Shown here piece after piece: positions 1-64,000 of a DNA stretch of 64,000 nucleotides. The DNA comes from Allomuricauda sp. TMED12 (GTDB lineage: Bacteria; Bacteroidota; Bacteroidia; Flavobacteriales; Flavobacteriaceae): contig NHBR02000119.1 in NCBI GenBank assembly GCA_002167435.2, positions 62,001-126,000 of the forward strand, written 5' to 3'. The notes under the pieces were generated by a model. It made no database searches, was not told the origin of the DNA, and saw only the letters and a list, made by a program, of their open reading frames with translations. Within the stretch, counting starts at the first letter, position 1, and every line of letters begins with the position of its first letter. The position numbers and the translations under genes were made by a program.

Positions 1-1224
1 GTCCTCCACTTCCTCGATGGTTTCCTCGATTTCCGCGGTCACAAACTCTACTTCATAACCAAATTCATCAGCAACAATAGAAAGGGTCTCGGCATCCAAA
101 CGCTGGTTCAACGTTACCATGATGCCCAAGGACATACAGGCCGAAATAATCTGGGTCGTTGAAACATTCATCATGGTAGCAAGCTCATTGACCGTAACAA
201 ATTCGGTCACCTTGAGAATCTTGCTCTCCATTTCTTGTTTCTCAAGATCTTTCTCCGTTTGCTGACGGTGCTGATCCCTTTTCTCCCTACGATATTTGGC
301 TCCTTTGCCTTTACTGGATTTCCCTTGAAGTTTTTCCAAGGTTTCCCGCACCTGTTTTTGTACTTCTTCTTCGGTAGGCTCTACCTTAGGAGCGGATGAA
401 CGCTGTCCTTTTCTGCCCGGTCCTCCTCTATTTGGGCGACCACCACCAGATTGCGGTCCACTTTTGACGATTCTTCTTCGGCGTTTTTTGCGGTCACCGC
501 TATCCGATGCACTTCCTTTATTGGCATTGGATTTTTGATTATCCTCTTTCTTCTTTTTGACAGGTTTTTTAAACTTTGAAAGGTCTATTTTATCACCTGT
601 GATCTTAGGCCCTGAAAGCTTTTGGTAATTAGTTTTCAAGGTTCCTGTTTCTGAGGTTTCGGAAGTCTCTTTGCTTTCCTCTTTGGCCTCTACTTCTTTC
701 TTTTCTGGAGATTCTGGAGATTCTGGAGATTTTGGCTTTTCAGACTTTTCCTTGACCGGCATTTCCTCCTTTACTTTCTCTTCGCCCTTTTCGGGCTCAA
801 CTTTTGGAGCTTCCTCTTCTTTTGGCTTCTCCTCCTTAGGCTTGGGCTTGTCCGATTTTTTATCCAAATCTATTTTACCTACGGTTTTGGGTCCAGAAAG
901 CTCAGCTTTGGCTTTAACCACTTGCTGTTCCGCTTCTTTTTTCTCCTTCGCCAACCTTCGCTCTTCCTGTTCTTTCTCCATTCGGATCCGGATTGCTTCC
1001 TTCTCCTTCCTTTTTTCTTCACCAACTTCCTTCGAAGCAACCTTTTTGCTCTTATCCGTTTGGAATTCATCCAACAGAACTTGATACACCTCATTGGATA
1101 TCTTTGTTGTAGGCCGCGCCTCCACCTCATGCCCTTCCGAGTTAAGGTAGTCGACCGCTCTATCCAGTGAAATATTCAATTCTCTAAGAACTTTGTTCAG
1201 TCGTATTGTTGGATTTTCTGCCAT
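1..1224 (-). CDS. infB: Translation initiation factor IF-2, N-terminal part (cut by window edge)
   Basis: Reading leftward from the ATG at 1224, the protein opens MAENPTIRLNKVLREL, the usual start of IF-2 in this phylum. About 300 residues of highly charged Lys/Glu/Pro-rich linker follow, then an IF2_N-type helical module (KVTEFVTVNELATMMNVS) near residues 340-400. The GTP-binding and C-terminal domains lie beyond the left edge. IF-2 brings initiator tRNA to the 30S subunit and is a cytoplasmic GTPase. It is the third gene of a rimP-nusA-infB operon, 42 bases after nusA, the common bacterial order. The frame is open to the window boundary, so the 3' end is missing because of the window rather than a mutation. 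Confidence 0.95.
   Translation of the reverse strand, partial: MAENPTIRLNKVLRELNISLDRAVDYLNSEGHEVEARPTTKISNEVYQVLLDEFQTDKSKKVASKEVGEEKRKEKEAIRIRMEKEQEERRLAKEKKEAEQQVVKAKAELSGPKTVGKIDLDKKSDKPKPKEEKPKEEEAPKVEPEKGEEKVKEEMPVKEKSEKPKSPESPESPEKKEVEAKEESKETSETSETGTLKTNYQKLSGPKITGDKIDLSKFKKPVKKKKEDNQKSNANKGSASDSGDRKKRRRRIVKSGPQSGGGRPNRGGPGRKGQRSSAPKVEPTEEEVQKQVRETLEKLQGKSSKGKGAKYRREKRDQHRQQTEKDLEKQEMESKILKVTEFVTVNELATMMNVSTTQIISACMSLGIMVTLNQRLDAETLSIVADEFGYEVEFVTAEIEETIEEVED
703..729. repeat. Three tandem copies of a 9-bp unit inside infB
   Basis: TTCTGGAGA is repeated three times head to tail (703, 712, 721). On the coding strand it encodes Ser-Pro-Glu three times within the disordered IF-2 linker. 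The unit is a multiple of three, so a change in copy number would keep the frame. Confidence 0.9.
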
Positions 1225-1266
1225 AAATAATTTTACTTGCCCTAAATTTTCGCTGCTAATATAAGC

Positions 1267-2499
1267 CTAATCTTCAAATTCTTCCTTGAGGATGCGAACG
1301 ACCTCTTGGATTGTTTCTTCTTCAAGATCGGTTCGCTTCACCAAATCTTTCACATCTTGTTCCAAAACGCTACGTGCGGTATCCAATCCAATCTTCTTGA
1401 ATTCTTCGATCACCCAGCTTTCTATCTCATCAGAAAACTCAGTCAATTCAACATCTTCCTCAACGCCTTCGCGGAACACATCTATTTCATAACCAGTTAA
1501 TTGACCGGCCAATCGTATGTTATGCCCACCTCTACCAATGGCCTTGGAAACTTCCTCTGGCTTTAGGTATACTTGGGCTGTCTTTTTCTCGTCGTTCAAT
1601 TTAACAGATGATACCCTTGCAGGACTAAGTGCACGGGTCACCATTAATTGAGGGTTATTGGTCCAGTTGATAACATCGATATTCTCGTTACCCAACTCAC
1701 GGACAATTCCATGGATTCGAGATCCCTTCATACCCACACAGGCACCTACGGGATCAATTCTATCATCGTAAGAGTCCACGGCAACCTTGGCTTTCTCACC
1801 CGGGATACGCACTGCCTTTTTAATAGTAATCAATCCATCGAACACCTCTGGGATTTCCTGGAAGAACAATTGTTCCAAGAAAATGGGTGATGTTCTGGAC
1901 ATGATGATGGCTGGCTTGTTCCCTTTAAGCTCCACACTCTCTATAATTCCGCGTACGTTGTCTCCCTTACGGAAAAAGTCGGATGGAATCTGCTTTTCTT
2001 TGGGTAGAATGATTTCGTTTCCTTCATCATCCAACAAAATAACGGCACGGTGTCTAATGTGATGCACCTCTGCCGTATAAATTTCACCCTCCAAATCTTT
2101 AAATTGCTTGTAGATAGTGGTATTGTCGTGCTCATGAATCTTGGATATCAAGTTTTGACGTAATGCCAAAATCGCCCTTCTTCCAAGATCGATCAATTTA
2201 ACTTCTTCCGAAACATCCTCCCCAACTTCAAAATCGGGTTCAATTTTTCTTGCTTCGGTCAAAGAAATCTCTTCATTCGGCTCTTCCACTTCGCCATCTT
2301 CAACCACGACTCGGTTTCTCCATATTTCCAAATCCCCTTTGTCGGGATTGATAATGATATCAAAATTGTCGTCAGAACCAAATTTTTTCTTGAGCGCACT
2401 TCGGAAGACTTCTTCCAAAATCGCCATAAGGGTCACCCTGTCAATAAACTTATCGTCCTTAAACTCCGAAAAGGATTCGATGAGCGCTAGGTTTTCCAT
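1267..2499 (-). CDS. nusA: Transcription termination/antitermination factor NusA
   Basis: A 410-residue protein with the NusA layout: an N-terminal RNA-polymerase-binding domain (about 1-125), an S1 RNA-binding domain (about 130-200) and two KH domains, visible as GACVGMKGSRIHGIV and KAIGRGGHNIRLAGQ. It ends with an acidic tail and has no extra C-terminal acidic repeats such as those of E. coli NusA, which is normal outside the Gammaproteobacteria. It modulates RNA polymerase pausing, termination and antitermination in the cytoplasm. It starts 12 bases after rimP stops and precedes infB, forming a translation/transcription operon. Confidence 0.97.
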   Translation of the reverse strand: MENLALIESFSEFKDDKFIDRVTLMAILEEVFRSALKKKFGSDDNFDIIINPDKGDLEIWRNRVVVEDGEVEEPNEEISLTEARKIEPDFEVGEDVSEEVKLIDLGRRAILALRQNLISKIHEHDNTTIYKQFKDLEGEIYTAEVHHIRHRAVILLDDEGNEIILPKEKQIPSDFFRKGDNVRGIIESVELKGNKPAIIMSRTSPIFLEQLFFQEIPEVFDGLITIKKAVRIPGEKAKVAVDSYDDRIDPVGACVGMKGSRIHGIVRELGNENIDVINWTNNPQLMVTRALSPARVSSVKLNDEKKTAQVYLKPEEVSKAIGRGGHNIRLAGQLTGYEIDVFREGVEEDVELTEFSDEIESWVIEEFKKIGLDTARSVLEQDVKDLVKRTDLEEETIQEVVRILKEEFED

Positions 2500-2511
2500 T
2501 TTCTACTACAA

Positions 2512-2973
2512 TTAAAATTTTAATTTAACTTTTGCCTCTTGAATATCAGAAAACGCGATTTCCTGCTTTTTCTGAACTGTAATTTTTCCTTTACCCACGG
2601 GTTTAGGCTCTCGTGCCTTCCACTCCAAAGTAATACCATTTGTCGAGGTTTCTACCAGTATTCCCTCCAATTCCCCAGAGCTGGTCCTTACCTTCAATTT
2701 TCTTCCTATGTTTTTTTTGTACTGACGTGGCAACATCAATGGAGATGTAGCACCGGCGGATGTAACTTCAAGGGAAAAATCCTCTTCTTCACGATCCAAA
2801 TTGTGCTCAATGGCCCTGCTAACATTCATGCAATCTTGAAGACTTACACCTTCGTCACCATCCAAAACCACTTTGATATTATTATCTCCTCCAACAGTAA
2901 AATCAACCAAGAACAAGGAAGAATATTCCTCCAACGCCTTGTTTAACAATGATTCCACTTTACCCTTCAACAT
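2512..2973 (-). CDS. rimP: Ribosome maturation factor RimP
   Basis: A 153-residue protein of normal RimP length. It has the N-terminal alpha/beta domain with VSLQDCMNVSRAIEHNLD and LEVTSAGATSPL (the equivalent of the family's EVSSPGxxRPL segment), then a small C-terminal beta domain. RimP assists maturation of the 30S ribosomal subunit. It is the first gene of the rimP-nusA-infB operon. The preceding 70 or so bases contain a terminator-like hairpin and a Bacteroidota -7 element, so the operon promoter most likely lies just upstream. The usual S-P-G-x-x-R-P is degenerate here (S-A-G-A-T-S-P), a small departure in a conserved loop. Confidence 0.93.
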   Translation of the reverse strand: MLKGKVESLLNKALEEYSSLFLVDFTVGGDNNIKVVLDGDEGVSLQDCMNVSRAIEHNLDREEEDFSLEVTSAGATSPLMLPRQYKKNIGRKLKVRTSSGELEGILVETSTNGITLEWKAREPKPVGKGKITVQKKQEIAFSDIQEAKVKLKF

Positions 2974-2984
2974 AAGAAACCAGT

Positions 2985-3012
2985 AATAAAAGAGGGGACT
3001 CGAAGTCCCCTC
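2985..3012 (-). terminator. Terminator-like hairpin in the rimP leader
   Basis: GAGGGGACT (2992-3000) and AGTCCCCTC (3004-3012) form a perfect 9-bp stem with a 3-base loop. Read on the minus strand it is followed by TTTTATT, an intrinsic-terminator arrangement. No minus-strand gene lies upstream that it could end, so it sits within the leader of rimP, ending about 18 bases before the ATG. It may act as an attenuator. Confidence 0.6.
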
Positions 3013-3041
3013 ATGAATACTTTTATATCCGTTCAGTTTTG

Positions 3042-3049
3042 CAAATATA
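3042..3049 (-). promoter_or_regulatory. Putative -7 element of the rimP-nusA-infB promoter
   Basis: The minus strand reads TATATTTG, matching the Bacteroidota -7 consensus TANNTTTG. A TTG lies upstream, but with a 21-base spacer, longer than the usual 17-19, so the -33 match is weak. Transcription would start near 3036 and give a leader of about 60 bases that includes the hairpin. Confidence 0.5.
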
Positions 3050-3265
3050 CAACAAATATTATAGCTTTTGCAACCCCTTCCAATACAAAAATAAAGCTTC
3101 CCTCATCTATTTTGCAGCACATTATCCATAGTCGATAAACATAAGGGCAATCTCCTGACCGATTTCATATAATGATTTTAATAAAGCAAAGTAACTCGCC
3201 GAACACAAAGATTCCAACAAATTCATACGATTAACAATCATTTTAACCCCTTTCACAACAAATAT

Positions 3266-3295
3266 TTTGCACCGAGGGCCTACCTCTTACTTTTG
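3266..3295 (+). promoter_or_regulatory. Bacteroidota-type promoter of the large exported protein
   Basis: TTTG at 3266-3269, an 18-base spacer and TACTTTTG at 3288-3295 match the Bacteroidota consensus TTTG-N17-19-TANNTTTG exactly. The start codon follows at 3316, so the 5' leader would be only about 15 bases. Confidence 0.75.
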
Positions 3296-3315
3296 TCGTT
3301 CAATCAACAGGATAC

Positions 3316-6300
3316 ATGGGCATAACCTCAATTTCCACATGGTCAATAAAACCATTTACCCAGCCAGTTATGGTACTTATTGCCTTCTTATTTTTGGGTA
3401 CAATGGTTACATTTTCGCAAACCAGCATTTGGAGTGAAAATTTCAACAGCTATGGAAATGGGACCGAAAATGGCACTGCAACCGGCCCCGCGGCTTCTGG
3501 CTGGACCACAACTTTGACAGGGAATGTTTGGGTTCAAGGGAACCGCATTGAAGCCAATAATCTTGGTACGGAAGGAATCTGGCGAACTAACCCTATAAAT
3601 ATTTACGGGTACGAATCCGTTAACTTCAGTTTAGATGTGGCCACTCAGGCTCAAACACAACAATTTGAGGCAGGCACCGATTATTTTATTGGTGAATATC
3701 GCATTGATAGCGGTTCTTGGACAGAATTCGAAAATGCATCTGGAGATTCCAACCCTTCTGATCCGCTCAATTCATCCTATACGGTCAACCTGCCCACTAC
3801 GGGATCGACCCTCGAAATCAGAATACGATTCTACAATACCGCAGGCAACGAATATTACTATATCGACAATATAGATGTACAAGGAACTCTTAACCTTTGT
3901 AATGGAGAAGTTGACTTTGAATTCTACGACAGTTCACCATCCGGCAGTACAGTGGATAATATACCCACTTCAGGTTTCCAAGGATCAGGCACTTTTACAA
4001 GTTTTGATGTCGACGCATTGCAAAATCAGGAAGATCCTGGCGATACCGACAATTTTAGCATACGATATACTGGATACATCCAAATAGATACCCAAGGTTC
4101 CTACACTTTTTACACCTCATCCGATGATGGTTCCAAATTATTTATTGATGGCACCGAGGTTGTCGATAATGATGGTGCGCATGGTACACGCGAAAGATCA
4201 GGAAGCATAAACCTTACAGCAGGATTGCACGATATCACCGTACTTTTTTTTGAAAATAGTGGTGGAGAAACATTGACCGTTCAATACCAAGGACCTTCCA
4301 TTTCCAAACAGAATGTACCTTTTTCAAAATTGTATTCAAACTGCAGTGTGGCCAGTGCCGACCTCGATGGTGATGGTATTGATGATGTAACCGATATTGA
4401 CGATGACAACGATGGTATTTTAGATGTAGATGAATGTGGGGCAGCAGGTGGAAATTTTATACAGACAGCAACAAATATTGCCTTTTTCACCAACCCTTCA
4501 AATGCGGAGGGAAGCCCAGGCACTTCTTATGCAGCCAACGCAGTTTATACTTACCAAGGACAGTCAGAAATATTACTGCAGTTTGCCTCACCCATCACCG
4601 TAGGGACAACGGTAAGCGTGTTTTTGGGTGCTGACCCAGCTGTTTCCAGCACCGACATGCAGATACAACGTTCTTCAGCCGCTGGTGGAAGCGATGGTTG
4701 GTTGGCTGGTGCAAATGGTACTACGCCAGGTTCCATCCGAGAGGTAACATTTACCGTTAGCGGAAGTAGTTTACAATATATTAAAGTAATAGCTTGGCAA
4801 TTGGGCGCAAGAGTTTATGGTGCCAGTTATGGCGCTTCTGTGGATTGCACAACCGTGGATACTGATGGCGACGGCATACCCAACTACCAAGATTTGGATA
4901 GCGATGGCGATGGCATTCCCGATAATGTGGAAGCTCAAACATCAACAAGCTACACCGCTCCATCAGGAAGCGATTCAGATAATGACGGTTTGGACAATGC
5001 TTATGAAACTGGTGGCTTAACTGCGATAGATACGGATAGTGACGGCACTCCAGATTTCTTGGATACCGATAGTGATGATGACGGAACCAGCGACACAAGT
5101 GAGGCTGCTTTGACCTTATCCGGTTCCGATAGCGATAACGATGGACTGGACAACACTATAGATACAACAACAGGTTATGGTGACCCTGGAGGTGATATTG
5201 ATGACCCCACCAATACAACGGGAAGTACTTTAATGCTGCCCGATTCGGATGGAGACCTTGGTTCCGGGGGCGACTTGGATTTTAGAGACGATACGGTAGA
5301 TGCTAACGATCCACCATCCATTTCTGCAACAGGAGATCAAGTATTTTGTCCTGGCGACACCATTCCCGTAGTGGAGACCGTAAGCATTACCGATCCTGAC
5401 AGCAGTACTTTAGATGCTGTTTACATACAAGTTACTTCCAACTACGATGTTTCTGGCGATCTTTTGAGCCTAACGGGCACACACCCTAACATTACCGCAA
5501 GTTGGGATACATCAGAAGGAAGACTTTTACTGAACGGACCAGCTACATTGGCCGAGTTTGAAGCTGCAATTACGGCAGTCGAATTCCAAACTACCGCATC
5601 GGTAACCTCTGGGGATACTCGAACATTTTCGATAGTGTTGAATGAAGCAAACTATCTTGAATCAACAGGACATTATTACGAGTATGTACCCTCTTTGGGG
5701 ATTACTTGGACAGCAGCACGGGATGCAGCCGCCCTACGGACTTTTTATGGACTTCAAGGATATTTAGCCACTATTTCAAATCAGGATGAATCAGACCTTT
5801 TAGGATCACAAGCACCAGGCGCAGGTTGGATTGGGGCAAGTGATGCGACCACTGAAGGAGATTGGTATTGGGTAACCGGACCTGAAGCAGGAACTCTTTT
5901 CTGGAGAGGAACAGCAGGAGGAACCGCATTTGGTTACGAATTCTGGAATTCTGGAGAACCCAATCAGTCCGGTAACGAAGATTATGCACACATTACAGCG
6001 CCGGGGGTTGGATTGCCAGGCTCTTGGAACGATCTCTCAAACACAGGGGCAAACAGCGGTGACTACCAACCTAAAGGATATTTGGTGGAATACGGTGGCA
6101 TGCCTGGGGATCCTGCGGGTCCTAACATTGCGGCCACAACTATTATTACAGTGGACAATGTTGCTCCTACAGCTAGTGCCCCTTCACCTTTAACGGTTTA
6201 TTGTTCGACCGATGTTCCAGCAGCCGACATCACGGTTATTGCAGATGAAGCTGATAATTGCGATTCAAACCCAACCGTAACTTTTGTCAGCGATGTAAGC

Positions 6301-6744
6301 GACGGCGGAAGCAATCCAGAAATCATAACGCGTACATATAGGGTGACAGATACTGCAGGAAACACTTTGGACGTTGAACAAATCATAATGGTAACACCCT
6401 ATACCATATCAACACAACCAACGGACCAAACCGTGGTTGTAGGTGATAATGGAAGCTTTTCAGTGGTGGCAACCAATGTAGATACCTATCAATGGGAGGT
6501 AAGTACAGATGGAGGCAGTAATTTTGCTACTATCTCCGATGGTTTGGAATATACCGGAACACAGACTGCGAGTCTTACGTTAAATACACCGGACTCCAAC
6601 TTTAATGGTTATATCTACAGGGTGCTTGTTTCCAACAGCGGTGGCACTTGCACACCTCTTACTTCCAATGAAGCCACCTTAACCATGAAAACAGGAAGGG
6701 TAATCACCAATAGAGGCGTAACGTACAGGGTGAACAAAAACTAA
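3316..6744 (+). CDS. Large exported protein with PA14, thrombospondin type 3 repeats, C-type lectin and Ig-like domains
   Basis: 1142 residues with a signal peptide (hydrophobic [18 protein letters not shown] after a long N-region; the Met at residue 19 is an alternative start). Regions in order: a beta-sandwich adhesion region (about 35-190), a PA14 domain (about 195-335, [17 protein letters not shown]), Ca-binding DxDxDGxxD thrombospondin-type-3 repeats (about 345-370 and again 515-660), a C-type lectin domain (about 780-930) with EPN and WND calcium/sugar motifs, and an Ig-like domain (about 1035-1125). It should bind glycans or act as a surface adhesin. It ends in [18 protein letters not shown], without an obvious type IX secretion C-terminal domain. 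It is monocistronic behind its own promoter and converges on the acyl-CoA ligase gene. Confidence 0.85.
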
Positions 6745-6765
6745 AGACTCGTAGAATTTAATCGT

Positions 6766-8685
6766 CTATTTCACTTTTTTTTGAAAACAACCGACCATTT
6801 GCTCTTCGAAAAGTTCTTGAATCTCTGTGAGTATGGTCGGGTCATCTATTGTGGAGGGAGCACTAAACTCTTTTCCATCAGCAATGGCACGAATTACCTT
6901 GCGCAATATTTTGCCAGACCTTGTCTTTGGCAATCTTTCTGCAACCAATACCTTTTTCAAAGAAGCCACTGGACCAATTTCCTTTCTAACATCGCTCACT
7001 ATTTCGGTTTGAAGTTGGAAACTTTCAATCTCCGCACCTGTTTTTAAAACAGTGATGGCCAACGGAATTTGCCCCTTGAGATCATCGACTATACCTACTA
7101 CACAGCATTCGGCCACATCCATATGTTTGGCCACTACTTCTTCCATTTCTGCCGTGGATAAACGATGTCCGGCTACGTTAATGATATCATCCACTCTTCC
7201 TGTGATGAATACATACCCATTTTCATCGATATACCCTCCATCACCGGAAAAATAATACCCTTCGAACTTGTTCAGGTAACCTTTTACAAATCTTTCAGTA
7301 TCGCCCCATAGGTTGGGCAATGTACCTGAGGGCAGTGGAAGTTTGATTGCTACATAGCCTTCTTCGCCTTTATCCGAAACCGAACCATCTTCCCTTATAA
7401 TTTGAACATCAAAACCGCATACAGGTTTTGTGGCAGAACCAGGCTTTACCGCAAAATGCTCTTCAAAGCCCATCATATTGGCAACAATGGGCCAACCGGT
7501 TTCCGTCTGCCACCAATGATCGATCACCGGCACATTGAGCTTTTCCTCTGCCCATTGCAAAGTGGAAACATCACAACGCTCTCCGGCCAGGAATAAATAA
7601 CGTAGTCCGGTCATATCAAACTGTTTGATAAAACTACCATGTGGATCTTCTTTTTTGATGGCCCTAATGGCAGTGGGAGCAGTAAACATTACTTTCACAT
7701 CATGATCGCTGATCACGCGCCAAAAAGTGGAGGCATCTGGAGTGCGAACCGGCTTTCCTTCAAAAAGAACCGTAGTACAACCATAAATCAGCGGAGCATA
7801 AACAATGTAACTATGCCCAACGACCCATCCTACGTCACTTGCCGCCCAAAAGACCTCCCTCGGATTCACACCATAAATATGTTTCATACTGTAATGCATA
7901 GCCACGGCATGCCCCCCATTATCTCTAATGATCCCTTTTGGTTTTCCAGTAGTTCCCGAGGTATATAATATGTACAGTGGGTCAGTGGCATCCACCTCCG
8001 TGCACCTTACTGGATTGGCAATTTTCATTAAAGTCGCATAATCAATGTCATTTTCACCATCTGGACGTGCAGCTCCCAATCTTCTATTATAAACAATGAT
8101 ATTTTCCGGCTTGTGTTCGGCCATCTGAATGGCCTCGTCCACCATAGGTTTATAGGGAATAATCCGATCCACTTCGATTCCCGATGTCGCGGTTATAATC
8201 AGTTTCGGCTTGGCATCATCTATACGTATGGCCAGTTCGTGCGGTGCAAAACCGCCAAATACAACGGAGTGAACAGCTCCCAAACGAGCACAGGCCAGCA
8301 TGGAAACGACCGCTTGTGGGATCATGGGCATGTATATGATTACCGTATCGCCCTTTTCCACCCCTAAGCGTTTCATACCACCTGCCAATCGGCTAACCCG
8401 ATCTCTGAGTTCTAAATAGGTATACTTTTCAATAGTTTGTGTAACCGGGGAATCGTATATAAGTGCGATATCGTTTCCACGCCCATTTTCAATATGGGAA
8501 TCCAACGCCAGATAGGATGTGTTCAACTTTCCTCCCTTAAACCAGCGGTAAAAGCCATCTTCGTCTTTGGTCAATGCCCGTTGTGGTTTTTGAAACCAAT
8601 TAATGTTTGCAGCCTGTTCCATCCAAAAATTTTCTGGATCTTTGATGGAGCGATTGAATTCCTGTGCGTAGTTGATCTTCACCAT
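6766..8685 (-). CDS. Acetyl/propionyl-CoA synthetase (AMP-forming)
   Basis: 639 residues of the ANL adenylate-forming family. Visible motifs: the phosphate-binding loop YTSGTTGKPKG, the adenine-binding DHWWQTETGWP, the hinge aspartate region YFSGDGG and the C-terminal catalytic lysine loop PKTRSGK, where the lysine is the residue usually controlled by acetylation. The central IPYKPMVDEAI segment and overall length resemble PrpE/ACSS3-type propionate-CoA ligases more than acetate-specific Acs, but acetate cannot be excluded. It makes acyl-CoA plus AMP and PPi in the cytoplasm. It is transcribed alone, diverging from the cyclase gene across 243 bases. Confidence 0.9.
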   Translation of the reverse strand: MVKINYAQEFNRSIKDPENFWMEQAANINWFQKPQRALTKDEDGFYRWFKGGKLNTSYLALDSHIENGRGNDIALIYDSPVTQTIEKYTYLELRDRVSRLAGGMKRLGVEKGDTVIIYMPMIPQAVVSMLACARLGAVHSVVFGGFAPHELAIRIDDAKPKLIITATSGIEVDRIIPYKPMVDEAIQMAEHKPENIIVYNRRLGAARPDGENDIDYATLMKIANPVRCTEVDATDPLYILYTSGTTGKPKGIIRDNGGHAVAMHYSMKHIYGVNPREVFWAASDVGWVVGHSYIVYAPLIYGCTTVLFEGKPVRTPDASTFWRVISDHDVKVMFTAPTAIRAIKKEDPHGSFIKQFDMTGLRYLFLAGERCDVSTLQWAEEKLNVPVIDHWWQTETGWPIVANMMGFEEHFAVKPGSATKPVCGFDVQIIREDGSVSDKGEEGYVAIKLPLPSGTLPNLWGDTERFVKGYLNKFEGYYFSGDGGYIDENGYVFITGRVDDIINVAGHRLSTAEMEEVVAKHMDVAECCVVGIVDDLKGQIPLAITVLKTGAEIESFQLQTEIVSDVRKEIGPVASLKKVLVAERLPKTRSGKILRKVIRAIADGKEFSAPSTIDDPTILTEIQELFEEQMVGCFQKKVK

Positions 8686-8928
8686 CGCTATGTAGTTTGA
8701 ATAGTTTATGTGTGCATTTTTGATTGTACTCCTTTGTCAAATCAAATTTTCAAAACACTGAAAATGAAACCATTGAAAGTACAACAGGTCTAAAGTAGTG
8801 ATTTATCCATCTGACCGATTGAATTATTTCGCTAATTTGATATACATATAATTTATGCTTTGAAAAGTACATATGGTTTTCACAAGTTCGCCATACCTTT
8901 AAATCCAAATTCACCCTACCTTTACCCC

Positions 8929-10026
8929 ATGACCCTATTTTCGAATCCAAAGTTTCGTTACTATCTAAAACGCATCCTCTCATTTGGGATTATTTGGTTG
9001 GTATTGAGCTGGTTTATTCTACTCATAGAGTCGATGGCCACGGAATACCAGAATCAACGGCCAGAAACGGACATTACCATAACTTGGAACATTTTCCTTT
9101 TCGCCTCCTTGGCTGTTTTTCTGGTAGGCATCGCCATGGGTGCAGTGGAAGTGCTTTGGTTGGGCAGGCTGTTTAAAAACAGATCATTTTGGCAAAAAAT
9201 ATTGTACAAAATGGGTTTCTATCTCTTGTTTATGCTGGTCATCAATCTGGTGACCTTCCCGATTGCAGCAAGTATTGAACTAGGCTCCACCATTATGGAT
9301 GAGCAGGTCTGGCATAAATTTTCAAACTACATCTTTAGCCCTACTTTTTTGAGCACCATGGTCTCACTGGCTTTCAGTATTTTTGTTTCGTTACTTTATT
9401 CGGGTATCAGCGACCATCTAGGGCACAATGTGTTGCTCAACTTTTTTTCGGGCAGATACCATCAACCTAAAGAAGAGTCCCGTGTTTTTATGTTTTTGGA
9501 TATGAAATCTTCTACCTCACTTGCAGAAAGGCTGGGGAACAAGGTCTACTTTCTTTTTCTGAGTGATTATTATAATCAATTGTCCGAAGCCATTATCAAA
9601 TATAAAGGAGAAGTCTACCAATATGTTGGGGATGAGATTGTGGTTACATGGAAAAAAGATGACGGTTTGCAAAACCACAATTGCATCCGTTGTTTTTATG
9701 CCATGAAGCAAAGTCTACAAAAGAAATCCACCTATTTTGAGCAGACCTATGGAGTTGCACCTTCATTTAGGGCTGGATTACATTTAGGACAGGTAACAAC
9801 CGGTGAAATAGGCGCTTTAAAGAAAGAAATTTTTTTTACAGGGGATGTTTTAAATGTGACTGCCCGGATACAAAAGTTATGCAAGCCTATGCAAAAGGAA
9901 ATTGTTATTTCTGAGGAGCTAGCTAATGAACTGACCCCAAATAACGTACAATTGGAACCTTTGGGCAATACGAAACTCGAAGGCAGGCAAAAACCTGTCG
10001 AGCTTTTTACCCCTCATTTAGACTAG
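8929..10026 (+). CDS. Membrane-anchored class III adenylate/guanylate cyclase
   Basis: 365 residues from the ATG at 8929. An upstream TTG at 8860 would add 23 residues without membrane or domain character, so I reject it. Four transmembrane helices occupy about residues 10-165 with no recognisable sensor domain. The class III cyclase catalytic domain (about 185-340) shows metal-binding aspartates in FLDMKSST and YVGDEIVV and the transition-state Asn/Arg in GDVLNVTARIQ. It makes a cyclic nucleotide; the substrate-specifying residues were not resolved by eye, so cAMP versus cGMP is open. Related flavobacterial proteins form a TM4-cyclase group. It diverges from the acyl-CoA ligase gene and converges on the VOC gene. 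Confidence 0.88.
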   Translation: MTLFSNPKFRYYLKRILSFGIIWLVLSWFILLIESMATEYQNQRPETDITITWNIFLFASLAVFLVGIAMGAVEVLWLGRLFKNRSFWQKILYKMGFYLLFMLVINLVTFPIAASIELGSTIMDEQVWHKFSNYIFSPTFLSTMVSLAFSIFVSLLYSGISDHLGHNVLLNFFSGRYHQPKEESRVFMFLDMKSSTSLAERLGNKVYFLFLSDYYNQLSEAIIKYKGEVYQYVGDEIVVTWKKDDGLQNHNCIRCFYAMKQSLQKKSTYFEQTYGVAPSFRAGLHLGQVTTGEIGALKKEIFFTGDVLNVTARIQKLCKPMQKEIVISEELANELTPNNVQLEPLGNTKLEGRQKPVELFTPHLD

Positions 10027-10324
10027 TTTTGGTCTAGTCTTGCACCAAAAACTGGTATTCCTTTGAATACTTGATTTTCAATTCCAACTTTTTCAGTTTC
10101 TAAGATTAAAGTTAACCGCTATTTTTTATAACTACTCCATTGATAGATTCTTCCACATTTCCATTCTGATTTTCTACTATGGTTTGGCATGCCCCACCCA
10201 AGTGCTTAATAAAAAAAGGGGACGGAGTTTTTTGTGAGGCAGCTGTATTGTTTAGTTGCTTTTAAAAATGTCCAAAGAAATATCTTTATCAATACCAGCA
10301 TATAAACAACCATACTTGTACTGA
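10027..10324. other. Gene-free stretch between convergent genes
   Basis: About 300 bases with no convincing ORF. A 7-bp inverted repeat (AGACTAG 10020-10026, CTAGTCT 10034-10040) overlaps the end of the cyclase gene, but it lacks a T-run, so it is at best a weak terminator. I see nothing else of note. Confidence 0.6.
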
Positions 10325-10783
10325 TTATTCTTGTTTTGAAGTAACCCTCAAATAATAACCATCAGGGTCTACCAACCGAAAATCAGTAAGTCCCCACGGT
10401 TGTGTTTTTAAAGAATCATGAATAGGATATCCACTGGCTTTCACCTGTTCATAAACGGATCTGATGTCATCCACTTCCAATACGATTTCTACCCCATACC
10501 CTTTTTGCATATGTTTCAAATGGGGTTTGAAATGGTGGTCATCGCCAAGTTTGCCTATGGGACCAATACCCAAGATCACATTATCTCTTTTCACTGGTTG
10601 ATATGCACTATTTATCTTTTTGCCTTCCATTTGAAAACCCAAGATTCCGGTATAAAAATCCACCGATTTTTGCATATCAGAGGTAAATAGCTCCAATCGC
10701 AAGGTCGTGAAATCGTCATTTCTGGAATTACAGGAATAGCTCAAAAAAATAATTATGGATACCAAAGTTGCTGCAAGTCTCAT
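10325..10783 (-). CDS. VOC (glyoxalase-fold) family lipoprotein
   Basis: 152 residues. The first 18 form a lipoprotein signal (hydrophobic stretch ending LSYSC). The mature part is one vicinal-oxygen-chelate unit: LRLELFTSDMQKSVDFYTGILGF at the start, and DIRSVYEQVKASGYPI and FRLVDPDGYYLRVT at the end. VOC proteins are metal-dependent isomerases, dioxygenases or binding proteins. The substrate cannot be told, and an exported membrane-anchored form is less usual than a cytoplasmic one. It stands alone, separated from the next gene by a strong minus-strand terminator at 10891-10924. Confidence 0.8.
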   Translation of the reverse strand: MRLAATLVSIIIFLSYSCNSRNDDFTTLRLELFTSDMQKSVDFYTGILGFQMEGKKINSAYQPVKRDNVILGIGPIGKLGDDHHFKPHLKHMQKGYGVEIVLEVDDIRSVYEQVKASGYPIHDSLKTQPWGLTDFRLVDPDGYYLRVTSKQE

Positions 10784-10890
10784 AGTAATAGATTATTTGA
10801 TGATTGATGATAAAATGTATCTTTCAGTTTTGGAGCATAGAGTAAATCTTACTCAACAAACCTAATTTTCAGCAAACTTACTCTAGAAAC

Positions 10891-10924
10891 AAAAATCCAA
10901 TCTTAACCTAGGTTAAGATTGGAT
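10891..10924 (-). terminator. Strong intrinsic terminator (30-bp perfect palindrome)
   Basis: Bases 10895-10924 are a perfect 30-bp palindrome centred on CCTAGG. Allowing a 4-base loop, the RNA stem is 13 bp. On the minus strand it is followed by TTTTTG. It lies 33 bases after the stop of the GNAT gene and should end the long minus-strand run of genes upstream. Confidence 0.85.
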
Positions 10925-10956
10925 AAATTAAATCTTGGCAACAAAACAAATCAAGT

Positions 10957-11409
10957 TCAAAAATGCATTTTCATGCCTTCGTGGGTGGCCTTAAATCCAA
11001 GTGATTCATAAAAGCGGATGGCATCGGGCCGTTTCTTATCGGTAGTCAATTGCAACAAATGGGCCTTACGGTCCTTTGCCCTATCAATGGCCCATTCGAA
11101 CACAGTTTTACCTATCCCCAGCCCCCGATGATCCTTGTGTACTCGAACGCCTTCAATTTGTGCACGAACACCACCTTGGTAAGTCAGATAAGGAATAAAC
11201 GTCAATTGAAAAACCGCGATGATCTCGTTTTCTTCGTTTTGGACCACCATCAATTCCTGATTGTTGTCCGAATCAATCCGCTCAAAAGCATCATAATACG
11301 TTTTGGGCAAAGGAATAGTAAAATTTTCGCGCGTACTGCCCAATGCATCATCGGCGATCATTTCTACAATTGCCTGTATATCTCCGGAGTTTGCCTTTCT
11401 GAATTTCAT
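10957..11409 (-). CDS. GNAT family N-acetyltransferase
   Basis: 150 residues, a single GNAT domain. It begins MKFRKANSGDIQAIVEMI, and the acetyl-CoA-binding motif A appears as VHKDHRGLGIGKTVFEWAI (R-G-x-G-I-G). Motif B is RFYESLGFKATHEGMKM. It transfers an acetyl group from acetyl-CoA to an amine of a small molecule or protein; the substrate is unknown. It is the last gene of the minus-strand run, 24 bases after the NTF2-like gene and followed by a strong terminator. A second, unrelated GNAT gene lies at 16306. Confidence 0.88.
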   Translation of the reverse strand: MKFRKANSGDIQAIVEMIADDALGSTRENFTIPLPKTYYDAFERIDSDNNQELMVVQNEENEIIAVFQLTFIPYLTYQGGVRAQIEGVRVHKDHRGLGIGKTVFEWAIDRAKDRKAHLLQLTTDKKRPDAIRFYESLGFKATHEGMKMHF

Positions 11410-11433
11410 GAGCTTTACTGTTTATTCGATTTT

Positions 11434-11904
11434 TCAATTGTGATGCCTTCTCAAGTGCTTTATCAATCCATTTTCATCAAATTCAATGGACATGATCTGT
11501 CCAGTGGTATGTTCAACAATGGTATCCATGTGGTATGGTTTTACCTTGGCCCAGATTTTTATTTTGACAAAGGCAACATTATTTCCCATCATAATATTCT
11601 CTATGGTTACCCTGTGAAAATACACTTTGTTCTGTAGTTTATCCAATAACCCCTTTTTGAACTCCGTTTTATCCGCGACAACCACACCGTATTTAATGTG
11701 CTCATCCTTAAAATCATCTGCAAAAAAGGAAAGGAAATGATCAACATCATCAATACTACTGTTGGGTTGTTGTTTGGCACTGTATGCTTCAATAAAAGAA
11801 ACCGTTTTATCAGTTAAATTCAAAGAAATCGTATCCTCTTGAGCGGATGCAACAAGTATAAATACAGAAAAGAATATGGTAACAGTGGTTTTTATCTTTT
11901 TCAT
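11434..11904 (-). CDS. Exported NTF2/SnoaL-like protein
   Basis: 156 residues with a signal peptide (MKKIKTTVTIFFSVFILVASAQ) and an NTF2-like cone fold signature: VDHFLSFFADDFKDEHIKYG, a central KTEFKKGLLDKL helix and the ending FDENGLIKHLRRHHN. Such proteins are polyketide-cyclase, isomerase or binding modules; no catalytic assignment is possible here. It lies 16 bases after the exported amidohydrolase gene, so the two are probably co-transcribed and both act in the periplasm. Confidence 0.75.
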   Translation of the reverse strand: MKKIKTTVTIFFSVFILVASAQEDTISLNLTDKTVSFIEAYSAKQQPNSSIDDVDHFLSFFADDFKDEHIKYGVVVADKTEFKKGLLDKLQNKVYFHRVTIENIMMGNNVAFVKIKIWAKVKPYHMDTIVEHTTGQIMSIEFDENGLIKHLRRHHN

Positions 11905-11920
11905 AATTCATTTTCAATTG

Positions 11921-13405
11921 TTACTCATCCACATTTTTCGCCGATAAGTTCTTTCTATTTAAGGATTTTCCGTTAATAATTACTTGTTCAATGTCGTTGT
12001 AAGCCATAATATCTTGCAATGGGTTTTTGTTCAAGATCAAAAGATTGGCTTTTTTACCCTCCTCAACTGTACCGTATAGTTTTTCAAGATTAAATGCTTT
12101 TGCATTTTCTATGGTCGCCATTGCCAATATGTTGCCCAAAGGAATCCCTGCATTTTCCATTTCCAGCATTTCCAAATAACCATTGTACCCAGGTGGATTG
12201 CCAAAGGTTGGGGACGAAGGGGTATCTGTTCCAAATAATAAATGGCCACCATGATCATTCATATATTTCATGCTAACCTTTCCTTGATTAGAGATTCGAT
12301 TGAAATTGTTTGAAATAATATTCTTGGGTGCATTGCCAAAAACATTGGCATACATAGTATTTGAGTTTGCTTTGTAATATGCAATCAACTCGTTTGGCAA
12401 CACGTGCTCCAACTCTGGATCATTTAGGTAATTGGAATCAGTGAGTTCCCGTAGACCATTGATTACTTGTAATGTTGGCATATAGCCCACCTTGTTTTTA
12501 ATTTCTGTATCCAGTACATCTTTGATTGCCTCTGGAATTACTCCTGTGGAATCCAACCTATGGTTGCCCCAATTCCAAAGCCCATGGGCGATTACATCCA
12601 CTTGGGCATTTCCTAAAAAATCATGTGCCTCCAACGAATTTCCATGAACAGCCAAAACCAAGTTGTTTTTATGCGCTTCCATTTTCAAATTTGCCATCAA
12701 TGTTTTTGAAGGAGTCGGAAAACGAGGTTGTGTTGGGTCAAAGCCGGGCTCGTAATACGTTTTTAGAACAATAGCTCCGGATGATGCTATTCTTTGGGCC
12801 ACTGCTTTTGGCGTATGGTTTTCTTTCAAATATTTTTCAGGAATGGGATAGTCCTCATTTTCTTGATATATAAAATTGGGGATATCATCATTCCAATTGG
12901 ACAGTCCATAGCCATTTCCAATAACCGCACCTCCACCAGCATAATACAAGTCTGGTCCGATTACTGCTTTTTGAAAATCGGTCAATCTTTCCGGTTTGGC
13001 GGTACCCAAATCAATCAAGGTGGTATAGCCAAAATAGAGATAGCTTTTAGGCAGCTGCTCTTTGAAATTCTTTACAATTTCTGGGTTGTCCAGTTCCTCG
13101 TCGTCCGATAGCGCATCGGTTCCCGTTACATGAACATGACTATCTATAAGGCCTGGAATAATATATTTTCCTGCTGCATCAATAGTGGCAAAAGAACCCT
13201 TTAGGTTGGGCTCATCCTTTCCAACATATAAGATGCTATCTCCATCCACTACAATAAAACTATCAGGAGATATGGTTTGGTCGTCGGGGGATATGATTTG
13301 GGCATTTTCAATTAGCAACCCGTTTTCCACAAAAATTTCAACCTCACTGGTTTTGCATGAGATTAAAGTGAAGGTAAAGAGCAGTAATCCTATTATTTTG
13401 TTCAT
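11921..13405 (-). CDS. Lipoprotein amidohydrolase (imidazolonepropionase/prolidase-like)
   Basis: 494 residues with a lipoprotein signal ending LISC (Cys17). The amidohydrolase metal ligands are all visible: HVH in GLIDSHVHVTG, the bridging lysine in IVLKTYYEPG, histidines in LAVHGNS and VIAHGLW, and the aspartate in LFGTDTPSS. The C-terminus has the usual NLLILNKNPL small beta domain. This subgroup often hydrolyses Xaa-Pro dipeptides or N-acyl compounds, but specificity is not readable. It is anchored on the outer face of a membrane. It sits in the long minus-strand gene run and resembles the C-terminal half of the M61 fusion protein at 22971. Confidence 0.9.
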   Translation of the reverse strand: MNKIIGLLLFTFTLISCKTSEVEIFVENGLLIENAQIISPDDQTISPDSFIVVDGDSILYVGKDEPNLKGSFATIDAAGKYIIPGLIDSHVHVTGTDALSDDEELDNPEIVKNFKEQLPKSYLYFGYTTLIDLGTAKPERLTDFQKAVIGPDLYYAGGGAVIGNGYGLSNWNDDIPNFIYQENEDYPIPEKYLKENHTPKAVAQRIASSGAIVLKTYYEPGFDPTQPRFPTPSKTLMANLKMEAHKNNLVLAVHGNSLEAHDFLGNAQVDVIAHGLWNWGNHRLDSTGVIPEAIKDVLDTEIKNKVGYMPTLQVINGLRELTDSNYLNDPELEHVLPNELIAYYKANSNTMYANVFGNAPKNIISNNFNRISNQGKVSMKYMNDHGGHLLFGTDTPSSPTFGNPPGYNGYLEMLEMENAGIPLGNILAMATIENAKAFNLEKLYGTVEEGKKANLLILNKNPLQDIMAYNDIEQVIINGKSLNRKNLSAKNVDE

Positions 13406-13451
13406 CGTGTTTTTTTAATTGGAATTTGTACGCCAATTTTTACGCGCAGTA

Positions 13452-14414
13452 TTAATTGCTACTAATATTCCTCTCAATAGTTTCTTTTACAGTCCTGAAA
13501 TCAACCCAATAAATATTCCCCAACCACTCAGAATCACCATTTTCACCTTGGATTTCGAATCCTCTATGGAAAAATAAATATTTACCGTCCGGTGAGACAC
13601 TGGGAGCCATTTCTGTTTGGGCCGTATTTATACTTTGACCCAAATTATAGGCCTTTGTCCATATCCCATCTTTATTAAAACTGATGTAGAGATCACTATC
13701 TCCAAATCCAGAAGGTTTCTCACCATCAAATATCATGTAGCTTTCGTCGGGTGCGATGTAGGAGTGGGCAATCATTTTTCCAGAGTTTATTTCCTCCCTC
13801 ATTCGTTGAATGTCACCATATTCCCCGTCTTCGAAATTGGAATAATAGATTCCTCCATCCTCGGGATTGCCGCCTTCCTCTTCGGAAGTGAAATATAGAT
13901 TACCACTTTCGGAAGAGGTAAGGTACATCATATAGGTTGGTGCTTTCGGTTTTAACATAGGTATCGGCTCACTCCATCCATTATCCTTTTTTTGGCTGTA
14001 CCATTGGATTAAACCCGGCGATTTGATGGAATCGTTTATCGGCCTCGAACTGCCAAAATAAAGTCGGTCTCCTTTGGGACTGATATGGGGTTCGAACTCC
14101 CATGTTTCTTCTGAGGATAAAAAAGCGATTTTGGGTACTGTCCAGCTACCGTTGACCAATTTTGAAGTAAAAATATTGTTCCTTTCCCCCGGTGCACGAC
14201 GTGTAAAATAGATTTCGTCCATTTCTGGGGAGAAAGTAATAGCAAAATCCATCGTATCACCCATTGAAATAACCCCTTCACCAAAAATCAAGGGAGTAGT
14301 ACCCGTCGGAACTTCTTCGCTGAGCAATGTAAGATTTGATTTTTCACTTTCCTGACATGATGCGATCAAGAAAGCAAATAAAGTAAAGATGACAAATGTC
14401 GGTATGTTTTTCAT
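13452..14414 (-). CDS. PD40 (TolB-like beta-propeller) lipoprotein
   Basis: 320 residues, with a lipoprotein signal ending LIASC (Cys20). Repeated blade motifs of WD40-like PD40 type are visible: ITFSPEMDEIYFTRR, PHISPKGDRLYFGSS, SYIAPDESYMIFDG and PSVSPDGKYLFFHRG. These make a partial propeller of at least four or five blades and are typically binding domains on exported Bacteroidota proteins. There is no attached OmpA or peptidase domain, so it is a stand-alone propeller. It lies 46 bases before the amidohydrolase gene in the same run; a role in presenting or binding its substrate is only inference. Confidence 0.82.
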   Translation of the reverse strand: MKNIPTFVIFTLFAFLIASCQESEKSNLTLLSEEVPTGTTPLIFGEGVISMGDTMDFAITFSPEMDEIYFTRRAPGERNNIFTSKLVNGSWTVPKIAFLSSEETWEFEPHISPKGDRLYFGSSRPINDSIKSPGLIQWYSQKKDNGWSEPIPMLKPKAPTYMMYLTSSESGNLYFTSEEEGGNPEDGGIYYSNFEDGEYGDIQRMREEINSGKMIAHSYIAPDESYMIFDGEKPSGFGDSDLYISFNKDGIWTKAYNLGQSINTAQTEMAPSVSPDGKYLFFHRGFEIQGENGDSEWLGNIYWVDFRTVKETIERNISSN

Positions 14415-14451
14415 GTTCGTTTTTTTGATTGATGATATGCTGTTTCAAATA

Positions 14452-14847
14452 TTATTGCTTCAAGACTTTGTTTGTGATGATAGTTACCAGCAAGAGAAGG
14501 AAAGCAATTCCAAACCCCAATATACCAATGTTTATACCAAAAAGCGTTTTTTCGCTTCCGTCCAAGTATTTCATGGACCCTCCGTAAAAGTCCTTCAAGA
14601 TGTAGGCCAATAGAAAGCCCCCGGTAACCAACATACTCACTATCGCACTGTTTTTTACGTCCTTTTTCACCCAGACCAGCCATAGGCAAAAAAGCCCCAT
14701 TCCTGAGTTGGTCATCAGTTGCCACACCTCGTGGATACGAACATGTGGCGTCCAATCTGGATTGAACACATGGGTGTCGTTAATTTCTAAAAATGGGACA
14801 GCAATGGCATAAAGTACAATGCTGAAGGTGATGATAAATCTGTTCAT
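14452..14847 (-). CDS. Four-helix membrane protein of unknown function
   Basis: 131 residues with about four hydrophobic segments (FIITFSIVLYAIAVPFL, MGLFCLWLVWV, AIVSMLVTGGFLLAYIL, LGFGIAFLLLLVTII). I do not recognise a family. It lies 20 bases after the serine hydrolase gene and 37 before the PD40 gene, so it should be co-transcribed with them. An overlapping minus-strand frame of 114 codons (14411-14755) is a shadow. Confidence 0.7.
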   Translation of the reverse strand: MNRFIITFSIVLYAIAVPFLEINDTHVFNPDWTPHVRIHEVWQLMTNSGMGLFCLWLVWVKKDVKNSAIVSMLVTGGFLLAYILKDFYGGSMKYLDGSEKTLFGINIGILGFGIAFLLLLVTIITNKVLKQ

Positions 14848-14867
14848 TTTTTGATTGTTTTAAATCC

Positions 14868-15956
14868 TTATTGTATGAGTTTATATAGTTCTTCTTCAAA
14901 TGACCTATAGGTTTCCTCATACCTGTTATTGCTTAAAATCACGAGAAACTCATTGCTCTCCGGCAAATACAAAGTCATCGTTTTGGCGCCTCCCCAACTT
15001 CCGTTATGATACACCCATTTTCCCTTGCTTTCGGTATCGTAGATAGCAACACCGAATCCATACTTTTTGGAAATATCATCTGTGGAGAGCATTATTTGCT
15101 TGCTTTCTTCGGTGATCAACGTATTGTTTCGCAATGCTTGCTTCCATTTTTCAAGATCCAGAACGGAAGTGTAAATACCGCTACCACCAATTATGGCTTT
15201 CATCCAGTTGAGGTGTTTGTGGTTTTTATCCTTATACGCTTTTTGATATCTCTTTTTACGTTCATCGTAGGTATACCCGATAGCTACATTGTCCAAATGC
15301 TCTGGGTTTTGATCAACGGAAGTGACTCTTGAAGATTGCATTCCTGCTGGAACAAAAATATGTTCCTTGATGTAGGCTTGATAGGATTGTTGACTGACTT
15401 TCTCAATAATGACCGCCAATACCACATACCCCGTATTATCGTAGTCATATTGGCTTCCTGGTTCAAAATGCAATTCCAGTTTTAATCTGTTTAAAACCTC
15501 AACCACATCTTGATGGGTCGCCATTCGCTTCCGGTCCCAATTTTTCTTATCGTAAAACAGTTTTTGATAATCCGGAAGTCCGGCCTGGTGCCTTAATAAA
15601 TGTTCTATGGTAATTTGCGGATAAGGAAAATCGGAAATAATCTCTTGCACCTTGGTATCATATCCAATCAGCTTTTTTTCAACCAACTGAATAATGGCCA
15701 TCGCCGTAAATTGCTTGGAACAAGAAGCCAGTCCAAATAAGATGATATCCTCAAGGGGCTTTTTTGAATCAAAATCGGTAAAACCATAACTTCCTGTAAA
15801 AATGATGGAATCATTTTTTGAGTACAACACATTTCCGTTAAAACCTTTTGACTGATGAACCTTTGCCAAACTATCGATACGCTGTATTATTTGAGCATTT
15901 AAATTGTTAAACATTAGAGTGTTTAACATAAACATTCCTATTAATAATTTTCTCAT
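14868..15956 (-). CDS. Exported serine hydrolase, beta-lactamase class C family
   Basis: 362 residues with a signal peptide (MRKLLIGMFMLNTLMFNNLNAQ). The three active-site motifs of the class C/penicillin-binding fold are present: SxxK as SCSK in LASCSKQFTA, YxN as YDN in QYDYDNTGY, and a KTG-equivalent HNG in YHNGSWGG. This family includes D-aminopeptidases, esterases and beta-lactamase-like proteins; the HxG version of the third motif argues for an esterase or peptidase rather than an antibiotic-resistance enzyme. It acts in the periplasm. It starts 5 bases after the small gene at 15962 stops. Confidence 0.88.
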   Translation of the reverse strand: MRKLLIGMFMLNTLMFNNLNAQIIQRIDSLAKVHQSKGFNGNVLYSKNDSIIFTGSYGFTDFDSKKPLEDIILFGLASCSKQFTAMAIIQLVEKKLIGYDTKVQEIISDFPYPQITIEHLLRHQAGLPDYQKLFYDKKNWDRKRMATHQDVVEVLNRLKLELHFEPGSQYDYDNTGYVVLAVIIEKVSQQSYQAYIKEHIFVPAGMQSSRVTSVDQNPEHLDNVAIGYTYDERKKRYQKAYKDKNHKHLNWMKAIIGGSGIYTSVLDLEKWKQALRNNTLITEESKQIMLSTDDISKKYGFGVAIYDTESKGKWVYHNGSWGGAKTMTLYLPESNEFLVILSNNRYEETYRSFEEELYKLIQ

Positions 15957-15961
15957 GATGC

Positions 15962-16255
15962 CTATTTGATTTTATATAGATTCGTTGTTGCTCTTTTTAA
16001 ATCTGCATCTGGTATAAACCTATCTGAAATCGTGAGAATGGCATGCAGGTTGTCCTGCAACCTATCCAGCTTCATTTCCTCTGGACTGATGGAAGTTTGC
16101 AAAAGATGTAATGCCATGTCTGCTAAGAGCAACCGCTGTTTTTCCAGCCATTCATCATCATTTTTATTTGCAGGATGATTCAAATAAGCCGTTTCCACTT
16201 GGCTGTGCAGTTCCCAACTGGTGGCTATCATTTTTGTTCTTTCCTCTTTTGTCAT
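15962..16255 (-). CDS. Small conserved-looking helical protein
   Basis: 97 residues, charged and helical, with no signal peptide or transmembrane segment. It begins MTKEERTKMIATSWELHSQVET. I do not recognise it. Its stop is 5 bases before the start of the serine hydrolase gene, a spacing that argues it is real and leads the operon. Confidence 0.6.
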   Translation of the reverse strand: MTKEERTKMIATSWELHSQVETAYLNHPANKNDDEWLEKQRLLLADMALHLLQTSISPEEMKLDRLQDNLHAILTISDRFIPDADLKRATTNLYKIK

Positions 16256-16305
16256 ACTTCAATGTTTGTAAGATTACCAAGCGACAGTTACTATTTAATG
16301 TTTGA

Positions 16306-16755
16306 TTAGCAGCTTTTCAACTCCATATGTAAGATTGGATAAGGCTTCCCCGAAGCATCCAGTTCTGACCGTCCAACTACCTCAAATCCATGTTTTAAAT
16401 AGAAACCTATTGCTTGCTCATTTTGTTCGTTCACATCTACCTTTTGGACCTGCATTTCGGAAATGGCATACTGCAGTAATTTTCTTCCGATGCCCGTTCC
16501 TCTATTGTCGGGATGGATAAAGAGCATCTCTAGATTATGATCGGCAACACCCAAAAAGCCAAGAACAGTTCCTTGACCATCTCTTGCGCATCGGAGTTCA
16601 ACTGCATCCAAATAGGTATTGAGAATCAATGGTCGGAAATATCGGATATCCTCCTCCTTCAAAAAATCGTGCGTTGCCCTAACCGATGCTTCCCATACTT
16701 CTACCAAGGTGGGGTATTCTGACTTTTGAGCTATGTCTACTTTAAATATATTCAT
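16306..16755 (-). CDS. GNAT family N-acetyltransferase (PhnO/YiaC-like)
   Basis: 149 residues from the ATG at 16755, giving MNIFKVDIAQKSEYPTLVEVWEASV, the usual start of this group. A longer frame starting at 16815 adds residues with no domain match. Motif A is LFIHPDNRGTGIGRKLLQYAI, with R-G-T-G-I-G for acetyl-CoA; the end is IGFYLKHGFEVVGRSELD, typical of YjaB/YiaC-like enzymes. It has the RATHDFL segment often seen in these. The substrate is unknown. It is 50 bases upstream of the run that starts at 16255 and may have its own promoter. Confidence 0.88.
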   Translation of the reverse strand: MNIFKVDIAQKSEYPTLVEVWEASVRATHDFLKEEDIRYFRPLILNTYLDAVELRCARDGQGTVLGFLGVADHNLEMLFIHPDNRGTGIGRKLLQYAISEMQVQKVDVNEQNEQAIGFYLKHGFEVVGRSELDASGKPYPILHMELKSC

Positions 16756-16866
16756 GGATTGGTCTTTTCTATATGTCTTAAAAAAAGGTGCTAATTTACA
16801 TTTACCCCTATTCATAAAGATTAACCATGATAAATAAATAGATGAAAGCCTTTATCAAAACAAATG

Positions 16867-17709
16867 CTAAGCGTTTTGTGTCGTACTTTCCCAAATACCT
16901 GTTTTCTTGGTCTCATGTACATACTCAACAAAACTCTTGGACTTGCGCTTAAGTACCTTTTCAATATCATTGCTGATTTCTGACACCATGGGATTTCCCA
17001 ATACTTCAGTAAACAAATATTCAATTAGCCAGACAAAGTCTGCTGGTACGCCTTGTTCCTTCATAGCAGCAACATATTCTTCTATCGTAATAGGAACAAA
17101 ATTTATATCCCTTTCGGTGACTTCGGCAATTTCGGCAATTGCTTCTTTAAAAGATAAGGTAGTAGGTCCCGTAAGTTGATATATATTTCCATTATGCTGC
17201 TCATGAAGCAAAGCTTCGACCACTACATCGGCAATATCTCCTGTGTCTACATAAGGCACTTGCACCTCGGCTTGTGGCAATGCCACGAATCCTTGTTGTA
17301 TCGGTTCCAAAAAGAAGCTTTCGCTAAAGTTTTGACTGAACCAACTTGCCCGTACAATGGTATATTCCAATCCCGAGTGAATTACAACTTGCTCGCAAAG
17401 TTCAGCTTCTCGCTCCCCTTTACCTGAAAGCAGCACTACTTTTTTCAAGTTCTTTTTCTGTGCAAGAGCGATAAGGTTTTCAATGGACTGTTTTGCTCCC
17501 GGTACTGCTAAATCCGGTTGATAAGTGATGTACATTTTGTCCATACCTTCAAGAACATCTTCCCATGTATCTTCATTGTTCCAATCGAATGCGGGTTGTG
17601 ATGACCTTGAACCGACACGAACATTTTGGTTGAGCAATTCAAGGCTTTCAACGACCTTTCTTCCTGTTTTACCGGTTCCGCCGAGGATTAAAAAATTCTC
17701 TTTTTTCAT
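16867..17709 (-). CDS. NmrA-like NAD(P)-binding protein (atypical SDR)
   Basis: 280 residues from the ATG at 17709 (MKKENFLILGGTGKTGRKVV). A longer frame starting at 17817 would overlap the upstream gene and is unlikely. The Rossmann motif GGTGKTGRKV sits at the N-terminus, and KVVLLSGKGE and EYTIVRASWFSQNF match NmrA/atypical SDR proteins. These reduce quinones or other substrates or act as redox sensors. It starts 3 bases downstream of the DUF1772 gene, an operon with two membrane proteins. Together they look like a small redox or detoxification cassette, but the substrate cannot be read. Confidence 0.85.
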   Translation of the reverse strand: MKKENFLILGGTGKTGRKVVESLELLNQNVRVGSRSSQPAFDWNNEDTWEDVLEGMDKMYITYQPDLAVPGAKQSIENLIALAQKKNLKKVVLLSGKGEREAELCEQVVIHSGLEYTIVRASWFSQNFSESFFLEPIQQGFVALPQAEVQVPYVDTGDIADVVVEALLHEQHNGNIYQLTGPTTLSFKEAIAEIAEVTERDINFVPITIEEYVAAMKEQGVPADFVWLIEYLFTEVLGNPMVSEISNDIEKVLKRKSKSFVEYVHETKKTGIWESTTQNA

Positions 17710-17711
17710 GA

Positions 17712-18227
17712 TTATAAATTTGTATTTGTATTGAATTGATTTTGTGAAAGGGTAAGAATCAGCAATAACAATGATAGTACAGACGTAATCGTCCTTATCA
17801 GATGTAATCTGTTCCATTTGTGCTCAAAACTGTTTCGTAAAGCCTTTAATTTTTCAGGGGATGAGTTTTCCAAATCGGTACTTTCCAACATTTCATTAAG
17901 AGGGACATTCCCAAAAATGGTAATGACCACGACTCCTGCCACATATAATATTCCTGCAGCAAATAGCATCCAAAAAATGGTATTGGACTGATTTCGGTTG
18001 AGATAGATATTTGCGATATGAGTGAAAAACGGTCCAAAAAACACTACCAAAAAAAGCGGGTTGATGATAGCCCTGTTCATTTCTTGAAAGGACTGCAAGT
18101 ATCCAAGATCATCCAAGCGACCTATCCCTGGTGTTACTGCATTGGTCCAAGTAAAGCAGAGACCTGCAGTTAAACCTGTAAGCAAGATGGTGCTGATTGT
18201 TGTAATCGAATTGATAGAGAATTCCAT
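17712..18227 (-). CDS. DUF1772 (anthrone oxygenase-like) membrane protein
   Basis: 171 residues with four transmembrane helices. The N-terminal helix followed by AGLCFTWTNAVTPGIGRLDDLGYLQSFQEMNRAIINP matches DUF1772 proteins, related by name to fungal anthrone oxygenases; bacterial function is unproven. It lies between the NmrA-like gene (2-base gap) and another small membrane protein (7-base gap), in a tight three-gene operon. Confidence 0.8.
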   Translation of the reverse strand: MEFSINSITTISTILLTGLTAGLCFTWTNAVTPGIGRLDDLGYLQSFQEMNRAIINPLFLVVFFGPFFTHIANIYLNRNQSNTIFWMLFAAGILYVAGVVVITIFGNVPLNEMLESTDLENSSPEKLKALRNSFEHKWNRLHLIRTITSVLSLLLLILTLSQNQFNTNTNL

Positions 18228-18234
18228 GGCTCTT

Positions 18235-18642
18235 TTATAATTGGTTCAATGACTTTGATTGTTCCGGACGAACTTTTACATACCAGTAGAGCACTGCAAC
18301 CAATACAAACTCAAAGGCTATTAACCAGAAATCCAGAGAGCCAAAAAAGCTTGCATAACTGCCACCGTAGGGAATAATCAACATGGGAACTGTGATCAGG
18401 GCATCCAGTGTGGCGCTCGCCAATAACATCAACAGCCCCAGCGTAAATCCGTGAACAAACTTCTCTTTCCTATAATAAATCCTTGCCCCCAACCATACTA
18501 AAGGGGGTATTACCAATGCCAAACCTATATTGGCCTGCAAGTATTGATCCTCCATTATCGGCAACATATAAATGGCCGAAAAGGCAGAAACTCCAAGAAT
18601 CCAAACCACGATTCCGACTGCCAATGCTTTAATTGTTTTCAT
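18235..18642 (-). CDS. DUF5367-like four-helix membrane protein
   Basis: 135 residues with four hydrophobic helices (TIKALAVGIVVWILGVSAF, LALVIPPLVWLGARIYY, GFTLGLLMLLASATLDALI, FWLIAFEFVLVAVLYWYV). The TLDALITVPML segment in the third helix is typical of DUF5367-type proteins, as far as I can recall. Function unknown. It is first in the operon with the DUF1772 and NmrA-like genes. A TAGTTTTG -7-like element lies at 18668-18675 on the minus strand, 26 bases upstream, without a clear -33 match. Confidence 0.7.
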   Translation of the reverse strand: MKTIKALAVGIVVWILGVSAFSAIYMLPIMEDQYLQANIGLALVIPPLVWLGARIYYRKEKFVHGFTLGLLMLLASATLDALITVPMLIIPYGGSYASFFGSLDFWLIAFEFVLVAVLYWYVKVRPEQSKSLNQL

Positions 18643-18733
18643 TTTTCCTGTTTTTCTGATTACAGGACAAAACTACATTGACAGTCAAGCTGTTATTTAT
18701 TCCAAAAGGAGTATGATTTGTTTCAAATGGAGT

Positions 18734-19588
18734 TTACTTGATTTGGCTGGGACGATAACCGAATTTTTTTTCGAAAGCGTTGGAAAAGGAACTCAAACTA
18801 TCATAACCCACATGCCAGGCCGCTTCCTGAACGGTTGCTTCTTGGCTGCTAATCAATTGATGGGCGGTTTTTAAACGTTCGTTCTGCAGATATTTGAATA
18901 CGGGCACACCAAAAAGCTCCTTAAAATTCTTTTTAAGGTTATAACTGTTAAGGCCTATTTGTAAGGATAGTTCGGAAAGTGAGGGAGGATTGTCCAGATT
19001 GTTGATCAGGATTTCTTTGGCCTTGTAGAGCTTGTCGCGTTCGGTCGTATTGATTTTTTCGGTTTGCAAGGTAGCCAACTGTCCAAAAAAATGTGACAAC
19101 AAAACGGTCATTTGGCTTCGGAAGAACATCATTTTGGTTTTGCCATGGTACTTCATATTAAAAACAGAATCCACAATGCGGTCCATTTCCGGGGTCATAA
19201 AAAATTGGGGGCCTTCCACATAGTGGTCCGAAGGGTTTACCAATTCGCTCAAAAGCGAAGAGAAAATTTCGCCCTCTTCGTTGGGAAGACTCTCCAAATT
19301 CCTCATGGCGGTTGCTATTAGAACACAACGCAACGGTTTTTCCGGGGAAACGGTATGCTCAAACTCAACTTCGGAATCTGCATAAAAGGATAGTGCCAGT
19401 CCTTTGGTATAATTAAATGCTTTGGATTGAGAACCATAATTTACCTTGAGGTCCACATTTCCGGAACCATAAAAAGCCACAGCAACCACGGGTTCGTCAA
19501 AGCGGCAAGCATCCACAACAACATTTGTGCTGGTAGCTTCCTCTACCAATATGGTGAAATCGTTGATCTCTATAAAGTCCCGGGTCAT
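18734..19588 (-). CDS. AraC family transcriptional regulator
   Basis: 284 residues. The C-terminal 100 carry the paired AraC helix-turn-helix domain (LSELSLQIGLNSYNLKKNFK, then VQEAAWHVGYDSLSSFSNAF and the closing KKFGYRPSQ). The N-terminal half is beta-rich and probably a ligand-binding cupin-like domain; I cannot name the ligand. It diverges from the GlxA-type regulator at 19831 and points toward the DUF1772/NmrA operon 91 bases away, which is a candidate target by position only. Confidence 0.88.
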   Translation of the reverse strand: MTRDFIEINDFTILVEEATSTNVVVDACRFDEPVVAVAFYGSGNVDLKVNYGSQSKAFNYTKGLALSFYADSEVEFEHTVSPEKPLRCVLIATAMRNLESLPNEEGEIFSSLLSELVNPSDHYVEGPQFFMTPEMDRIVDSVFNMKYHGKTKMMFFRSQMTVLLSHFFGQLATLQTEKINTTERDKLYKAKEILINNLDNPPSLSELSLQIGLNSYNLKKNFKELFGVPVFKYLQNERLKTAHQLISSQEATVQEAAWHVGYDSLSSFSNAFEKKFGYRPSQIK

Positions 19589-19830
19589 CTCAATAAAATA
19601 ATCTTCTAAAGATAATCAACCTACCATAAACACCATTGTTAAAATAATTTGCACATCTCTACTCCTTGCCTCTCAGTTAGTATGCTTTTTCATAATGATA
19701 TTACTTTTCTTATTTTCACAATAAACGTAAGGTCAGTCTAAGACGGCTAGCTTTGATATGGAAAAACGGAAATCCATGGAAAAATCCTGCTTTACTTTTT
19801 CCTGAGAGAAATTTGATTACATCTAAATAA

Positions 19831-20784
19831 TTGGAAACAACCATTTTTATTATTGTACCTAGTGGGGTCCACCCTTTGGACCTAACCGGTCCTGCCCAGG
19901 TTTTTTATGAAGCAAAGACCCTTGGTGCCGATTTTGAATTGACATATGCAGGAATTGAGAACGTGGAATCGATACATTCCAGTGCAGGGATAAAATTCGG
20001 GGGATTACGTTCCTGGCAAGATATCGCTCTTAAGGAAAATGACATTATTATTTTACCTGGTGCACAAATGGAACAGATGCAGAAGTACAACCGAGACACG
20101 TATTGCGATTTTTATGATTGGTTGGTGCTTCAATATCGCAATAAGGTGTGCTTATGTTCTATTTGTACCGGAGCCTATTTTTTGGGTGTTGCAGGATTGT
20201 TGAACGATTCGTCCTATACCACACATTGGCGTTATCACGATTATTTTCGCAAGGCCTTTCCCTATGGCAAACTGGAAACGGACCATTTTTTTGTTTCAAA
20301 CGGCAACCTGATTACCAGTGCAGGCATTAGCTCTGGGATAGATTTATCCCTACATCTTGTAGAAAACCGATATGATAGTGCCTTGGCGGCCGAGGTAGCC
20401 AGAGAGTGTGTCCTCTATCTTCGTCGTGGACCATCTGACCCCCAGTTATCGGTGTTTATGGATTACCGAAATCATATTGATGATAGGGTTCACAAAGTGC
20501 AACAATATATTTCTGAGAATTTGGATACTTCGTTGCGAATTTCAGAATTGGCCGAAATTGCAATTACCAGTCCCAGAAACCTTACACGTAGGTTCAAAAA
20601 AGTAACAGGTATTACCATAGGCACCTACATTGACCGCCTTAGAGTTGAATATGCCTATCAACTACTAAAAAAAGGCTTGGTTTTCTCCTCCGTTACACGG
20701 CAATGCGGTCTAAAAAGCGAAGAGCATCTAAGAAATTTACTTAAAAAACATCGAAATCAACTCCCTTCGGACATTATGTCCTAA
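19831..20784 (+). CDS. GlxA-type regulator: DJ-1/PfpI domain fused to AraC helix-turn-helix
   Basis: 317 residues. Residues 1-175 form a DJ-1/PfpI (class I glutamine amidotransferase-like) domain with the nucleophile-elbow cysteine in SICTGAYFLG; residues about 210-310 are an AraC DNA-binding domain (RISELAEIAITSPRNLTRRFK). This is the GlxA architecture, regulators often of amino-acid, nitrile or betaine metabolism. The start is a TTG at 19831 placed directly after an in-frame TAA; no ATG is available before residue 75, so the TTG start is forced. An exported DJ-1 protein is encoded 78 bases downstream. Confidence 0.87.
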   Translation: METTIFIIVPSGVHPLDLTGPAQVFYEAKTLGADFELTYAGIENVESIHSSAGIKFGGLRSWQDIALKENDIIILPGAQMEQMQKYNRDTYCDFYDWLVLQYRNKVCLCSICTGAYFLGVAGLLNDSSYTTHWRYHDYFRKAFPYGKLETDHFFVSNGNLITSAGISSGIDLSLHLVENRYDSALAAEVARECVLYLRRGPSDPQLSVFMDYRNHIDDRVHKVQQYISENLDTSLRISELAEIAITSPRNLTRRFKKVTGITIGTYIDRLRVEYAYQLLKKGLVFSSVTRQCGLKSEEHLRNLLKKHRNQLPSDIMS

Positions 20785-20862
20785 TACCAAGGGATTGTGT
20801 CCTTTTCTTGACATTAGCTTTTCAAGTTATTTGTACCTGTAATCAAACTACATGATTTAAGT

Positions 20863-21621
20863 ATGAAGTCTAAAGTAATGTCAAACAGGTTAAAAAGTAT
20901 CGTTGTTTTATTAATGGTTGCCATGATTCCTCCATTGGAAGCCAAGGGAGGTGAATCAGATACGATGTACTCCCCAATACAATCACCATCTATCTGTCAA
21001 ACAAGAAGTTTAAAAATGAACCCCACCCCAAAAAAGCAACTACGAGTCGCGGTATTTCTACATGAAGGGATCGAGATCCTAGATCTTGCTGCACCGTTGG
21101 AAATATTTACCATTGCCGGAATGAACGTATTTACAGTAGGAATCACCGACCAGCCGGTAACCAGTCAAGGAGTACTTACCCTAACCCCCACCTACACCAT
21201 AGAAAATGCTCCGAAAGCCGACATTGTGGTATTCCTTGGTGGAAATGGGAGAAGAGCATCTGAAAACGCAAAAATTACAGATTGGATAAAGAAAATATCC
21301 CCGGAAACAGAACAATTTGTTTCAATTTGCACTGGAGCCTTCTTCTTGGCCGAATCGGGTCTGTTGGACGGTAAAACCGTAACCACCTTTCATGATGCAG
21401 TGCCACAACTCAGGAAAAAAGTCAGTAATGCAACGGTTCTGGATAATACAAGATTTGTGGACGACGGTACCATTTTCTCTACAGCTGGTGTTTCGGCCGG
21501 TATTGACGGAGCCTTGTACTTGGTGGAAAAATGGATGGGGAAAGATGTAGCACAACAGGTTTTGGAATATACAGAGTATCAATGTTGGGATCGGGACTCA
21601 GGGCTTATCCTGAAGCATTGA
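20863..21621 (+). CDS. Exported DJ-1/PfpI family protein
   Basis: 252 residues. The N-terminal hydrophobic stretch (SIVVLLMVAMIPPLEAKG) looks like a signal peptide; Met6 is an alternative start. The mature part is a DJ-1/PfpI domain with the elbow cysteine in VSICTGAFFLAESGLL and the FSTAGVSAGIDGALYLVEK ending typical of GlxA-like sensor domains. It lacks a DNA-binding domain. It is close in sequence style to the sensor half of the regulator just upstream, suggesting a duplicated sensor moved to the periplasm. Isonitrile-hydratase-like catalysis is another possibility. Confidence 0.8.
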   Translation: MKSKVMSNRLKSIVVLLMVAMIPPLEAKGGESDTMYSPIQSPSICQTRSLKMNPTPKKQLRVAVFLHEGIEILDLAAPLEIFTIAGMNVFTVGITDQPVTSQGVLTLTPTYTIENAPKADIVVFLGGNGRRASENAKITDWIKKISPETEQFVSICTGAFFLAESGLLDGKTVTTFHDAVPQLRKKVSNATVLDNTRFVDDGTIFSTAGVSAGIDGALYLVEKWMGKDVAQQVLEYTEYQCWDRDSGLILKH

Positions 21622-21672
21622 AGCCAACCCCAAGGACATTTTTATTAAAATTCAAACAAAAAAACAAACACA

Positions 21673-22770
21673 ATGAAAACATATTTGCTATACCTCGGTC
21701 TTTTGATTGTATCATTTTGGTCCTGTAAAGAATCAAAGAAAACAATGGATGTTGCGCAATATCAATGCGTGCCCTGCGATCTTAGCTGCGATAAGAAAGT
21801 TTTCGACCACGAGGGAAAATGTCCTCATTGCAACATGGCCTTGGTCCCAATTGCAGATGAAGACTTTTCCATAGATAAATTAACATTGCACCAAGGGTCA
21901 GGATCATTTCCCATGCAAGTGAAAACAGAAAGCGGTCCAAAAGACATTTACGTATTCTATCACATGCCCAAAAATTTTGATCCAGAATCCAAGGTCCTGA
22001 TTGTAATTCCAGGGTCGGGTCGCAATGGTGACGATTACCGTGATGCTTGGATAAGAGCTTCTGAAAAACACAATGTATTGGTTCTAGCTCCAATATATCC
22101 AGAGCCTACCTTCGGATTTGACCAATACCATCTTGGAGGAGTATTGACCGACTTGAACATTATGGAAATTGCTACACCCGTAAAAGGCACTAACCAAGTT
22201 CGCCTCGACGAGTCATTGCTTCAATATAAAACGGTCCCAAATAGTGAGTTTTGGATTTTCGACGACATGGACCATATTTTTAACGCTGCTGTTAAAGCGA
22301 CAGGGTCCCATGCCAAAACTTATGATGTATTTGGACATTCGGCCGGGGGACAAATCCTTCATCGATTTGCCATTTTCCATCCAGAATCAAAGGCAAATAG
22401 AATTCTTGCCGGAAATTCAGGGTTCTATACCCTACCGGATTTGGAGCATCCACTATTTTTTGGGTTAGGTGAAAGCCCTGTTAACACAAAGAGCCTAATA
22501 AAATCCTTCAAGAACAAACTGGTGGTTTTTCTTGGGGAAAAGGACAATGCTTCAGAAACAGGAGGCACTTTATTACTATCGCCTACGGCGAACTTGCAAG
22601 GACATCACCGATTGGAACGAGGACACTATTTTTACAATTTTTCCAAAAAACTTGCCGATTCCCTTCAGACTGATTTCCAATGGAAGCTTCATGTGGTTCC
22701 CGGCGTTGGGCATGAGTACAAGAAAATGAGTGCGGCGGCGGCGGAATACCTTTATTCTTTGGACAATTAA
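21673..22770 (+). CDS. Lipoprotein with heavy-metal-binding domain fused to alpha/beta-hydrolase
   Basis: 365 residues with a lipoprotein signal ending FWSC (Cys18). Next comes a short cysteine module (about 30-58): CVPCDLSCDKKVFDHEGKC followed by PHCNMALVP, the pattern of the heavy-metal-binding domain seen in CusB/CzcB-like and YHS-type exported proteins. The rest is an alpha/beta-hydrolase with the nucleophile elbow GHSAGG near residue 222 and a late histidine in VPGVGHEY. It may be an esterase or depolymerase-like enzyme held on the cell surface or in the periplasm. It starts 51 bases after the exported DJ-1 gene and is probably co-transcribed. Confidence 0.78.
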   Translation: MKTYLLYLGLLIVSFWSCKESKKTMDVAQYQCVPCDLSCDKKVFDHEGKCPHCNMALVPIADEDFSIDKLTLHQGSGSFPMQVKTESGPKDIYVFYHMPKNFDPESKVLIVIPGSGRNGDDYRDAWIRASEKHNVLVLAPIYPEPTFGFDQYHLGGVLTDLNIMEIATPVKGTNQVRLDESLLQYKTVPNSEFWIFDDMDHIFNAAVKATGSHAKTYDVFGHSAGGQILHRFAIFHPESKANRILAGNSGFYTLPDLEHPLFFGLGESPVNTKSLIKSFKNKLVVFLGEKDNASETGGTLLLSPTANLQGHHRLERGHYFYNFSKKLADSLQTDFQWKLHVVPGVGHEYKKMSAAAAEYLYSLDN

Positions 22771-22911
22771 TCATTTTTAAACAATACCATCAGAAAAAAG
22801 GTTTATTAACCGTCCAAAATAAAAGATTCGCAGATCAATGTTTTGCTGAATAGGTAGGAGACAAATACTTTTCCTATTTTACTTGCTTATGTATTAGGCC
22901 CAGTATAAGCT

Positions 22912-22948
22912 AAAAAACAATCCCTGCAAATTTGTATTTGCAGGGATT
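22912..22948 (-). terminator. Intrinsic terminator after the M61-amidohydrolase gene
   Basis: AATCCCTGCAAA (22919-22930) and TTTGCAGGGATT (22937-22948) make a perfect 12-bp stem with a 6-base loop. On the minus strand it is followed by GTTTTTTA. It lies 23 bases after the stop of the gene at 22971. Confidence 0.9.
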
Positions 22949-22970
22949 ATCAATTCAACCTTAATTGAAA

Positions 22971-25859
22971 TTAATCATTCGACATTTCAACTTCCAACAA
23001 CATGGCATCCAGTTTATTCCTTCCAAACCATGTTCCCTTGAGCATAACCCCCTCAATTGATTTAGTATTTGTAATGTCCTCAAGTGGATTCTTATTCAAT
23101 AAAACCAAATTTGCATTTTTCCCTTTAGAAATGGTTCCCTCGGAAGCCATGACATTTAGGTATCTAGCCGGAACAATTGTGCTAGATCTTAATATTTGAT
23201 AAGGTGTCCATCCTACTTCTTGCAAAAACTCAAATTCCTTATGTAGCGAAAACCCGGGGACAACCATCCCAAATGTATCGCTGCCCGATAGCATGGGCAC
23301 CTCATGATCGGATAGTATTTTGGTAAAGGTTTTCATCCACTTAAAATAACTTTTGAAAAAGTCCAAAGGTTCCATACCTAGATCAATCTTATCCGCTCCC
23401 GTGACAAAATTTGCCCGGTAATGATTTTCATCAGACAACCAATACGCAGCATCCTCTTTGGGCAGATACTTGGCCAAACCATTTGCTTTTAATTCAGTGA
23501 ACTTTTCTTTATCAAGATATTGCGTGATCATCTCAAAAATTACCAAGGTGGGGGCCACATAAATACCGCTATCCTTAATTTGCTTGGCTATTGCATTAAG
23601 AAAATCTAAATCATGGTTTAAATATTTAAAATCTTCGGAGGTATTAAAAATGTAGATGAACTCCTCTACGTGTTCAATGGATTTCATCCGAAGTGAGTAC
23701 TCCAATGGCAAATTATGTTGTGCATGACCTATAACAGGAATTTTCAACCTTTGTGCCTCTTCCAATAGCTTTAGATAAACCTCTTTGGCAATATCCCTTC
23801 CATCACCAATTTTAATAAAATCGTAACCTCTATCCTTGTGCTGCTGCACCACTTTTATGGCGTCTTCAACAGTTTGCAGCTTATCGGCCTGCAAATACGG
23901 TCCAGTGGTATAATAGTTTGGACCTAATATTTGACCCATTTTAACTTTGTCCCTAATTGCGATATGGTCCTGACCCTCATATTCGCCCATGTTCCTTGCT
24001 GTAGTAATTCCATTGGCTAACAACAATTTAAAATCTGTTGCTATGTTCCTATCATTGTTCCTCCAATGATAATGCATCTCGGAAAGTCCCGGTATTAAAT
24101 ATTTATCCGTACCATCAATCTGCAAATCAATAGGAACTTTGGAAGCCATTGTATCGGTTGGATGGATGTCCATTATTTTACCATTTTTAATCAATACATC
24201 CTGATGCTCAAGAACAACCTCCTCGTTCATTGGTATCACATTGACATTTTCAATTAAAGTGACCTTTCCAGTATCCTTGTTCAACCATACATTCCGTAAT
24301 TGTAACTTGGATGGTTCAGGATTATCAATTGGTTTTATGGCCCTATCTTGAATGACCAGGCCTACCTTATCCAAATATTCTTGATAGTTTATCGGTTGGG
24401 TACCCACCACATGTTTTCGCATAAATGAACCGATAGAAGGATAGGTCATCTCTGTGATATCCTCAATCAATTCATCGTCCATGAACGGGTTATTCTTCCC
24501 ATATTTTTCAGACAGCTCTTTTATCAACGACAATAAACTTCTTTTCCCATGGCTTTCTTCACGCATCAGGATATCCAAACACATGGCCATTAGTGCTCCC
24601 TTTCGATACACATTGGGGTAGTTGACTTTAAATTTTTCAGTTAAAATGTTTTCACTCATGGTGGTGAAACTCAAAGAATCATTAAATTTTTTTGAATCTT
24701 TGATCTTATAGGCCATTTCATCATAAAAATCCTCCTTCGAAATAAGATTCTGATCGACTTTGAACAGTTTGGAAAAATATTCGGTAACCCCCTCGTATAA
24801 CCATAGATGTTTTGAAAATTTAGGGTTATTGTAATCAAAATAATGAATGTCCTCAGAATGACCCGTCATGGGCGTTACGATATGAAAAAACTCGTGCGCC
24901 ATCATATCGAACATAATGTTATAAAGCTTTGTTTCTTCCCAGTATTCAGGCATTACGACCACAGTGGATGTATTGTGTTCCAACCCCCCAAACCCTTTTG
25001 GAGATTCATCTTTGCCATCTGACAAGTACACTATTATACTATAGTTTTCGGCTCCTTTGAAATTCCTGAGATAGGTTACTTGGGCCTTCAGCATTTGCAA
25101 CAAGCTCTTTTTTATCTTGTTAGCCGAATAAATCTTGTGGGGAGAATAAACACCGAGTTCAAAATCTATATGTCCCACTTTAAACTTTTCGATTTCCAAA
25201 TCGCCGAACATCATGGGATTGTCCGTTAGGTCAAAATAGCGTGAGGCGATATATTTTAAGGTTGTCTTTTTTCCATCAGCGGAGAGCTCTTTGGTTACGT
25301 ACTGCAAGGCCGACGTATTTTTAAAATCAATTGGAGTGGTGATATCCAATTCGTATGGACTGTTTTTAAGCGAATCGAAATAACCGACGAAACCATGGAG
25401 GTTTAATATATAATTATCAGGTTCTATGTTGGTACCGGATGGTGAAAGCGGAATGTTTGGAGCGCCCGATCTTTCAATATCAAAAGTATCATTTACCCAA
25501 TACTGAATCTTATCCAGATTATGGGCATTTTGGATTTCCCAGGAATTCACATCTTTTTGTAATACCAACAGTTCGTTGCCTTCGTAATCAAAAGCTTTAA
25601 ATTGTTCAATAAACCTACCATAGTCACCAATGGCATAAGTTCCTTGAATAACCTTGGGCAACCGATAAACAATCAAATCGTTATCAAGCGTATCAGGGTC
25701 TATAGTAACTGGAACTTTATCATTTGCCATCATGGTCAAATCTATGGAGGCCACTATTTTGGACTCAACATTGTCTTGTCCGCTTACTCGAAAAGTGCTC
25801 AATGTCCAGATGCCAAATAGGACAAAGATGTGGGGGAATACATTTTTCATTTTATTCAA
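22971..25859 (-). CDS. Exported M61 peptidase-amidohydrolase fusion protein
   Basis: 962 residues after a signal peptide (FVLFGIWTLSTFRVSGQ). The N-terminal half (about 25-520) is an M61 glycyl-aminopeptidase-like region with the zinc motif HEFFH near residue 321 and the third ligand in WLYEGVTEYF near 355. The C-terminal half (about 560-950) is an amidohydrolase: HYH in SEMHYHW near 595, the bridging lysine in FIKIGDG, histidines in VIGHAQH and SIEHVEEF, and the aspartate in LSGSDTFG near 858. Both active sites appear intact, so this looks like a two-enzyme periplasmic peptide or dipeptide degrader. The reading frame is continuous. It stands alone, closed by a strong terminator. Confidence 0.9.
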   Translation of the reverse strand: MNKMKNVFPHIFVLFGIWTLSTFRVSGQDNVESKIVASIDLTMMANDKVPVTIDPDTLDNDLIVYRLPKVIQGTYAIGDYGRFIEQFKAFDYEGNELLVLQKDVNSWEIQNAHNLDKIQYWVNDTFDIERSGAPNIPLSPSGTNIEPDNYILNLHGFVGYFDSLKNSPYELDITTPIDFKNTSALQYVTKELSADGKKTTLKYIASRYFDLTDNPMMFGDLEIEKFKVGHIDFELGVYSPHKIYSANKIKKSLLQMLKAQVTYLRNFKGAENYSIIVYLSDGKDESPKGFGGLEHNTSTVVVMPEYWEETKLYNIMFDMMAHEFFHIVTPMTGHSEDIHYFDYNNPKFSKHLWLYEGVTEYFSKLFKVDQNLISKEDFYDEMAYKIKDSKKFNDSLSFTTMSENILTEKFKVNYPNVYRKGALMAMCLDILMREESHGKRSLLSLIKELSEKYGKNNPFMDDELIEDITEMTYPSIGSFMRKHVVGTQPINYQEYLDKVGLVIQDRAIKPIDNPEPSKLQLRNVWLNKDTGKVTLIENVNVIPMNEEVVLEHQDVLIKNGKIMDIHPTDTMASKVPIDLQIDGTDKYLIPGLSEMHYHWRNNDRNIATDFKLLLANGITTARNMGEYEGQDHIAIRDKVKMGQILGPNYYTTGPYLQADKLQTVEDAIKVVQQHKDRGYDFIKIGDGRDIAKEVYLKLLEEAQRLKIPVIGHAQHNLPLEYSLRMKSIEHVEEFIYIFNTSEDFKYLNHDLDFLNAIAKQIKDSGIYVAPTLVIFEMITQYLDKEKFTELKANGLAKYLPKEDAAYWLSDENHYRANFVTGADKIDLGMEPLDFFKSYFKWMKTFTKILSDHEVPMLSGSDTFGMVVPGFSLHKEFEFLQEVGWTPYQILRSSTIVPARYLNVMASEGTISKGKNANLVLLNKNPLEDITNTKSIEGVMLKGTWFGRNKLDAMLLEVEMSND

Positions 25860-26004
25860 CTATTACTGGTCTACCATGATTCCTTTGATTCATACCTTAA
25901 AAGGGAAGGGAATACAAAATCTTGAAATATCCGCCTTCCCTAAAAACCACAAACAATCAGATTTTAACCAGTGTAAAATTATATATCCAATAAATTGAAT
26001 GCCT

Positions 26005-26463
26005 TTAAACCGTTTCTTTTACTTGATAATTCCCAGGAACAAACCTGAAGGTTTTCATCAAGCGGGTCCACGTATTGATTTGGGAAATTGCCAGCGTTAA
26101 ATAGCAAATTTCTTCCTTGTTAAAATGAGGGGTCAATGCGTCAAATGTCTCTTCGGGCAAAGGATCTCTGCTCAATTTAGTAAGCGCATCGGTCAGGGTA
26201 AGCGCTGCCTCTTCCTTTTCCGTGAAATATGGAGTTTCTTTCCATACACATAATGAAGAAAGCCTTAAATCGGTTTCTCCAAGGTGTTTCAGTTCCTTAT
26301 GGTGCATATCCACACAATATGCACATCCGTTTTTTTGGGCAACCCGCAATCTTATCAATTCCAATAGTTTAATTCCTAAAGAGGATTGATTAATAAAATT
26401 TTCGGTCGTCATTAAATTTTCGAACATTCCTTTTGGAATATCCTGATAACTGATTCGTTCCAT
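26005..26463 (-). CDS. AhpD/carboxymuconolactone decarboxylase-family protein
   Basis: 152 residues. The alkylhydroperoxidase-like CxxC plus histidine motif is present in GCAYCVDMHHKEL, the redox pair of AhpD-type proteins. The LIRLRVAQKNG and EEAALTLTDALTKL flanks match. Such proteins reduce peroxides or act as small-molecule decarboxylase relatives; the role here is unknown. It is 63 bases from the metallo-beta-lactamase gene and may be in its operon under the nearby TetR regulator. Confidence 0.85.
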   Translation of the reverse strand: MERISYQDIPKGMFENLMTTENFINQSSLGIKLLELIRLRVAQKNGCAYCVDMHHKELKHLGETDLRLSSLCVWKETPYFTEKEEAALTLTDALTKLSRDPLPEETFDALTPHFNKEEICYLTLAISQINTWTRLMKTFRFVPGNYQVKETV

Positions 26464-26526
26464 AATATTAGTTTTTGAAGTTTATAATTAGTTCTAATGT
26501 TTCCTTATTTGACAAGTTGATTCTTG

Positions 26527-27354
26527 CTACCGGATAACTTCCTTATTTTTCATTCTTTCTGGTATCAATGGATCATGTGATGGCAAATAAATAGTTGGGT
26601 TTTCTCTTGAAAATGCCAGTAGGTTTTCAAGGGTCTGAATGCTTTCATTGGTACCTATACCATCTGGCACCTTATTGAGTAAATTCTCTTGGGTGTATGA
26701 AGTGTCTCCTGCCAAGAAATAATATACCCCATCCATTTCTGCAATGACCGAAATATGGTTGGCTACATGTCCTGGTGTGGCAACAATCATTACTTTTCCA
26801 TCCTTCGTAATGGGTAAACTCCTATCAAAAGACGAATAAGGTGATTCAGGTACATCCATGAGTGTTGGTTGAAGCCATTTGGGCCATCTATGTGGCAAAT
26901 AACCGGCACACATTCCTTTTAATCCTGATGCAGTTTTATACTCATTTCTATCAATCAAGATTTCCGAATTGGGGAAATGATGCAACCCTCCAGCATGGTC
27001 TGTATGTAGATGCGTTAATACCACCTTATCGACATCCTTTTTAGGGTCAATTCCCATTTTCAACAATTGCGGGCCGATTTCATCTTCCGGCTTTACGTCA
27101 AAATCCACGGCCAAAGCATAATACGGATGCCATTTTGGAAGGTATCCTTTTACACTTGTTTTATGGGTCTCTCCCGTATCTACCACAATAATTCCTTCTT
27201 CATGTTCAATTACCCATGCATAGATTGGAACCCAATCGGCCCATTTTTTACTGAACAATACTTTGGCCATTGGAGGAATGATTCCTTTGGTCCTACTTAT
27301 TTGGTTTTCTTTGATTCTAACTTTCCCTGTTTGTATTCTCTCTATTTTCATCAC
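26527..27354 (-). CDS. Metallo-beta-lactamase-fold hydrolase, N-acyl-homoserine-lactonase type
   Basis: 275 residues. The zinc motif HxHxDH is present as THLHTDHAGG near residue 115, with further ligands in ATPGHVANH, FLAGDTSYT and LPSHDPLI. The IIVVDTGETH entry segment and spacing resemble AHL lactonases (AiiA/AttM group), which open the lactone ring of acyl-homoserine lactones; other lactone or ester substrates are equally possible from sequence alone. It has no signal peptide, so it is cytoplasmic. A putative TetR operator lies 58 bases upstream of its start. Confidence 0.83.
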   Translation of the reverse strand: MMKIERIQTGKVRIKENQISRTKGIIPPMAKVLFSKKWADWVPIYAWVIEHEEGIIVVDTGETHKTSVKGYLPKWHPYYALAVDFDVKPEDEIGPQLLKMGIDPKKDVDKVVLTHLHTDHAGGLHHFPNSEILIDRNEYKTASGLKGMCAGYLPHRWPKWLQPTLMDVPESPYSSFDRSLPITKDGKVMIVATPGHVANHISVIAEMDGVYYFLAGDTSYTQENLLNKVPDGIGTNESIQTLENLLAFSRENPTIYLPSHDPLIPERMKNKEVIR

Positions 27355-27411
27355 CTACATAATTTGAATATTTTCTATATCAGCCTTTAGTGCACTCATG
27401 AAAACAACTAA

Positions 27412-27437
27412 TGTACTTTTTTAGTTTTTTAAGTACT
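27412..27437. promoter_or_regulatory. Putative TetR operator, copy 1 (upstream of the lactonase-like gene)
   Basis: A 26-bp site with half-sites TGTACT (27412) and AGTACT (27432). It matches the site at 28031-28056 at 20 of 26 positions, including an internal TTTTAGTT. It lies between tetR and the start of the metallo-beta-lactamase gene. Confidence 0.6.
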
Positions 27438-27453
27438 GTTAAATGAAAAAAAT

Positions 27454-28023
27454 TTAATCTACCATGATACCGTAAAGAAAAATATCCGTTACTTCAGTAT
27501 AAATGTCTTCACTGTTCATGTTCAAAAGATCGATATATCTACTCTTTAAGGGCAACTCCATAAGATTAAAATAAATTGCGATGATTACATCCAGGTTTAC
27601 ATCACCCTTGATAACACCCTCATCAATTCCGATTTGAAATAATCTTCGGTAATACTTATTGATTCGCTCTATTCTGTTCTTTTGATATTCATCCCAAATA
27701 TCCGGTGTGTTTATTTCTAAATCTTTTAAAAATTCCTCACTAACATTCAACAATAAATTTCTGGTAAAATCAGAGGTAGCATCCAGCTTCCCCTTAAATT
27801 CATTTTCATCATCATTTAAAATTTCTTCGAGTTTAGCGTTGATTTCATTGTTCAAACTCTCCATAACCGCCTTCACCAATTCTTCTTTAGAAGAAAAATG
27901 ATTGTATAGGCTACTCTTGCTGGTCCTAAGTTCCTTTACCAAACTATCCATGGAAACTTTATAGAATCCATATTTCAGAAACTTTTGTTTGGCAACATGC
28001 AATACTCTAGTCCGAACATTCAT
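27454..28023 (-). CDS. TetR family transcriptional regulator
   Basis: 189 residues. The N-terminal 50 carry the TetR helix-turn-helix (VLHVAKQKFLKYGFYKVSMD, then ELRTSKSSLYNHFSSKEELV). The rest is an all-helical ligand-binding domain with no recognisable ligand signature. It is preceded by a TTG-N17-TATATTTG promoter whose start site falls inside a palindrome, as expected for an autorepressed gene. The same palindrome lies on its other side, upstream of the lactonase-like gene, which is therefore its most likely target. Confidence 0.9.
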   Translation of the reverse strand: MNVRTRVLHVAKQKFLKYGFYKVSMDSLVKELRTSKSSLYNHFSSKEELVKAVMESLNNEINAKLEEILNDDENEFKGKLDATSDFTRNLLLNVSEEFLKDLEINTPDIWDEYQKNRIERINKYYRRLFQIGIDEGVIKGDVNLDVIIAIYFNLMELPLKSRYIDLLNMNSEDIYTEVTDIFLYGIMVD

Positions 28024-28030
28024 GATAATA

Positions 28031-28056
28031 TGTACTATTTTAGTTCAATTAGTACA
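28031..28056. promoter_or_regulatory. Putative TetR operator, copy 2 (tetR autoregulation)
   Basis: TGTACTA (28031-28037) and TAGTACA (28050-28056) are perfect 7-bp inverted arms 12 bases apart. The site begins 8 bases upstream of the tetR start and touches the end of its -7 element, so binding there would block transcription. Confidence 0.65.
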
Positions 28057-28082
28057 AATATATGAAAATATTTTTAAATCAA
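28055..28082 (-). promoter_or_regulatory. Promoter of tetR
   Basis: On the minus strand TTG (28082-28080), a 17-base spacer and TATATTTG (28062-28055) match the Bacteroidota consensus. The predicted start near 28050 lies inside the operator. Confidence 0.7.
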
Positions 28083-28384
28083 TTAATATCATCTATTTAA
28101 TATCCACAATTAAACTGGATATCCTAATACTTTGATGAATACGGAATTGCACCAACTCCGATAAGAATGGGCATTGGGAATAAAATAATAGGAGTAGTGG
28201 TGGCCATACAAAATGAAAAAGTTATAACTTGAGTGAATCAACGTTGATTAAATTGCTGTCCCCCTTTTAGCCCCCTATTCAACTTATGAGATTTCATTTT
28301 AACTCTGATAATACTAATAAAGATTAATATTCATGTAGTTATAGGTTATAAGATTTATTTGACATAGAGACTCCTAAGTATGAA

Positions 28385-28816
28385 TTAGAACGGAAAAAAC
28401 TCCTCTACATCCTCTTTTCCCTCAATCAAATCTAGAATGGTCGTGTTCTCAAGGACTTTGATGAATTTTGACTTATTGGACCCTATAAGTTTATGAAGTA
28501 CACAAGGATTGTCCATATTACAATTTCGAATACCCATTACACATGAATTTACCCTTTTCTCACCATCAATGACTTTAACAATTTCCATGAGCGTATGTTG
28601 ACGGTCATTTTCACTTAAGTAGAAACCGCCCTTGGGGCCTCTAGTGGATGAAATGATATCATGACGGGAAAGTTCCTGTAACAATTTCGCCAAATAGGCT
28701 TCCGGTACATGAACGGTCTCATAAATGTCCCGGACCAAAATCTTATGGTCAGCATTGGAGTTCAATGCTAGATAAAGAACTCCTTTTATGGCATATTTAG
28801 AAGAATTGGAAAGCAT
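28385..28816 (-). CDS. Rrf2 family regulator (NsrR/IscR-like), divergent from nos genes
   Basis: 143 residues. It begins with the Rrf2 helix-turn-helix (MLSNSSKYAIKGVLYLAL, VPEAYLAKLLQELSRHDIIS) and wing RGPKGGFYLS. Three cysteines in CVMGIRNCNMDNPC stand where IscR/NsrR bind an iron-sulfur cluster. NsrR-type members sense nitric oxide. It is divergent from the nos cluster across 116 bases, so it probably regulates that cluster. A second Rrf2 gene with the same cysteine arrangement closes the island at 36717. NO sensing is inferred from context, not shown. Confidence 0.9.
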   Translation of the reverse strand: MLSNSSKYAIKGVLYLALNSNADHKILVRDIYETVHVPEAYLAKLLQELSRHDIISSTRGPKGGFYLSENDRQHTLMEIVKVIDGEKRVNSCVMGIRNCNMDNPCVLHKLIGSNKSKFIKVLENTTILDLIEGKEDVEEFFPF

Positions 28817-28862
28817 GGTCTAAAATGTTAAACAAAGATTAAAAGACATTTTTATCCTTTTT

Positions 28863-28876
28863 ATGATTAATATCAT
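28863..28876. promoter_or_regulatory. FNR/CRP-type box of the nos promoter
   Basis: ATGAT-TAAT-ATCAT fits the FNR/CRP half-site pattern TGAT-N4-ATCA with symmetric 5-base arms. Its centre lies 36.5 bases before the end of the -7 element, that is near -41.5 from the expected start, the classical class II activator position. Confidence 0.65.
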
Positions 28877-28898
28877 GTTATACCTATTTGTCCCTATA

Positions 28899-28906
28899 TA
28901 CATTTG
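28899..28906 (+). promoter_or_regulatory. -7 element of the nos promoter
   Basis: TACATTTG matches TANNTTTG. No good TTG lies 17-19 bases upstream, consistent with a promoter that needs an activator. The leader to the ATG at 28933 would be about 22 bases. Confidence 0.65.
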
Positions 28907-28932
28907 AATCAAATTTTAAAATCATTTAACAC

Positions 28933-29445
28933 ATGAAGACAATAATAAAAGGAATGGCCCTTCTCTTTACCGTGGTAATGATAGGATGTGGAGGAAAGAA
29001 TGAAGAGAAAAAAGAGGAAGGCTTTAGCGTACAACGTAAAAAGGCTCCCACAGAAAAACCTGTAGAGACCAACACGACCAGCAATATAAAGGCTTCCGAA
29101 CGTGTGGACATGACTACGATAGGGGTCGGTCCAATCAAGTCCGTTGAATTGGGGCCGGATATTGATCAAGCCATGGTGGCAAATGGAAAACAGGTTTATG
29201 ATCAAATGTGTTTGGCTTGCCATAGAATTGGTAAAAAATTCATCGGTCCCCCTCCCAATGGAATATTGGAACGAAGAACCCCAGAATGGGTCATGAACAT
29301 GATCTTGAACCCCCAAGAAATGGTACAACAGGATCCTTTGGCCAAAGAACTACTCCAAGAATTCAATGGATCGCCAATGTCCAACCAAGGGTTGACCGAA
29401 GATCAGGCCAGAGCTATTCTCGAATACTTTAGAACCTTAAAATAA
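28933..29445 (+). CDS. Lipoprotein c-type cytochrome of the nos cluster
   Basis: 170 residues with a lipoprotein signal ending MIGC (Cys19), a charged linker of about 60 residues, then a single class I cytochrome c domain with the heme motif CLACH and a late methionine in GSPMSNQGLT as the probable sixth ligand. Clade II nos clusters commonly carry such cytochromes, thought to donate electrons to NosZ. It is the first gene after the FNR-type promoter and 5 bases before the fasciclin gene. Confidence 0.9.
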   Translation: MKTIIKGMALLFTVVMIGCGGKNEEKKEEGFSVQRKKAPTEKPVETNTTSNIKASERVDMTTIGVGPIKSVELGPDIDQAMVANGKQVYDQMCLACHRIGKKFIGPPPNGILERRTPEWVMNMILNPQEMVQQDPLAKELLQEFNGSPMSNQGLTEDQARAILEYFRTLK

Positions 29446-29450
29446 ATCGT

Positions 29451-30032
29451 ATGAGATCAACCATTAAACTCAGTACTATGGGACTATTTCTACTGCTAGC
29501 TCTCAACAGCAGTTGTAAGGATAGGGCCCAAAACCAAACCACGGTTTCCGACCAAAACGCGTCTGAGGCCATATTGGAAAACAATAAAGGGCAGGCTTTT
29601 ATAGAAGATGATGAGTCCACTCCCAATGTGTTACAAATAGCCATAGGATCAGCTGATCATACCACCTTGGTCGCAGCCGTACAGGCCGCTGAACTGGAGA
29701 ATGTTTTAGTAAATGCCGGTCCCCTAATGGTGTTCGCGCCTACCAATGCCGCTTTTGATGCGCTGCCCGAAGGAACCGTAGAAGACCTATTGAAGCCTGA
29801 AAACAAGGATGCCCTGGCAAACATCCTCAAATACCATGTAACCCCAGGCAACTATTCCAAAGATTTTTTAAAAAAATTCAAAAAACTCGGACAGGCCAAT
29901 AACCAAAATGTTTCCGTGGAAGTTAAAGGTGATGATGTCTTTGTCGGGGGCGCCAAGATAATTGGTAGTGTACCCGCAGGAAATGGAATCGTACATGTTG
30001 TGGACAAGGTCATCCTGCCTCCTACCCAATAA
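29451..30032 (+). CDS. Fasciclin (FAS1) domain lipoprotein in the nos operon
   Basis: 193 residues with a lipoprotein signal ending NSSC (Cys22) and one FAS1 domain (about 55-190): VLQIAIGSADHTTLVAAVQA, the H1 box VFAPTNAAFDALP and the H2-like GNGIVHVVDKVILPP. FAS1 domains mediate adhesion or protein contacts and have no known electron-transfer role. It sits 5 bases after the cytochrome gene and 38 before nosZ, so it is very probably co-transcribed. A function in assembling or tethering NosZ at the membrane is only a hypothesis. Confidence 0.88.
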   Translation: MRSTIKLSTMGLFLLLALNSSCKDRAQNQTTVSDQNASEAILENNKGQAFIEDDESTPNVLQIAIGSADHTTLVAAVQAAELENVLVNAGPLMVFAPTNAAFDALPEGTVEDLLKPENKDALANILKYHVTPGNYSKDFLKKFKKLGQANNQNVSVEVKGDDVFVGGAKIIGSVPAGNGIVHVVDKVILPPTQ

Positions 30033-30070
30033 ACAATACAAAACCAAAAAAACGAATAAATCCTAACACA

Positions 30071-32023
30071 ATGAAAATTAACAACCATTTGATAGTTACC
30101 ATAGGGTCGGCATTGATGCTAGTGTCCTGTGGCCAACAAAACCAAAGTTCGAACGGGGCATTGTCATCCAGTGCTGCCGAAAAAGTATATGTTGCCCCAG
30201 GGGAACAAGATGAGTTTTACGCCTTTTTATCCGGAGGATATAGTGGCAACCTTACCGTGTATGGTTTACCATCAGGTAGAATGTTCAAAGAAATACCGGT
30301 GTTCTCCCAATTCCCGACTTCTGGGTATGGTTATTCCGAAGAAACCGTTCCCATGTTGAACACTTCCCATGGATTTGTTCCTTGGGACGACCTTCACCAC
30401 CCCGATATTTCCCAGACCAATGGGGAGTTGGACGGTAGATGGATCTTTGTTAACGGAAACAACACCCCACGTATTGCAAGAGTCGATTTGAGCACATTTG
30501 AAACAGCTGAGATCATTGAGGTTCCCAACAGTGCCGGGAACCACAGTTCGTCCTTTATTACGGAAAATACAGAATATGTTGTGGCCGGTACCCGTTTTGC
30601 CGTACCCGTACCCCAAAGGGATATGTCCATTAGTGAATACAAAGGAAACTTCAAAGGTGCCCTGACTTTTATAAGTGTGGATCCTGAACATGGACATATG
30701 GCCATCAAGTTTCAATTGTTGATGCCCGGGTTCAACTATGATCTTTCACACCCTGGTAGGGGAAAATCTCATGGCTGGTTCTTTTTCACCACCTATAATA
30801 CGGAAGAGGCCAATACCCTATTGGAAGTAAATGCCTCTCAAAATGACAAAGATTTCATTGCAGCCATCAACTGGAAAAAAATCGAAGAGTATGTGAACAA
30901 TGGCGGGGGAACCAAAATGCCAGCTAACTATGCACACAACGTATATGATGAGCATTCCCACACAGGAACATCCACAATGCGTAAGGAAGTACTCACCGTG
31001 GATCCAACAAAAGTACCTGGAGCAGTTTACTTTTTGCCAACACCTAAATCCCCTCATGGATGTGATGTCGATCCATCAGGAGAATACATTATCGGTAACG
31101 GAAAACTATCTGCCGATTTAACCGTACACTCCTTTGATAAAATGATTGCGGCCATTGAAGGTGAGAAATTTGATGGGGAAGCCTATGGAATCCCAATCCT
31201 AAAATTTGAAGATGTATTGGCGGGACAGGTAAAAAGTGGGGGCCTCGGTCCACTACATACCGAATTTGACGGTAAAGGAAATGCCTATACCACCTTCTTT
31301 ATTTCCTCGGAAGTGGTCAAATGGAAATTGGGCACTTGGGAGGTCATTGATAGAAAACCAACGTACTACTCCGTGGGTCACCTTATGATTCCTGGAGGTA
31401 ACTCGAGAAAACCATTTGGTCAATATGTAGTGGCTATGAACAAAATTACCAAGGACCGATACTTGCCCACTGGTCCGGAAATGGAACACTCTGCACAGAT
31501 CTATGACATATCAGGGGACAAAATGGAATTGATCTATGACTTCCCAACACACGGGGAGCCCCACTACGCTGCGGGGTGCCCCGCTGAGCTATTGGCTCCG
31601 AAATCACAGAAAATCTATCGATTGGATGAGAACCAGCACCCCTATGCCGTAACAACCGCTGATGGTTCCAAAGTGGTACGAGATGGCAAAGAGGTACATG
31701 TATACATGTCCACAATTCGCAGTCACTTTACCCCGGACAATATTGAGGGTATCAAAGTCGGTGATAAGGTATACTTCCATATCACCAACCACGAGCAGGA
31801 TTTTGATGTGCCGCACGGTTTCTCCATCTTGGGTCAAAACTCCTCCGAACTTTTAGTGATGCCAGGACAAACCAAGACATCGGTCTGGGAACCTAAACAA
31901 GTTGGGGTATGGCCATTCTACTGTACAGACTTCTGTTCGGCCCTACACCAAGAAATGCAAGGATATGTCAGGGTCTCCCCTGCCAATTCCAATATAGAAT
32001 TGAAATGGTCACTTGGTGAATAA
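30071..32023 (+). CDS. nosZ: Nitrous-oxide reductase, Sec-dependent (clade II)
   Basis: 650 residues. It reduces N2O to N2 outside the cytoplasm with two copper centres. The N-terminus is a Sec lipoprotein-type signal ending LVSC (Cys20), not a twin-arginine signal, which marks clade II. The seven-bladed propeller carries CuZ histidines in WDDLHHPDIS, SPHGCDVDPSG, GPLHTEF, VGHLMIPGG and HGEPHYAAG. The C-terminal cupredoxin domain (about 560-645) has the CuA ligands in DVPHGFS, YCTDFCSALHQEM (two Cys, His and Met). All expected ligands appear present, so the enzyme should be active. A terminator hairpin follows within 25 bases. Confidence 0.97.
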   Translation: MKINNHLIVTIGSALMLVSCGQQNQSSNGALSSSAAEKVYVAPGEQDEFYAFLSGGYSGNLTVYGLPSGRMFKEIPVFSQFPTSGYGYSEETVPMLNTSHGFVPWDDLHHPDISQTNGELDGRWIFVNGNNTPRIARVDLSTFETAEIIEVPNSAGNHSSSFITENTEYVVAGTRFAVPVPQRDMSISEYKGNFKGALTFISVDPEHGHMAIKFQLLMPGFNYDLSHPGRGKSHGWFFFTTYNTEEANTLLEVNASQNDKDFIAAINWKKIEEYVNNGGGTKMPANYAHNVYDEHSHTGTSTMRKEVLTVDPTKVPGAVYFLPTPKSPHGCDVDPSGEYIIGNGKLSADLTVHSFDKMIAAIEGEKFDGEAYGIPILKFEDVLAGQVKSGGLGPLHTEFDGKGNAYTTFFISSEVVKWKLGTWEVIDRKPTYYSVGHLMIPGGNSRKPFGQYVVAMNKITKDRYLPTGPEMEHSAQIYDISGDKMELIYDFPTHGEPHYAAGCPAELLAPKSQKIYRLDENQHPYAVTTADGSKVVRDGKEVHVYMSTIRSHFTPDNIEGIKVGDKVYFHITNHEQDFDVPHGFSILGQNSSELLVMPGQTKTSVWEPKQVGVWPFYCTDFCSALHQEMQGYVRVSPANSNIELKWSLGE

Positions 32024-32047
32024 TTCGGATTGACTCACCAATGAATG

Positions 32048-32081
32048 AAGCGGGCTGTGTCCACCACCTGCCCGCTTTTTT
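32048..32081 (+). terminator. Intrinsic terminator directly after nosZ
   Basis: AAGCGGGC (32048-32055) and GCCCGCTT (32070-32077) form an 8-bp G+C-rich stem with a 14-base loop, followed by T's to 32081. It lies inside the nos cluster and should limit read-through from nosZ into the assembly genes. Confidence 0.8.
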
Positions 32082-32146
32082 ACAAATTGACAAACTACCA
32101 TCGACCAAAAAACCGCACTCAGTTTGTAACCTATAAATCAAAAGAA

Positions 32147-32758
32147 ATGAAAAAGGCTAGTATATTAATGATCTTTGGCCCGCTCTTCCTATTGGGATTA
32201 TATATTTTCCCACTTTGGAACATCATGTTGGGAGCTCCACAATATCCTGATCCCTTGGGGTTGAACATTCATATCAATGGTCTAAAGGGAGTAAACGAAT
32301 TTGATATCCAAAACATTGATGGCCTGAACCACTATATAGGAATGCACACGCTCCCGAAAGCTGAGGACATGTGGGAATTTAGTACTTTTCCCATGGTTAT
32401 CGGAATCATGGTGGCCCTTGGGGTATTGATCGGGTTATTGGGTTACTTCAACAAGGTTAACTACAAATGGTTTCTTGGTTGGTTTGTACTAATGTCCATT
32501 ATGGGCATATTGGGCATGTACGATTTCAATGAATGGTTGGTGGACTATGGTACGAATCTGGACCCCAATGCCATTATGAAATTGACCAATCCCGACGGAA
32601 CAGCGATGACCTATAAACCCCCTTTATTGGGACATGTAAAGATGTTGAATTTTGATGTAACCTCCATGCCTGCATCTGGAGGTTGGCTCATGTTCGTTGG
32701 CATGATGCTTACCTTGGCCGCAGGATTTTTGGGATGGAAAAAGACTAAAAAACAATAA
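32147..32758 (+). CDS. Membrane protein in the NosB position
   Basis: 203 residues from the ATG at 32147, with four transmembrane helices (ILMIFGPLFLLGLYIFPLW, VIGIMVALGVLIGLLGYF, FLGWFVLMSIMGILGMYDF, GWLMFVGMMLTLAAGFLGW). A longer frame from 32045 would run through the terminator and is rejected. Between helices 1 and 2 there is a periplasmic segment of about 60 residues. The position directly after nosZ in a clade II cluster and the four-helix layout correspond to NosB, a protein characteristic of those clusters with unproven function, probably in electron flow or assembly. It is 10 bases before nosL. Confidence 0.8.
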   Translation: MKKASILMIFGPLFLLGLYIFPLWNIMLGAPQYPDPLGLNIHINGLKGVNEFDIQNIDGLNHYIGMHTLPKAEDMWEFSTFPMVIGIMVALGVLIGLLGYFNKVNYKWFLGWFVLMSIMGILGMYDFNEWLVDYGTNLDPNAIMKLTNPDGTAMTYKPPLLGHVKMLNFDVTSMPASGGWLMFVGMMLTLAAGFLGWKKTKKQ

Positions 32759-32768
32759 AATATTCATT

Positions 32769-33197
32769 ATGAAACCATCCATTATCTTATTTCTTGTATT
32801 CTTTGGTTGTGCTATGGGCTGCTCTGTAAGTCCAAAACCCATTGATTATGGTCATGTTGGTTGTCATTATTGTAGTATGACTATTGTAGACAAGCAACAT
32901 GCTGCACAGCTCGTCACCACTAAAGGCAAGGTGTTTAATTTTGACGCCGTGGAATGTATGATGAACCAATTAAAGGACGATCAAACCGAGATGGCCCTGT
33001 TTTTGGTCAACGATTTTGACCGACCCGGTGAACTGGTGGATGCCAAAAATGCCACCTATTTGATCAGCGAGAATATTCCCAGCCCTATGGGTGCCTTTCT
33101 AAGTGCATTTTCCGAGCAAAAGGCCGCCCAAAACACATTGGATGACAATGGAGGGAAACTGCTATCCTGGACCGAATTAAAACAAGAATACAAATAA
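32769..33197 (+). CDS. nosL: NosL copper chaperone lipoprotein
   Basis: 142 residues with a lipoprotein signal (lipobox cysteine either Cys14 or Cys18). The mature start has CHYCSMTIVDKQHAAQ, the Cys/Met copper-binding motif of NosL, followed by the family's KVFNFDAVECMM. NosL binds Cu(I) and delivers it to apo-NosZ in the periplasm. It lies between the NosB-like gene and the small cupin gene. Confidence 0.93.
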   Translation: MKPSIILFLVFFGCAMGCSVSPKPIDYGHVGCHYCSMTIVDKQHAAQLVTTKGKVFNFDAVECMMNQLKDDQTEMALFLVNDFDRPGELVDAKNATYLISENIPSPMGAFLSAFSEQKAAQNTLDDNGGKLLSWTELKQEYK

Positions 33198-33217
33198 CAA
33201 AGTAAAAGTTTAAATCC

Positions 33218-33517
33218 ATGTATATGATCGATATTGACAATACAATTACCCAACAACCTTTTGATGGTCTACAGATAGAACAATTGGTCAAAAACCCATC
33301 CTTGGAAATTTTGAGCATCAGCTTGGCCAAAAATGCGGTATTTCCAAATCACACATCCCCAAAAGATGCCCATTTGATTGTTTTGGAAGGTTCCATCAAT
33401 TTTCATATTGAGAACCAAATTGTTAATTTAACAGCACAACAACATTTTGGTTTTTCCAAAGAAGTGGAGCATTGGGTAACGGCCAAGGAAGACACCAAGT
33501 TTTTGATCATCAGATAA
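33218..33517 (+). CDS. Small cupin-domain protein within the nos cluster
   Basis: 99 residues, a single cupin barrel (ISLAKNAVFPNHTSPKDAHLIVLEG, then FGFSKEVEHWVTA), with no signal peptide, so cytoplasmic. Two histidines (HTSPKDAH) and a later one (EHW) could hold a metal. Small cupins of this type occur near anaerobic respiration genes in this phylum; the role is unknown, perhaps a sensor. It is 20 bases after nosL and 58 before nosD. Confidence 0.75.
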   Translation: MYMIDIDNTITQQPFDGLQIEQLVKNPSLEILSISLAKNAVFPNHTSPKDAHLIVLEGSINFHIENQIVNLTAQQHFGFSKEVEHWVTAKEDTKFLIIR

Positions 33518-33575
33518 AAATTGCTTTGTTCCGTTTTAAAAAGGTACCACTGAGTACTTCAATTACAAAGACACC

Positions 33576-34826
33576 ATGATATTCAACAATCCACATCACA
33601 AATATATCCTAGGATTGATCATGCTTCTGTTGGGACCATTGGTATGGGCCAAGACCTGGACCATCTGCCCAACCTGTGAGCATAGTTCCATCAAGGAGAC
33701 GATTCAACAGGCCAATGCCCATGACACCTTGTTGATTCAAAAAGGAACCTATAGAGAATTTGAAATTCTGGTGGACAGGCCCTTGGTCATCAAAGGAATT
33801 GATTATCCCATTATCGACGGAGAAAAAAAGGGTGAGATTTTTAGGGTCCAATCGGACGGTGTGACCCTGGACGGTCTATTCATAATCAATGTAGGAGTCA
33901 GCTACACAAAGGACAATGCAGCCATCCGGGTAATCAGAAGCAAAAATTTCCTTATCCAAAATATGGTACTGGAACAATTATTTTTCGGTATCTATTTAGA
34001 AAAATCATCCCATGGCAAAGTATACCATAATAGAATCATCGGAGAAGCCGTGGACGAATACAATTCGGGGAACGGAATCCAACTTTGGTATTCCTCCGAT
34101 GTAGAGGTAAGTAAAAACCACGTTCAGGGAACCCGGGATGGTATCTATTTGGAGTTCTCCGACCAAATCACAATTACAGATAATGTAAGCAGGGACAATC
34201 TTCGGTACGGACTCCATTTCATGTTTTCCGATCATGATGTCTATACCCACAATACTTTTGAGAACAATGGTGCCGGAGTGGCAGTTATGTTCTCAAAGTT
34301 CATCACCATGAAGAAAAATACGTTTCGAAAGAATTGGGGCACAGCAGCCTATGGTATGTTGTTAAAAGAAATCAACGATGCGGAAATCAGCGAAAACACT
34401 TTTGAAGAAAATACCATTGGTATAAATATCGAAGGATCTAACCGAATCAAGTATACCGATAACGATTTTGTTGGCAATGGTTGGGCCATTCGTGTTATTG
34501 GAGCTTGCTACACCAATAGTTTTAAGGGCAACAATTTCCTTTACAATTCCTTCGACATTTCTTATAACAGCAAATTGAACGACAATGTATTCGAAGGAAA
34601 CTTTTGGAGCAGTTATACCGGTTATGATCTCGACAAGGATGGTACTGGTGATGTACCTTATCGTCCCGTGAAATTGTTTTCCTATGTAGTAAATCGAACC
34701 CCGGAAACCATTGTTTTGTTGCGGAGCCTTTTCATGGATATCATTGATTTCTCCGAACGGGTCTCCCCCGTCTTCACGCCTGATAATTTAAAAGATGCCC
34801 AACCTTTAATGAAAATACGATCATGA
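33576..34826 (+). CDS. nosD: NosD, periplasmic copper-centre maturation protein
   Basis: 416 residues with a signal peptide (YILGLIMLLLGPLVWAKTW) and a right-handed parallel beta-helix built of carbohydrate-binding/sugar-hydrolase-like repeats (for example GNGIQLWYSSDVEVSKNHV, DGIYLEFSDQITITDNVS). NosD works with the NosFY transporter to supply sulfur for the CuZ centre of NosZ. Its last codons overlap nosF by 4 bases (ATGA), a translational coupling. Confidence 0.95.
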   Translation: MIFNNPHHKYILGLIMLLLGPLVWAKTWTICPTCEHSSIKETIQQANAHDTLLIQKGTYREFEILVDRPLVIKGIDYPIIDGEKKGEIFRVQSDGVTLDGLFIINVGVSYTKDNAAIRVIRSKNFLIQNMVLEQLFFGIYLEKSSHGKVYHNRIIGEAVDEYNSGNGIQLWYSSDVEVSKNHVQGTRDGIYLEFSDQITITDNVSRDNLRYGLHFMFSDHDVYTHNTFENNGAGVAVMFSKFITMKKNTFRKNWGTAAYGMLLKEINDAEISENTFEENTIGINIEGSNRIKYTDNDFVGNGWAIRVIGACYTNSFKGNNFLYNSFDISYNSKLNDNVFEGNFWSSYTGYDLDKDGTGDVPYRPVKLFSYVVNRTPETIVLLRSLFMDIIDFSERVSPVFTPDNLKDAQPLMKIRS

Positions 34827-35536
34827 CCATTGCAATAAACAATCTTCATAAGCGATTTGGAAAAAACCAAGTATTGAAAGGGGTAGATCTATCCATTGAC
34901 GAAGGCCATATTTATGCCATTCTTGGACCCAACGGATCGGGCAAGACTACTTTAATCAAGAGTATCCTGGGCATGGTAATTCCCGATAAAGGTAGTATCA
35001 CCGTACTGGACAGGGCCATCAAAAAGGACTGGAAATACCGCAAAAAAATTGACTATCTCCCCCAGATCGCCAATTTTCCTCCCAACATCAAGGTCAAGGA
35101 ATTGATTCACATGATCAAGGACCTAAGGAACAGTCCCAGTGCTGAGAAAGAGCTTATCGAGCTATTTGGATTGGACCCCTTCTTGGACAAAAAACTGTCA
35201 ACCCTTTCCGGAGGTACCAAACAAAAGGTGAACATTGTATTGACCTTTATGTTCGACAGTCCCTTGATTATCCTGGATGAACCCACCACAGGCTTGGATC
35301 CAAAGGCCTTGATTCGTTTAAAGGAATTGATCCAAAAAGAGAAAACCCAGGGGAAAACCATTTTGATTACCACGCACATTATGCAGTTTGTGGAAGAAAT
35401 GGCCGATGAAATCCTATATCTGTTGGAAGGGGAGATTTATTTTAAAGGAAGTATAACAGAACTTTTGGAACAGACCGAACAAACCAATTTTGAACATGCC
35501 ATTGCGGCCATAACGACTTCGGATAGCCATGCTTAA
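34823..35536 (+). CDS. nosF: NosF, ABC transporter ATP-binding protein
   Basis: 237 residues with a complete ATPase: Walker A GPNGSGKTT, signature LSGGTKQKVN, Walker B LIILDEPTTGLD and switch histidine in ILITTHIMQF. It powers the NosY permease for the CuZ sulfur supply. It overlaps nosD by 4 bases and nosY by 8. Confidence 0.95.
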   Translation: MTIAINNLHKRFGKNQVLKGVDLSIDEGHIYAILGPNGSGKTTLIKSILGMVIPDKGSITVLDRAIKKDWKYRKKIDYLPQIANFPPNIKVKELIHMIKDLRNSPSAEKELIELFGLDPFLDKKLSTLSGGTKQKVNIVLTFMFDSPLIILDEPTTGLDPKALIRLKELIQKEKTQGKTILITTHIMQFVEEMADEILYLLEGEIYFKGSITELLEQTEQTNFEHAIAAITTSDSHA

Positions 35537-36311
35537 AATATTGAAATACAGTTTTTACGATTTAATACGCAGCCGTTGGAGCTACGTTTATTTTCTGTTT
35601 TATCTTGCCCTTGGATTTGTTTTGTTATTCTTGAACAACGATGTCTCCAAAGCCGTGATAACTTTAATGAACGTAATCATCGTCCTAATTCCTTTAATAG
35701 GAACCATTTTCGGAGTGATGTACTATTACAATTCCCGTGAATTTACCGAACTTTTATTAGCACAGCCCATCAAACGGAGTTCTATATTTATGGGACAATA
35801 TTTTGGTGTTGCAGGCTCTCTTACCATGAGTTTGGTGCTTGGCTTGGGCATTCCATTTTTATTATATGGCCTTTTACGAAGCAATGCAATTTTTGATTTT
35901 TCCCTCTTATTGGTCACAGGAGCTTTCTTGACTTTTATATTTGTGGGTCTATCCTTTGTAATCGCCATATCCAATGAAAACAAAATCAAGGGTTTTGGAT
36001 ATGCCGTATTGTTATGGCTATTTTTGGCCGTGGTCTATGATGGACTTTTTCTGATGTCTCTTATTATATTTGAAGAATACCCGTTGGACACTTTTTCCTT
36101 GGTGGCCACCGCGCTCAATCCCATAGATCTTTCACGTATATTGATACTGCTCAAGTTGGATATTTCTGCACTTTTAGGATATACAGGCGCTATTTTTAGA
36201 AAGTTTTTTGGTACTGATCTGGGTTTCTTGGTCTCCATGGCTATATTATTTCTTTGGACGTTGTTGCCTATACTTAGTTTAAGGTACAAGGCAAAAAGAA
36301 AAGATTTCTAA
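35529..36311 (+). CDS. nosY: NosY, ABC transporter permease
   Basis: 260 residues with six transmembrane helices of the ABC-2 type. It begins MLKILKYSFYDLIRSRWSYVYFLFY, and the conserved first periplasmic part and FTELLLAQPIKRSSIF loop match NosY. It forms the NosFY exporter that supplies NosD. It overlaps nosF by 8 bases and ends the assembly block nosDFY. Confidence 0.94.
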   Translation: MLKILKYSFYDLIRSRWSYVYFLFYLALGFVLLFLNNDVSKAVITLMNVIIVLIPLIGTIFGVMYYYNSREFTELLLAQPIKRSSIFMGQYFGVAGSLTMSLVLGLGIPFLLYGLLRSNAIFDFSLLLVTGAFLTFIFVGLSFVIAISNENKIKGFGYAVLLWLFLAVVYDGLFLMSLIIFEEYPLDTFSLVATALNPIDLSRILILLKLDISALLGYTGAIFRKFFGTDLGFLVSMAILFLWTLLPILSLRYKAKRKDF

Positions 36312-36380
36312 CAAAAACATTAGAGTTGGCAATGCAAGGAACACTTTACGAAAAATAAGGTATATCGACAACATGTACGA

Positions 36381-36707
36381 ATGGCAGTCATCTATTTTGG
36401 CATTGCGGTAATATTGGGACTGTTACTCTGCTCCAATCCTATATTCTCCTTCAAGTTCGATTATAGATATATGGTGTATGCTCATTCCCACATTGTCCTT
36501 TTTAGTTGTGTGTATACTACTTTGACCATCCTACTACATTATTGCTTTGTGGATTGGAATACATCCAGTAAAAGGTATAAACAGATCTTTTGGTGTATCC
36601 AAAGCACCTCAATCGGTATGTTGCTGACCCTGGCTAAATGGTCAGACAAAACAAATAAAAGACAATTTTATCTTAAATGTTTTAATCGTATCTTTGCGAG
36701 TAAATAA
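36381..36707 (+). pseudogene. Truncated remnant of an AHSH-motif multi-helix membrane protein
   Basis: An open frame of 108 codons with two or three hydrophobic segments. GIAVILGLLLCSNPIF and then YMVYAHSHIVLFSCVYTTL resemble the N-terminal part of a larger flavobacterial membrane protein (several hundred residues, with a HAHSHxAxxGW motif) often near respiratory genes. The similarity fades after about residue 80 and the tail is hydrophilic and unlike a membrane protein. The ORF end also overlaps the promoter of the next gene. I read it as a decayed or 3'-deleted gene; a genuine small protein is possible. Confidence 0.5.
36689..36696 (+). promoter_or_regulatory. -7 element of the second rrf2 gene
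   Basis: TATCTTTG matches TANNTTTG, and a TTTA (36667-36670) lies 18 bases upstream as a weak -33. The start codon follows 20 bases downstream. Confidence 0.6.
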
Positions 36708-36716
36708 GTTCCCCAT

Positions 36717-37154
36717 ATGATGTTTTCAAAAGCCTGTGAATATGGTATTCGAGCGGCAGTTTATGTGACACTTCAATCTTTGGAAGGAAGACGTGTGGGC
36801 GTGAATGAAATCTCAGAGGAAATCGATTCACCTATAGCCTTTACTGCTAAAATTCTTCAGCAACTCACAAGAAACAACATAATCCATTCAGTAAAAGGAC
36901 CCAACGGTGGTTTTGAAATTGACCCTGAGGATATGAATTCGGCTAAATTGAGCATGATTGTCAAAGCTATTGATGGCGATAAGATATATACAGGCTGTGG
37001 TCTAGGCCTTAAGGAATGTAACGCTCAAAAACCTTGCCCTCTGCATGATAAATTTCTTGATATAAGGAACAACCTGAGCACAATGCTAACAAGTACCAGT
37101 TTGTATGAATTAGCCACCGGGCTGGAGGTGGGACTGACCTATTTAAAGCGTTGA
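36717..37154 (+). CDS. Second Rrf2 family regulator (NsrR-like)
   Basis: 145 residues; two adjacent ATGs (36717 and 36720), the second giving MFSKACEYGIRAAVYVTL, the usual Rrf2 start. It has the helix-turn-helix (SPIAFTAKILQQLTRNNIIH), the wing KGPNGGFEI and three cysteines in CGLGLKECNAQKPC as probable cluster ligands. It resembles the Rrf2 protein at 28385 in layout. It is followed 70 bases downstream by a truncated globin, a pairing typical of nitric-oxide-responsive regulation. Confidence 0.9.
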   Translation: MMFSKACEYGIRAAVYVTLQSLEGRRVGVNEISEEIDSPIAFTAKILQQLTRNNIIHSVKGPNGGFEIDPEDMNSAKLSMIVKAIDGDKIYTGCGLGLKECNAQKPCPLHDKFLDIRNNLSTMLTSTSLYELATGLEVGLTYLKR

Positions 37155-37224
37155 ATAAGTGAGGATCGTAAAGATTTCCATTAATCTTACCCGACAATTT
37201 ACATATGAAAAGAAAGAACCTCTA

Positions 37225-37623
37225 ATGCATCCAAAAAAAGAGATGACACAAACAACAGAAATTGAAAGCTTAAAAGAAGTAAAGCAGTTGGTCGACCTGT
37301 TCTATGAAAAGGTTAGAAAAGATTCATTGTTGGCCAACATATTCAATGGGGTTATAAAAGATAATTGGCCTAGCCATTTGGAAAAAATGTATCGTTTTTG
37401 GCAAACGGTCCTATTACAGGAACACACCTATCAAGGCAGTCCTTTTGCCCCGCATGCCAAACTTCCGGTCAATGCTAAACACTTTGATCGTTGGAAGCAT
37501 TTGTTTTTCGAGACCATTGATGAAAACTTCCATGGCGAAAAAGCAAAAGAGGCCAAATTTAGAGCGGAAAAAATGGCGGAAATGTTTCAATTCAAAATTA
37601 AATATTTACAGAAAAAAATATGA
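37225..37623 (+). CDS. Group III truncated hemoglobin
   Basis: 132 residues from the ATG at 37225, the usual length of group III truncated globins; a GTG at 37159 would add 22 residues without globin character. Features: VKQLVDLFYEKVRKDSLLANIF at the N-terminus, WPSHLEKMYRFWQTVLL with the distal-side aromatic residues, and NAKHFDRWKHLFFETIDENF, where the histidine in KHFDRW is the probable proximal heme ligand. Such globins bind O2 or NO and are often induced by nitrosative stress. Following the second Rrf2 gene, it probably protects against NO. Confidence 0.88.
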   Translation: MHPKKEMTQTTEIESLKEVKQLVDLFYEKVRKDSLLANIFNGVIKDNWPSHLEKMYRFWQTVLLQEHTYQGSPFAPHAKLPVNAKHFDRWKHLFFETIDENFHGEKAKEAKFRAEKMAEMFQFKIKYLQKKI

Positions 37624-37827
37624 ATTTCCAGTCCTCAACTATACTCCTTCTTGATTGACAGAAATTTAATTCTAAAAGGAAATAGTTAAAATGGATGTTT
37701 GTTCATTCAAAAAAAATAAAAAGAGGGGGCCAAATGGGGGACAAAGAAAAACACCTGCTTTATTTACTTGGTTTTCAAGTTTTTAACACTTTTTAATAAT
37801 CCAAAAAAACAAAGAGTTTAAAAATAT
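37624..37827. other. Gene-free A+T-rich stretch upstream of the tRNA terminator
   Basis: No ORF or RNA gene recognised. It contains a run of purine-rich sequence (AAAGAGGGGGCCAAATGGGG) and A-rich tracts and no clear promoter. Confidence 0.5.
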
Positions 37828-37859
37828 AAGCCCCTTAAAACCAGTGTTTTAAGGGGCTT
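37828..37859 (-). terminator. Terminator-like hairpin after tRNA-Gln
   Basis: AAGCCCCTTAAAAC (37828-37841) and GTTTTAAGGGGCTT (37846-37859) form a perfect 14-bp stem with a 4-base loop, directly beyond the 3' end of the tRNA on the minus strand. The following ATATTTTTAA is a weak T-tract. Confidence 0.7.
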
Positions 37860-37863
37860 TCTG

Positions 37864-37935
37864 TTGACCCACTAGGACTCGAACCTAGAACGACTGGACC
37901 AAAACCAGCTGTGTTGCCAATTACACCATGGGTCA
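37864..37935 (-). tRNA. tRNA-Gln (anticodon TTG)
   Basis: 72 bases on the minus strand fold as a cloverleaf: a 7-bp acceptor stem TGACCCA/TGGGTCA, the anticodon stem GCTGG/CCAGT with loop TTTTGGT placing TTG at the anticodon, and the T-arm CTAGG-TTCGAGT-CCTAG. The discriminator is A, and CCA is not encoded. Glutamine codons CAA are read. Confidence 0.95.
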
Positions 37936-38105
37936 GTACCGTATTTGAGCGTGCAAATTTAAAACAAACTTTGGTTTCAACAAATATTTTTGACAAGAAT
38001 ACATGCTATTTTTCTGAAGTATGGGTGTTAAAGGTTTTCCAAAAATGACTAATCTTCTATTCTAGATTTACTAAATTCGCCACAATTCGGTTAACAACCA
38101 ACTCT

Positions 38106-41100
38106 ATGTTTGCAAAAGACTTCAAAAAATGGGACACCATCCTTGGGTGGGTTTCCTTCGCCATCGCGTTAATAGTTTATGCCCTGACCGTTGAACCCAC
38201 AGGAAGTTTTTGGGATGCAGGGGAATACATTTCCACTTCGGCAAAATTGCAAGTAGGACACCCTCCAGGGGCTCCACTGCTTCAAATGATAGGTGCCTTC
38301 TTTGCCTTGTTCGCCTTTGGTGACGAAACCAAAATAGCGCTTATGGTCAATGCGGTATCCATAGTTTCGAGTGCTTTCGCTGTGTTGTTCACCTTTTGGA
38401 CCATTACCAACTTGGTGGGTAAAATGATCTCCAAAAAAAATGAAATCACCAATAGCAAGGCTATTGCCATTTTTGGAAGCGGACTTGTTGGCGCACTTGC
38501 CTTTACCTTCTCCGATAGTTTTTGGTTCAATGCCGTAGAGACCGAAGTATATGCCACGGCTAGTTTAATTATGGCCCTATTGCTATGGTTAGGTTTAAAA
38601 TGGACGGATAACTTAGGTGATCCCAGAGGTCACCGCTGGCTCATGCTTATCTGTTTTGTGATAGGGCTTACCTTCGGAATCCAGTTTATGGGCTTTTTGG
38701 CGATTCCTTCCATAGGCCTACTCTACTATTTCAAAAAATATAAAACCACAACGGTCAAGAACTTCTTATTGGCCAATATTGCCGTGATTGCAGTTCTTAT
38801 CTTGGTTTATAAATTCTCTTTAACCTATGTTTTAGAACTTTTTGGTTGGAGCGAAGTGTTCTTTATCAATGAAATTGGACTTCCGTTCAACTCAGGTTCC
38901 ATTATTATGGGGCTAGTTTTTGTCGCAGCATTTTATTTTGGATTAAGATATACCCGAAAACATAATTTCTACAACGCGAACATTATTGTCCTCTGCCTCA
39001 TGTTCCTCATCCTTGGATTTTCATCTTGGTTGATGCTACCCATCAGAGCAAACGCCAGAACTGTAGTGAACGAAAACAACCCTGCCGACGCAAGGGCCCT
39101 ATTGGCATATTACAACAGGGAACAATACCCCGGTGTGGACAGTCCTGTTTACGGCGCTTATTATTCCGATACTTTTGCTCCTTCGGGAGAAGACAGGGAT
39201 GATAGCCCCAAATATGAAAAAGATTTGGAGTTGGGAAAATATGTGATTGTCAATCATTATAAAGGTGCGATCCCAGGACCCAATGAAAAACACGTAGGCA
39301 TTTTACCCAGAATGTGGAGTGACCAGCACGCTGAAAACTATATGCGTTACTTTGGAGCCTTGGATTTTAGAATAAAATCGGAATACATCTCCAATAATGA
39401 ACTCAGGGAAGCCGTCAATCAATTTAAAACAGCCTATTCCCAAGGAGAGTTGGATACCGAACAATACATTCGCTTTTTAAGGGAGTTTGGAGAATATATT
39501 GAGGTAGAACCACCAACATTAGGACAAAACCTGGAATATCTTTTTGACTTTCAGTTCAGTTATATGTACATGCGCTACTTCATGTGGAACTTTGTCGGAA
39601 AGCAGAATGATCTTCAGGGTAGATACGATGAAAATGGAAATTGGTTGAGCGGCATCAATTTTATTGACAGCATTAGATTGGGGAGTCAGGAAAACCTACC
39701 CAGCGATTGGAAAAACAACAAAGGACGTAACACTTACTTCTTCCTTCCGCTTTTGCTCGGAATCTTGGGTATTGTATTCCAGATATCCAAAAACCCCAAA
39801 CAGTTTTGGGTGTTACTCGTATTCTTCTTATTTACAGGACTGGCCATACAGTTTTACACCAATCCGTACATTTTCCAACCTAGGGAGAGGGATTATTCTC
39901 TGGTAGGCTCGTTCTACGTTTTCTGTATTTGGATAGGTATTGGGGTCTACGGACTCTTCGAAGAGTTTAAAAAATTGATCTCCGCCAAAATTGCGGCTCC
40001 TGCCATCACAACTTTATGCCTATTGGCCGTACCCTTGCTGATGGGATACCAGAATTGGGATGACCATGACCGTTCGGACAGGTATACCGCACCATCAACC
40101 GCAAAAGCTTATCTGGATTCCTGCAAAGAAGATGCAGGAGCCATATTGTTTACCATTGGGGATAACGACACCTTCCCGATTTGGTATGCTCAGGAAATCG
40201 AAAACTATCGGACCGATGTTCGCGTGGTCAACACCAGTCTTTTTGCCACAGATTGGTACATAGACCAAATGAAACGTAAGGCCTACGAAAGCGACCCTAT
40301 ACCTTCTCAGTTAACCCACGACAAGTATAGTTATGGAACGCGCGATGCGGTTTATTACCAAGGCATCACCGAAAATCGTTGGAACATCAAAGATTTCATG
40401 AACTGGATTGGAAGTGATAAACCACAAACCAAATTCAGGCATATTTTAACCAATCAAGGAGCTGATTTGAGCAACTACTCAGAAAGCACTTTGGATATTG
40501 TGTACTACCCTACCAATAAAATCAGGATTCCCGTCAACAAACAAAATGTATTGGAAAGCGGATTGGTAAAAGAAAAGGATTCTGCCCTAATTGTGGATTA
40601 TATTGATATTGATCTACCACAAAGTGCACTTCCGAAAAATAGAATCCTAATGCTGGATTTGATCGCCAACAACGATTGGAAGCGCCCTATTTATTTTTCC
40701 GGGGGAAGTTTTGACAGTGCAGAATACATTTGGATGAAGGATTATCTTCAATTGGATGGTTTGGTGTATAAATTGGTACCCATCAAAACTCCGAACCGGA
40801 ACTCATTTGAAATGGGCCGTATTGATTCCGATTTGATGTACGACATTGTTAAGGATTGGGATTGGGGCAATTCGGGAAGTGATGAAATTTATCATGACCC
40901 GCAAACTCGTTCGCAAGGACTATCATTCAGAAGTAATTTGGCCCGTTTGATGGAAACCCTTATTGAGGAAAACGAAATTGATAAGGCCAAGGATGTTATC
41001 AATATTGCCATGGAGAATATGCCTGTAGAGCATTATTATTTCTATGCTTTTGTAGAACCATTTGTTGATGGGTACTACAAAGTAGGCGAAACCGAAAAAG

Positions 41101-41438
41101 CCCGTGAATTGTTCGGCAAGCTTAAAAAGGTCTATCAGGAACATTTGGAGTACTATGCCAATATTCCTTTGGATGAACAATACGATAAAATTGATGACAT
41201 TCTATCCGATATGCAAGCTTATCGCAGGAACATTGACATCCTCATAGAAAATGGGGACAAGGAACTGGCGGAATCCGAAACAATTATCTTCAATGAATAT
41301 ATTGATATGTTCTCCCAGTTTGTAGATGACGAAGAAGATGTACTGGATGAACCGTTACCTTTAAATCCAGATATGGAAGATTCCATTCCGTTGGACACCA
41401 TAGAAAGTGTACCCGACTCAACACTTCCACAAGAATAG
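38106..41438 (+). CDS. DUF2723 membrane protein (glycosyltransferase family 117-like)
   Basis: 1110 residues. The N-terminal half has at least ten transmembrane helices. The start FAKDFKKWDTILGWVSFAIALIVY and VEPTGSFWDAGEYISTSAKLQVGHPPGAPLLQM is the DUF2723 signature, whose WDAGE/GHPPG residues occupy the place of the catalytic acidic site in GT-C transferases (animal homologue TMEM260, an O-mannosyltransferase). The C-terminal part is soluble with helical-repeat character and an acidic end. It probably transfers a lipid-linked sugar to exported proteins; donor and target are unknown. It is monocistronic with a strong terminator. Confidence 0.88.
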   Translation: MFAKDFKKWDTILGWVSFAIALIVYALTVEPTGSFWDAGEYISTSAKLQVGHPPGAPLLQMIGAFFALFAFGDETKIALMVNAVSIVSSAFAVLFTFWTITNLVGKMISKKNEITNSKAIAIFGSGLVGALAFTFSDSFWFNAVETEVYATASLIMALLLWLGLKWTDNLGDPRGHRWLMLICFVIGLTFGIQFMGFLAIPSIGLLYYFKKYKTTTVKNFLLANIAVIAVLILVYKFSLTYVLELFGWSEVFFINEIGLPFNSGSIIMGLVFVAAFYFGLRYTRKHNFYNANIIVLCLMFLILGFSSWLMLPIRANARTVVNENNPADARALLAYYNREQYPGVDSPVYGAYYSDTFAPSGEDRDDSPKYEKDLELGKYVIVNHYKGAIPGPNEKHVGILPRMWSDQHAENYMRYFGALDFRIKSEYISNNELREAVNQFKTAYSQGELDTEQYIRFLREFGEYIEVEPPTLGQNLEYLFDFQFSYMYMRYFMWNFVGKQNDLQGRYDENGNWLSGINFIDSIRLGSQENLPSDWKNNKGRNTYFFLPLLLGILGIVFQISKNPKQFWVLLVFFLFTGLAIQFYTNPYIFQPRERDYSLVGSFYVFCIWIGIGVYGLFEEFKKLISAKIAAPAITTLCLLAVPLLMGYQNWDDHDRSDRYTAPSTAKAYLDSCKEDAGAILFTIGDNDTFPIWYAQEIENYRTDVRVVNTSLFATDWYIDQMKRKAYESDPIPSQLTHDKYSYGTRDAVYYQGITENRWNIKDFMNWIGSDKPQTKFRHILTNQGADLSNYSESTLDIVYYPTNKIRIPVNKQNVLESGLVKEKDSALIVDYIDIDLPQSALPKNRILMLDLIANNDWKRPIYFSGGSFDSAEYIWMKDYLQLDGLVYKLVPIKTPNRNSFEMGRIDSDLMYDIVKDWDWGNSGSDEIYHDPQTRSQGLSFRSNLARLMETLIEENEIDKAKDVINIAMENMPVEHYYFYAFVEPFVDGYYKVGETEKARELFGKLKKVYQEHLEYYANIPLDEQYDKIDDILSDMQAYRRNIDILIENGDKELAESETIIFNEYIDMFSQFVDDEEDVLDEPLPLNPDMEDSIPLDTIESVPDSTLPQE

Positions 41439-41445
41439 AAAGCAT

Positions 41446-41477
41446 AAAAAAGCGAGGTAAAACCTCGCTTTTTTTAT
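41446..41477. terminator. Bidirectional terminator between the DUF2723 and thioredoxin-like genes
   Basis: AGCGAGGT (41451-41458) and ACCTCGCT (41462-41469) form an 8-bp stem with a 3-base loop, flanked by an A-run on the left and a T-run on the right, so it can serve both convergent genes. Confidence 0.9.
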
Positions 41478-41773
41478 TGGATATATTCGTTTAATATTCC
41501 TATAAGTGTATTGGCATCCTGCTCTCCGCTCTGGCGCCATACCATTTCTCCCTTTTTGTAGATCATTAAAGTAGGTAATCCTTTTATACGGAGTGCCTGC
41601 GAAAGTTCCTTGTTCTTGTCCACATCAATTTTAATTACCTTTCCCTTATCACCTAGGGCTGCGGCCACATCACTCAATACTGGATGCATGGAAGTGGACT
41701 GCTCGTTCCATTCCGCATAAAAATCTAATAATACAGGGACCTGTAAATCTATAAGTTCTCCGAATTTGGACAT
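41474..41773 (-). CDS. Thioredoxin-fold protein lacking the CxxC active site
   Basis: 99 residues with a full thioredoxin fold: VPVLLDFYAEW, the DVDKNKELSQALRIKGLPTLMIYKKG region with the cis-proline, and the final helix. Where thioredoxin has WCGPC this protein has W-N-E-Q-S-T, so there is no redox cysteine pair and no cysteine at all. It cannot be a disulfide reductase; a binding or chaperone role is likely. It is cytoplasmic (no signal peptide). It converges with the DUF2723 gene over a shared terminator. Confidence 0.88.
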   Translation of the reverse strand: MSKFGELIDLQVPVLLDFYAEWNEQSTSMHPVLSDVAAALGDKGKVIKIDVDKNKELSQALRIKGLPTLMIYKKGEMVWRQSGEQDANTLIGILNEYIQ

Positions 41774-42067
41774 GCATTCTAAGGTTTACAGTCAAAAGTA
41801 ATAAAAAATGTGAATGTTTTACAGGCCATTAATTTTTCACACTTTACTCCAACCTAAATTTAGGACATACTTTTTTATAGATAACATCATCTTGGAAAAA
41901 GATGTCTGAAGTAAAAAATCAAATCCTTGTCTTTATTGGTTTACTTCGCACATTTCAAACTTTAAACATACCATTGGCCAAACATTAACATGGAGCTCTC
42001 AGTAAAACCTCAACTTTTATCTCTTTTTCATGTTGATTTTCGAGCCATTGATCATAGCGCAAGATTT

Positions 42068-42081
42068 ATGATAATTATCAT
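42068..42081. promoter_or_regulatory. FNR/CRP-type box upstream of the FadL-family gene
   Basis: ATGAT-AATT-ATCAT is a perfect 14-bp palindrome with the same arms as the nos box at 28863-28876. Its centre is 36.5 bases before the end of the -7 element, exactly the spacing seen at the nos promoter. Confidence 0.6.
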
Positions 42082-42103
42082 TACATTTAGCCTACTTAGT
42101 TTA

Positions 42104-42111
42104 TAGGTTTA
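42104..42111 (+). promoter_or_regulatory. -7-like element of the FadL-family gene
   Basis: TAGGTTTA fits TANNTTTG except for the last base. The expected start near 42116 leaves a leader of about 70 bases. Confidence 0.5.
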
Positions 42112-42186
42112 CACCTAAAATAACATAACAGCAAATGACTGACCATTAACTACTATTCAGCCAGTTACTGTGTAAAACCTCTAAAA

Positions 42187-43491
42187 ATGAAAAATATCCT
42201 TTTTACACTTGGTGCCCTATTCATGACCTCTATCACATTTTCACAGGCCGGACACATCATGCAAGGTGTGGGCTCGGTAAATATGTCCATGGGTGGTGCC
42301 GCTACCGCCCAACCTTTGGATATTTCCGGTGCGTTGCATTGGAATCCTGCCACAATTTCTGCTTTTGATGAGGACATTATCAAATTAGATGTTGGATTAT
42401 TCTTTTCTTCTCCAGAACTAAGCTCAACTGTTCCTGAGTTTGATGGCGAGGGACAACCTACGGGCAATTTTTTTAGTGGAACTACCGAAGATGACAGAGG
42501 GGTTTCCCCATTGCCTGCTCTTGCAGCCGTTTGGAGTAAACCGGATAGCAAACATACCTTTGGTGCATCAGCCTTTGGTATTAGTGGATTTGGGGTAACC
42601 TTCCCCGAAAACATGTCCAACCCCATAAATATGCCCCAGGCCAATGGTGGGTTCGGCAGGATTGAATCCGACTATATGCTCTTCCAAATTGGATTCGCAT
42701 GGGCCTATGAAATCACCGATGAGCTTTCCTTTGGGCTGCAACCCACATTCAACTATGCTGCTTTGGAATTGATGCCCAACCCAACAGCTAATCCTACACA
42801 AGCAGGATATCCTTCTACAGATAAAGCATCTGCATTAGGTTTTGGCGGCCAAGTAGGATTGTTCTATAATTCAAATTCTGGCTTTAAGGCTGGGGTTTCC
42901 TATAAAACAACCCAAAAATTTGGGGATTTCGATTTAGATAATACATACTTGGATGGATCTACAGGAACCAATTCCTTTAACATGGACTATCCTGCCATAC
43001 TTTCACTTGGTTTGGGCTACTCCTTGGGAACCATAGACCTTGCACTTGATTATAGAATGGTAGATTACGAAAACACGGATGGTTTCTCCTCTGTGGGCTG
43101 GACCGAAACTGCCTCCGTAGCAGGTTTTGGATGGGAAAATATCAACATTATTTCGGCTGGTATACAGTACAAAGGAATCAATAAATTGCCTTTGCGGGTT
43201 GGGTACACCTATAGCTCCAATCCTATTAATAATGATGTGGCATTCTTTAATATTCCGGCAACAGCGATTATTAAAAATGCTTTTCAAGTAGGTTTAAGTT
43301 ATGAGGTGAGTGCCAGATTCCAATTAGACCTGCTTTACCATTATGGAACAAGTGGGGATGCTACTTCGGGTCCAGTATTGAACCCACAGTTCATACAAAA
43401 TTTTCCACCCTATGGAGCTATTCCAGGTAGTAATGTATCCTACGATATGACCACCTCCATGATCGGTGTTGGAGCATCATTAAAACTTTAA
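42187..43491 (+). CDS. OmpP1/FadL family outer-membrane transporter
   Basis: 434 residues with a signal peptide (MKNILFTLGALFMTSITFSQA). The mature N-terminus GHIMQGVGSVNMSMGGAATAQPLDISGALHWNPA is the FadL hatch signature (the NPA motif in the plug domain). The rest alternates in beta-strands and ends in a C-terminal aromatic-rich strand (TTSMIGVGASLKL). FadL proteins take up long-chain fatty acids or other hydrophobic compounds across the outer membrane. It is monocistronic, with an FNR-type box upstream and a terminator downstream. Confidence 0.92.
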   Translation: MKNILFTLGALFMTSITFSQAGHIMQGVGSVNMSMGGAATAQPLDISGALHWNPATISAFDEDIIKLDVGLFFSSPELSSTVPEFDGEGQPTGNFFSGTTEDDRGVSPLPALAAVWSKPDSKHTFGASAFGISGFGVTFPENMSNPINMPQANGGFGRIESDYMLFQIGFAWAYEITDELSFGLQPTFNYAALELMPNPTANPTQAGYPSTDKASALGFGGQVGLFYNSNSGFKAGVSYKTTQKFGDFDLDNTYLDGSTGTNSFNMDYPAILSLGLGYSLGTIDLALDYRMVDYENTDGFSSVGWTETASVAGFGWENINIISAGIQYKGINKLPLRVGYTYSSNPINNDVAFFNIPATAIIKNAFQVGLSYEVSARFQLDLLYHYGTSGDATSGPVLNPQFIQNFPPYGAIPGSNVSYDMTTSMIGVGASLKL

Positions 43492-43525
43492 ATAAACAAG
43501 TACATAACCATAACCAACTCTAACC

Positions 43526-43557
43526 AAAAAGGCACTGATTAATTTCAGTGCCTTTTT
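43526..43557. terminator. Bidirectional terminator after the FadL-family gene
   Basis: GGCACTGA (43531-43538) and TCAGTGCC (43545-43552) with flanking A5 and T5 extend the stem to 13 bp around a 6-base loop. It serves both the FadL gene and the convergent metallophosphoesterase. Confidence 0.9.
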
Positions 43558-43575
43558 ATTGTATGGAAGTTTATA

Positions 43576-44808
43576 TTATGCCAATCCTTTTTTCTTTAAA
43601 GTGATTACTGAGATCTCTGGCCAAATTCCAAAACGACCAGGATAACCAATAAACCCGAATCCTCTGTTTACGTTAATGAACTGTTCCATTTCCTTGTAAA
43701 TACCGGCCCAATATTTATAGCGCCATTTTACAGGGCTCCATTTCACCCATCCGGGAATTTCCACCCCAAACTGCATGCCGTGGGTGTGCCCGCTCAAGGT
43801 CAAATGAAAATGGTAGTCATCATGTATTACCACATCTTCCCAATGCGATGGGTCGTGGCTCAATAATATTTTAAAATCTTCTTTGGAAACACCCTCTTTG
43901 GCTTTTTGCAGGTCACCGGCCTTTTTAAATCCACCGCGACCCCAATTTTCCACACCTACCAAAGCAATTTTATGCCCGTCTTTTTCTAAAAAGCGGTTGG
44001 AATTGAGCAATAAATCAAAGCCCATTTCCCTTTGCATAACTTTGAGATCCTCTAAATTTTGTTCTTTCTCTTCCTCAGTGTCCCAAACAGCATAATCTCC
44101 ATAATCGTGGTTACCCAAAATGGAAAAAACCCCATCTTTGGCATCCAGTCGGGAAAAGACCTCTTTCCATGGTTCCAACTCTTTAGAACGGTTGTTGACA
44201 ATATCTCCAGTAAAGAAGATCACATCGCTATTTTGTTCATTGACCAAGTTAACCCCGTACTCCACCTTCTTATAATCATCAAAACTACCACTGTGAACAT
44301 CGGAAATCTGGGTAATCTGATAGTTGTGAAACGCATCGGGAAGGTCATCGAACTCCAACTCATACTTCAACACCTGATAATTATATTTTCCGCGGTACAT
44401 CCCATATAACAAAGCCCCAAAAGGCAAAGCTGCCAAGCTTAAGGCAATACCACTTACAAACTTTCTACGGGAAGGAAGAAAACCAGCATCTGTATCGGAA
44501 ACACCAGCAATTTTATTATACCCAAAGCCTATCAATCTAACAATGTCTTCCAACAAAAGGAAGAACCCCAAAACCAAGGCCAATAGAAAAAATGCGGCAA
44601 AGATACTTCCTGCTATGGCGGCAGTCCCTTTGAACCCATCTCCGGGATCGTAGGTAATCACCTTTATGGTCAAAAAAATCAGGGCTCCCAAGAAAAGAAC
44701 AATATAGGTCCAATGCATCAAAGGACTTTTGAATAAAGTCTTAAATGCTTGAAAACCATAAACAGCCAAGACCACATACAGGATTGACAAAACAATAAAT
44801 CGGGACAT
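43576..44808 (-). CDS. Membrane-anchored metallophosphoesterase
   Basis: 410 residues. About four transmembrane helices fill the first 140 residues, then a calcineurin-like phosphoesterase domain shows all five metal motifs: ISDVHSGSF, FTGDIVNN, LGNHDYGD, LSHDPSHW and LSGHTHGMQ. The layout (helices, then the domain) matches YkuE/YaeI-like phosphoesterases, some of which act on lipid A precursors or UDP-diacylglucosamine; the substrate is not established. It is followed by cutC on the same strand upstream. Confidence 0.9.
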   Translation of the reverse strand: MSRFIVLSILYVVLAVYGFQAFKTLFKSPLMHWTYIVLFLGALIFLTIKVITYDPGDGFKGTAAIAGSIFAAFFLLALVLGFFLLLEDIVRLIGFGYNKIAGVSDTDAGFLPSRRKFVSGIALSLAALPFGALLYGMYRGKYNYQVLKYELEFDDLPDAFHNYQITQISDVHSGSFDDYKKVEYGVNLVNEQNSDVIFFTGDIVNNRSKELEPWKEVFSRLDAKDGVFSILGNHDYGDYAVWDTEEEKEQNLEDLKVMQREMGFDLLLNSNRFLEKDGHKIALVGVENWGRGGFKKAGDLQKAKEGVSKEDFKILLSHDPSHWEDVVIHDDYHFHLTLSGHTHGMQFGVEIPGWVKWSPVKWRYKYWAGIYKEMEQFINVNRGFGFIGYPGRFGIWPEISVITLKKKGLA

Positions 44809-44862
44809 ACAATTTTTTTACAAAATTAGAGCTAATCTGCTATTAAACAGCGTATTTAAACT

Positions 44863-45582
44863 TTATTTAACGGCTTCAACTATCAAAGCAAGGGTTTCTA
44901 CACTTGAAACAGCCACCTCATCTTCCACTAAATGTTTTGTGGAATTCATACTGATTTTCCCCTCCAAGTTCATCCGGTTTCCGAAGGAAGTGCCCGAACA
45001 ATGAATGGCACGCAGACCAATATCCTTAAATTTTGATGCATTTTTAGTGGAAATTCCTCCACCGCCCATCATAGTGAGTGATGTTTGCTCTTGCCAAGCA
45101 TCAAGATGGTTGATTCCTTGTTCTGCTGATGTCTCGCCACCGGAGGTTAAAATGGTCTGCACACCCATAGCTTCAAGCTGCTTGATAGCTTCCAACGGGT
45201 CAGCGACCCAGTCAAAAGCACGATGAAATGTGAAATGCAAAGATTTCGTCAAATCCACCAATGCCTGAGTTCTTTCCACATCCACCGAAAAATCATCCAT
45301 CAAAATACCAGAAACAATACCATCCACACCTAACTCTTTACAAGCCAAAATATCCGCTTTCATCACTTCAAACTCAGTATCGGAATAGGTGAAATGGCCG
45401 CCCCTGGGACGAATCAAAACATGAACTGGAATATTCAACTCCTTTTTCACCAGTTTTATAAGGCCCATCGATGGGGTAATGCCTCCTACCCCAAGTTCGG
45501 AACAAAGCTCAATCCTATCGGCTCCTGCCCTTTCGGCATTCATGGCGGATTCCAAGGAATTGGCACAAACTTCTACCAGCAT
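44863..45582 (-). CDS. cutC: CutC family protein
   Basis: 239 residues forming a TIM barrel of normal CutC length. It starts MLVEVCANSLESAMNAERAGADRIELCSELGVGGITPS, then HVLIRPRGGHFTYSD, FHRAFDWVADP and TILTSGGETSAEQG. Bacterial CutC was first linked to copper homeostasis, but the evidence is weak; later work on related TIM-barrel proteins makes a metabolic enzyme role possible. It is divergent from the asparaginase gene across 40 bases. Confidence 0.95.
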   Translation of the reverse strand: MLVEVCANSLESAMNAERAGADRIELCSELGVGGITPSMGLIKLVKKELNIPVHVLIRPRGGHFTYSDTEFEVMKADILACKELGVDGIVSGILMDDFSVDVERTQALVDLTKSLHFTFHRAFDWVADPLEAIKQLEAMGVQTILTSGGETSAEQGINHLDAWQEQTSLTMMGGGGISTKNASKFKDIGLRAIHCSGTSFGNRMNLEGKISMNSTKHLVEDEVAVSSVETLALIVEAVK

Positions 45583-45622
45583 ATTGTATCTTTATAACCC
45601 TTAAAATTAAACATACCAAACC

Positions 45623-46624
45623 ATGGAACGACGCAAATTCCTAAAAAATTCCAGCCTATCCGCAGCCGGACTGGTTTCCGCCTCCACATTGGTCGCCTGT
45701 AAAACAGAACCAAAGCCCGAAGCAGTCCCAGCCGCAATGGTACCCACTCCAAATCCTGTAAAGCCAATAGTTGTTTGCACTTGGAACTTTTTCAATGCAT
45801 CCGAAAAAGCTTGGGAAATCTTAAAAGAAGGAGGCAATGCTTTGGATGCTGTGGAGCAAGGAGTAATGGTGGAAGAAGCGGACGAAACCAACGAAACGGT
45901 AGGCAAAGGCGGTAGACCCGACCGCGATGGAAACGTGACCTTGGATGCCTGCATCATGGACAAGGATGGCAATTGCGGTTCTGTGGTTTGCATGCAAAAT
46001 ATTGTGCATCCTGTTTCCGTGGCAAGAAAGGTGATGGAAAAAACCCCTCACATTATTTTGGCTGGTAAAGGAGCAGAGAAGTTTGCTTATGAACAAGGCT
46101 TCAAAAAAGAGGATTTGTTTACCGAAAGTACCCGTAAACAATATGAAGAGTGGTTAAAAACCTCCAACTATGAGACCACCATCAACATAGAAAACCACGA
46201 TACCATTGGTATGTTGGCCATTGACGACAAAGGGGATATTGCAGGCGCTTGCACCACAAGTGGAATGGCCTACAAAGTGGCAGGCCGTGTTGGGGACTCT
46301 CCGATTATCGGCGCTGGACTTTTTATTGACAATGAAGTGGGTGGCGCTACCGCTACAGGAGTTGGGGAAGAAGTCATCCGTACCGTGGGGAGCTTTTTAA
46401 TTGTGGAATTAATGAGACAAGGCAAAAGTCCACAGGAAGCTTGTGAGGAAGGAGTAAAACGCATCATGAAGAAAAACAAAGGTCGAAAAGATTTCCAAAT
46501 CGGCTTTTTAGCCATCAACAAAAATGGAGAAACAGGTGGCTACTGCGTCCACCCAGGATTCACGTATCGGGAATATTCTGATAATGGACACCAAAACCGT
46601 GAAGTAGTCAGCTTTTATGAATAG
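45623..46624 (+). CDS. N4-(beta-N-acetylglucosaminyl)-L-asparaginase/isoaspartyl peptidase family, exported
   Basis: 333 residues. The N-terminus MERRKFLKNSSLSAAGLVSASTLVAC combines a Tat-like twin-arginine motif with a lipobox, so it is an exported folded enzyme, probably anchored. The Ntn-hydrolase nucleophile threonine appears in NHDTIGMLAID near residue 194, where the precursor cleaves itself, followed by GACTTSGMAYKVAGRVGDSPI, a typical glycosylasparaginase segment. It would cleave GlcNAc-Asn links from glycoproteins, or isoaspartyl peptides. In this organism it may help degrade algal or animal glycoproteins. Confidence 0.9.
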   Translation: MERRKFLKNSSLSAAGLVSASTLVACKTEPKPEAVPAAMVPTPNPVKPIVVCTWNFFNASEKAWEILKEGGNALDAVEQGVMVEEADETNETVGKGGRPDRDGNVTLDACIMDKDGNCGSVVCMQNIVHPVSVARKVMEKTPHIILAGKGAEKFAYEQGFKKEDLFTESTRKQYEEWLKTSNYETTINIENHDTIGMLAIDDKGDIAGACTTSGMAYKVAGRVGDSPIIGAGLFIDNEVGGATATGVGEEVIRTVGSFLIVELMRQGKSPQEACEEGVKRIMKKNKGRKDFQIGFLAINKNGETGGYCVHPGFTYREYSDNGHQNREVVSFYE

Positions 46625-46838
46625 AGGTTAGACCCAAGACCGCTTCGCTTTAAGATTCTTGAATCGGGATATCTTGTTTAACTTGACTCTTGATTCCTAT
46701 CTGAAAACACAAGATCTCTGAAATCTTATATCTGCCATCTTGCATCCTTTTAAAAGCAATTCGTACTTTTAATCCCCACCATTTTTTGGTAATAGCTAAT
46801 TGTTTATTGAACATTGATAATTGACAACCGAACAGCAT

Positions 46839-49673
46839 ATGTCCGAACAAAAACGACTTTTTTTACTAGACGCCTACGCACTCATCTTCCGCGGATACTA
46901 CGCCTTGATCAAAAACCCACGAATCAACTCCAAGGGAATGGACACCTCAGCCATTATGGGGTTTGTGAATTCCCTTTTTGATGTGATCAAACGTGAAAAT
47001 CCCGATCATTTGGCGGTGGCTTTCGATAAAGGAGGAAGTGTGGAGCGTACCGAACTTTTTGAAGACTACAAAGCCAATAGAGATGAAACGCCCGATGCCA
47101 TCCGCATTGCGGTGCCCTACATCCAACAAATTTTGGATGCCATGAAAATTCCCGTTGTGGAATTGGAGGGCTATGAGGCGGATGATCTTATCGGAACCTT
47201 GGCCAAACAGGCCGAAAAGGAGAATTACAAAGTCTTTATGGTAACGCCCGACAAGGATTTTGGTCAGTTGGTGAGCGAGAATATATTTATGTACCGCCCT
47301 GCCAGAATGGGCAATGGTATCGAAATTTGGGGCATCCCAGAAATACAGAAACGATTTGGGGTAAAACGTCCAGAACAAGTGATTGATTATTTGGGAATGA
47401 TGGGCGATGCCAGTGACAATATTCCAGGACTACCTGGTGTGGGCGACAAGACAGCCAAAAAGTTCTTGGATCAGTTTGATTCTTTGGAAGGCCTCTTGGC
47501 CAATACCGACCAACTGAAAGGCAAAATGAAAGAAAAAGTAGAGGACAATGCCGAGTTGGGTCGCTTGTCTAGAAAGTTGGCTGAGATTAAAACCGACTGT
47601 GATGTGCAATTCCATGCGGAGGATTACGAAATGTGTCCGCCAGATGCCGAAAAAGTACAGGAAATCTTCGAAGAACTCGAATTCCGAAGATTAAAAGACC
47701 AATTCATCAAAATATTTACGGGCGAAGCGGAAGCAAGCACCCAAGTAACCAGCACCAAAACGGCCAAAGAAGAAGCCAAAGTGGCCGGAAGTGGTCAGTT
47801 TACCCTATTTGGCGGAGATCCTTCAGACGCTGCAGCCACCATTAAAGATGTTAATAGCCGAAAAACCATTGCCGATGTTTCCCATTTTTACCAGAACGTA
47901 AAAAAAGGGTTGGACATGGAGCTCTTTTTGGAAATGCTGATGAAGCAACCTTCCGTCTGTTTTGATACGGAGACCACTTCACTGAATCCATTGGATGCGG
48001 AATTGGTGGGCATTGCTTTCAGTTGGTCGCCGGGCAAGGGATTTTATGTACCCTTCCCCGACAATGAGAATGATGCCCAACCCTTAATTGAAAAGCTTCG
48101 ACCATTTTTTGAATCGGAGAATATTGAAAAAGTAGGCCAAAACCTTAAATACGACATCAAAGTGATGCAAAACTACGGTGTGGAGGTCAAGGGCAAGTTG
48201 TTCGACACCATGTTGGCCCACTACCTCATCAACCCCGATATGCGCCACAATATGGATGTGCTGTCCGAGACCTATCTCAACTACACCCCTATTTCCATTA
48301 CCGAGCTTATTGGCAAAAAAGGTAAGAACCAGCTCAGTATGCGACAGGTTCCTTTGGAAAAGCAAACAGAATATGCCGTAGAAGATGCCGATATCACCTT
48401 TCAATTGGGGCTAAAATTTACTCCAGAGCTCAAAGAAGCCCATACCGACAAATTGTTTGATGAAATTGAGATTCCACTGGTCCGTGTATTGGCAGACATG
48501 GAACTGGAAGGTATTAATCTGGACAAGGATTACCTGAATGGTCTTTCGGAACAATTGGATATAGACATCAAGGGGCTGGAGAAAAAAATATATAAAGAGG
48601 CGGGTGAGGAATTCAACATTGCCTCCCCAAAACAGTTGGGCGAGATTCTTTTTGGCAAATTGAAACTGGTGGACAAACCGAAAAAGACGAAAACAGGGCA
48701 ATTTTCCACTTCAGAAGATGTGCTCTCCTACTTGGCAAAGGACCATGAGATTATTAAAGATGTATTGGACTATCGCGGATTGGCCAAACTAAAAAGTACG
48801 TATGTAGATGCATTGCCCAACGAAGTACAGGAAAAAACAGGTCGGGTACATACCGATTACATGCAGACGGTGGCCGCTACGGGCCGTTTGAGCAGTAACA
48901 ACCCTAACCTGCAAAATATCCCCATCCGCACGGAAAGGGGTCGACAGGTGCGAAAGGCCTTTATACCACGAGATGAAAATTACGTATTGTTGGCTGCGGA
49001 TTATTCCCAAATAGAACTGCGTATTATCGCTGCGTTGAGCGAAGAAGACACCATGATCTCCGCTTTTAAAAATGGAGAAGATATTCACGCTTCCACGGCA
49101 TCAAAAGTATTTAATGTGCCGATTGATGAAGTGACCCGCGAACAGCGTAGCAATGCCAAAACCGTAAACTTCGGTATTATTTACGGGGTATCTGCCTTCG
49201 GGTTGAGCAACCAAACCGATTTAAGCCGTTCCGAAGCCAAGGAATTGATTGACACCTATTACAAGACCTATCCCAAATTGCGCAACTATATGAGCGAGCA
49301 AGTGGACTTTGCCCGTGAGCATGGCTATGTGCAAACGGTTTTGGGTCGTCGCCGATATCTAAAAGATATCAATGCGGGCAACCAGGTGGTACGTGGAGCC
49401 GCAGAGCGAAACGCGGTGAACGCTCCCATTCAAGGAAGTGCTGCGGACATCATCAAGATTGCAATGATCAACATCCATAAAAAACTTTCGGAAGGCAAGT
49501 ACAAGACCAAAATGTTGCTACAGGTACATGATGAATTGGTGTTCGATTGTTACAAACCCGAATTGGAGGAAATGAAAGAACTCATTAAATCCGAAATGGA
49601 GCACGCTTACGAGCTATCCGTACCCTTGGATGTTGAAGTGGGTATTGGCGAGAATTGGTTGGAGGCGCATTAA
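46839..49673 (+). CDS. polA: DNA polymerase I
   Basis: 944 residues from the ATG at 46839; an upstream TTG at 46821 is less likely. Three domains: a 5'-3' exonuclease (about 1-290, with EGYEADDLIGTLA and GDASDNIPGLPGVGDKTA), a 3'-5' proofreading exonuclease (about 345-530, FDTETTSLN with Asp and Glu metal ligands kept), and the polymerase domain (about 560-944, with LLAADYSQIELRI and VHDELVFD). Both exonucleases look intact. It fills gaps and removes RNA primers. It is followed by an A+T-rich gene that seems to have inserted between polA and an MFS transporter gene. Confidence 0.97.
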   Translation: MSEQKRLFLLDAYALIFRGYYALIKNPRINSKGMDTSAIMGFVNSLFDVIKRENPDHLAVAFDKGGSVERTELFEDYKANRDETPDAIRIAVPYIQQILDAMKIPVVELEGYEADDLIGTLAKQAEKENYKVFMVTPDKDFGQLVSENIFMYRPARMGNGIEIWGIPEIQKRFGVKRPEQVIDYLGMMGDASDNIPGLPGVGDKTAKKFLDQFDSLEGLLANTDQLKGKMKEKVEDNAELGRLSRKLAEIKTDCDVQFHAEDYEMCPPDAEKVQEIFEELEFRRLKDQFIKIFTGEAEASTQVTSTKTAKEEAKVAGSGQFTLFGGDPSDAAATIKDVNSRKTIADVSHFYQNVKKGLDMELFLEMLMKQPSVCFDTETTSLNPLDAELVGIAFSWSPGKGFYVPFPDNENDAQPLIEKLRPFFESENIEKVGQNLKYDIKVMQNYGVEVKGKLFDTMLAHYLINPDMRHNMDVLSETYLNYTPISITELIGKKGKNQLSMRQVPLEKQTEYAVEDADITFQLGLKFTPELKEAHTDKLFDEIEIPLVRVLADMELEGINLDKDYLNGLSEQLDIDIKGLEKKIYKEAGEEFNIASPKQLGEILFGKLKLVDKPKKTKTGQFSTSEDVLSYLAKDHEIIKDVLDYRGLAKLKSTYVDALPNEVQEKTGRVHTDYMQTVAATGRLSSNNPNLQNIPIRTERGRQVRKAFIPRDENYVLLAADYSQIELRIIAALSEEDTMISAFKNGEDIHASTASKVFNVPIDEVTREQRSNAKTVNFGIIYGVSAFGLSNQTDLSRSEAKELIDTYYKTYPKLRNYMSEQVDFAREHGYVQTVLGRRRYLKDINAGNQVVRGAAERNAVNAPIQGSAADIIKIAMINIHKKLSEGKYKTKMLLQVHDELVFDCYKPELEEMKELIKSEMEHAYELSVPLDVEVGIGENWLEAH

Positions 49674-49704
49674 ATCCTTAATAATGTAATCTTGAGGCAA
49701 TTCA

Positions 49705-51021
49705 ATGGAAAGCTATATTGGTAAAATACAATCTCCCCATACAGAGAATGAAACTATTGATTCTGTTCGTCTCCATTTAAACAACAATAATATAGAAGTT
49801 GAATTTAATTCAAATGGAGGTAGATTTGACAACATCAAAATATTGATTGGAATATTTAATGGGTTAGGAAAAGTTACTTTAGTCAACTGTCAAAATATTG
49901 GTGTGTCCGTTGGAGCCGGAGGTGATATAAGAAAATATAATGCTGAATATTTATTAATAGGTGACTTTTTAAATGACCTCGACTCATGCTTTTTCAAAAA
50001 AGTTACCGTGTTAATGAATGGTTTACTTGACTGGACAAAAATTTCATCTGTAAAGAACAATTTGTTTATCGATAAAAAATTAGAAATCAAAGAAATCGAA
50101 TCTATTGAAATCTATAAATCAAATGATATTTCTATTGAACTTTTTCCTTCTTACAGAATTAACTTGAAAAGGGAAAACAATCTAATTACGATTTCTGAAA
50201 ACACAGGTTTTAGAATCAAATCTTTAAAAGAAAACATAAACATTTGGAGTTACTTAAGCTTAATTACAGAATTGAAAAAATTCTTTTTCTTAATTGGTAA
50301 TTTAAGTACACACACTGAAAGAACTAACTTCTTTATAGACAAAGAAGAACCCATTACCCTCTTTTGGTCTGGCAATAACTCAGTTGGCTCAACTTCATAT
50401 TCAAGCCCTAAAATTAAGTTTGAACAAATAAAACATAACCTTAATGAAATAATTCACAACTGGTTTGAAAAAAAAGATTTACAAACTAGTGTGGACTTAA
50501 TATTGGAGAAAACATCAAACAATAATTTAAGTATAGAAAATTTCTTCTTAAATAACTGTTTCTCAATAGAAACTTTCCATAGGCGATTCCGAAATTATAA
50601 GCTTTTTCAAAAATCTGAATTTAAAGAAATTAAGGAAAAATTGTTTTCCAATAATTTAGATAAGGATATTAAAAAATTAATTGAAAGTAGTCTAGCACAC
50701 ATAAATGAACCCAACTTTAGAAATAGGCTAAATGATTTTAAATCTGAATTTGATGTTTTACTTCCAAACGAATGGATTGCGGATGACTATATTAACAGAA
50801 TAGTTAAAACTCGTAATTATTTGGTGCATAGAAGTAGTAAAAAAAATGTTTTTGATGAATTTGAGATGAAATTTGCAGCCATGTTCATAGAATCAATTGT
50901 AAAAGTTAATATTTTCAGAACCCTTGGAATCGAAGAAAACATAATTGATGAATTATTAATTGATTCTGGAAAAAAAATTAGAAGTAGTTACAATTCAAAT
51001 AAGAAAACTACTGAAATATAA
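49705..51021 (+). CDS. HEPN-domain protein resembling ApeA-type phage-defence nuclease
   Basis: 438 residues. The N-terminal two-thirds are beta-rich and unlike any enzyme I recognise; the C-terminal third is helical and contains RNYLVH near residue 370 within KTRNYLVHRSSKK, the R-x4-H RNase motif of HEPN domains. A beta-rich ligand-sensing N-terminus with a C-terminal HEPN RNase is the layout of ApeA (Apea-like HEPN), a single-gene abortive-infection system. The gene is visibly more A+T-rich, with Asn/Lys/Ile-rich codons, than polA before it and the MFS gene after it, suggesting transfer. The match to ApeA is by layout only. Confidence 0.68.
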   Translation: MESYIGKIQSPHTENETIDSVRLHLNNNNIEVEFNSNGGRFDNIKILIGIFNGLGKVTLVNCQNIGVSVGAGGDIRKYNAEYLLIGDFLNDLDSCFFKKVTVLMNGLLDWTKISSVKNNLFIDKKLEIKEIESIEIYKSNDISIELFPSYRINLKRENNLITISENTGFRIKSLKENINIWSYLSLITELKKFFFLIGNLSTHTERTNFFIDKEEPITLFWSGNNSVGSTSYSSPKIKFEQIKHNLNEIIHNWFEKKDLQTSVDLILEKTSNNNLSIENFFLNNCFSIETFHRRFRNYKLFQKSEFKEIKEKLFSNNLDKDIKKLIESSLAHINEPNFRNRLNDFKSEFDVLLPNEWIADDYINRIVKTRNYLVHRSSKKNVFDEFEMKFAAMFIESIVKVNIFRTLGIEENIIDELLIDSGKKIRSSYNSNKKTTEI

Positions 51022-51043
51022 TTTTGGATATGATAAATTCCAA

Positions 51044-52228
51044 ATGAAACCCTCCAAAATCATATTGCCCATTATCGTGCTGTCGCAGTTTTGCTGTACT
51101 TCGCTTTGGTTTGCGGGCAATGGGGTAATGCCCGACTTGGTAACCACCTTTGGGTTGAGTGAGAGTGCCGTGGGGCATTTGACCTCAGCGGTACAGTTTG
51201 GGTTTATTATCGGCACCCTGGTCTTCGCTATTTTATCCATTGCCGATCGGTTTTCACCATCCAAAGTATTTTTTTCCTGTGCCGTTTTGGGTGCATTGTT
51301 CAATTTAGGGGTGGTTTGGGAAGGCAACAGCCTAGTCAGCCTTCTTTCCTTTAGGTTTTTTACAGGGTTTTTCCTAGCGGGCATCTATCCCGTTGGAATG
51401 AAAATAGCCGCAGATTATTTCGAAAAAGGATTGGGCAAATCCCTGGGCTTTTTGGTCGGTGCTTTGGTGGTCGGGACTGCATTTCCCCATTTGTTAAAAG
51501 AAATGACCCACACTTTTTCATGGAAAGCCGTTTTAATGGCCACCTCCTGCTTGGCCGTTTTGGGCGGTACACTTATGGTGAGTCTGGTTCCAAATGGCCC
51601 GTTCCGAAAACAGAGTCAACAATTACAACTATCCGCCTTTTTAAAAGTGTTCCAGAACAACAACTTTCGCTCAGCCGCCTTCGGATATTTTGGGCACATG
51701 TGGGAACTCTATACCTTTTGGGCCTTTGTACCCATAATGTTGTCCACATATACGTTTCTGCATCCAACTACTTCGTTCAATATTCCTTTGTTATCCTTCC
51801 TCATCATAGGTATCGGCGGGGTAGCCTGTGTATTGGGAGGCTATTTGTCGCAAGGTATGGGAACCAAGCGAGTGGCATTTATGGCGCTTTTGCTTTCCGG
51901 TGCTTGCTGTTTGATTTCCCCTTTGCTATTTGCTCAGGAATCCGAGGTAGGCTTTGTTGCTTTCCTAATTTTTTGGGGTATGGTGGTTATTGCCGATTCC
52001 CCCTTATTTTCCACCTTAGTGGCACAGAATGCATCAGCCGAAATAAAGGGAACAGCACTGACCATTGTGAACTGTATAGGTTTTGCCATCACCATTGTCA
52101 GCATTCAATTACTTAATGAAATGCGCACTTGGACGAATTCCAATATGGTTTATATGTTGTTGGCATTGGGGCCAATTTTGGGTTTGGTTGCTTTGATTTC
52201 AAAAAACAGCACATCAAAGGTCAAATAG
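51044..52228 (+). CDS. Major facilitator superfamily transporter
   Basis: 394 residues from the ATG at 51044; a longer frame from 50960 would overlap the HEPN gene by 60 bases and has no helix there. Twelve hydrophobic segments are visible, with the loop between helices 2 and 3 as AILSIADRFSPSKVFF, the MFS motif A position. The substrate is unknown; the general form is of a sugar- or drug-type exporter/importer. It starts 22 bases after the HEPN gene and its G+C content returns to the local normal. Confidence 0.88.
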   Translation: MKPSKIILPIIVLSQFCCTSLWFAGNGVMPDLVTTFGLSESAVGHLTSAVQFGFIIGTLVFAILSIADRFSPSKVFFSCAVLGALFNLGVVWEGNSLVSLLSFRFFTGFFLAGIYPVGMKIAADYFEKGLGKSLGFLVGALVVGTAFPHLLKEMTHTFSWKAVLMATSCLAVLGGTLMVSLVPNGPFRKQSQQLQLSAFLKVFQNNNFRSAAFGYFGHMWELYTFWAFVPIMLSTYTFLHPTTSFNIPLLSFLIIGIGGVACVLGGYLSQGMGTKRVAFMALLLSGACCLISPLLFAQESEVGFVAFLIFWGMVVIADSPLFSTLVAQNASAEIKGTALTIVNCIGFAITIVSIQLLNEMRTWTNSNMVYMLLALGPILGLVALISKNSTSKVK

Positions 52229-52325
52229 TCAACCTTACTTTCACCAAATAAATGCCTATCTTGAATCATCTTTTTTTTGAATCAATTTCAAATACTCACA
52301 TCACATCAAACTAAACTGCACTAAA

Positions 52326-53144
52326 ATGAAATTTATCAAACTCCTAATGCTATCGATAACGGTAGCATTGGCAAGCTGCGAAAATCCAAAGTCTGAAACA
52401 AAGGACACGGTAGAAACACCTGAAACTGTTCAAGATGAACGTGAATTCTATCAAATAAAAATCTATTCCTTTAGTTCCGAAGACCAAATAGTTACCGTGG
52501 ACAATTACCTGAAAAATGCCTTTATTCCAGCCGTTAAAAAACAGGGCATAGACAAGGTGGGCGTTTTTAAATTCCGTACCAATGAAACCGATACGGTCCA
52601 GAAAACCTATGTGCTTCTTCCGTTCGAAAGTTTAGAGCAATTCAAGACACTGGACACAAAACTCTTGGAGGATGGGGAATACACCTCAGCTGGGAGTGAC
52701 TACATCAATGCAAATTATGATAATCCTCCCTACGATCATATAGAATCCATTGTGCTGAAAGCTTTCACAGATATGCCTATTATGCAAGTTCCCAATTTGA
52801 ATGGGCCACGCGAGGATCGTATTTATGAATTACGTAGCTACGAATCCCCAACGGAAAAGTATTATCGCAATAAGGTGGATATGTTCAATGCCGGTGGTGA
52901 AATACTTCTTTTTGACCGATTGGATTTCAACGCTGTATTTTATGGCGAGGTACTTTCCGGGCCCAAAATGCCCAATTTGATGTATATGACCACCCACGAC
53001 AATATGGCAAGCAGGGAAAAGAATTGGGAAGCTTTTGTGGATTCCCCGGAATGGAAGGAACTTATTGCCATGCCCAAGTATGAGAACAATGTCAACCATG
53101 CCGATATTTGGTTCTTGTACCCTACCGAATACTCGGATTATTGA
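52326..53144 (+). CDS. NIPSNAP family lipoprotein
   Basis: 272 residues with a lipoprotein signal ending LASC (Cys19). Two NIPSNAP-like ferredoxin-fold halves are visible: FYQIKIYSFSSEDQIVTVDNY in the first and RIYELRSYESPTEKYYRNKVDMF in the second. NIPSNAP proteins are small binding or sensing domains; bacterial exported versions have no assigned role. A thioredoxin-like gene follows 11 bases later and is probably co-transcribed. Confidence 0.85.
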   Translation: MKFIKLLMLSITVALASCENPKSETKDTVETPETVQDEREFYQIKIYSFSSEDQIVTVDNYLKNAFIPAVKKQGIDKVGVFKFRTNETDTVQKTYVLLPFESLEQFKTLDTKLLEDGEYTSAGSDYINANYDNPPYDHIESIVLKAFTDMPIMQVPNLNGPREDRIYELRSYESPTEKYYRNKVDMFNAGGEILLFDRLDFNAVFYGEVLSGPKMPNLMYMTTHDNMASREKNWEAFVDSPEWKELIAMPKYENNVNHADIWFLYPTEYSDY

Positions 53145-53155
53145 TTGTATCCCAG

Positions 53156-53440
53156 ATGACCGAAACACAGACCATAGAACTCATTTATTTTACAGGAAAA
53201 ACCTGCGGTGTCTGCAAAGTGCTGAAACCAAAACTTCTCGAAGCGGTCCAAGAGAACTTTCCAGAAGTCAATATTCGGGTAGTTGATGTGGAAGAAGAAG
53301 TGGAATTTACCGGACAATCCATGGTGTTTACTTTGCCGGTGGTTATCATCAAAGTTGATGACAAAGAAATGGCCCGGTTCGCTCGAAGTTTTTCAGTATA
53401 TGAGGTTTTAAACAAATTAAAGCGATTGGAAGGTGAGTAG
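53156..53440 (+). CDS. Small thioredoxin-family protein with CGVC active site
   Basis: 94 residues from the ATG at 53156. The redox motif is CGVC in YFTGKTCGVCKVLKPKL, and the cis-proline region is TLPVVIIKVD. It is cytoplasmic (no signal peptide). It should act as a disulfide reductase, unlike the CxxC-less thioredoxin fold at 41474. It starts 11 bases after the NIPSNAP gene stops. Confidence 0.9.
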   Translation: MTETQTIELIYFTGKTCGVCKVLKPKLLEAVQENFPEVNIRVVDVEEEVEFTGQSMVFTLPVVIIKVDDKEMARFARSFSVYEVLNKLKRLEGE

Positions 53441-53609
53441 TTGGGCTACGCATATTCCAAAAAAGGTTTGGAAATCCATATTTGGAGAACTCCAAACTCA
53501 TAACAATAAAACAAAAGCAAACAAATCATCTTTCGATGTTTTCCTTAATTTTAAAGCAAAGGGATAGGAGCTATCCTTTGTACTACCATAAAAACTAATC
53601 TTCAACCCA

Positions 53610-56600
53610 ATGAGAAAAAAATATTTTCTAGGAATTGCGCTCTTAGCAATGGTTCCATTAATGGCTCAAGAGGGCACACTGCTTTTACGGGAGCCTACCC
53701 TCACCAATAATGCCGTAGCATTCGTATATGCCAATGATTTATGGAAGGCACCACTTACCGGTGGTACCGCCCAACGCCTTACAAGTGGCTTGGGAAATGA
53801 ATCAGATCCGAAATTTTCCAAAGATGGACAGTGGATTGCTTTTACCGCAGAGTATGATGGTAATAGCGACGTCTATCTTATCCCGGCATCAGGCGGCACC
53901 CCAAAACGTATTACATTCCATCCTTCGATGGATGAAGTTCAAGGCTGGACACCGGAAGGAAATATTCTTTTTAGGTCGACACGTAACGCAAGACCGACCA
54001 TGACCAGTCAGTTCTTTACGGTATCGCCGAATGGAGGATTGCCTCAAGCATTGGAGATTCCCCGAGGAGCCTATGGCAGCATCTCAGCAAATGGTTCCCA
54101 TATTGCCTATACGCCAATTACTTCGTGGGACCCAGAATGGCGTAATTATAGAGGTGGACAGGCTATGCCTATTTGGATCGTGGACCTGAGCACCTACGAA
54201 CTGACCACCACCCCACAATTAGATCAAGAACGGCATTTGTATCCCGTATGGTCTGGTGACAAGGTCTATTATTTATCCGAGCGGGATTATACCAGCAACA
54301 TATGGAGTTTTGACATTAACACCAAGACAGAGGAGCAAATCACCTTTCATAAAAAGTTTGATGTAAAAAACTTAGATGCATTTGGAGATCAACTAGTTTA
54401 TGAACAGGGAGGGCAATTGCATCTATTGGACCTAACTACGAAAGAAAGTCAACCATTGACCATCACAGTTAAGGGTGATTTAAACTTTAGCCGTGAGCGC
54501 TGGGAAGACGTAACGGCCGACGCCGTTACCAATCCCAATATTTCCCCCAATGGGAAAAGAGCCATTTTCGAATATCGGGGTGACATCTTCACTTTCCCTA
54601 AAGAAGAGGGAAGTTGGCGAAACCTAACACAATCTTCCGGGGTGGCTGACCGCTACCCAATATGGTCGCCTAAAGGAGATAAAATCGCATGGTTTTCCGA
54701 TGCCAGTGGCGAATATCAATTAGTGGTGTCCGATCAGTATGGGCAAAACCAAAAATCGTATCCTTTGGAAAATCCCACTTTCTATTTTAAACCGGATTGG
54801 TCTCCAAACGGGCAATATATTGCCTATACCGATACGGATTACAATATGTGGTATATTGATTTGAAAACAGGCAACGTCACAAAAGTGGACACGGACCGCT
54901 ATGCCCATCCCAACCGTACTATGAACCCCGTTTGGTCACCAGATAGCCGTTGGATTACCTACGAAAAGCAACAAGACAGTCATTTTAAGGCCATTTTTGT
55001 TTATGATACTCAAACTGGAAAAACGGTTCAAGTAACTGAGGGAACTGCAGATGCCACAAGTCCTGTATGGGATGTATCAGGAGAATACCTTTACTTTTTG
55101 GCCAGCACCGACTACGGGTTGGCATCAGGTTGGTTGGACATGAGTTCCTATGACCCAAGTATCACCCGAAGTTTATATGCATTGGTGCTTAGTGCTTCCG
55201 GCAAAGCTCCCAATCTCCCTGAAACTGATGAAGAAATGCCTCAAAAAGAGGAAGAAGGGAAAGATAAGGGTTCAAAATCAAAGAAAAACGACAAAAAGGA
55301 AGATGAGGAAGCATCGGTAAAACCTGTCCTTATCGATTTTAGCAACATACAGGATAGAGTGGTTTCCCTTGACCTTCCTGCACGCAATTATCAATTTTTA
55401 CAACCTGGTACAGAAAAAAAGGTGTTTGTAGCTGAGACTATTCCAAACGAAAGAGGCCTCAAAGTACACAGCTATGATGTAGCCGAGGAAAAAGCCACCG
55501 ATTTTACCGATGGTATATCAGCTATGGTTACATCCGACTCAGGAGCATATGCCCTCTTGAAAAAAGCAAGTGGCTGGATGATCACCGAATCCAAAGGAGC
55601 ACCTAAGCCAGAGGACAATCTCAATATCGATGCGAAAATCAAGGTTGACCCCCAAGCGGAATATGCCCAAATCTTTAAAGAAGGATGGCGTTACATGCGC
55701 GATTTCCTCTATGTAAACAATGTGCACGGGGCGCCTTGGGACAAGGTTTATAGCTGGTATCAACCTTGGATCAAACATGTAAGGCACAGAACCGATCTTA
55801 ATTATGTTGTGGACATACTTAGTGGTGAAGTCGCTATTGGACATTCCTATGTTTCTGGTGGGGATATGCCCAATGTGGACAGGGTCCCTGTTGGTCTTCT
55901 GGGAGCTGATTTCGATATAGTTGATGGCCACTACCAAATCAAAAAGATATATACCGGGGAACAATGGAACCCTGATTTGCGTTCTCCTTTGGCCATGCCC
56001 GGTTTAGATGTCAAGGAAGGAGATTATCTTATGGTAGTTAACGGAACCCCACTTACGGCAGACCAGAACATTTATGAATTACTGGCCCAGACCGCGGATC
56101 GGACGATTAACATTACCGTGAATGGTACACCGAGCATGGCCAACGCCAAAATGGTTACCGTGAAACCAGTGGCCAATGAGTACCAACTACGCTATATGGA
56201 TTGGGTGGAAAGCAATAGAGACAAGGTCGACAAACTATCTAATGGAAAATTAGCTTATGTGTACATTCCCAATACTAGCGGCAACGGTTTTAGTAGCTTC
56301 AACAAATATTATTTTTCCCAACAGGACAAAAAAGGAGTTATTCTGGATGAAAGAAACAATGGTGGAGGCTCGGCAGCCGATTATATGATAGATATTATGG
56401 CTCGTGAACCTATTGGATATTTTAACAGCAAGGCGAACGATAACCGACCATGGACAAGTCCAATTGCGGGTATCTGGGGTCCAAAAGTGATGATCATCAA
56501 CGAACGGGCAGGCTCTGGAGGTGATCTATTGCCCTTTATGTTCAAAGAAAAGGATTTAGGTACTTTGGTAGGCACCAGAACCTGGGGAGGTCTTGTCGGT

Positions 56601-56888
56601 ACATGGGATACACCTCGTTTTATTGATGGAGGCCGAATGGTGGCACCCCGAGGTGGTTTTTACAACACCAAAGGTGAATGGGATGTTGAAGGAAAAGGAA
56701 TTGCCCCGGATATAGAAGTAATACAAAGCCCAAAAGAAATCGTAAAGGGAAAAGACCCTCAACTGGAACGAGCCGTAAAAGAAGCCTTGCGACTTTTGGA
56801 AACCGAAGAATTTATAATGAAGCCCGAACCTCAAGCCCCTGTGAGATGGAAACGGCCTGAAGGGTACGACCAAGAAGGCAATGACTAA
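53610..56888 (+). CDS. Tricorn-like S41 family peptidase, exported
   Basis: 1092 residues with a signal peptide (FLGIALLAMVPLMAQ). It has N-terminal PD40-type beta-propeller blades (about 20-530, for example KFSKDGQWIAFTAE, WSPNGQYIAYTD), a Lys/Glu-rich insert near 545-570, a helical segment, a PDZ domain (about 760-850, GLLGADFDIVDGHYQIKKI) and an S41 catalytic domain with the nucleophile serine in NERAGSGGDLLPF. This is the tricorn-protease layout, here periplasmic, for degrading peptides into short products. It is monocistronic, ending at a terminator. Confidence 0.92.
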   Translation: MRKKYFLGIALLAMVPLMAQEGTLLLREPTLTNNAVAFVYANDLWKAPLTGGTAQRLTSGLGNESDPKFSKDGQWIAFTAEYDGNSDVYLIPASGGTPKRITFHPSMDEVQGWTPEGNILFRSTRNARPTMTSQFFTVSPNGGLPQALEIPRGAYGSISANGSHIAYTPITSWDPEWRNYRGGQAMPIWIVDLSTYELTTTPQLDQERHLYPVWSGDKVYYLSERDYTSNIWSFDINTKTEEQITFHKKFDVKNLDAFGDQLVYEQGGQLHLLDLTTKESQPLTITVKGDLNFSRERWEDVTADAVTNPNISPNGKRAIFEYRGDIFTFPKEEGSWRNLTQSSGVADRYPIWSPKGDKIAWFSDASGEYQLVVSDQYGQNQKSYPLENPTFYFKPDWSPNGQYIAYTDTDYNMWYIDLKTGNVTKVDTDRYAHPNRTMNPVWSPDSRWITYEKQQDSHFKAIFVYDTQTGKTVQVTEGTADATSPVWDVSGEYLYFLASTDYGLASGWLDMSSYDPSITRSLYALVLSASGKAPNLPETDEEMPQKEEEGKDKGSKSKKNDKKEDEEASVKPVLIDFSNIQDRVVSLDLPARNYQFLQPGTEKKVFVAETIPNERGLKVHSYDVAEEKATDFTDGISAMVTSDSGAYALLKKASGWMITESKGAPKPEDNLNIDAKIKVDPQAEYAQIFKEGWRYMRDFLYVNNVHGAPWDKVYSWYQPWIKHVRHRTDLNYVVDILSGEVAIGHSYVSGGDMPNVDRVPVGLLGADFDIVDGHYQIKKIYTGEQWNPDLRSPLAMPGLDVKEGDYLMVVNGTPLTADQNIYELLAQTADRTINITVNGTPSMANAKMVTVKPVANEYQLRYMDWVESNRDKVDKLSNGKLAYVYIPNTSGNGFSSFNKYYFSQQDKKGVILDERNNGGGSAADYMIDIMAREPIGYFNSKANDNRPWTSPIAGIWGPKVMIINERAGSGGDLLPFMFKEKDLGTLVGTRTWGGLVGTWDTPRFIDGGRMVAPRGGFYNTKGEWDVEGKGIAPDIEVIQSPKEIVKGKDPQLERAVKEALRLLETEEFIMKPEPQAPVRWKRPEGYDQEGND

Positions 56889-56892
56889 AATT

Positions 56893-56920
56893 AAAAAAGG
56901 CACCCAATCGGTGCCTTTTT
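56893..56920. terminator. Bidirectional terminator after the tricorn-like gene
   Basis: GGCACC (56899-56904) and GGTGCC (56910-56915) with flanking A6 and T5 extend to an 11-bp stem around a 5-base loop. It serves the tricorn-like gene and the convergent gene at 56944. Confidence 0.9.
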
Positions 56921-56943
56921 CATTCCTTTTCATAGCTTAATAA

Positions 56944-57507
56944 TCAATTGCCAAAACTGTTGGCCAATCGTGGTTTTTGACTTTTGCTCCCCATAAACAA
57001 ATCCGTAAGCGGTTTAAAGTGTCGCTTCCACTGGTAGGGAGCAAAGTCAAACCATAATTTTACTTCGGTAGCGTTTCTTTCCTCCACCGTAAATCCATCT
57101 TCGATTTGAAAATCAAGTCGGTCGAATGAATTGGCGGATTCAGCTACCCCATCCTGATAAATGAACTGATTGCCCCAACCTGCCATGTAAAACCGCAATG
57201 CGGTGTATTTACCTTCGGGCAAAGAAAGTACGCTTTTGGAACGTATAAAGTTTCCAGAAGCTATTCCTTTTAGGGAAACAGGGTTCTGACCAGGAAAATC
57301 AATTATAAAATACTCATTACCATCCTCATTGATTGCTGAGAACTTGGTAATGTTAAGGGACATTTCTGAAACATTGAGCGCCTTGGCGGCCTCATTTCGC
57401 AAGATCAACTCCAATCCATGGGTTTCGGCAGCATACTTTGCTGTCATTACACTAGGTATGTATGGAACTGTTGACCACATTGTTGGATAAAAATTCGTAT
57501 TCTTCAT
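56944..57507 (-). CDS. Protein of unknown function
   Basis: 187 residues from the ATG at 57507; a longer frame from 57537 is less likely. It has no signal peptide or membrane helix and looks alpha/beta, rich in aromatic residues (YTALRFYMAGWGNQFIYQDG, VKLWFDFAPYQWKRHF). I do not recognise the family. It stands alone between the terminator and the GH2 gene, which is divergent across about 175 bases. Confidence 0.75.
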   Translation of the reverse strand: MKNTNFYPTMWSTVPYIPSVMTAKYAAETHGLELILRNEAAKALNVSEMSLNITKFSAINEDGNEYFIIDFPGQNPVSLKGIASGNFIRSKSVLSLPEGKYTALRFYMAGWGNQFIYQDGVAESANSFDRLDFQIEDGFTVEERNATEVKLWFDFAPYQWKRHFKPLTDLFMGSKSQKPRLANSFGN

Positions 57508-57682
57508 AGCTATTGTATATAAATTATACAGGTGCAAAGTTGAGGCAGTTTTATTGTCTCGACGTCCAATAGATTATCCAGTTTATATGCTCAATTAACC
57601 TAAAATTGAATTTTTAAGATATTTTTTGGTTAAAATGACATAAATCGCAAGTTTTCTATCTTTAGAAACCGAACATAAGCAC

Positions 57683-59515
57683 ATGAAAAACATCTTTTTA
57701 GGCTTACTAACTGTGTTGGCCTGCAGCACCAACCTCTGGTCACAAGACACCGACGCTCTTTTGATTAACACCCACAACAGAAAAACCACGTCGCTCAATG
57801 GCGCATGGCACTACATTGTGGACCCGTATGAAAATGGATATTACAACTATCGTTACGAGCCTTTTGACCAACAGGAGCAACCTTCTGCCAATGCCTATTT
57901 TACGAATACAAAACCAAAAAGTCCTTCAGATTTAATTGAATATAATTTTGATGAAGCAGATACTTTGCAAGTACCAGGTGATTGGAACACACAAAAAGAA
58001 AAACTCTATTATTACGAAGGCACTATTTGGTATAAGAAATCTTTTGATTACTCAAAGGTTAGCGACAAAAACAGGGTATTCCTATATGTTGGAGCAGCCA
58101 ACTACAAAACCGAAGCCTATTTAAATGGTAAAAAGCTGGGCACCCACATCGGTGGTTTTACCCCTTTTAATTTTGAAGTGACCCACTTCTTGAAGGAAAA
58201 GGACAACTTCATCATTTTTAAAGTGGACAACAAACGAACCAAGGAAGGTGTTCCTACCCTGAACACGGATTGGTGGAACTACGGAGGCATTACACGAGAC
58301 ATAAAACTTATTGAAACCCCGTCAACTTATATTGGAGATTATTTTGTCCATCTGGATACTGAAGATAATACCATCATTACAGGTGAGGTCAATTTGAGAG
58401 GTGGGGAGAATTTGGCACTGGAAATCTCGGTAGAAATTCCTGAACTGCGCATCAAAAAGAAATTGACGACGGATGTTTCAGGTCGAGCAGTTTTTGAAAT
58501 CAAATCAAAGAAAATTGAATATTGGTCTCCCGAAAATCCAAAGCGTTATAACGTTTCCTTTACAACAAATAACGAAGAGCTTCAGGACCAAATTGGTTTC
58601 CGAACCATTACCACACAAGATGATGACATCCTCCTGAACGGGGAACCCATTCTTTTAAAAGGCATCAGTCTACACGAAGAAAGCCCGATTACCAAAGGCA
58701 GGGCCAATTCTAAGGAAGATGCCGAGAAAGTTCTGGGCTGGATTAAAGAAATGGGTGGAAATTATGTCCGCCTGTCGCATTATCCGCACAACGAGCATAT
58801 TGTAAGACTGGCCGATGAAATGGGAATTTTAGTCTGGGAGGAAAATCCAGTGTATTGGACCATCCAATGGAATAATCCAGATACCTACGCGAATGCAAAA
58901 AATCAATTGTTGGAAATGATTCAAAGAGATAAAAACCGTGCTGCCGTAATTATCTGGTCCATGGCCAACGAGACCCCTGTAAGTGATGCAAGAAACACCT
59001 TTCTGACCAAACTTATTAAAACCGCGAGAAAGACCGACCCAACCCGATTGATCAGTGCAGCATTGGAACAAAGTAGTGACCCGAACAACCCCGACATCAA
59101 ACATATTGATGACCCAATGGCAGATGTGGTGGATGTACTCAGTTTTAACCAATACCTGGGTTGGTATGGGGGTACGCCCGAATCTTGTAGAAATGCACAA
59201 TGGGAAATAAGCCAGAACAAACCAGTGATTATTTCGGAGTTTGGTGCCGGTGCCAAACAAGGTGTACATGGAGATAAAAATGAAAGATGGACCGAAGAAT
59301 ATCAAGAATACCTGTACATAGAAACCTTGGCCATGTTGCAAAAAATTGACCAATTGAGTGGAATGTCACCTTGGATTTTGGTCGATTTCAGATCACCAAG
59401 AAGACCGCTTCCCCATATTCAAGATGATTATAATCGAAAAGGATTGATTTCCGAGGATGGTAAAAAGAAAAAGGCCTTTTGGGTGCTCAAAGAATTTTAT
59501 AATGCCTGGGAATAA
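57683..59515 (+). CDS. Glycoside hydrolase family 2 enzyme (beta-glucuronidase-like), exported
   Basis: 610 residues with a signal peptide (MKNIFLGLLTVLACSTNLWSQ). Order: jelly-roll sugar-binding domain (about 25-210), Ig-like domain (about 215-300) and TIM barrel (about 305-605). The acid/base glutamate is in WSMANETP near 428 and the nucleophile glutamate in ISEFGAG near 518. GNYVRLSHYPHNEH is the beta-glucuronidase/galactosidase substrate loop. It probably releases uronic acids or galactose from polysaccharides in the periplasm; specificity is not decided. It precedes the TauE-like permease gene by 58 bases. Confidence 0.92.
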   Translation: MKNIFLGLLTVLACSTNLWSQDTDALLINTHNRKTTSLNGAWHYIVDPYENGYYNYRYEPFDQQEQPSANAYFTNTKPKSPSDLIEYNFDEADTLQVPGDWNTQKEKLYYYEGTIWYKKSFDYSKVSDKNRVFLYVGAANYKTEAYLNGKKLGTHIGGFTPFNFEVTHFLKEKDNFIIFKVDNKRTKEGVPTLNTDWWNYGGITRDIKLIETPSTYIGDYFVHLDTEDNTIITGEVNLRGGENLALEISVEIPELRIKKKLTTDVSGRAVFEIKSKKIEYWSPENPKRYNVSFTTNNEELQDQIGFRTITTQDDDILLNGEPILLKGISLHEESPITKGRANSKEDAEKVLGWIKEMGGNYVRLSHYPHNEHIVRLADEMGILVWEENPVYWTIQWNNPDTYANAKNQLLEMIQRDKNRAAVIIWSMANETPVSDARNTFLTKLIKTARKTDPTRLISAALEQSSDPNNPDIKHIDDPMADVVDVLSFNQYLGWYGGTPESCRNAQWEISQNKPVIISEFGAGAKQGVHGDKNERWTEEYQEYLYIETLAMLQKIDQLSGMSPWILVDFRSPRRPLPHIQDDYNRKGLISEDGKKKKAFWVLKEFYNAWE

Positions 59516-59573
59516 GTCAGGAATTAAATACCGTAAAAAGAGTAACTTTCCTTTTATAGCTGATAGATAAACC

Positions 59574-60311
59574 ATGAAGATTAGTTACATTTTTTTATTG
59601 CTGGCACTGGTAGCTGAAATTATAGGAACCATTGGTGGTTTTGGTTCTTCGGTATTTTTTGTGCCTCTGGGCAACTTTTACTTTGATTTTTATTCGGTGC
59701 TTGGTATGACGGCCATTTTTCACCTTTCCAGTAACGTCAGTAAGATTTTCTTGTTCAAAAAAGGATTGGACAAAAAATTGTTGCTCTACATTGGCGTTCC
59801 TTCGGTAATCTTTGTAATTGCGGGAGGATTTCTATCCAAAATAGTGGATAGCGGTTCACTCGAAATTATATTGGGGGTCTTTCTGGTCGTGTTCAGTCTT
59901 TTGTTCCTCATCAAAACTGAAATCATAGTGCTTCCCAATAAAAGAAACTCTGTAATCGGGGGAGCACTATCAGGTTTCTCTGCAGGGCTTTTAGGTACGG
60001 GCGGTGCCATTCGAGGGCTGACCATGGCCGCTTTCAACTTGGAAAAAAGTGCCTTTATCGCCACATCGGCCTTTATCGATTTCATGATTGATTTTTCGCG
60101 AACCTTTGTCTACTATGAAAATGGCTACATCGGCAAACAAGAATTGACCTATTTACCCTTTTTGTTCGCCATCGGATTGATTGGCACCTACTTGGGAAAG
60201 CGAATATTGCATTATATCCCTCAGGACAAATTCAGAAAAATTAGCTTGATATTAATTCTGCTAATCGGACTGGCAACCATTACCAAATTGGGATTTGACC
60301 ATTTGGGCTAA
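59574..60311 (+). CDS. TauE/SafE family (DUF81) membrane permease
   Basis: 245 residues with about seven to eight transmembrane helices. The N-terminal repeat begins AEIIGTIGGFGSSVFFVPLG and the second half repeats the pattern at GALSGFSAGLLGTGGAIRG, the duplicated TauE/SafE motif. The family moves sulfite, sulfoacetate or other organosulfur anions; the substrate is unknown here. Its last 4 bases overlap the end of the convergent marR gene. Confidence 0.9.
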   Translation: MKISYIFLLLALVAEIIGTIGGFGSSVFFVPLGNFYFDFYSVLGMTAIFHLSSNVSKIFLFKKGLDKKLLLYIGVPSVIFVIAGGFLSKIVDSGSLEIILGVFLVVFSLLFLIKTEIIVLPNKRNSVIGGALSGFSAGLLGTGGAIRGLTMAAFNLEKSAFIATSAFIDFMIDFSRTFVYYENGYIGKQELTYLPFLFAIGLIGTYLGKRILHYIPQDKFRKISLILILLIGLATITKLGFDHLG

Positions 60312-60754
60312 TTTTCCTCATAGTTCTCCCCAATTTTGTCCAACACCTTTAAAAATGTTTCAAATTCGGAATCATCAATGTCCTGTAGCGCCAATTTTCT
60401 CAATTGAAGTGCACTGGGTAAGGTCAAGTCCAAAATTTCCTGTCCTTTGGAGGTCAGTTCCAGTTTAAAACGCTTTTGATCACCCTTAAAACGGGTTTTG
60501 GAAATCCAGCCTTTGCGCTCCAGACCACCAATAACCCTAGAGGTTGTAGCCCTATTCCGAAAGTTTTCGTTTACAATGTCGCGCTGACTGGCATTCTCTC
60601 CCAGTTGATATATTTGGTAAAGAATCACCCATTGCTCAATGGTCGTATCCACACCAAGCTCATCAAATTTGCGTAAATACGCTTTTTGAATCTTACGGAG
60701 CACCAAATCCAAATGGAACCCCATCCCCTGTATTTCATCTATACGATTGAGCAT
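60308..60754 (-). CDS. MarR family regulator of the homogentisate pathway
   Basis: 148 residues with the winged helix of MarR (EQWVILYQIYQLGENASQRD, then NFRNRATTSRVIGGLERKGW, wing FKGDQKRFKLELTSKGQEI). It is divergent from hppD, and a 15-bp inverted repeat overlaps the hppD -7 element, so it is probably a repressor relieved by a tyrosine breakdown product. The ligand and control are inferred from position. Confidence 0.88.
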   Translation of the reverse strand: MLNRIDEIQGMGFHLDLVLRKIQKAYLRKFDELGVDTTIEQWVILYQIYQLGENASQRDIVNENFRNRATTSRVIGGLERKGWISKTRFKGDQKRFKLELTSKGQEILDLTLPSALQLRKLALQDIDDSEFETFLKVLDKIGENYEEN

Positions 60755-60875
60755 TTTTTAAAGAATAGCCACAAAAATAGGGATTCCGATTTTGTCAGCT
60801 CGAAGTCATCAGAATACAGCATAAACTTTAACTCAATTTTCAGTCAACAAAATCGTTTTCGTATCTCAAAATTAT

Positions 60876-60883
60876 TATTTTTG
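60876..60883 (+). promoter_or_regulatory. -7 element of hppD
   Basis: TATTTTTG matches TANNTTTG. The -33 match is weak (TTTTC about 17 bases upstream). The start codon follows 49 bases after the element, so the leader is about 45 bases. Confidence 0.6.
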
Positions 60884-60895
60884 TTGCACCAACAA
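60881..60895. promoter_or_regulatory. Putative MarR operator at the hppD promoter
   Basis: TTGTTG-CAC-CAACAA is a perfect inverted repeat with a 3-base centre. It overlaps the last three bases of the -7 element and the expected start site, so binding would block hppD transcription. Confidence 0.6.
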
Positions 60896-60932
60896 CAAAA
60901 TAAAACTGAACAATAAAAACTTAAAAATAATC

Positions 60933-62066
60933 ATGGAGACATCAACACTTCCAAAAGACAGAAATACATCCGAAGATTTTATGCCCATTAATGGGACCGA
61001 CTACGTCGAATTATATGTGGGCAATTCCAAACAAGCAGCTCACTTTTACAAAACAGCCTTCGGATTTCAATCCTATGCGCAAGCAGGTTTGGAAACTGGA
61101 TTGAAAGACCGTGAAAGCTATGTTGTAGTGCAGGATAAAATTAGATTGGTACTTACCTCTCCACTTAAAAGTGGAACCGAAATCGGAAAACATATCGACA
61201 AACACGGTGACGGTGTTAAAGTTGTGGCACTTTGGGTGGATGATGCTGCCCAAGCCTATAACAATGCCATGGAAAGAGGGGCAACATCCTACATGGAGCC
61301 CAAAATCGAAGAGGACAAAGATGGAAGAGTGGTACGTGCTGGAATTTATACCTATGGTGAGACAGTTCATATTTTTGTGGAACGTAAAGATTACAACGGC
61401 ACCTTCCTACCTGGCTTCAAAAAATGGGACACTCCAGATTACAACCCAGAACCAACAGGGCTAAAATTTGTAGATCACATGGTGGGTAACGTAGGATGGA
61501 ACAAAATGAACCATTGGGTAAAGTTTTATGAAGATGTTATGGGCTTCAAGAACATCCTATCTTTTGATGATAATGATATCTCGACTGAATATACTGCATT
61601 AATGAGTAAAGTGATGAGTAACGGGAATGGTCGAATAAAATTTCCTATCAACGAACCTGCAGAAGGTCAGAAAAAATCACAAGTTGAAGAATACTTGGAT
61701 TTTTATGAAGACGAAGGAGTTCAGCACATCGCCGTGGCCACGGACGATATCATTAAAACCGTTCGTGATTTAAGAAGTCGAGGCGTGGAGTTCCTAAGAG
61801 TTCCTGCCACCTATTATGATGCAGTTACCGACCGTGTTGGTGAAATTGATGAGGACATTGCGCCATTGAAAGAACTGGGCATCTTGGTAGACCGCGATGA
61901 TGAAGGATATTTGTTACAAATCTTCACTAAGCCCGTAGAGCCTAGACCAACAATGTTCTTTGAAATTATACAAAGAAAGGGTGCACAGTCATTTGGAAAA
62001 GGGAATTTTAAAGCATTGTTCGAGGCCATAGAGCGAGAGCAAGAGCTTCGAGGTACATTGCATTAA
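60933..62066 (+). CDS. hppD: 4-hydroxyphenylpyruvate dioxygenase
   Basis: 377 residues, two VOC-fold halves of the HPPD type. The iron ligands can be placed in FVDHMVGNV (His), GVQHIAVATDDI (His) and FFEIIQRKG (Glu), and the C-terminal GNFKALFEAIEREQ helix closes the active site. It converts 4-hydroxyphenylpyruvate to homogentisate in tyrosine breakdown. It is the first gene of the pathway operon, preceded by the MarR operator and followed by a 16-bp hairpin before hmgA. Confidence 0.96.
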   Translation: METSTLPKDRNTSEDFMPINGTDYVELYVGNSKQAAHFYKTAFGFQSYAQAGLETGLKDRESYVVVQDKIRLVLTSPLKSGTEIGKHIDKHGDGVKVVALWVDDAAQAYNNAMERGATSYMEPKIEEDKDGRVVRAGIYTYGETVHIFVERKDYNGTFLPGFKKWDTPDYNPEPTGLKFVDHMVGNVGWNKMNHWVKFYEDVMGFKNILSFDDNDISTEYTALMSKVMSNGNGRIKFPINEPAEGQKKSQVEEYLDFYEDEGVQHIAVATDDIIKTVRDLRSRGVEFLRVPATYYDAVTDRVGEIDEDIAPLKELGILVDRDDEGYLLQIFTKPVEPRPTMFFEIIQRKGAQSFGKGNFKALFEAIEREQELRGTLH

Positions 62067-62082
62067 TAATTGTAAATTAAAG

Positions 62083-62124
62083 GTGTCAAATTTTGAGTAC
62101 AATCATAAACTCAAAATTTGACAC
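62083..62124. terminator. Perfect 16-bp hairpin between hppD and hmgA
   Basis: GTGTCAAATTTTGAGT (62083-62098) and its exact reverse complement (62109-62124) are separated by 10 bases. There is no T-run on the + strand, so this is not a typical terminator; it may protect the hppD message or be an RNA-processing or attenuation site. Confidence 0.6.
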
Positions 62125-62146
62125 TTAATCCTTAAAAACGAAAGCA

Positions 62147-63304
62147 ATGCCTATTTATCATAAACTTGGCAAAATCCCGCAAAAACGGCACACCCAATTC
62201 GAGAAGCCCGATGGCAGTCTCTATTACGAGCAGCTTTTCGGCACTATCGGATTTGATGGGATGTCCTCGCTTTCCTACCACGTTCACCGACCTACTCAGG
62301 TCAAGGAAATTGGCAAAGCGTTGGATGTGAGCCCAAAGATTGCTGTGGAAAAGAACATCACTAGCCGAAAGTTCATTGGTTTTGATGTAGCCCCCAAAGA
62401 CGATTTCCTTGAGGCACGGGAGCCCTTATTGGTGAACAATGATGTTCACGTGGGATTGGCCGCACCCAGAAAATCCGTTACCGACTATTTTTATAAAAAT
62501 GCCGATGCGGACGAAATGCTCTTTATCCATAAAGGGTCAGGGACACTGAAAACCTTTCTGGGCAACATTCCTTTTGAATATGGAGATTACCTCATCATTC
62601 CACGTGGGATGATTTATCAAATAGAATTTGACACAGAAGACAACCGCATCTTATACGCCGAGTCTTTCCATCCTATTTACACCCCAAAACGCTATCGCAA
62701 CTGGTTCGGGCAACTTTTGGAGCACTCCCCTTTCTGTGAACGTGACTACAAATTACCGCAGGACCTCGAAACTTTTGATGAAAAAGGAGAGTTTTTGATG
62801 AAAATCAAAAAACAGGGTATGCTGCACCAACTGGTTTATGCCTCGCATCCTTTTGATGTGGTAGGATGGGATGGTTACAATTACCCCTATGGATTTTCCA
62901 TTCATAATTTTGAACCTATTACCGGGAGAGTTCACCAACCACCACCAGTGCACCAAACTTTTGAGACAGGTGCTTTTGTGGTTTGTTCGTTCTGTCCGAG
63001 GTTGTATGACTATCATCCAAAGGCAATTCCAGCACCGTACAATCATTCCAACATAGATTCGGATGAAGTGTTGTACTATGTGGATGGTGATTTTATGAGC
63101 CGAACCGGTATTGGCCCCGGTTATATTTCGTTACATCCAGCAGGTATTCCCCACGGACCGCACCCCGGTACTTACGAAGCTAGTATCGGTAAAAAAGGCA
63201 CGGAGGAACTGGCGGTGATGATCGATACCTTTAAACCCTTACAGGTTACAGAGAACGCTCTCAAAATTGATGATGGCAAGTATTATAAATCGTGGCTGGA
63301 GTAA
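62147..63304 (+). CDS. hmgA: Homogentisate 1,2-dioxygenase
   Basis: 385 residues, the short bacterial form. The cupin ring-cleavage domain shows HQPPPVHQTFETGAFVVCSF and YDYHPKAIPAPYNHSN, which carry metal-binding and catalytic histidines, and the N-terminal cupin IPRGMIYQIEFDTED. It opens homogentisate to maleylacetoacetate. It follows hppD by 80 bases and precedes fahA, completing a central block of the tyrosine pathway. The maleylacetoacetate isomerase is not in the window. Confidence 0.95.
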   Translation: MPIYHKLGKIPQKRHTQFEKPDGSLYYEQLFGTIGFDGMSSLSYHVHRPTQVKEIGKALDVSPKIAVEKNITSRKFIGFDVAPKDDFLEAREPLLVNNDVHVGLAAPRKSVTDYFYKNADADEMLFIHKGSGTLKTFLGNIPFEYGDYLIIPRGMIYQIEFDTEDNRILYAESFHPIYTPKRYRNWFGQLLEHSPFCERDYKLPQDLETFDEKGEFLMKIKKQGMLHQLVYASHPFDVVGWDGYNYPYGFSIHNFEPITGRVHQPPPVHQTFETGAFVVCSFCPRLYDYHPKAIPAPYNHSNIDSDEVLYYVDGDFMSRTGIGPGYISLHPAGIPHGPHPGTYEASIGKKGTEELAVMIDTFKPLQVTENALKIDDGKYYKSWLE

Positions 63305-63321
63305 ATTTTACATAATTGAAT

Positions 63322-63414
63322 GTTATTTCGATATGAGCGAAGCGATTGGGAAATCTTATTTCCAGATTTCTCACCTTGATTTCGACTGTGCTCAATCTGA
63401 CAGCTCGAAATGAC
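63322..63414. repeat. Interspersed imperfect inverted-repeat element
   Basis: Ends GTTATTTCGA and TCGAAATGAC are inverted with one mismatch, enclosing GAGCGAAGCGA, a GGGAAATCTTATTTCC hairpin-like core and TTCGACTGTGCTCAATCTGA. From memory, elements with CATTTCGA...GAGCGAAGCG...AAATCT are dispersed in flavobacterial genomes. Only one copy is seen here. Confidence 0.6.
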
Positions 63415-63462
63415 GAAAAGATAAGATTCCCGTTTTCAAGGGAATGACATATAACACAATAT

Positions 63463-64000
63463 ATGATCATAGAAATACCCGAAAATTCAGATTTTTCGAT
63501 TCACAATATTCCTTTTGGGATTTTTTCCACGCAGGACAGAAGCCCACGGATAGGCGTTGCCGTTGGCGAACATATTTTGGATTTGGCCGCCGTCGCCGAA
63601 TTGGATGTGTTCGACTTCAATACAGCCTTGCTGGAAAAGGACACCCTAAACGAATTTATTTCGCTCGGGAAAGAAATCACCACACGGGTCCGAAAAAAGA
63701 TTCAATATTGGTTGAAAGACGATAATTCCATTTTGGCCGGAAATTCAGATCTTTTCGTGAAACAGTCCGACGCCCAGATGCATATGCCCGTAGCGATCGG
63801 AGACTATACCGATTTTTATTCCAGTTTGGAGCATGCCACCAATGTGGGTAAAATGTTCCGCGACCCAGAAAATGCTCTTTTGCCCAATTGGAAACATATT
63901 CCCGTGGGTTATCACGGAAGGGCGAGTTCAATTATCGTGAGCGGACAGCCCATCCATCGACCCAAAGGGCAAACCATGCCCATTGGGATGGAATCTCCCG
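63463..64000 (+). CDS. fahA: Fumarylacetoacetase, N-terminal part (cut by window edge)
   Basis: The frame is open from the ATG at 63463 to the window end (179 codons). The N-terminal SH3-like domain of FAH is readable (SDFSIHNIPFGIFSTQD, IGVAVGEHILDLAAVAEL), followed by the start of the catalytic domain with IGDYTDFYSSLEHATNVGKMFR and YHGRASSIIVSG, which carry the family's metal and substrate residues. It cleaves fumarylacetoacetate to fumarate and acetoacetate. It follows hmgA in the tyrosine operon after the interspersed repeat. Confidence 0.93.
   Translation, partial: MIIEIPENSDFSIHNIPFGIFSTQDRSPRIGVAVGEHILDLAAVAELDVFDFNTALLEKDTLNEFISLGKEITTRVRKKIQYWLKDDNSILAGNSDLFVKQSDAQMHMPVAIGDYTDFYSSLEHATNVGKMFRDPENALLPNWKHIPVGYHGRASSIIVSGQPIHRPKGQTMPIGMESP

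Follow-up and report, generated by a model that had tools for sequence, protein, structure and literature searches.

The question raised by this locus was what a single A+T-rich gene standing between polA and an MFS transporter gene encodes, and how it came to be there. The locus lies in the window, the whole stretch of 64,000 nucleotides that was analysed. The gene is a 438-codon ORF on the plus strand (49705-51021) with an ATG start. It is separated by 31 nt from the polA stop at 49673 and by 22 nt from the conserved MFS start ATGAAACCC at 51044. A preliminary description, made from the letters alone, had read it as a HEPN gene inserted after polA and likely to be a phage-defence nuclease. 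The features are listed in Table 1.

Table 1. Coordinates in the window of the apeA-type gene, its parts and its flanks
Feature	Position	Strand	Basis
apeA-type gene, 438 aa	49705..51021	+	ORF; Pfam ApeA_NTD1 and HEPN_Apea; PADLOC PDC-S58 and Cas13-ApeA
ApeA_NTD1 domain, residues 4-253, putative sensor	49714..50463	+	PF18862, E 2.2e-19; beta-rich in model
First beta-barrel of N-terminal domain, about residues 1-84	49705..49956	+	Weak structural likeness to PilZ barrels (VIA-align)
HEPN_Apea domain, residues 288-412	50566..50940	+	PF18739, E 1.8e-18; model resembles 7ae6 and 4nqf
E289, invariant acidic residue of HEPN domain	50569..50571	+	26/26 aligned proteins
R-x4-H motif RNYLVH, residues 370-375	50812..50829	+	Sequence; R370 and H375 in 26/26
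Inserted segment, 1363 nt	49681..51043	+	Flanks compared with the empty polA-MFS junction of L038, L045 and L036
polA, conserved left flank, outside the system	46821..49673	+	Pfam DNA_pol_A, E 6.6e-168
MFS transporter, conserved right flank, outside the system	51044..52228	+	Pfam MFS_1, E 4.6e-31; start conserved in relatives

Two Pfam families matched the protein. ApeA_NTD1 (PF18862) covered residues 4-253, scoring 70.5 bits where 25.5 is the cut-off (E 2.2e-19, profile positions 2-271 of 271), and HEPN_Apea (PF18739) covered residues 288-412 with 67.7 bits against a curated cut-off of 24.4 (E 1.8e-18). No CARF, SAVED or other Pfam domain was matched at E ≤1. In PADLOC, PDC-S58 matched residues 12-422 (E 1.3e-41) and Cas13-ApeA matched with an E value of 8.9e-36. 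The one NCBIfam match was far below its cut-off. ApeA-NTD1 was described in 2013 as a mostly-beta domain of about 300 amino acids fused to the Apea HEPN domain (PMC3710099). The HEPN domains of the ApeA system (Gao et al., 2020) are putative ancestors of Cas13 effectors according to a research highlight (PMC7699616). The HMM searches for both domains that the preliminary description proposed were therefore positive, and its ApeA-type single-gene layout stood, with both domains above their cut-offs and polA and the MFS gene just 31 and 22 nt away. Its statement that the N-terminus belonged to no named family was wrong, the family having been described in 2013, and the suggestion of a new sensor variant thereby lost its basis. 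An uncharacterised N-terminus was rejected because ApeA_NTD1 covers residues 4-253.

The catalytic residues were compared in an alignment of 26 proteins, comprising the window protein and 25 of 34 ORFs read. Left out of the alignment were nine ORFs, of which one duplicates the window gene and the other eight were short, broken or weak. All 26 proteins matched both Pfam families at E ≤1, and G49, E289, R370 and H375 were invariant in all of them. RNYLVH had been read as an R-x4-H HEPN RNase motif, and the HEPN_Apea match together with the invariance of R370 and H375 confirmed this. Identity to the window protein was 12-20% in this alignment and up to 22% with closer subsets. Judged by its sequence, the window protein is a true full-length, divergent ApeA. 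Given identities of about 20-22% to its relatives, its ligand and target may differ from theirs.

An AlphaFold2 model built from the window protein and 18 relatives had a mean pLDDT of 73.7 and a pTM of 0.73. Strands dominate as far as about residue 221, interrupted by a helix at 180-198, and helices follow; several loops had a pLDDT below 50. A beta-rich N-terminus and a helical C-terminus had been predicted, and the model agreed with both. A fold prediction lacking HEPN helices had been named as grounds for giving up the HEPN reading; the model has HEPN-like helices. Foldseek found nothing at E ≤0.001 for the model in either the PDB or the viral models. A second look at the Foldseek rows was taken with VIA-align, whose own note is that Z below 8 may mean just a common arrangement. 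Residues 256-411 aligned in this way to the AMPylated HEPN toxin 7ae6 (Z 6.4, 115 aligned, 3.7 Å), to the HEPN protein 4nqf (Z 6.0, 119 aligned, 4.0 Å) and, lower, to Csm6 6tug (Z 4.9, 121 aligned, 5.5 Å). No solved relative was found by sequence at E ≤1 with either the single window protein or profile A1. A match of profile A4 to an FD15 protein (E 0.014, 37 positions) was taken as chance.

The first barrel of the N-terminal domain (about residues 1-84) gave its top VIA-align match to the unnamed protein 4qxz (Z 7.8). PilZ-type entries on the same barrel scored Z 6.2-7.5 over 76-81 aligned residues at an rmsd of 2.5-3.0, which is below the level of kinship, and Hcp and tail-tube barrels were close behind at Z of about 5-7. 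Parts of the N-terminal domain were modelled poorly, and the domain folded alone was worse (pLDDT 62.2), so its structural matches are weak evidence; in that form 4qxz scored Z 8.7 and the PilZ rows about 7. The Pfam family PilZ (PF07238) was absent from the window protein and from the 16 families matched at E ≤1 by the 26 members of A1. It was found in 0/118 sampled genomes of the phylum, compared with 5/14 control genomes, and on these two grounds c-di-GMP is disfavoured as the ligand. It is unlikely, though worth stating, that the first ApeA_NTD1 barrel is a PilZ-like dinucleotide-binding barrel, ApeA being an RNase gated by DNA-derived dinucleotides and the window protein a divergent member with its own ligand preference. 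If so, gating would be through a fold otherwise known for c-di-GMP, in a phylum in which PilZ was found in none of the 118 genomes. Literature matches on PilZ and HEPN look by title like coincidences of name, apart from PMC13414232 on strain-specific loci in bacterial genomes.

The base composition was as A+T-rich as had been noted. The G+C content, about 44-46% around the gene, is down to 25-28% within it. Among 219 ORFs that do not overlap and encode 200 amino acids or more (mean 41.0%, SD 3.7), sampled from 396 kb of the same genome (the window and 19 further stretches, about a tenth of the genome), this ORF ranked lowest in G+C content, at 27.0%. Its third-position G+C was 24.4%. ApeA genes in the related contigs L147-L173 had G+C contents of about 23-34%, with 27-44% in the 3-kb flanks (L169 has no right flank). 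Given this low G+C content of ApeA across these contigs, the A+T-richness belongs in part to the clade and is not merely a sign of recent arrival.

To examine the site itself, the sequence following polA was compared across the genus, in 68 genomes besides that of the window (69 with it). From 71 genomes, G029 (no match) and G013 (pieces only, one at a contig edge) were left out. ApeA was present at the polA site in 0/68 of the other genomes. A full-length MFS gene followed polA in 25/69 genomes, at a distance of 10 nt in three, 127 nt in one and 341-3506 nt in 21, the window included. The inserts at these 21 loci had G+C contents of 27-38%, compared with 44-50% at the polA end and 43-51% behind the insert. 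As a control, the MFS-NIPSNAP junction measured 43-101 nt in 17/17 loci with both ends placed. Six of the remaining eight loci had no NIPSNAP match. L071 lacked the first 38 residues of the match and still had it close behind the MFS gene. L070 lacked the first 16 residues and had it about 1.36 kb behind, so the control junction is not wholly fixed. The MFS gene was missing or a remnant in 13 further loci, in which a NIPSNAP or thioredoxin-like gene came first, and in 31 loci no marker was found within about 6 kb behind polA (3 kb in L077). Just the first 27-78 MFS codons were matched behind polA in L039, L048, L064 and L069, and the MFS gene seems to be decaying at the junction in several species.

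The comparison of this junction in relatives that the preliminary description proposed yielded three empty sites of 10 nt each at a variable site, and its inserted gene with flanks of 31 and 22 nt was thereby upheld. In L038 and L045 the polA stop is followed by AGAATCCTTA and the MFS start, and L036 is similar with AAGTTACTTA. In the window the polA stop is followed by ATCCTTA, 1363 nt containing the apeA-type gene, and the MFS start. Compared with the window over 300 nt, these three loci showed 88-89% identity at the polA end and 82-91% at the MFS start. The longest stretch repeated exactly at both insert ends measured 8 nt, so there is no clear target-site duplication. The apeA-type gene is probably a horizontally acquired insert after polA. 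No literature on the polA-MFS junction was recognised by title among the matches listed.

Other cargo at the junction was scanned in a subset of ORFs, 20 representatives with Pfam and 10 cargo proteins with PADLOC. Some inserts are common to several species (L041, L049 and L058; L043 and L046) and others occur once. Where a marker-bearing locus had an ORF of at least 70 codons before its first marker (34 loci), the longest ORF ran in the direction of polA in 33, L065 being the exception. Defence- or toxin-like cargo was found by these scans in 4/21 inserts at an intact junction and in 7/38 loci with any marker. Besides the ApeA of the window, L062 carried AAA_14-DUF4143/PDC-S01, L065 a KAP NTPase/PDC-S20 that is also QatA- and PifA-like, and L073 PIN_12. 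In L053, L060 and L067, which have no full MFS gene, an RmrA-like HTH-peptidase M78 gene lies behind polA paired with a DUF4411 (PIN-like) gene, and the pair is toxin-antitoxin-like. L055 had a HEPN_RiboL-PSP match below the cut-off. The rest of the cargo matched DMP19, was transglutaminase-like, or gave weak matches of unknown kind. None of the 20 scanned representatives had an integrase match. Hotspots without mobile elements were described by Oliveira et al. (2017), who pointed to recombination in flanking core genes (PMC5635113), and cargo at the polA-MFS junction may be swapped in the same way.

Of 10 neighbouring proteins between 38106 and 62066, eight had no PADLOC match at E ≤0.001. 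The other two, a metallophosphoesterase with a match to PDC-S10 (E 1.2e-4) and a family 2 glycosyl hydrolase with one to a CARF-beta-galactosidase profile (E 5.7e-19), were read as generic enzymes on their Pfam matches. With no convincing defence protein among these 10, defence-island support from the site is absent. Rather than a defence island, the polA-MFS junction is a hotspot of accessory genes that include some for defence. The sole Rfam match at the gathering threshold within the window was a tRNA (tRNA-Gln) at 37864-37935. Promoter-like sites around the gene numbered 11 compared with 7.1 (SD 2.7) in shuffles, and terminator-like sites in 49400-51300 numbered 0 compared with 1.3, neither of which is telling. 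As no terminator-like site was found there, the gene may be transcribed from the polA transcript.

The gene is sparsely distributed. With the window protein as query, 1/59 relatives was positive, this being its own genome, and 9/397 genomes of the family were positive, its own included. Presence of the gene at this locus in all relatives with normal composition had been named as a refuting result; it did not appear in the 1/59 relatives and 0/68 other polA sites. HEPN_Apea was found in 3/71 genomes of the genus (own included) and 19/395 of the phylum (15 over the cut-off), and ApeA_NTD1 in 16/397 of the family (15 over the cut-off). The genus's other two ApeA genes lie elsewhere, that of G075 about 117 kb from polA and that of G012 on another contig. 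All three ApeA genes known from the genus were placed apart in a 31-row tree, with three changes needed and 0/200 bootstrap trees uniting them. The window gene formed a long branch beside a flavobacterial ApeA clade with support of 97/90, although the placement of long rows is uncertain by the tool's own warning. No match was found in 50,697 phage records, and 125 and 84 pattern hits in viral contigs gave 0 confirmed. Plasmids gave a distant match in 13/72,556 records, all below 60% identity. Genome contigs searched with the window protein gave 180 pattern hits, of which 0 were confirmed.

G214, a genome of the same family as the window, carries a protein 100% identical to the one on the Winogradskyella contig L147, and the family can accordingly be taken as Flavobacteriaceae. 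A 13 kb stretch of L149 (Olleya) was 97-99% identical to L150, L152, L153 and L158 (Olleya, Winogradskyella and Tamlana), and L151 (Hyunsoonleella) was 96.5% identical to it over 9.4 kb. The element at L149:97-9387 carries a tyrosine integrase, DUF6617, BT4734-like, PriCT_2-DUF3987, an HTH gene, ApeA and a Piwi-domain (Argonaute-like) gene, and includes a primase-like gene. The clade members L161 and L165 have neighbours that differ from this element. That this integrative element is shared by some members of the nearest clade supports the view that ApeA is mobile in the family. The Piwi-domain gene next to ApeA suggests, less firmly, a defence context. In Arenibacter (L174, L175 and L176, 6001-6573) a 191-aa ORF encoded the ApeA N-terminal domain alone, with no downstream HEPN match better than E 2.2; this is either a remnant or a lone sensor.

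The domain make-up, the invariant catalytic residues, the foreign composition and the empty sites in relatives together make it probable that the gene was acquired horizontally into the variable polA-MFS site and encodes an ApeA-family RNase of two domains, acting alone in abortive infection as follows. In the resting protein the HEPN domain at the C-terminus would be kept inactive by ApeA_NTD1 (residues 4-253), which on phage infection would bind a trigger. For this ApeA the trigger is a guess and would most likely be a small molecule from DNA breakdown, perhaps deoxydinucleotides. HEPN domains would then dimerise, forming a composite R-x4-H active site that cuts RNA, and the infected cell would stop before phage release. 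The dimer, the RNase activity and the cell arrest are modelled on the ApeA family and on HEPN RNases at large. A 2026 preprint by Juozapaitis et al. reports deoxydinucleotides for ApeA, going by its title in the reference list of PMC13405049. None of the literature matches listed dealt with the ApeA mechanism.

The trigger could instead be a phage protein, for example of the tail or capsid, acting on the N-terminal domain. Tha, a Staphylococcus prophage protein with a C-terminal R-x4-H HEPN domain that protects against phage and loses protection with H270A, is activated by minor tail proteins (PMC11087260), and a protein trigger thus stays a serious rival. Protein sensors can be large, rich in beta strands and little conserved, and the N-terminal domain of the window ApeA is all three. 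Yet Tha was reported to have no discernible N-terminal domain, unlike the window ApeA (PMC11087260), and the nucleotide trigger is reported, by title, for ApeA itself (PMC13405049). A phage-protein trigger is given a distinct minority chance. The gene might also be a passenger among the hotspot's accessory genes that currently serves no function, as most named junction cargo in relatives has no defence annotation and cargo varies between species; its frame is, however, intact over 438 codons with the catalytic residues kept, and this reading is improbable. Least probable, to the point of being hardly credible, is that the protein acts as the HEPN toxin in a toxin-antitoxin pair or as a CRISPR-linked cyclic-oligonucleotide effector. 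HEPN domains occur in both (PMC3710099; PMC11087260), and the modelled HEPN part is similar to the AMPylated toxin 7ae6 and, more weakly, to Csm6. Against this, the short flanks of the single gene leave no room for a partner ORF, and a CRISPR effector is countered by the lack of CARF and SAVED matches.

Finding such a gene is in itself unsurprising. A divergent, intact flavobacterial ApeA is useful for asking what ApeA_NTD1 senses, and the polA-MFS junction of the genus is marked as a site where small A+T-rich accessory genes, some defence- or toxin-like, turn over. Among known systems the closest in organisation is ApeA (PF18739 and PF18862; Gao et al., 2020), with the same domain order, the catalytic residues kept and a single gene. 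The window protein differs in being about 20-22% identical to the relatives gathered, a set outside which the experimentally tested ApeA lies, and in having its gene after polA in a flavobacterial genus; RNase activity and phage protection would be shared by analogy. PDC-S58, which covers most of the protein, is a computational candidate label only. Tha resembles the window protein as a single effector with a C-terminal R-x4-H HEPN RNase, and differs in its shorter length of 301 aa as well as in its N-terminus and tail-protein trigger (PMC11087260). Nearest on the tree, and with the same two domains, is the clade of flavobacterial ApeA proteins to which L147-L153 and L158 (Winogradskyella, Olleya, Tamlana and Hyunsoonleella) belong. 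A Cys-rich FKCLSCG-like stretch is present in most of its aligned members, unlike the window protein, which in turn has a stretch of about 50 residues in the HEPN half that is missing from most of them. Some ApeA genes of this clade lie in the integrative element with the Piwi-domain gene, whereas the window gene lies outside such an element.
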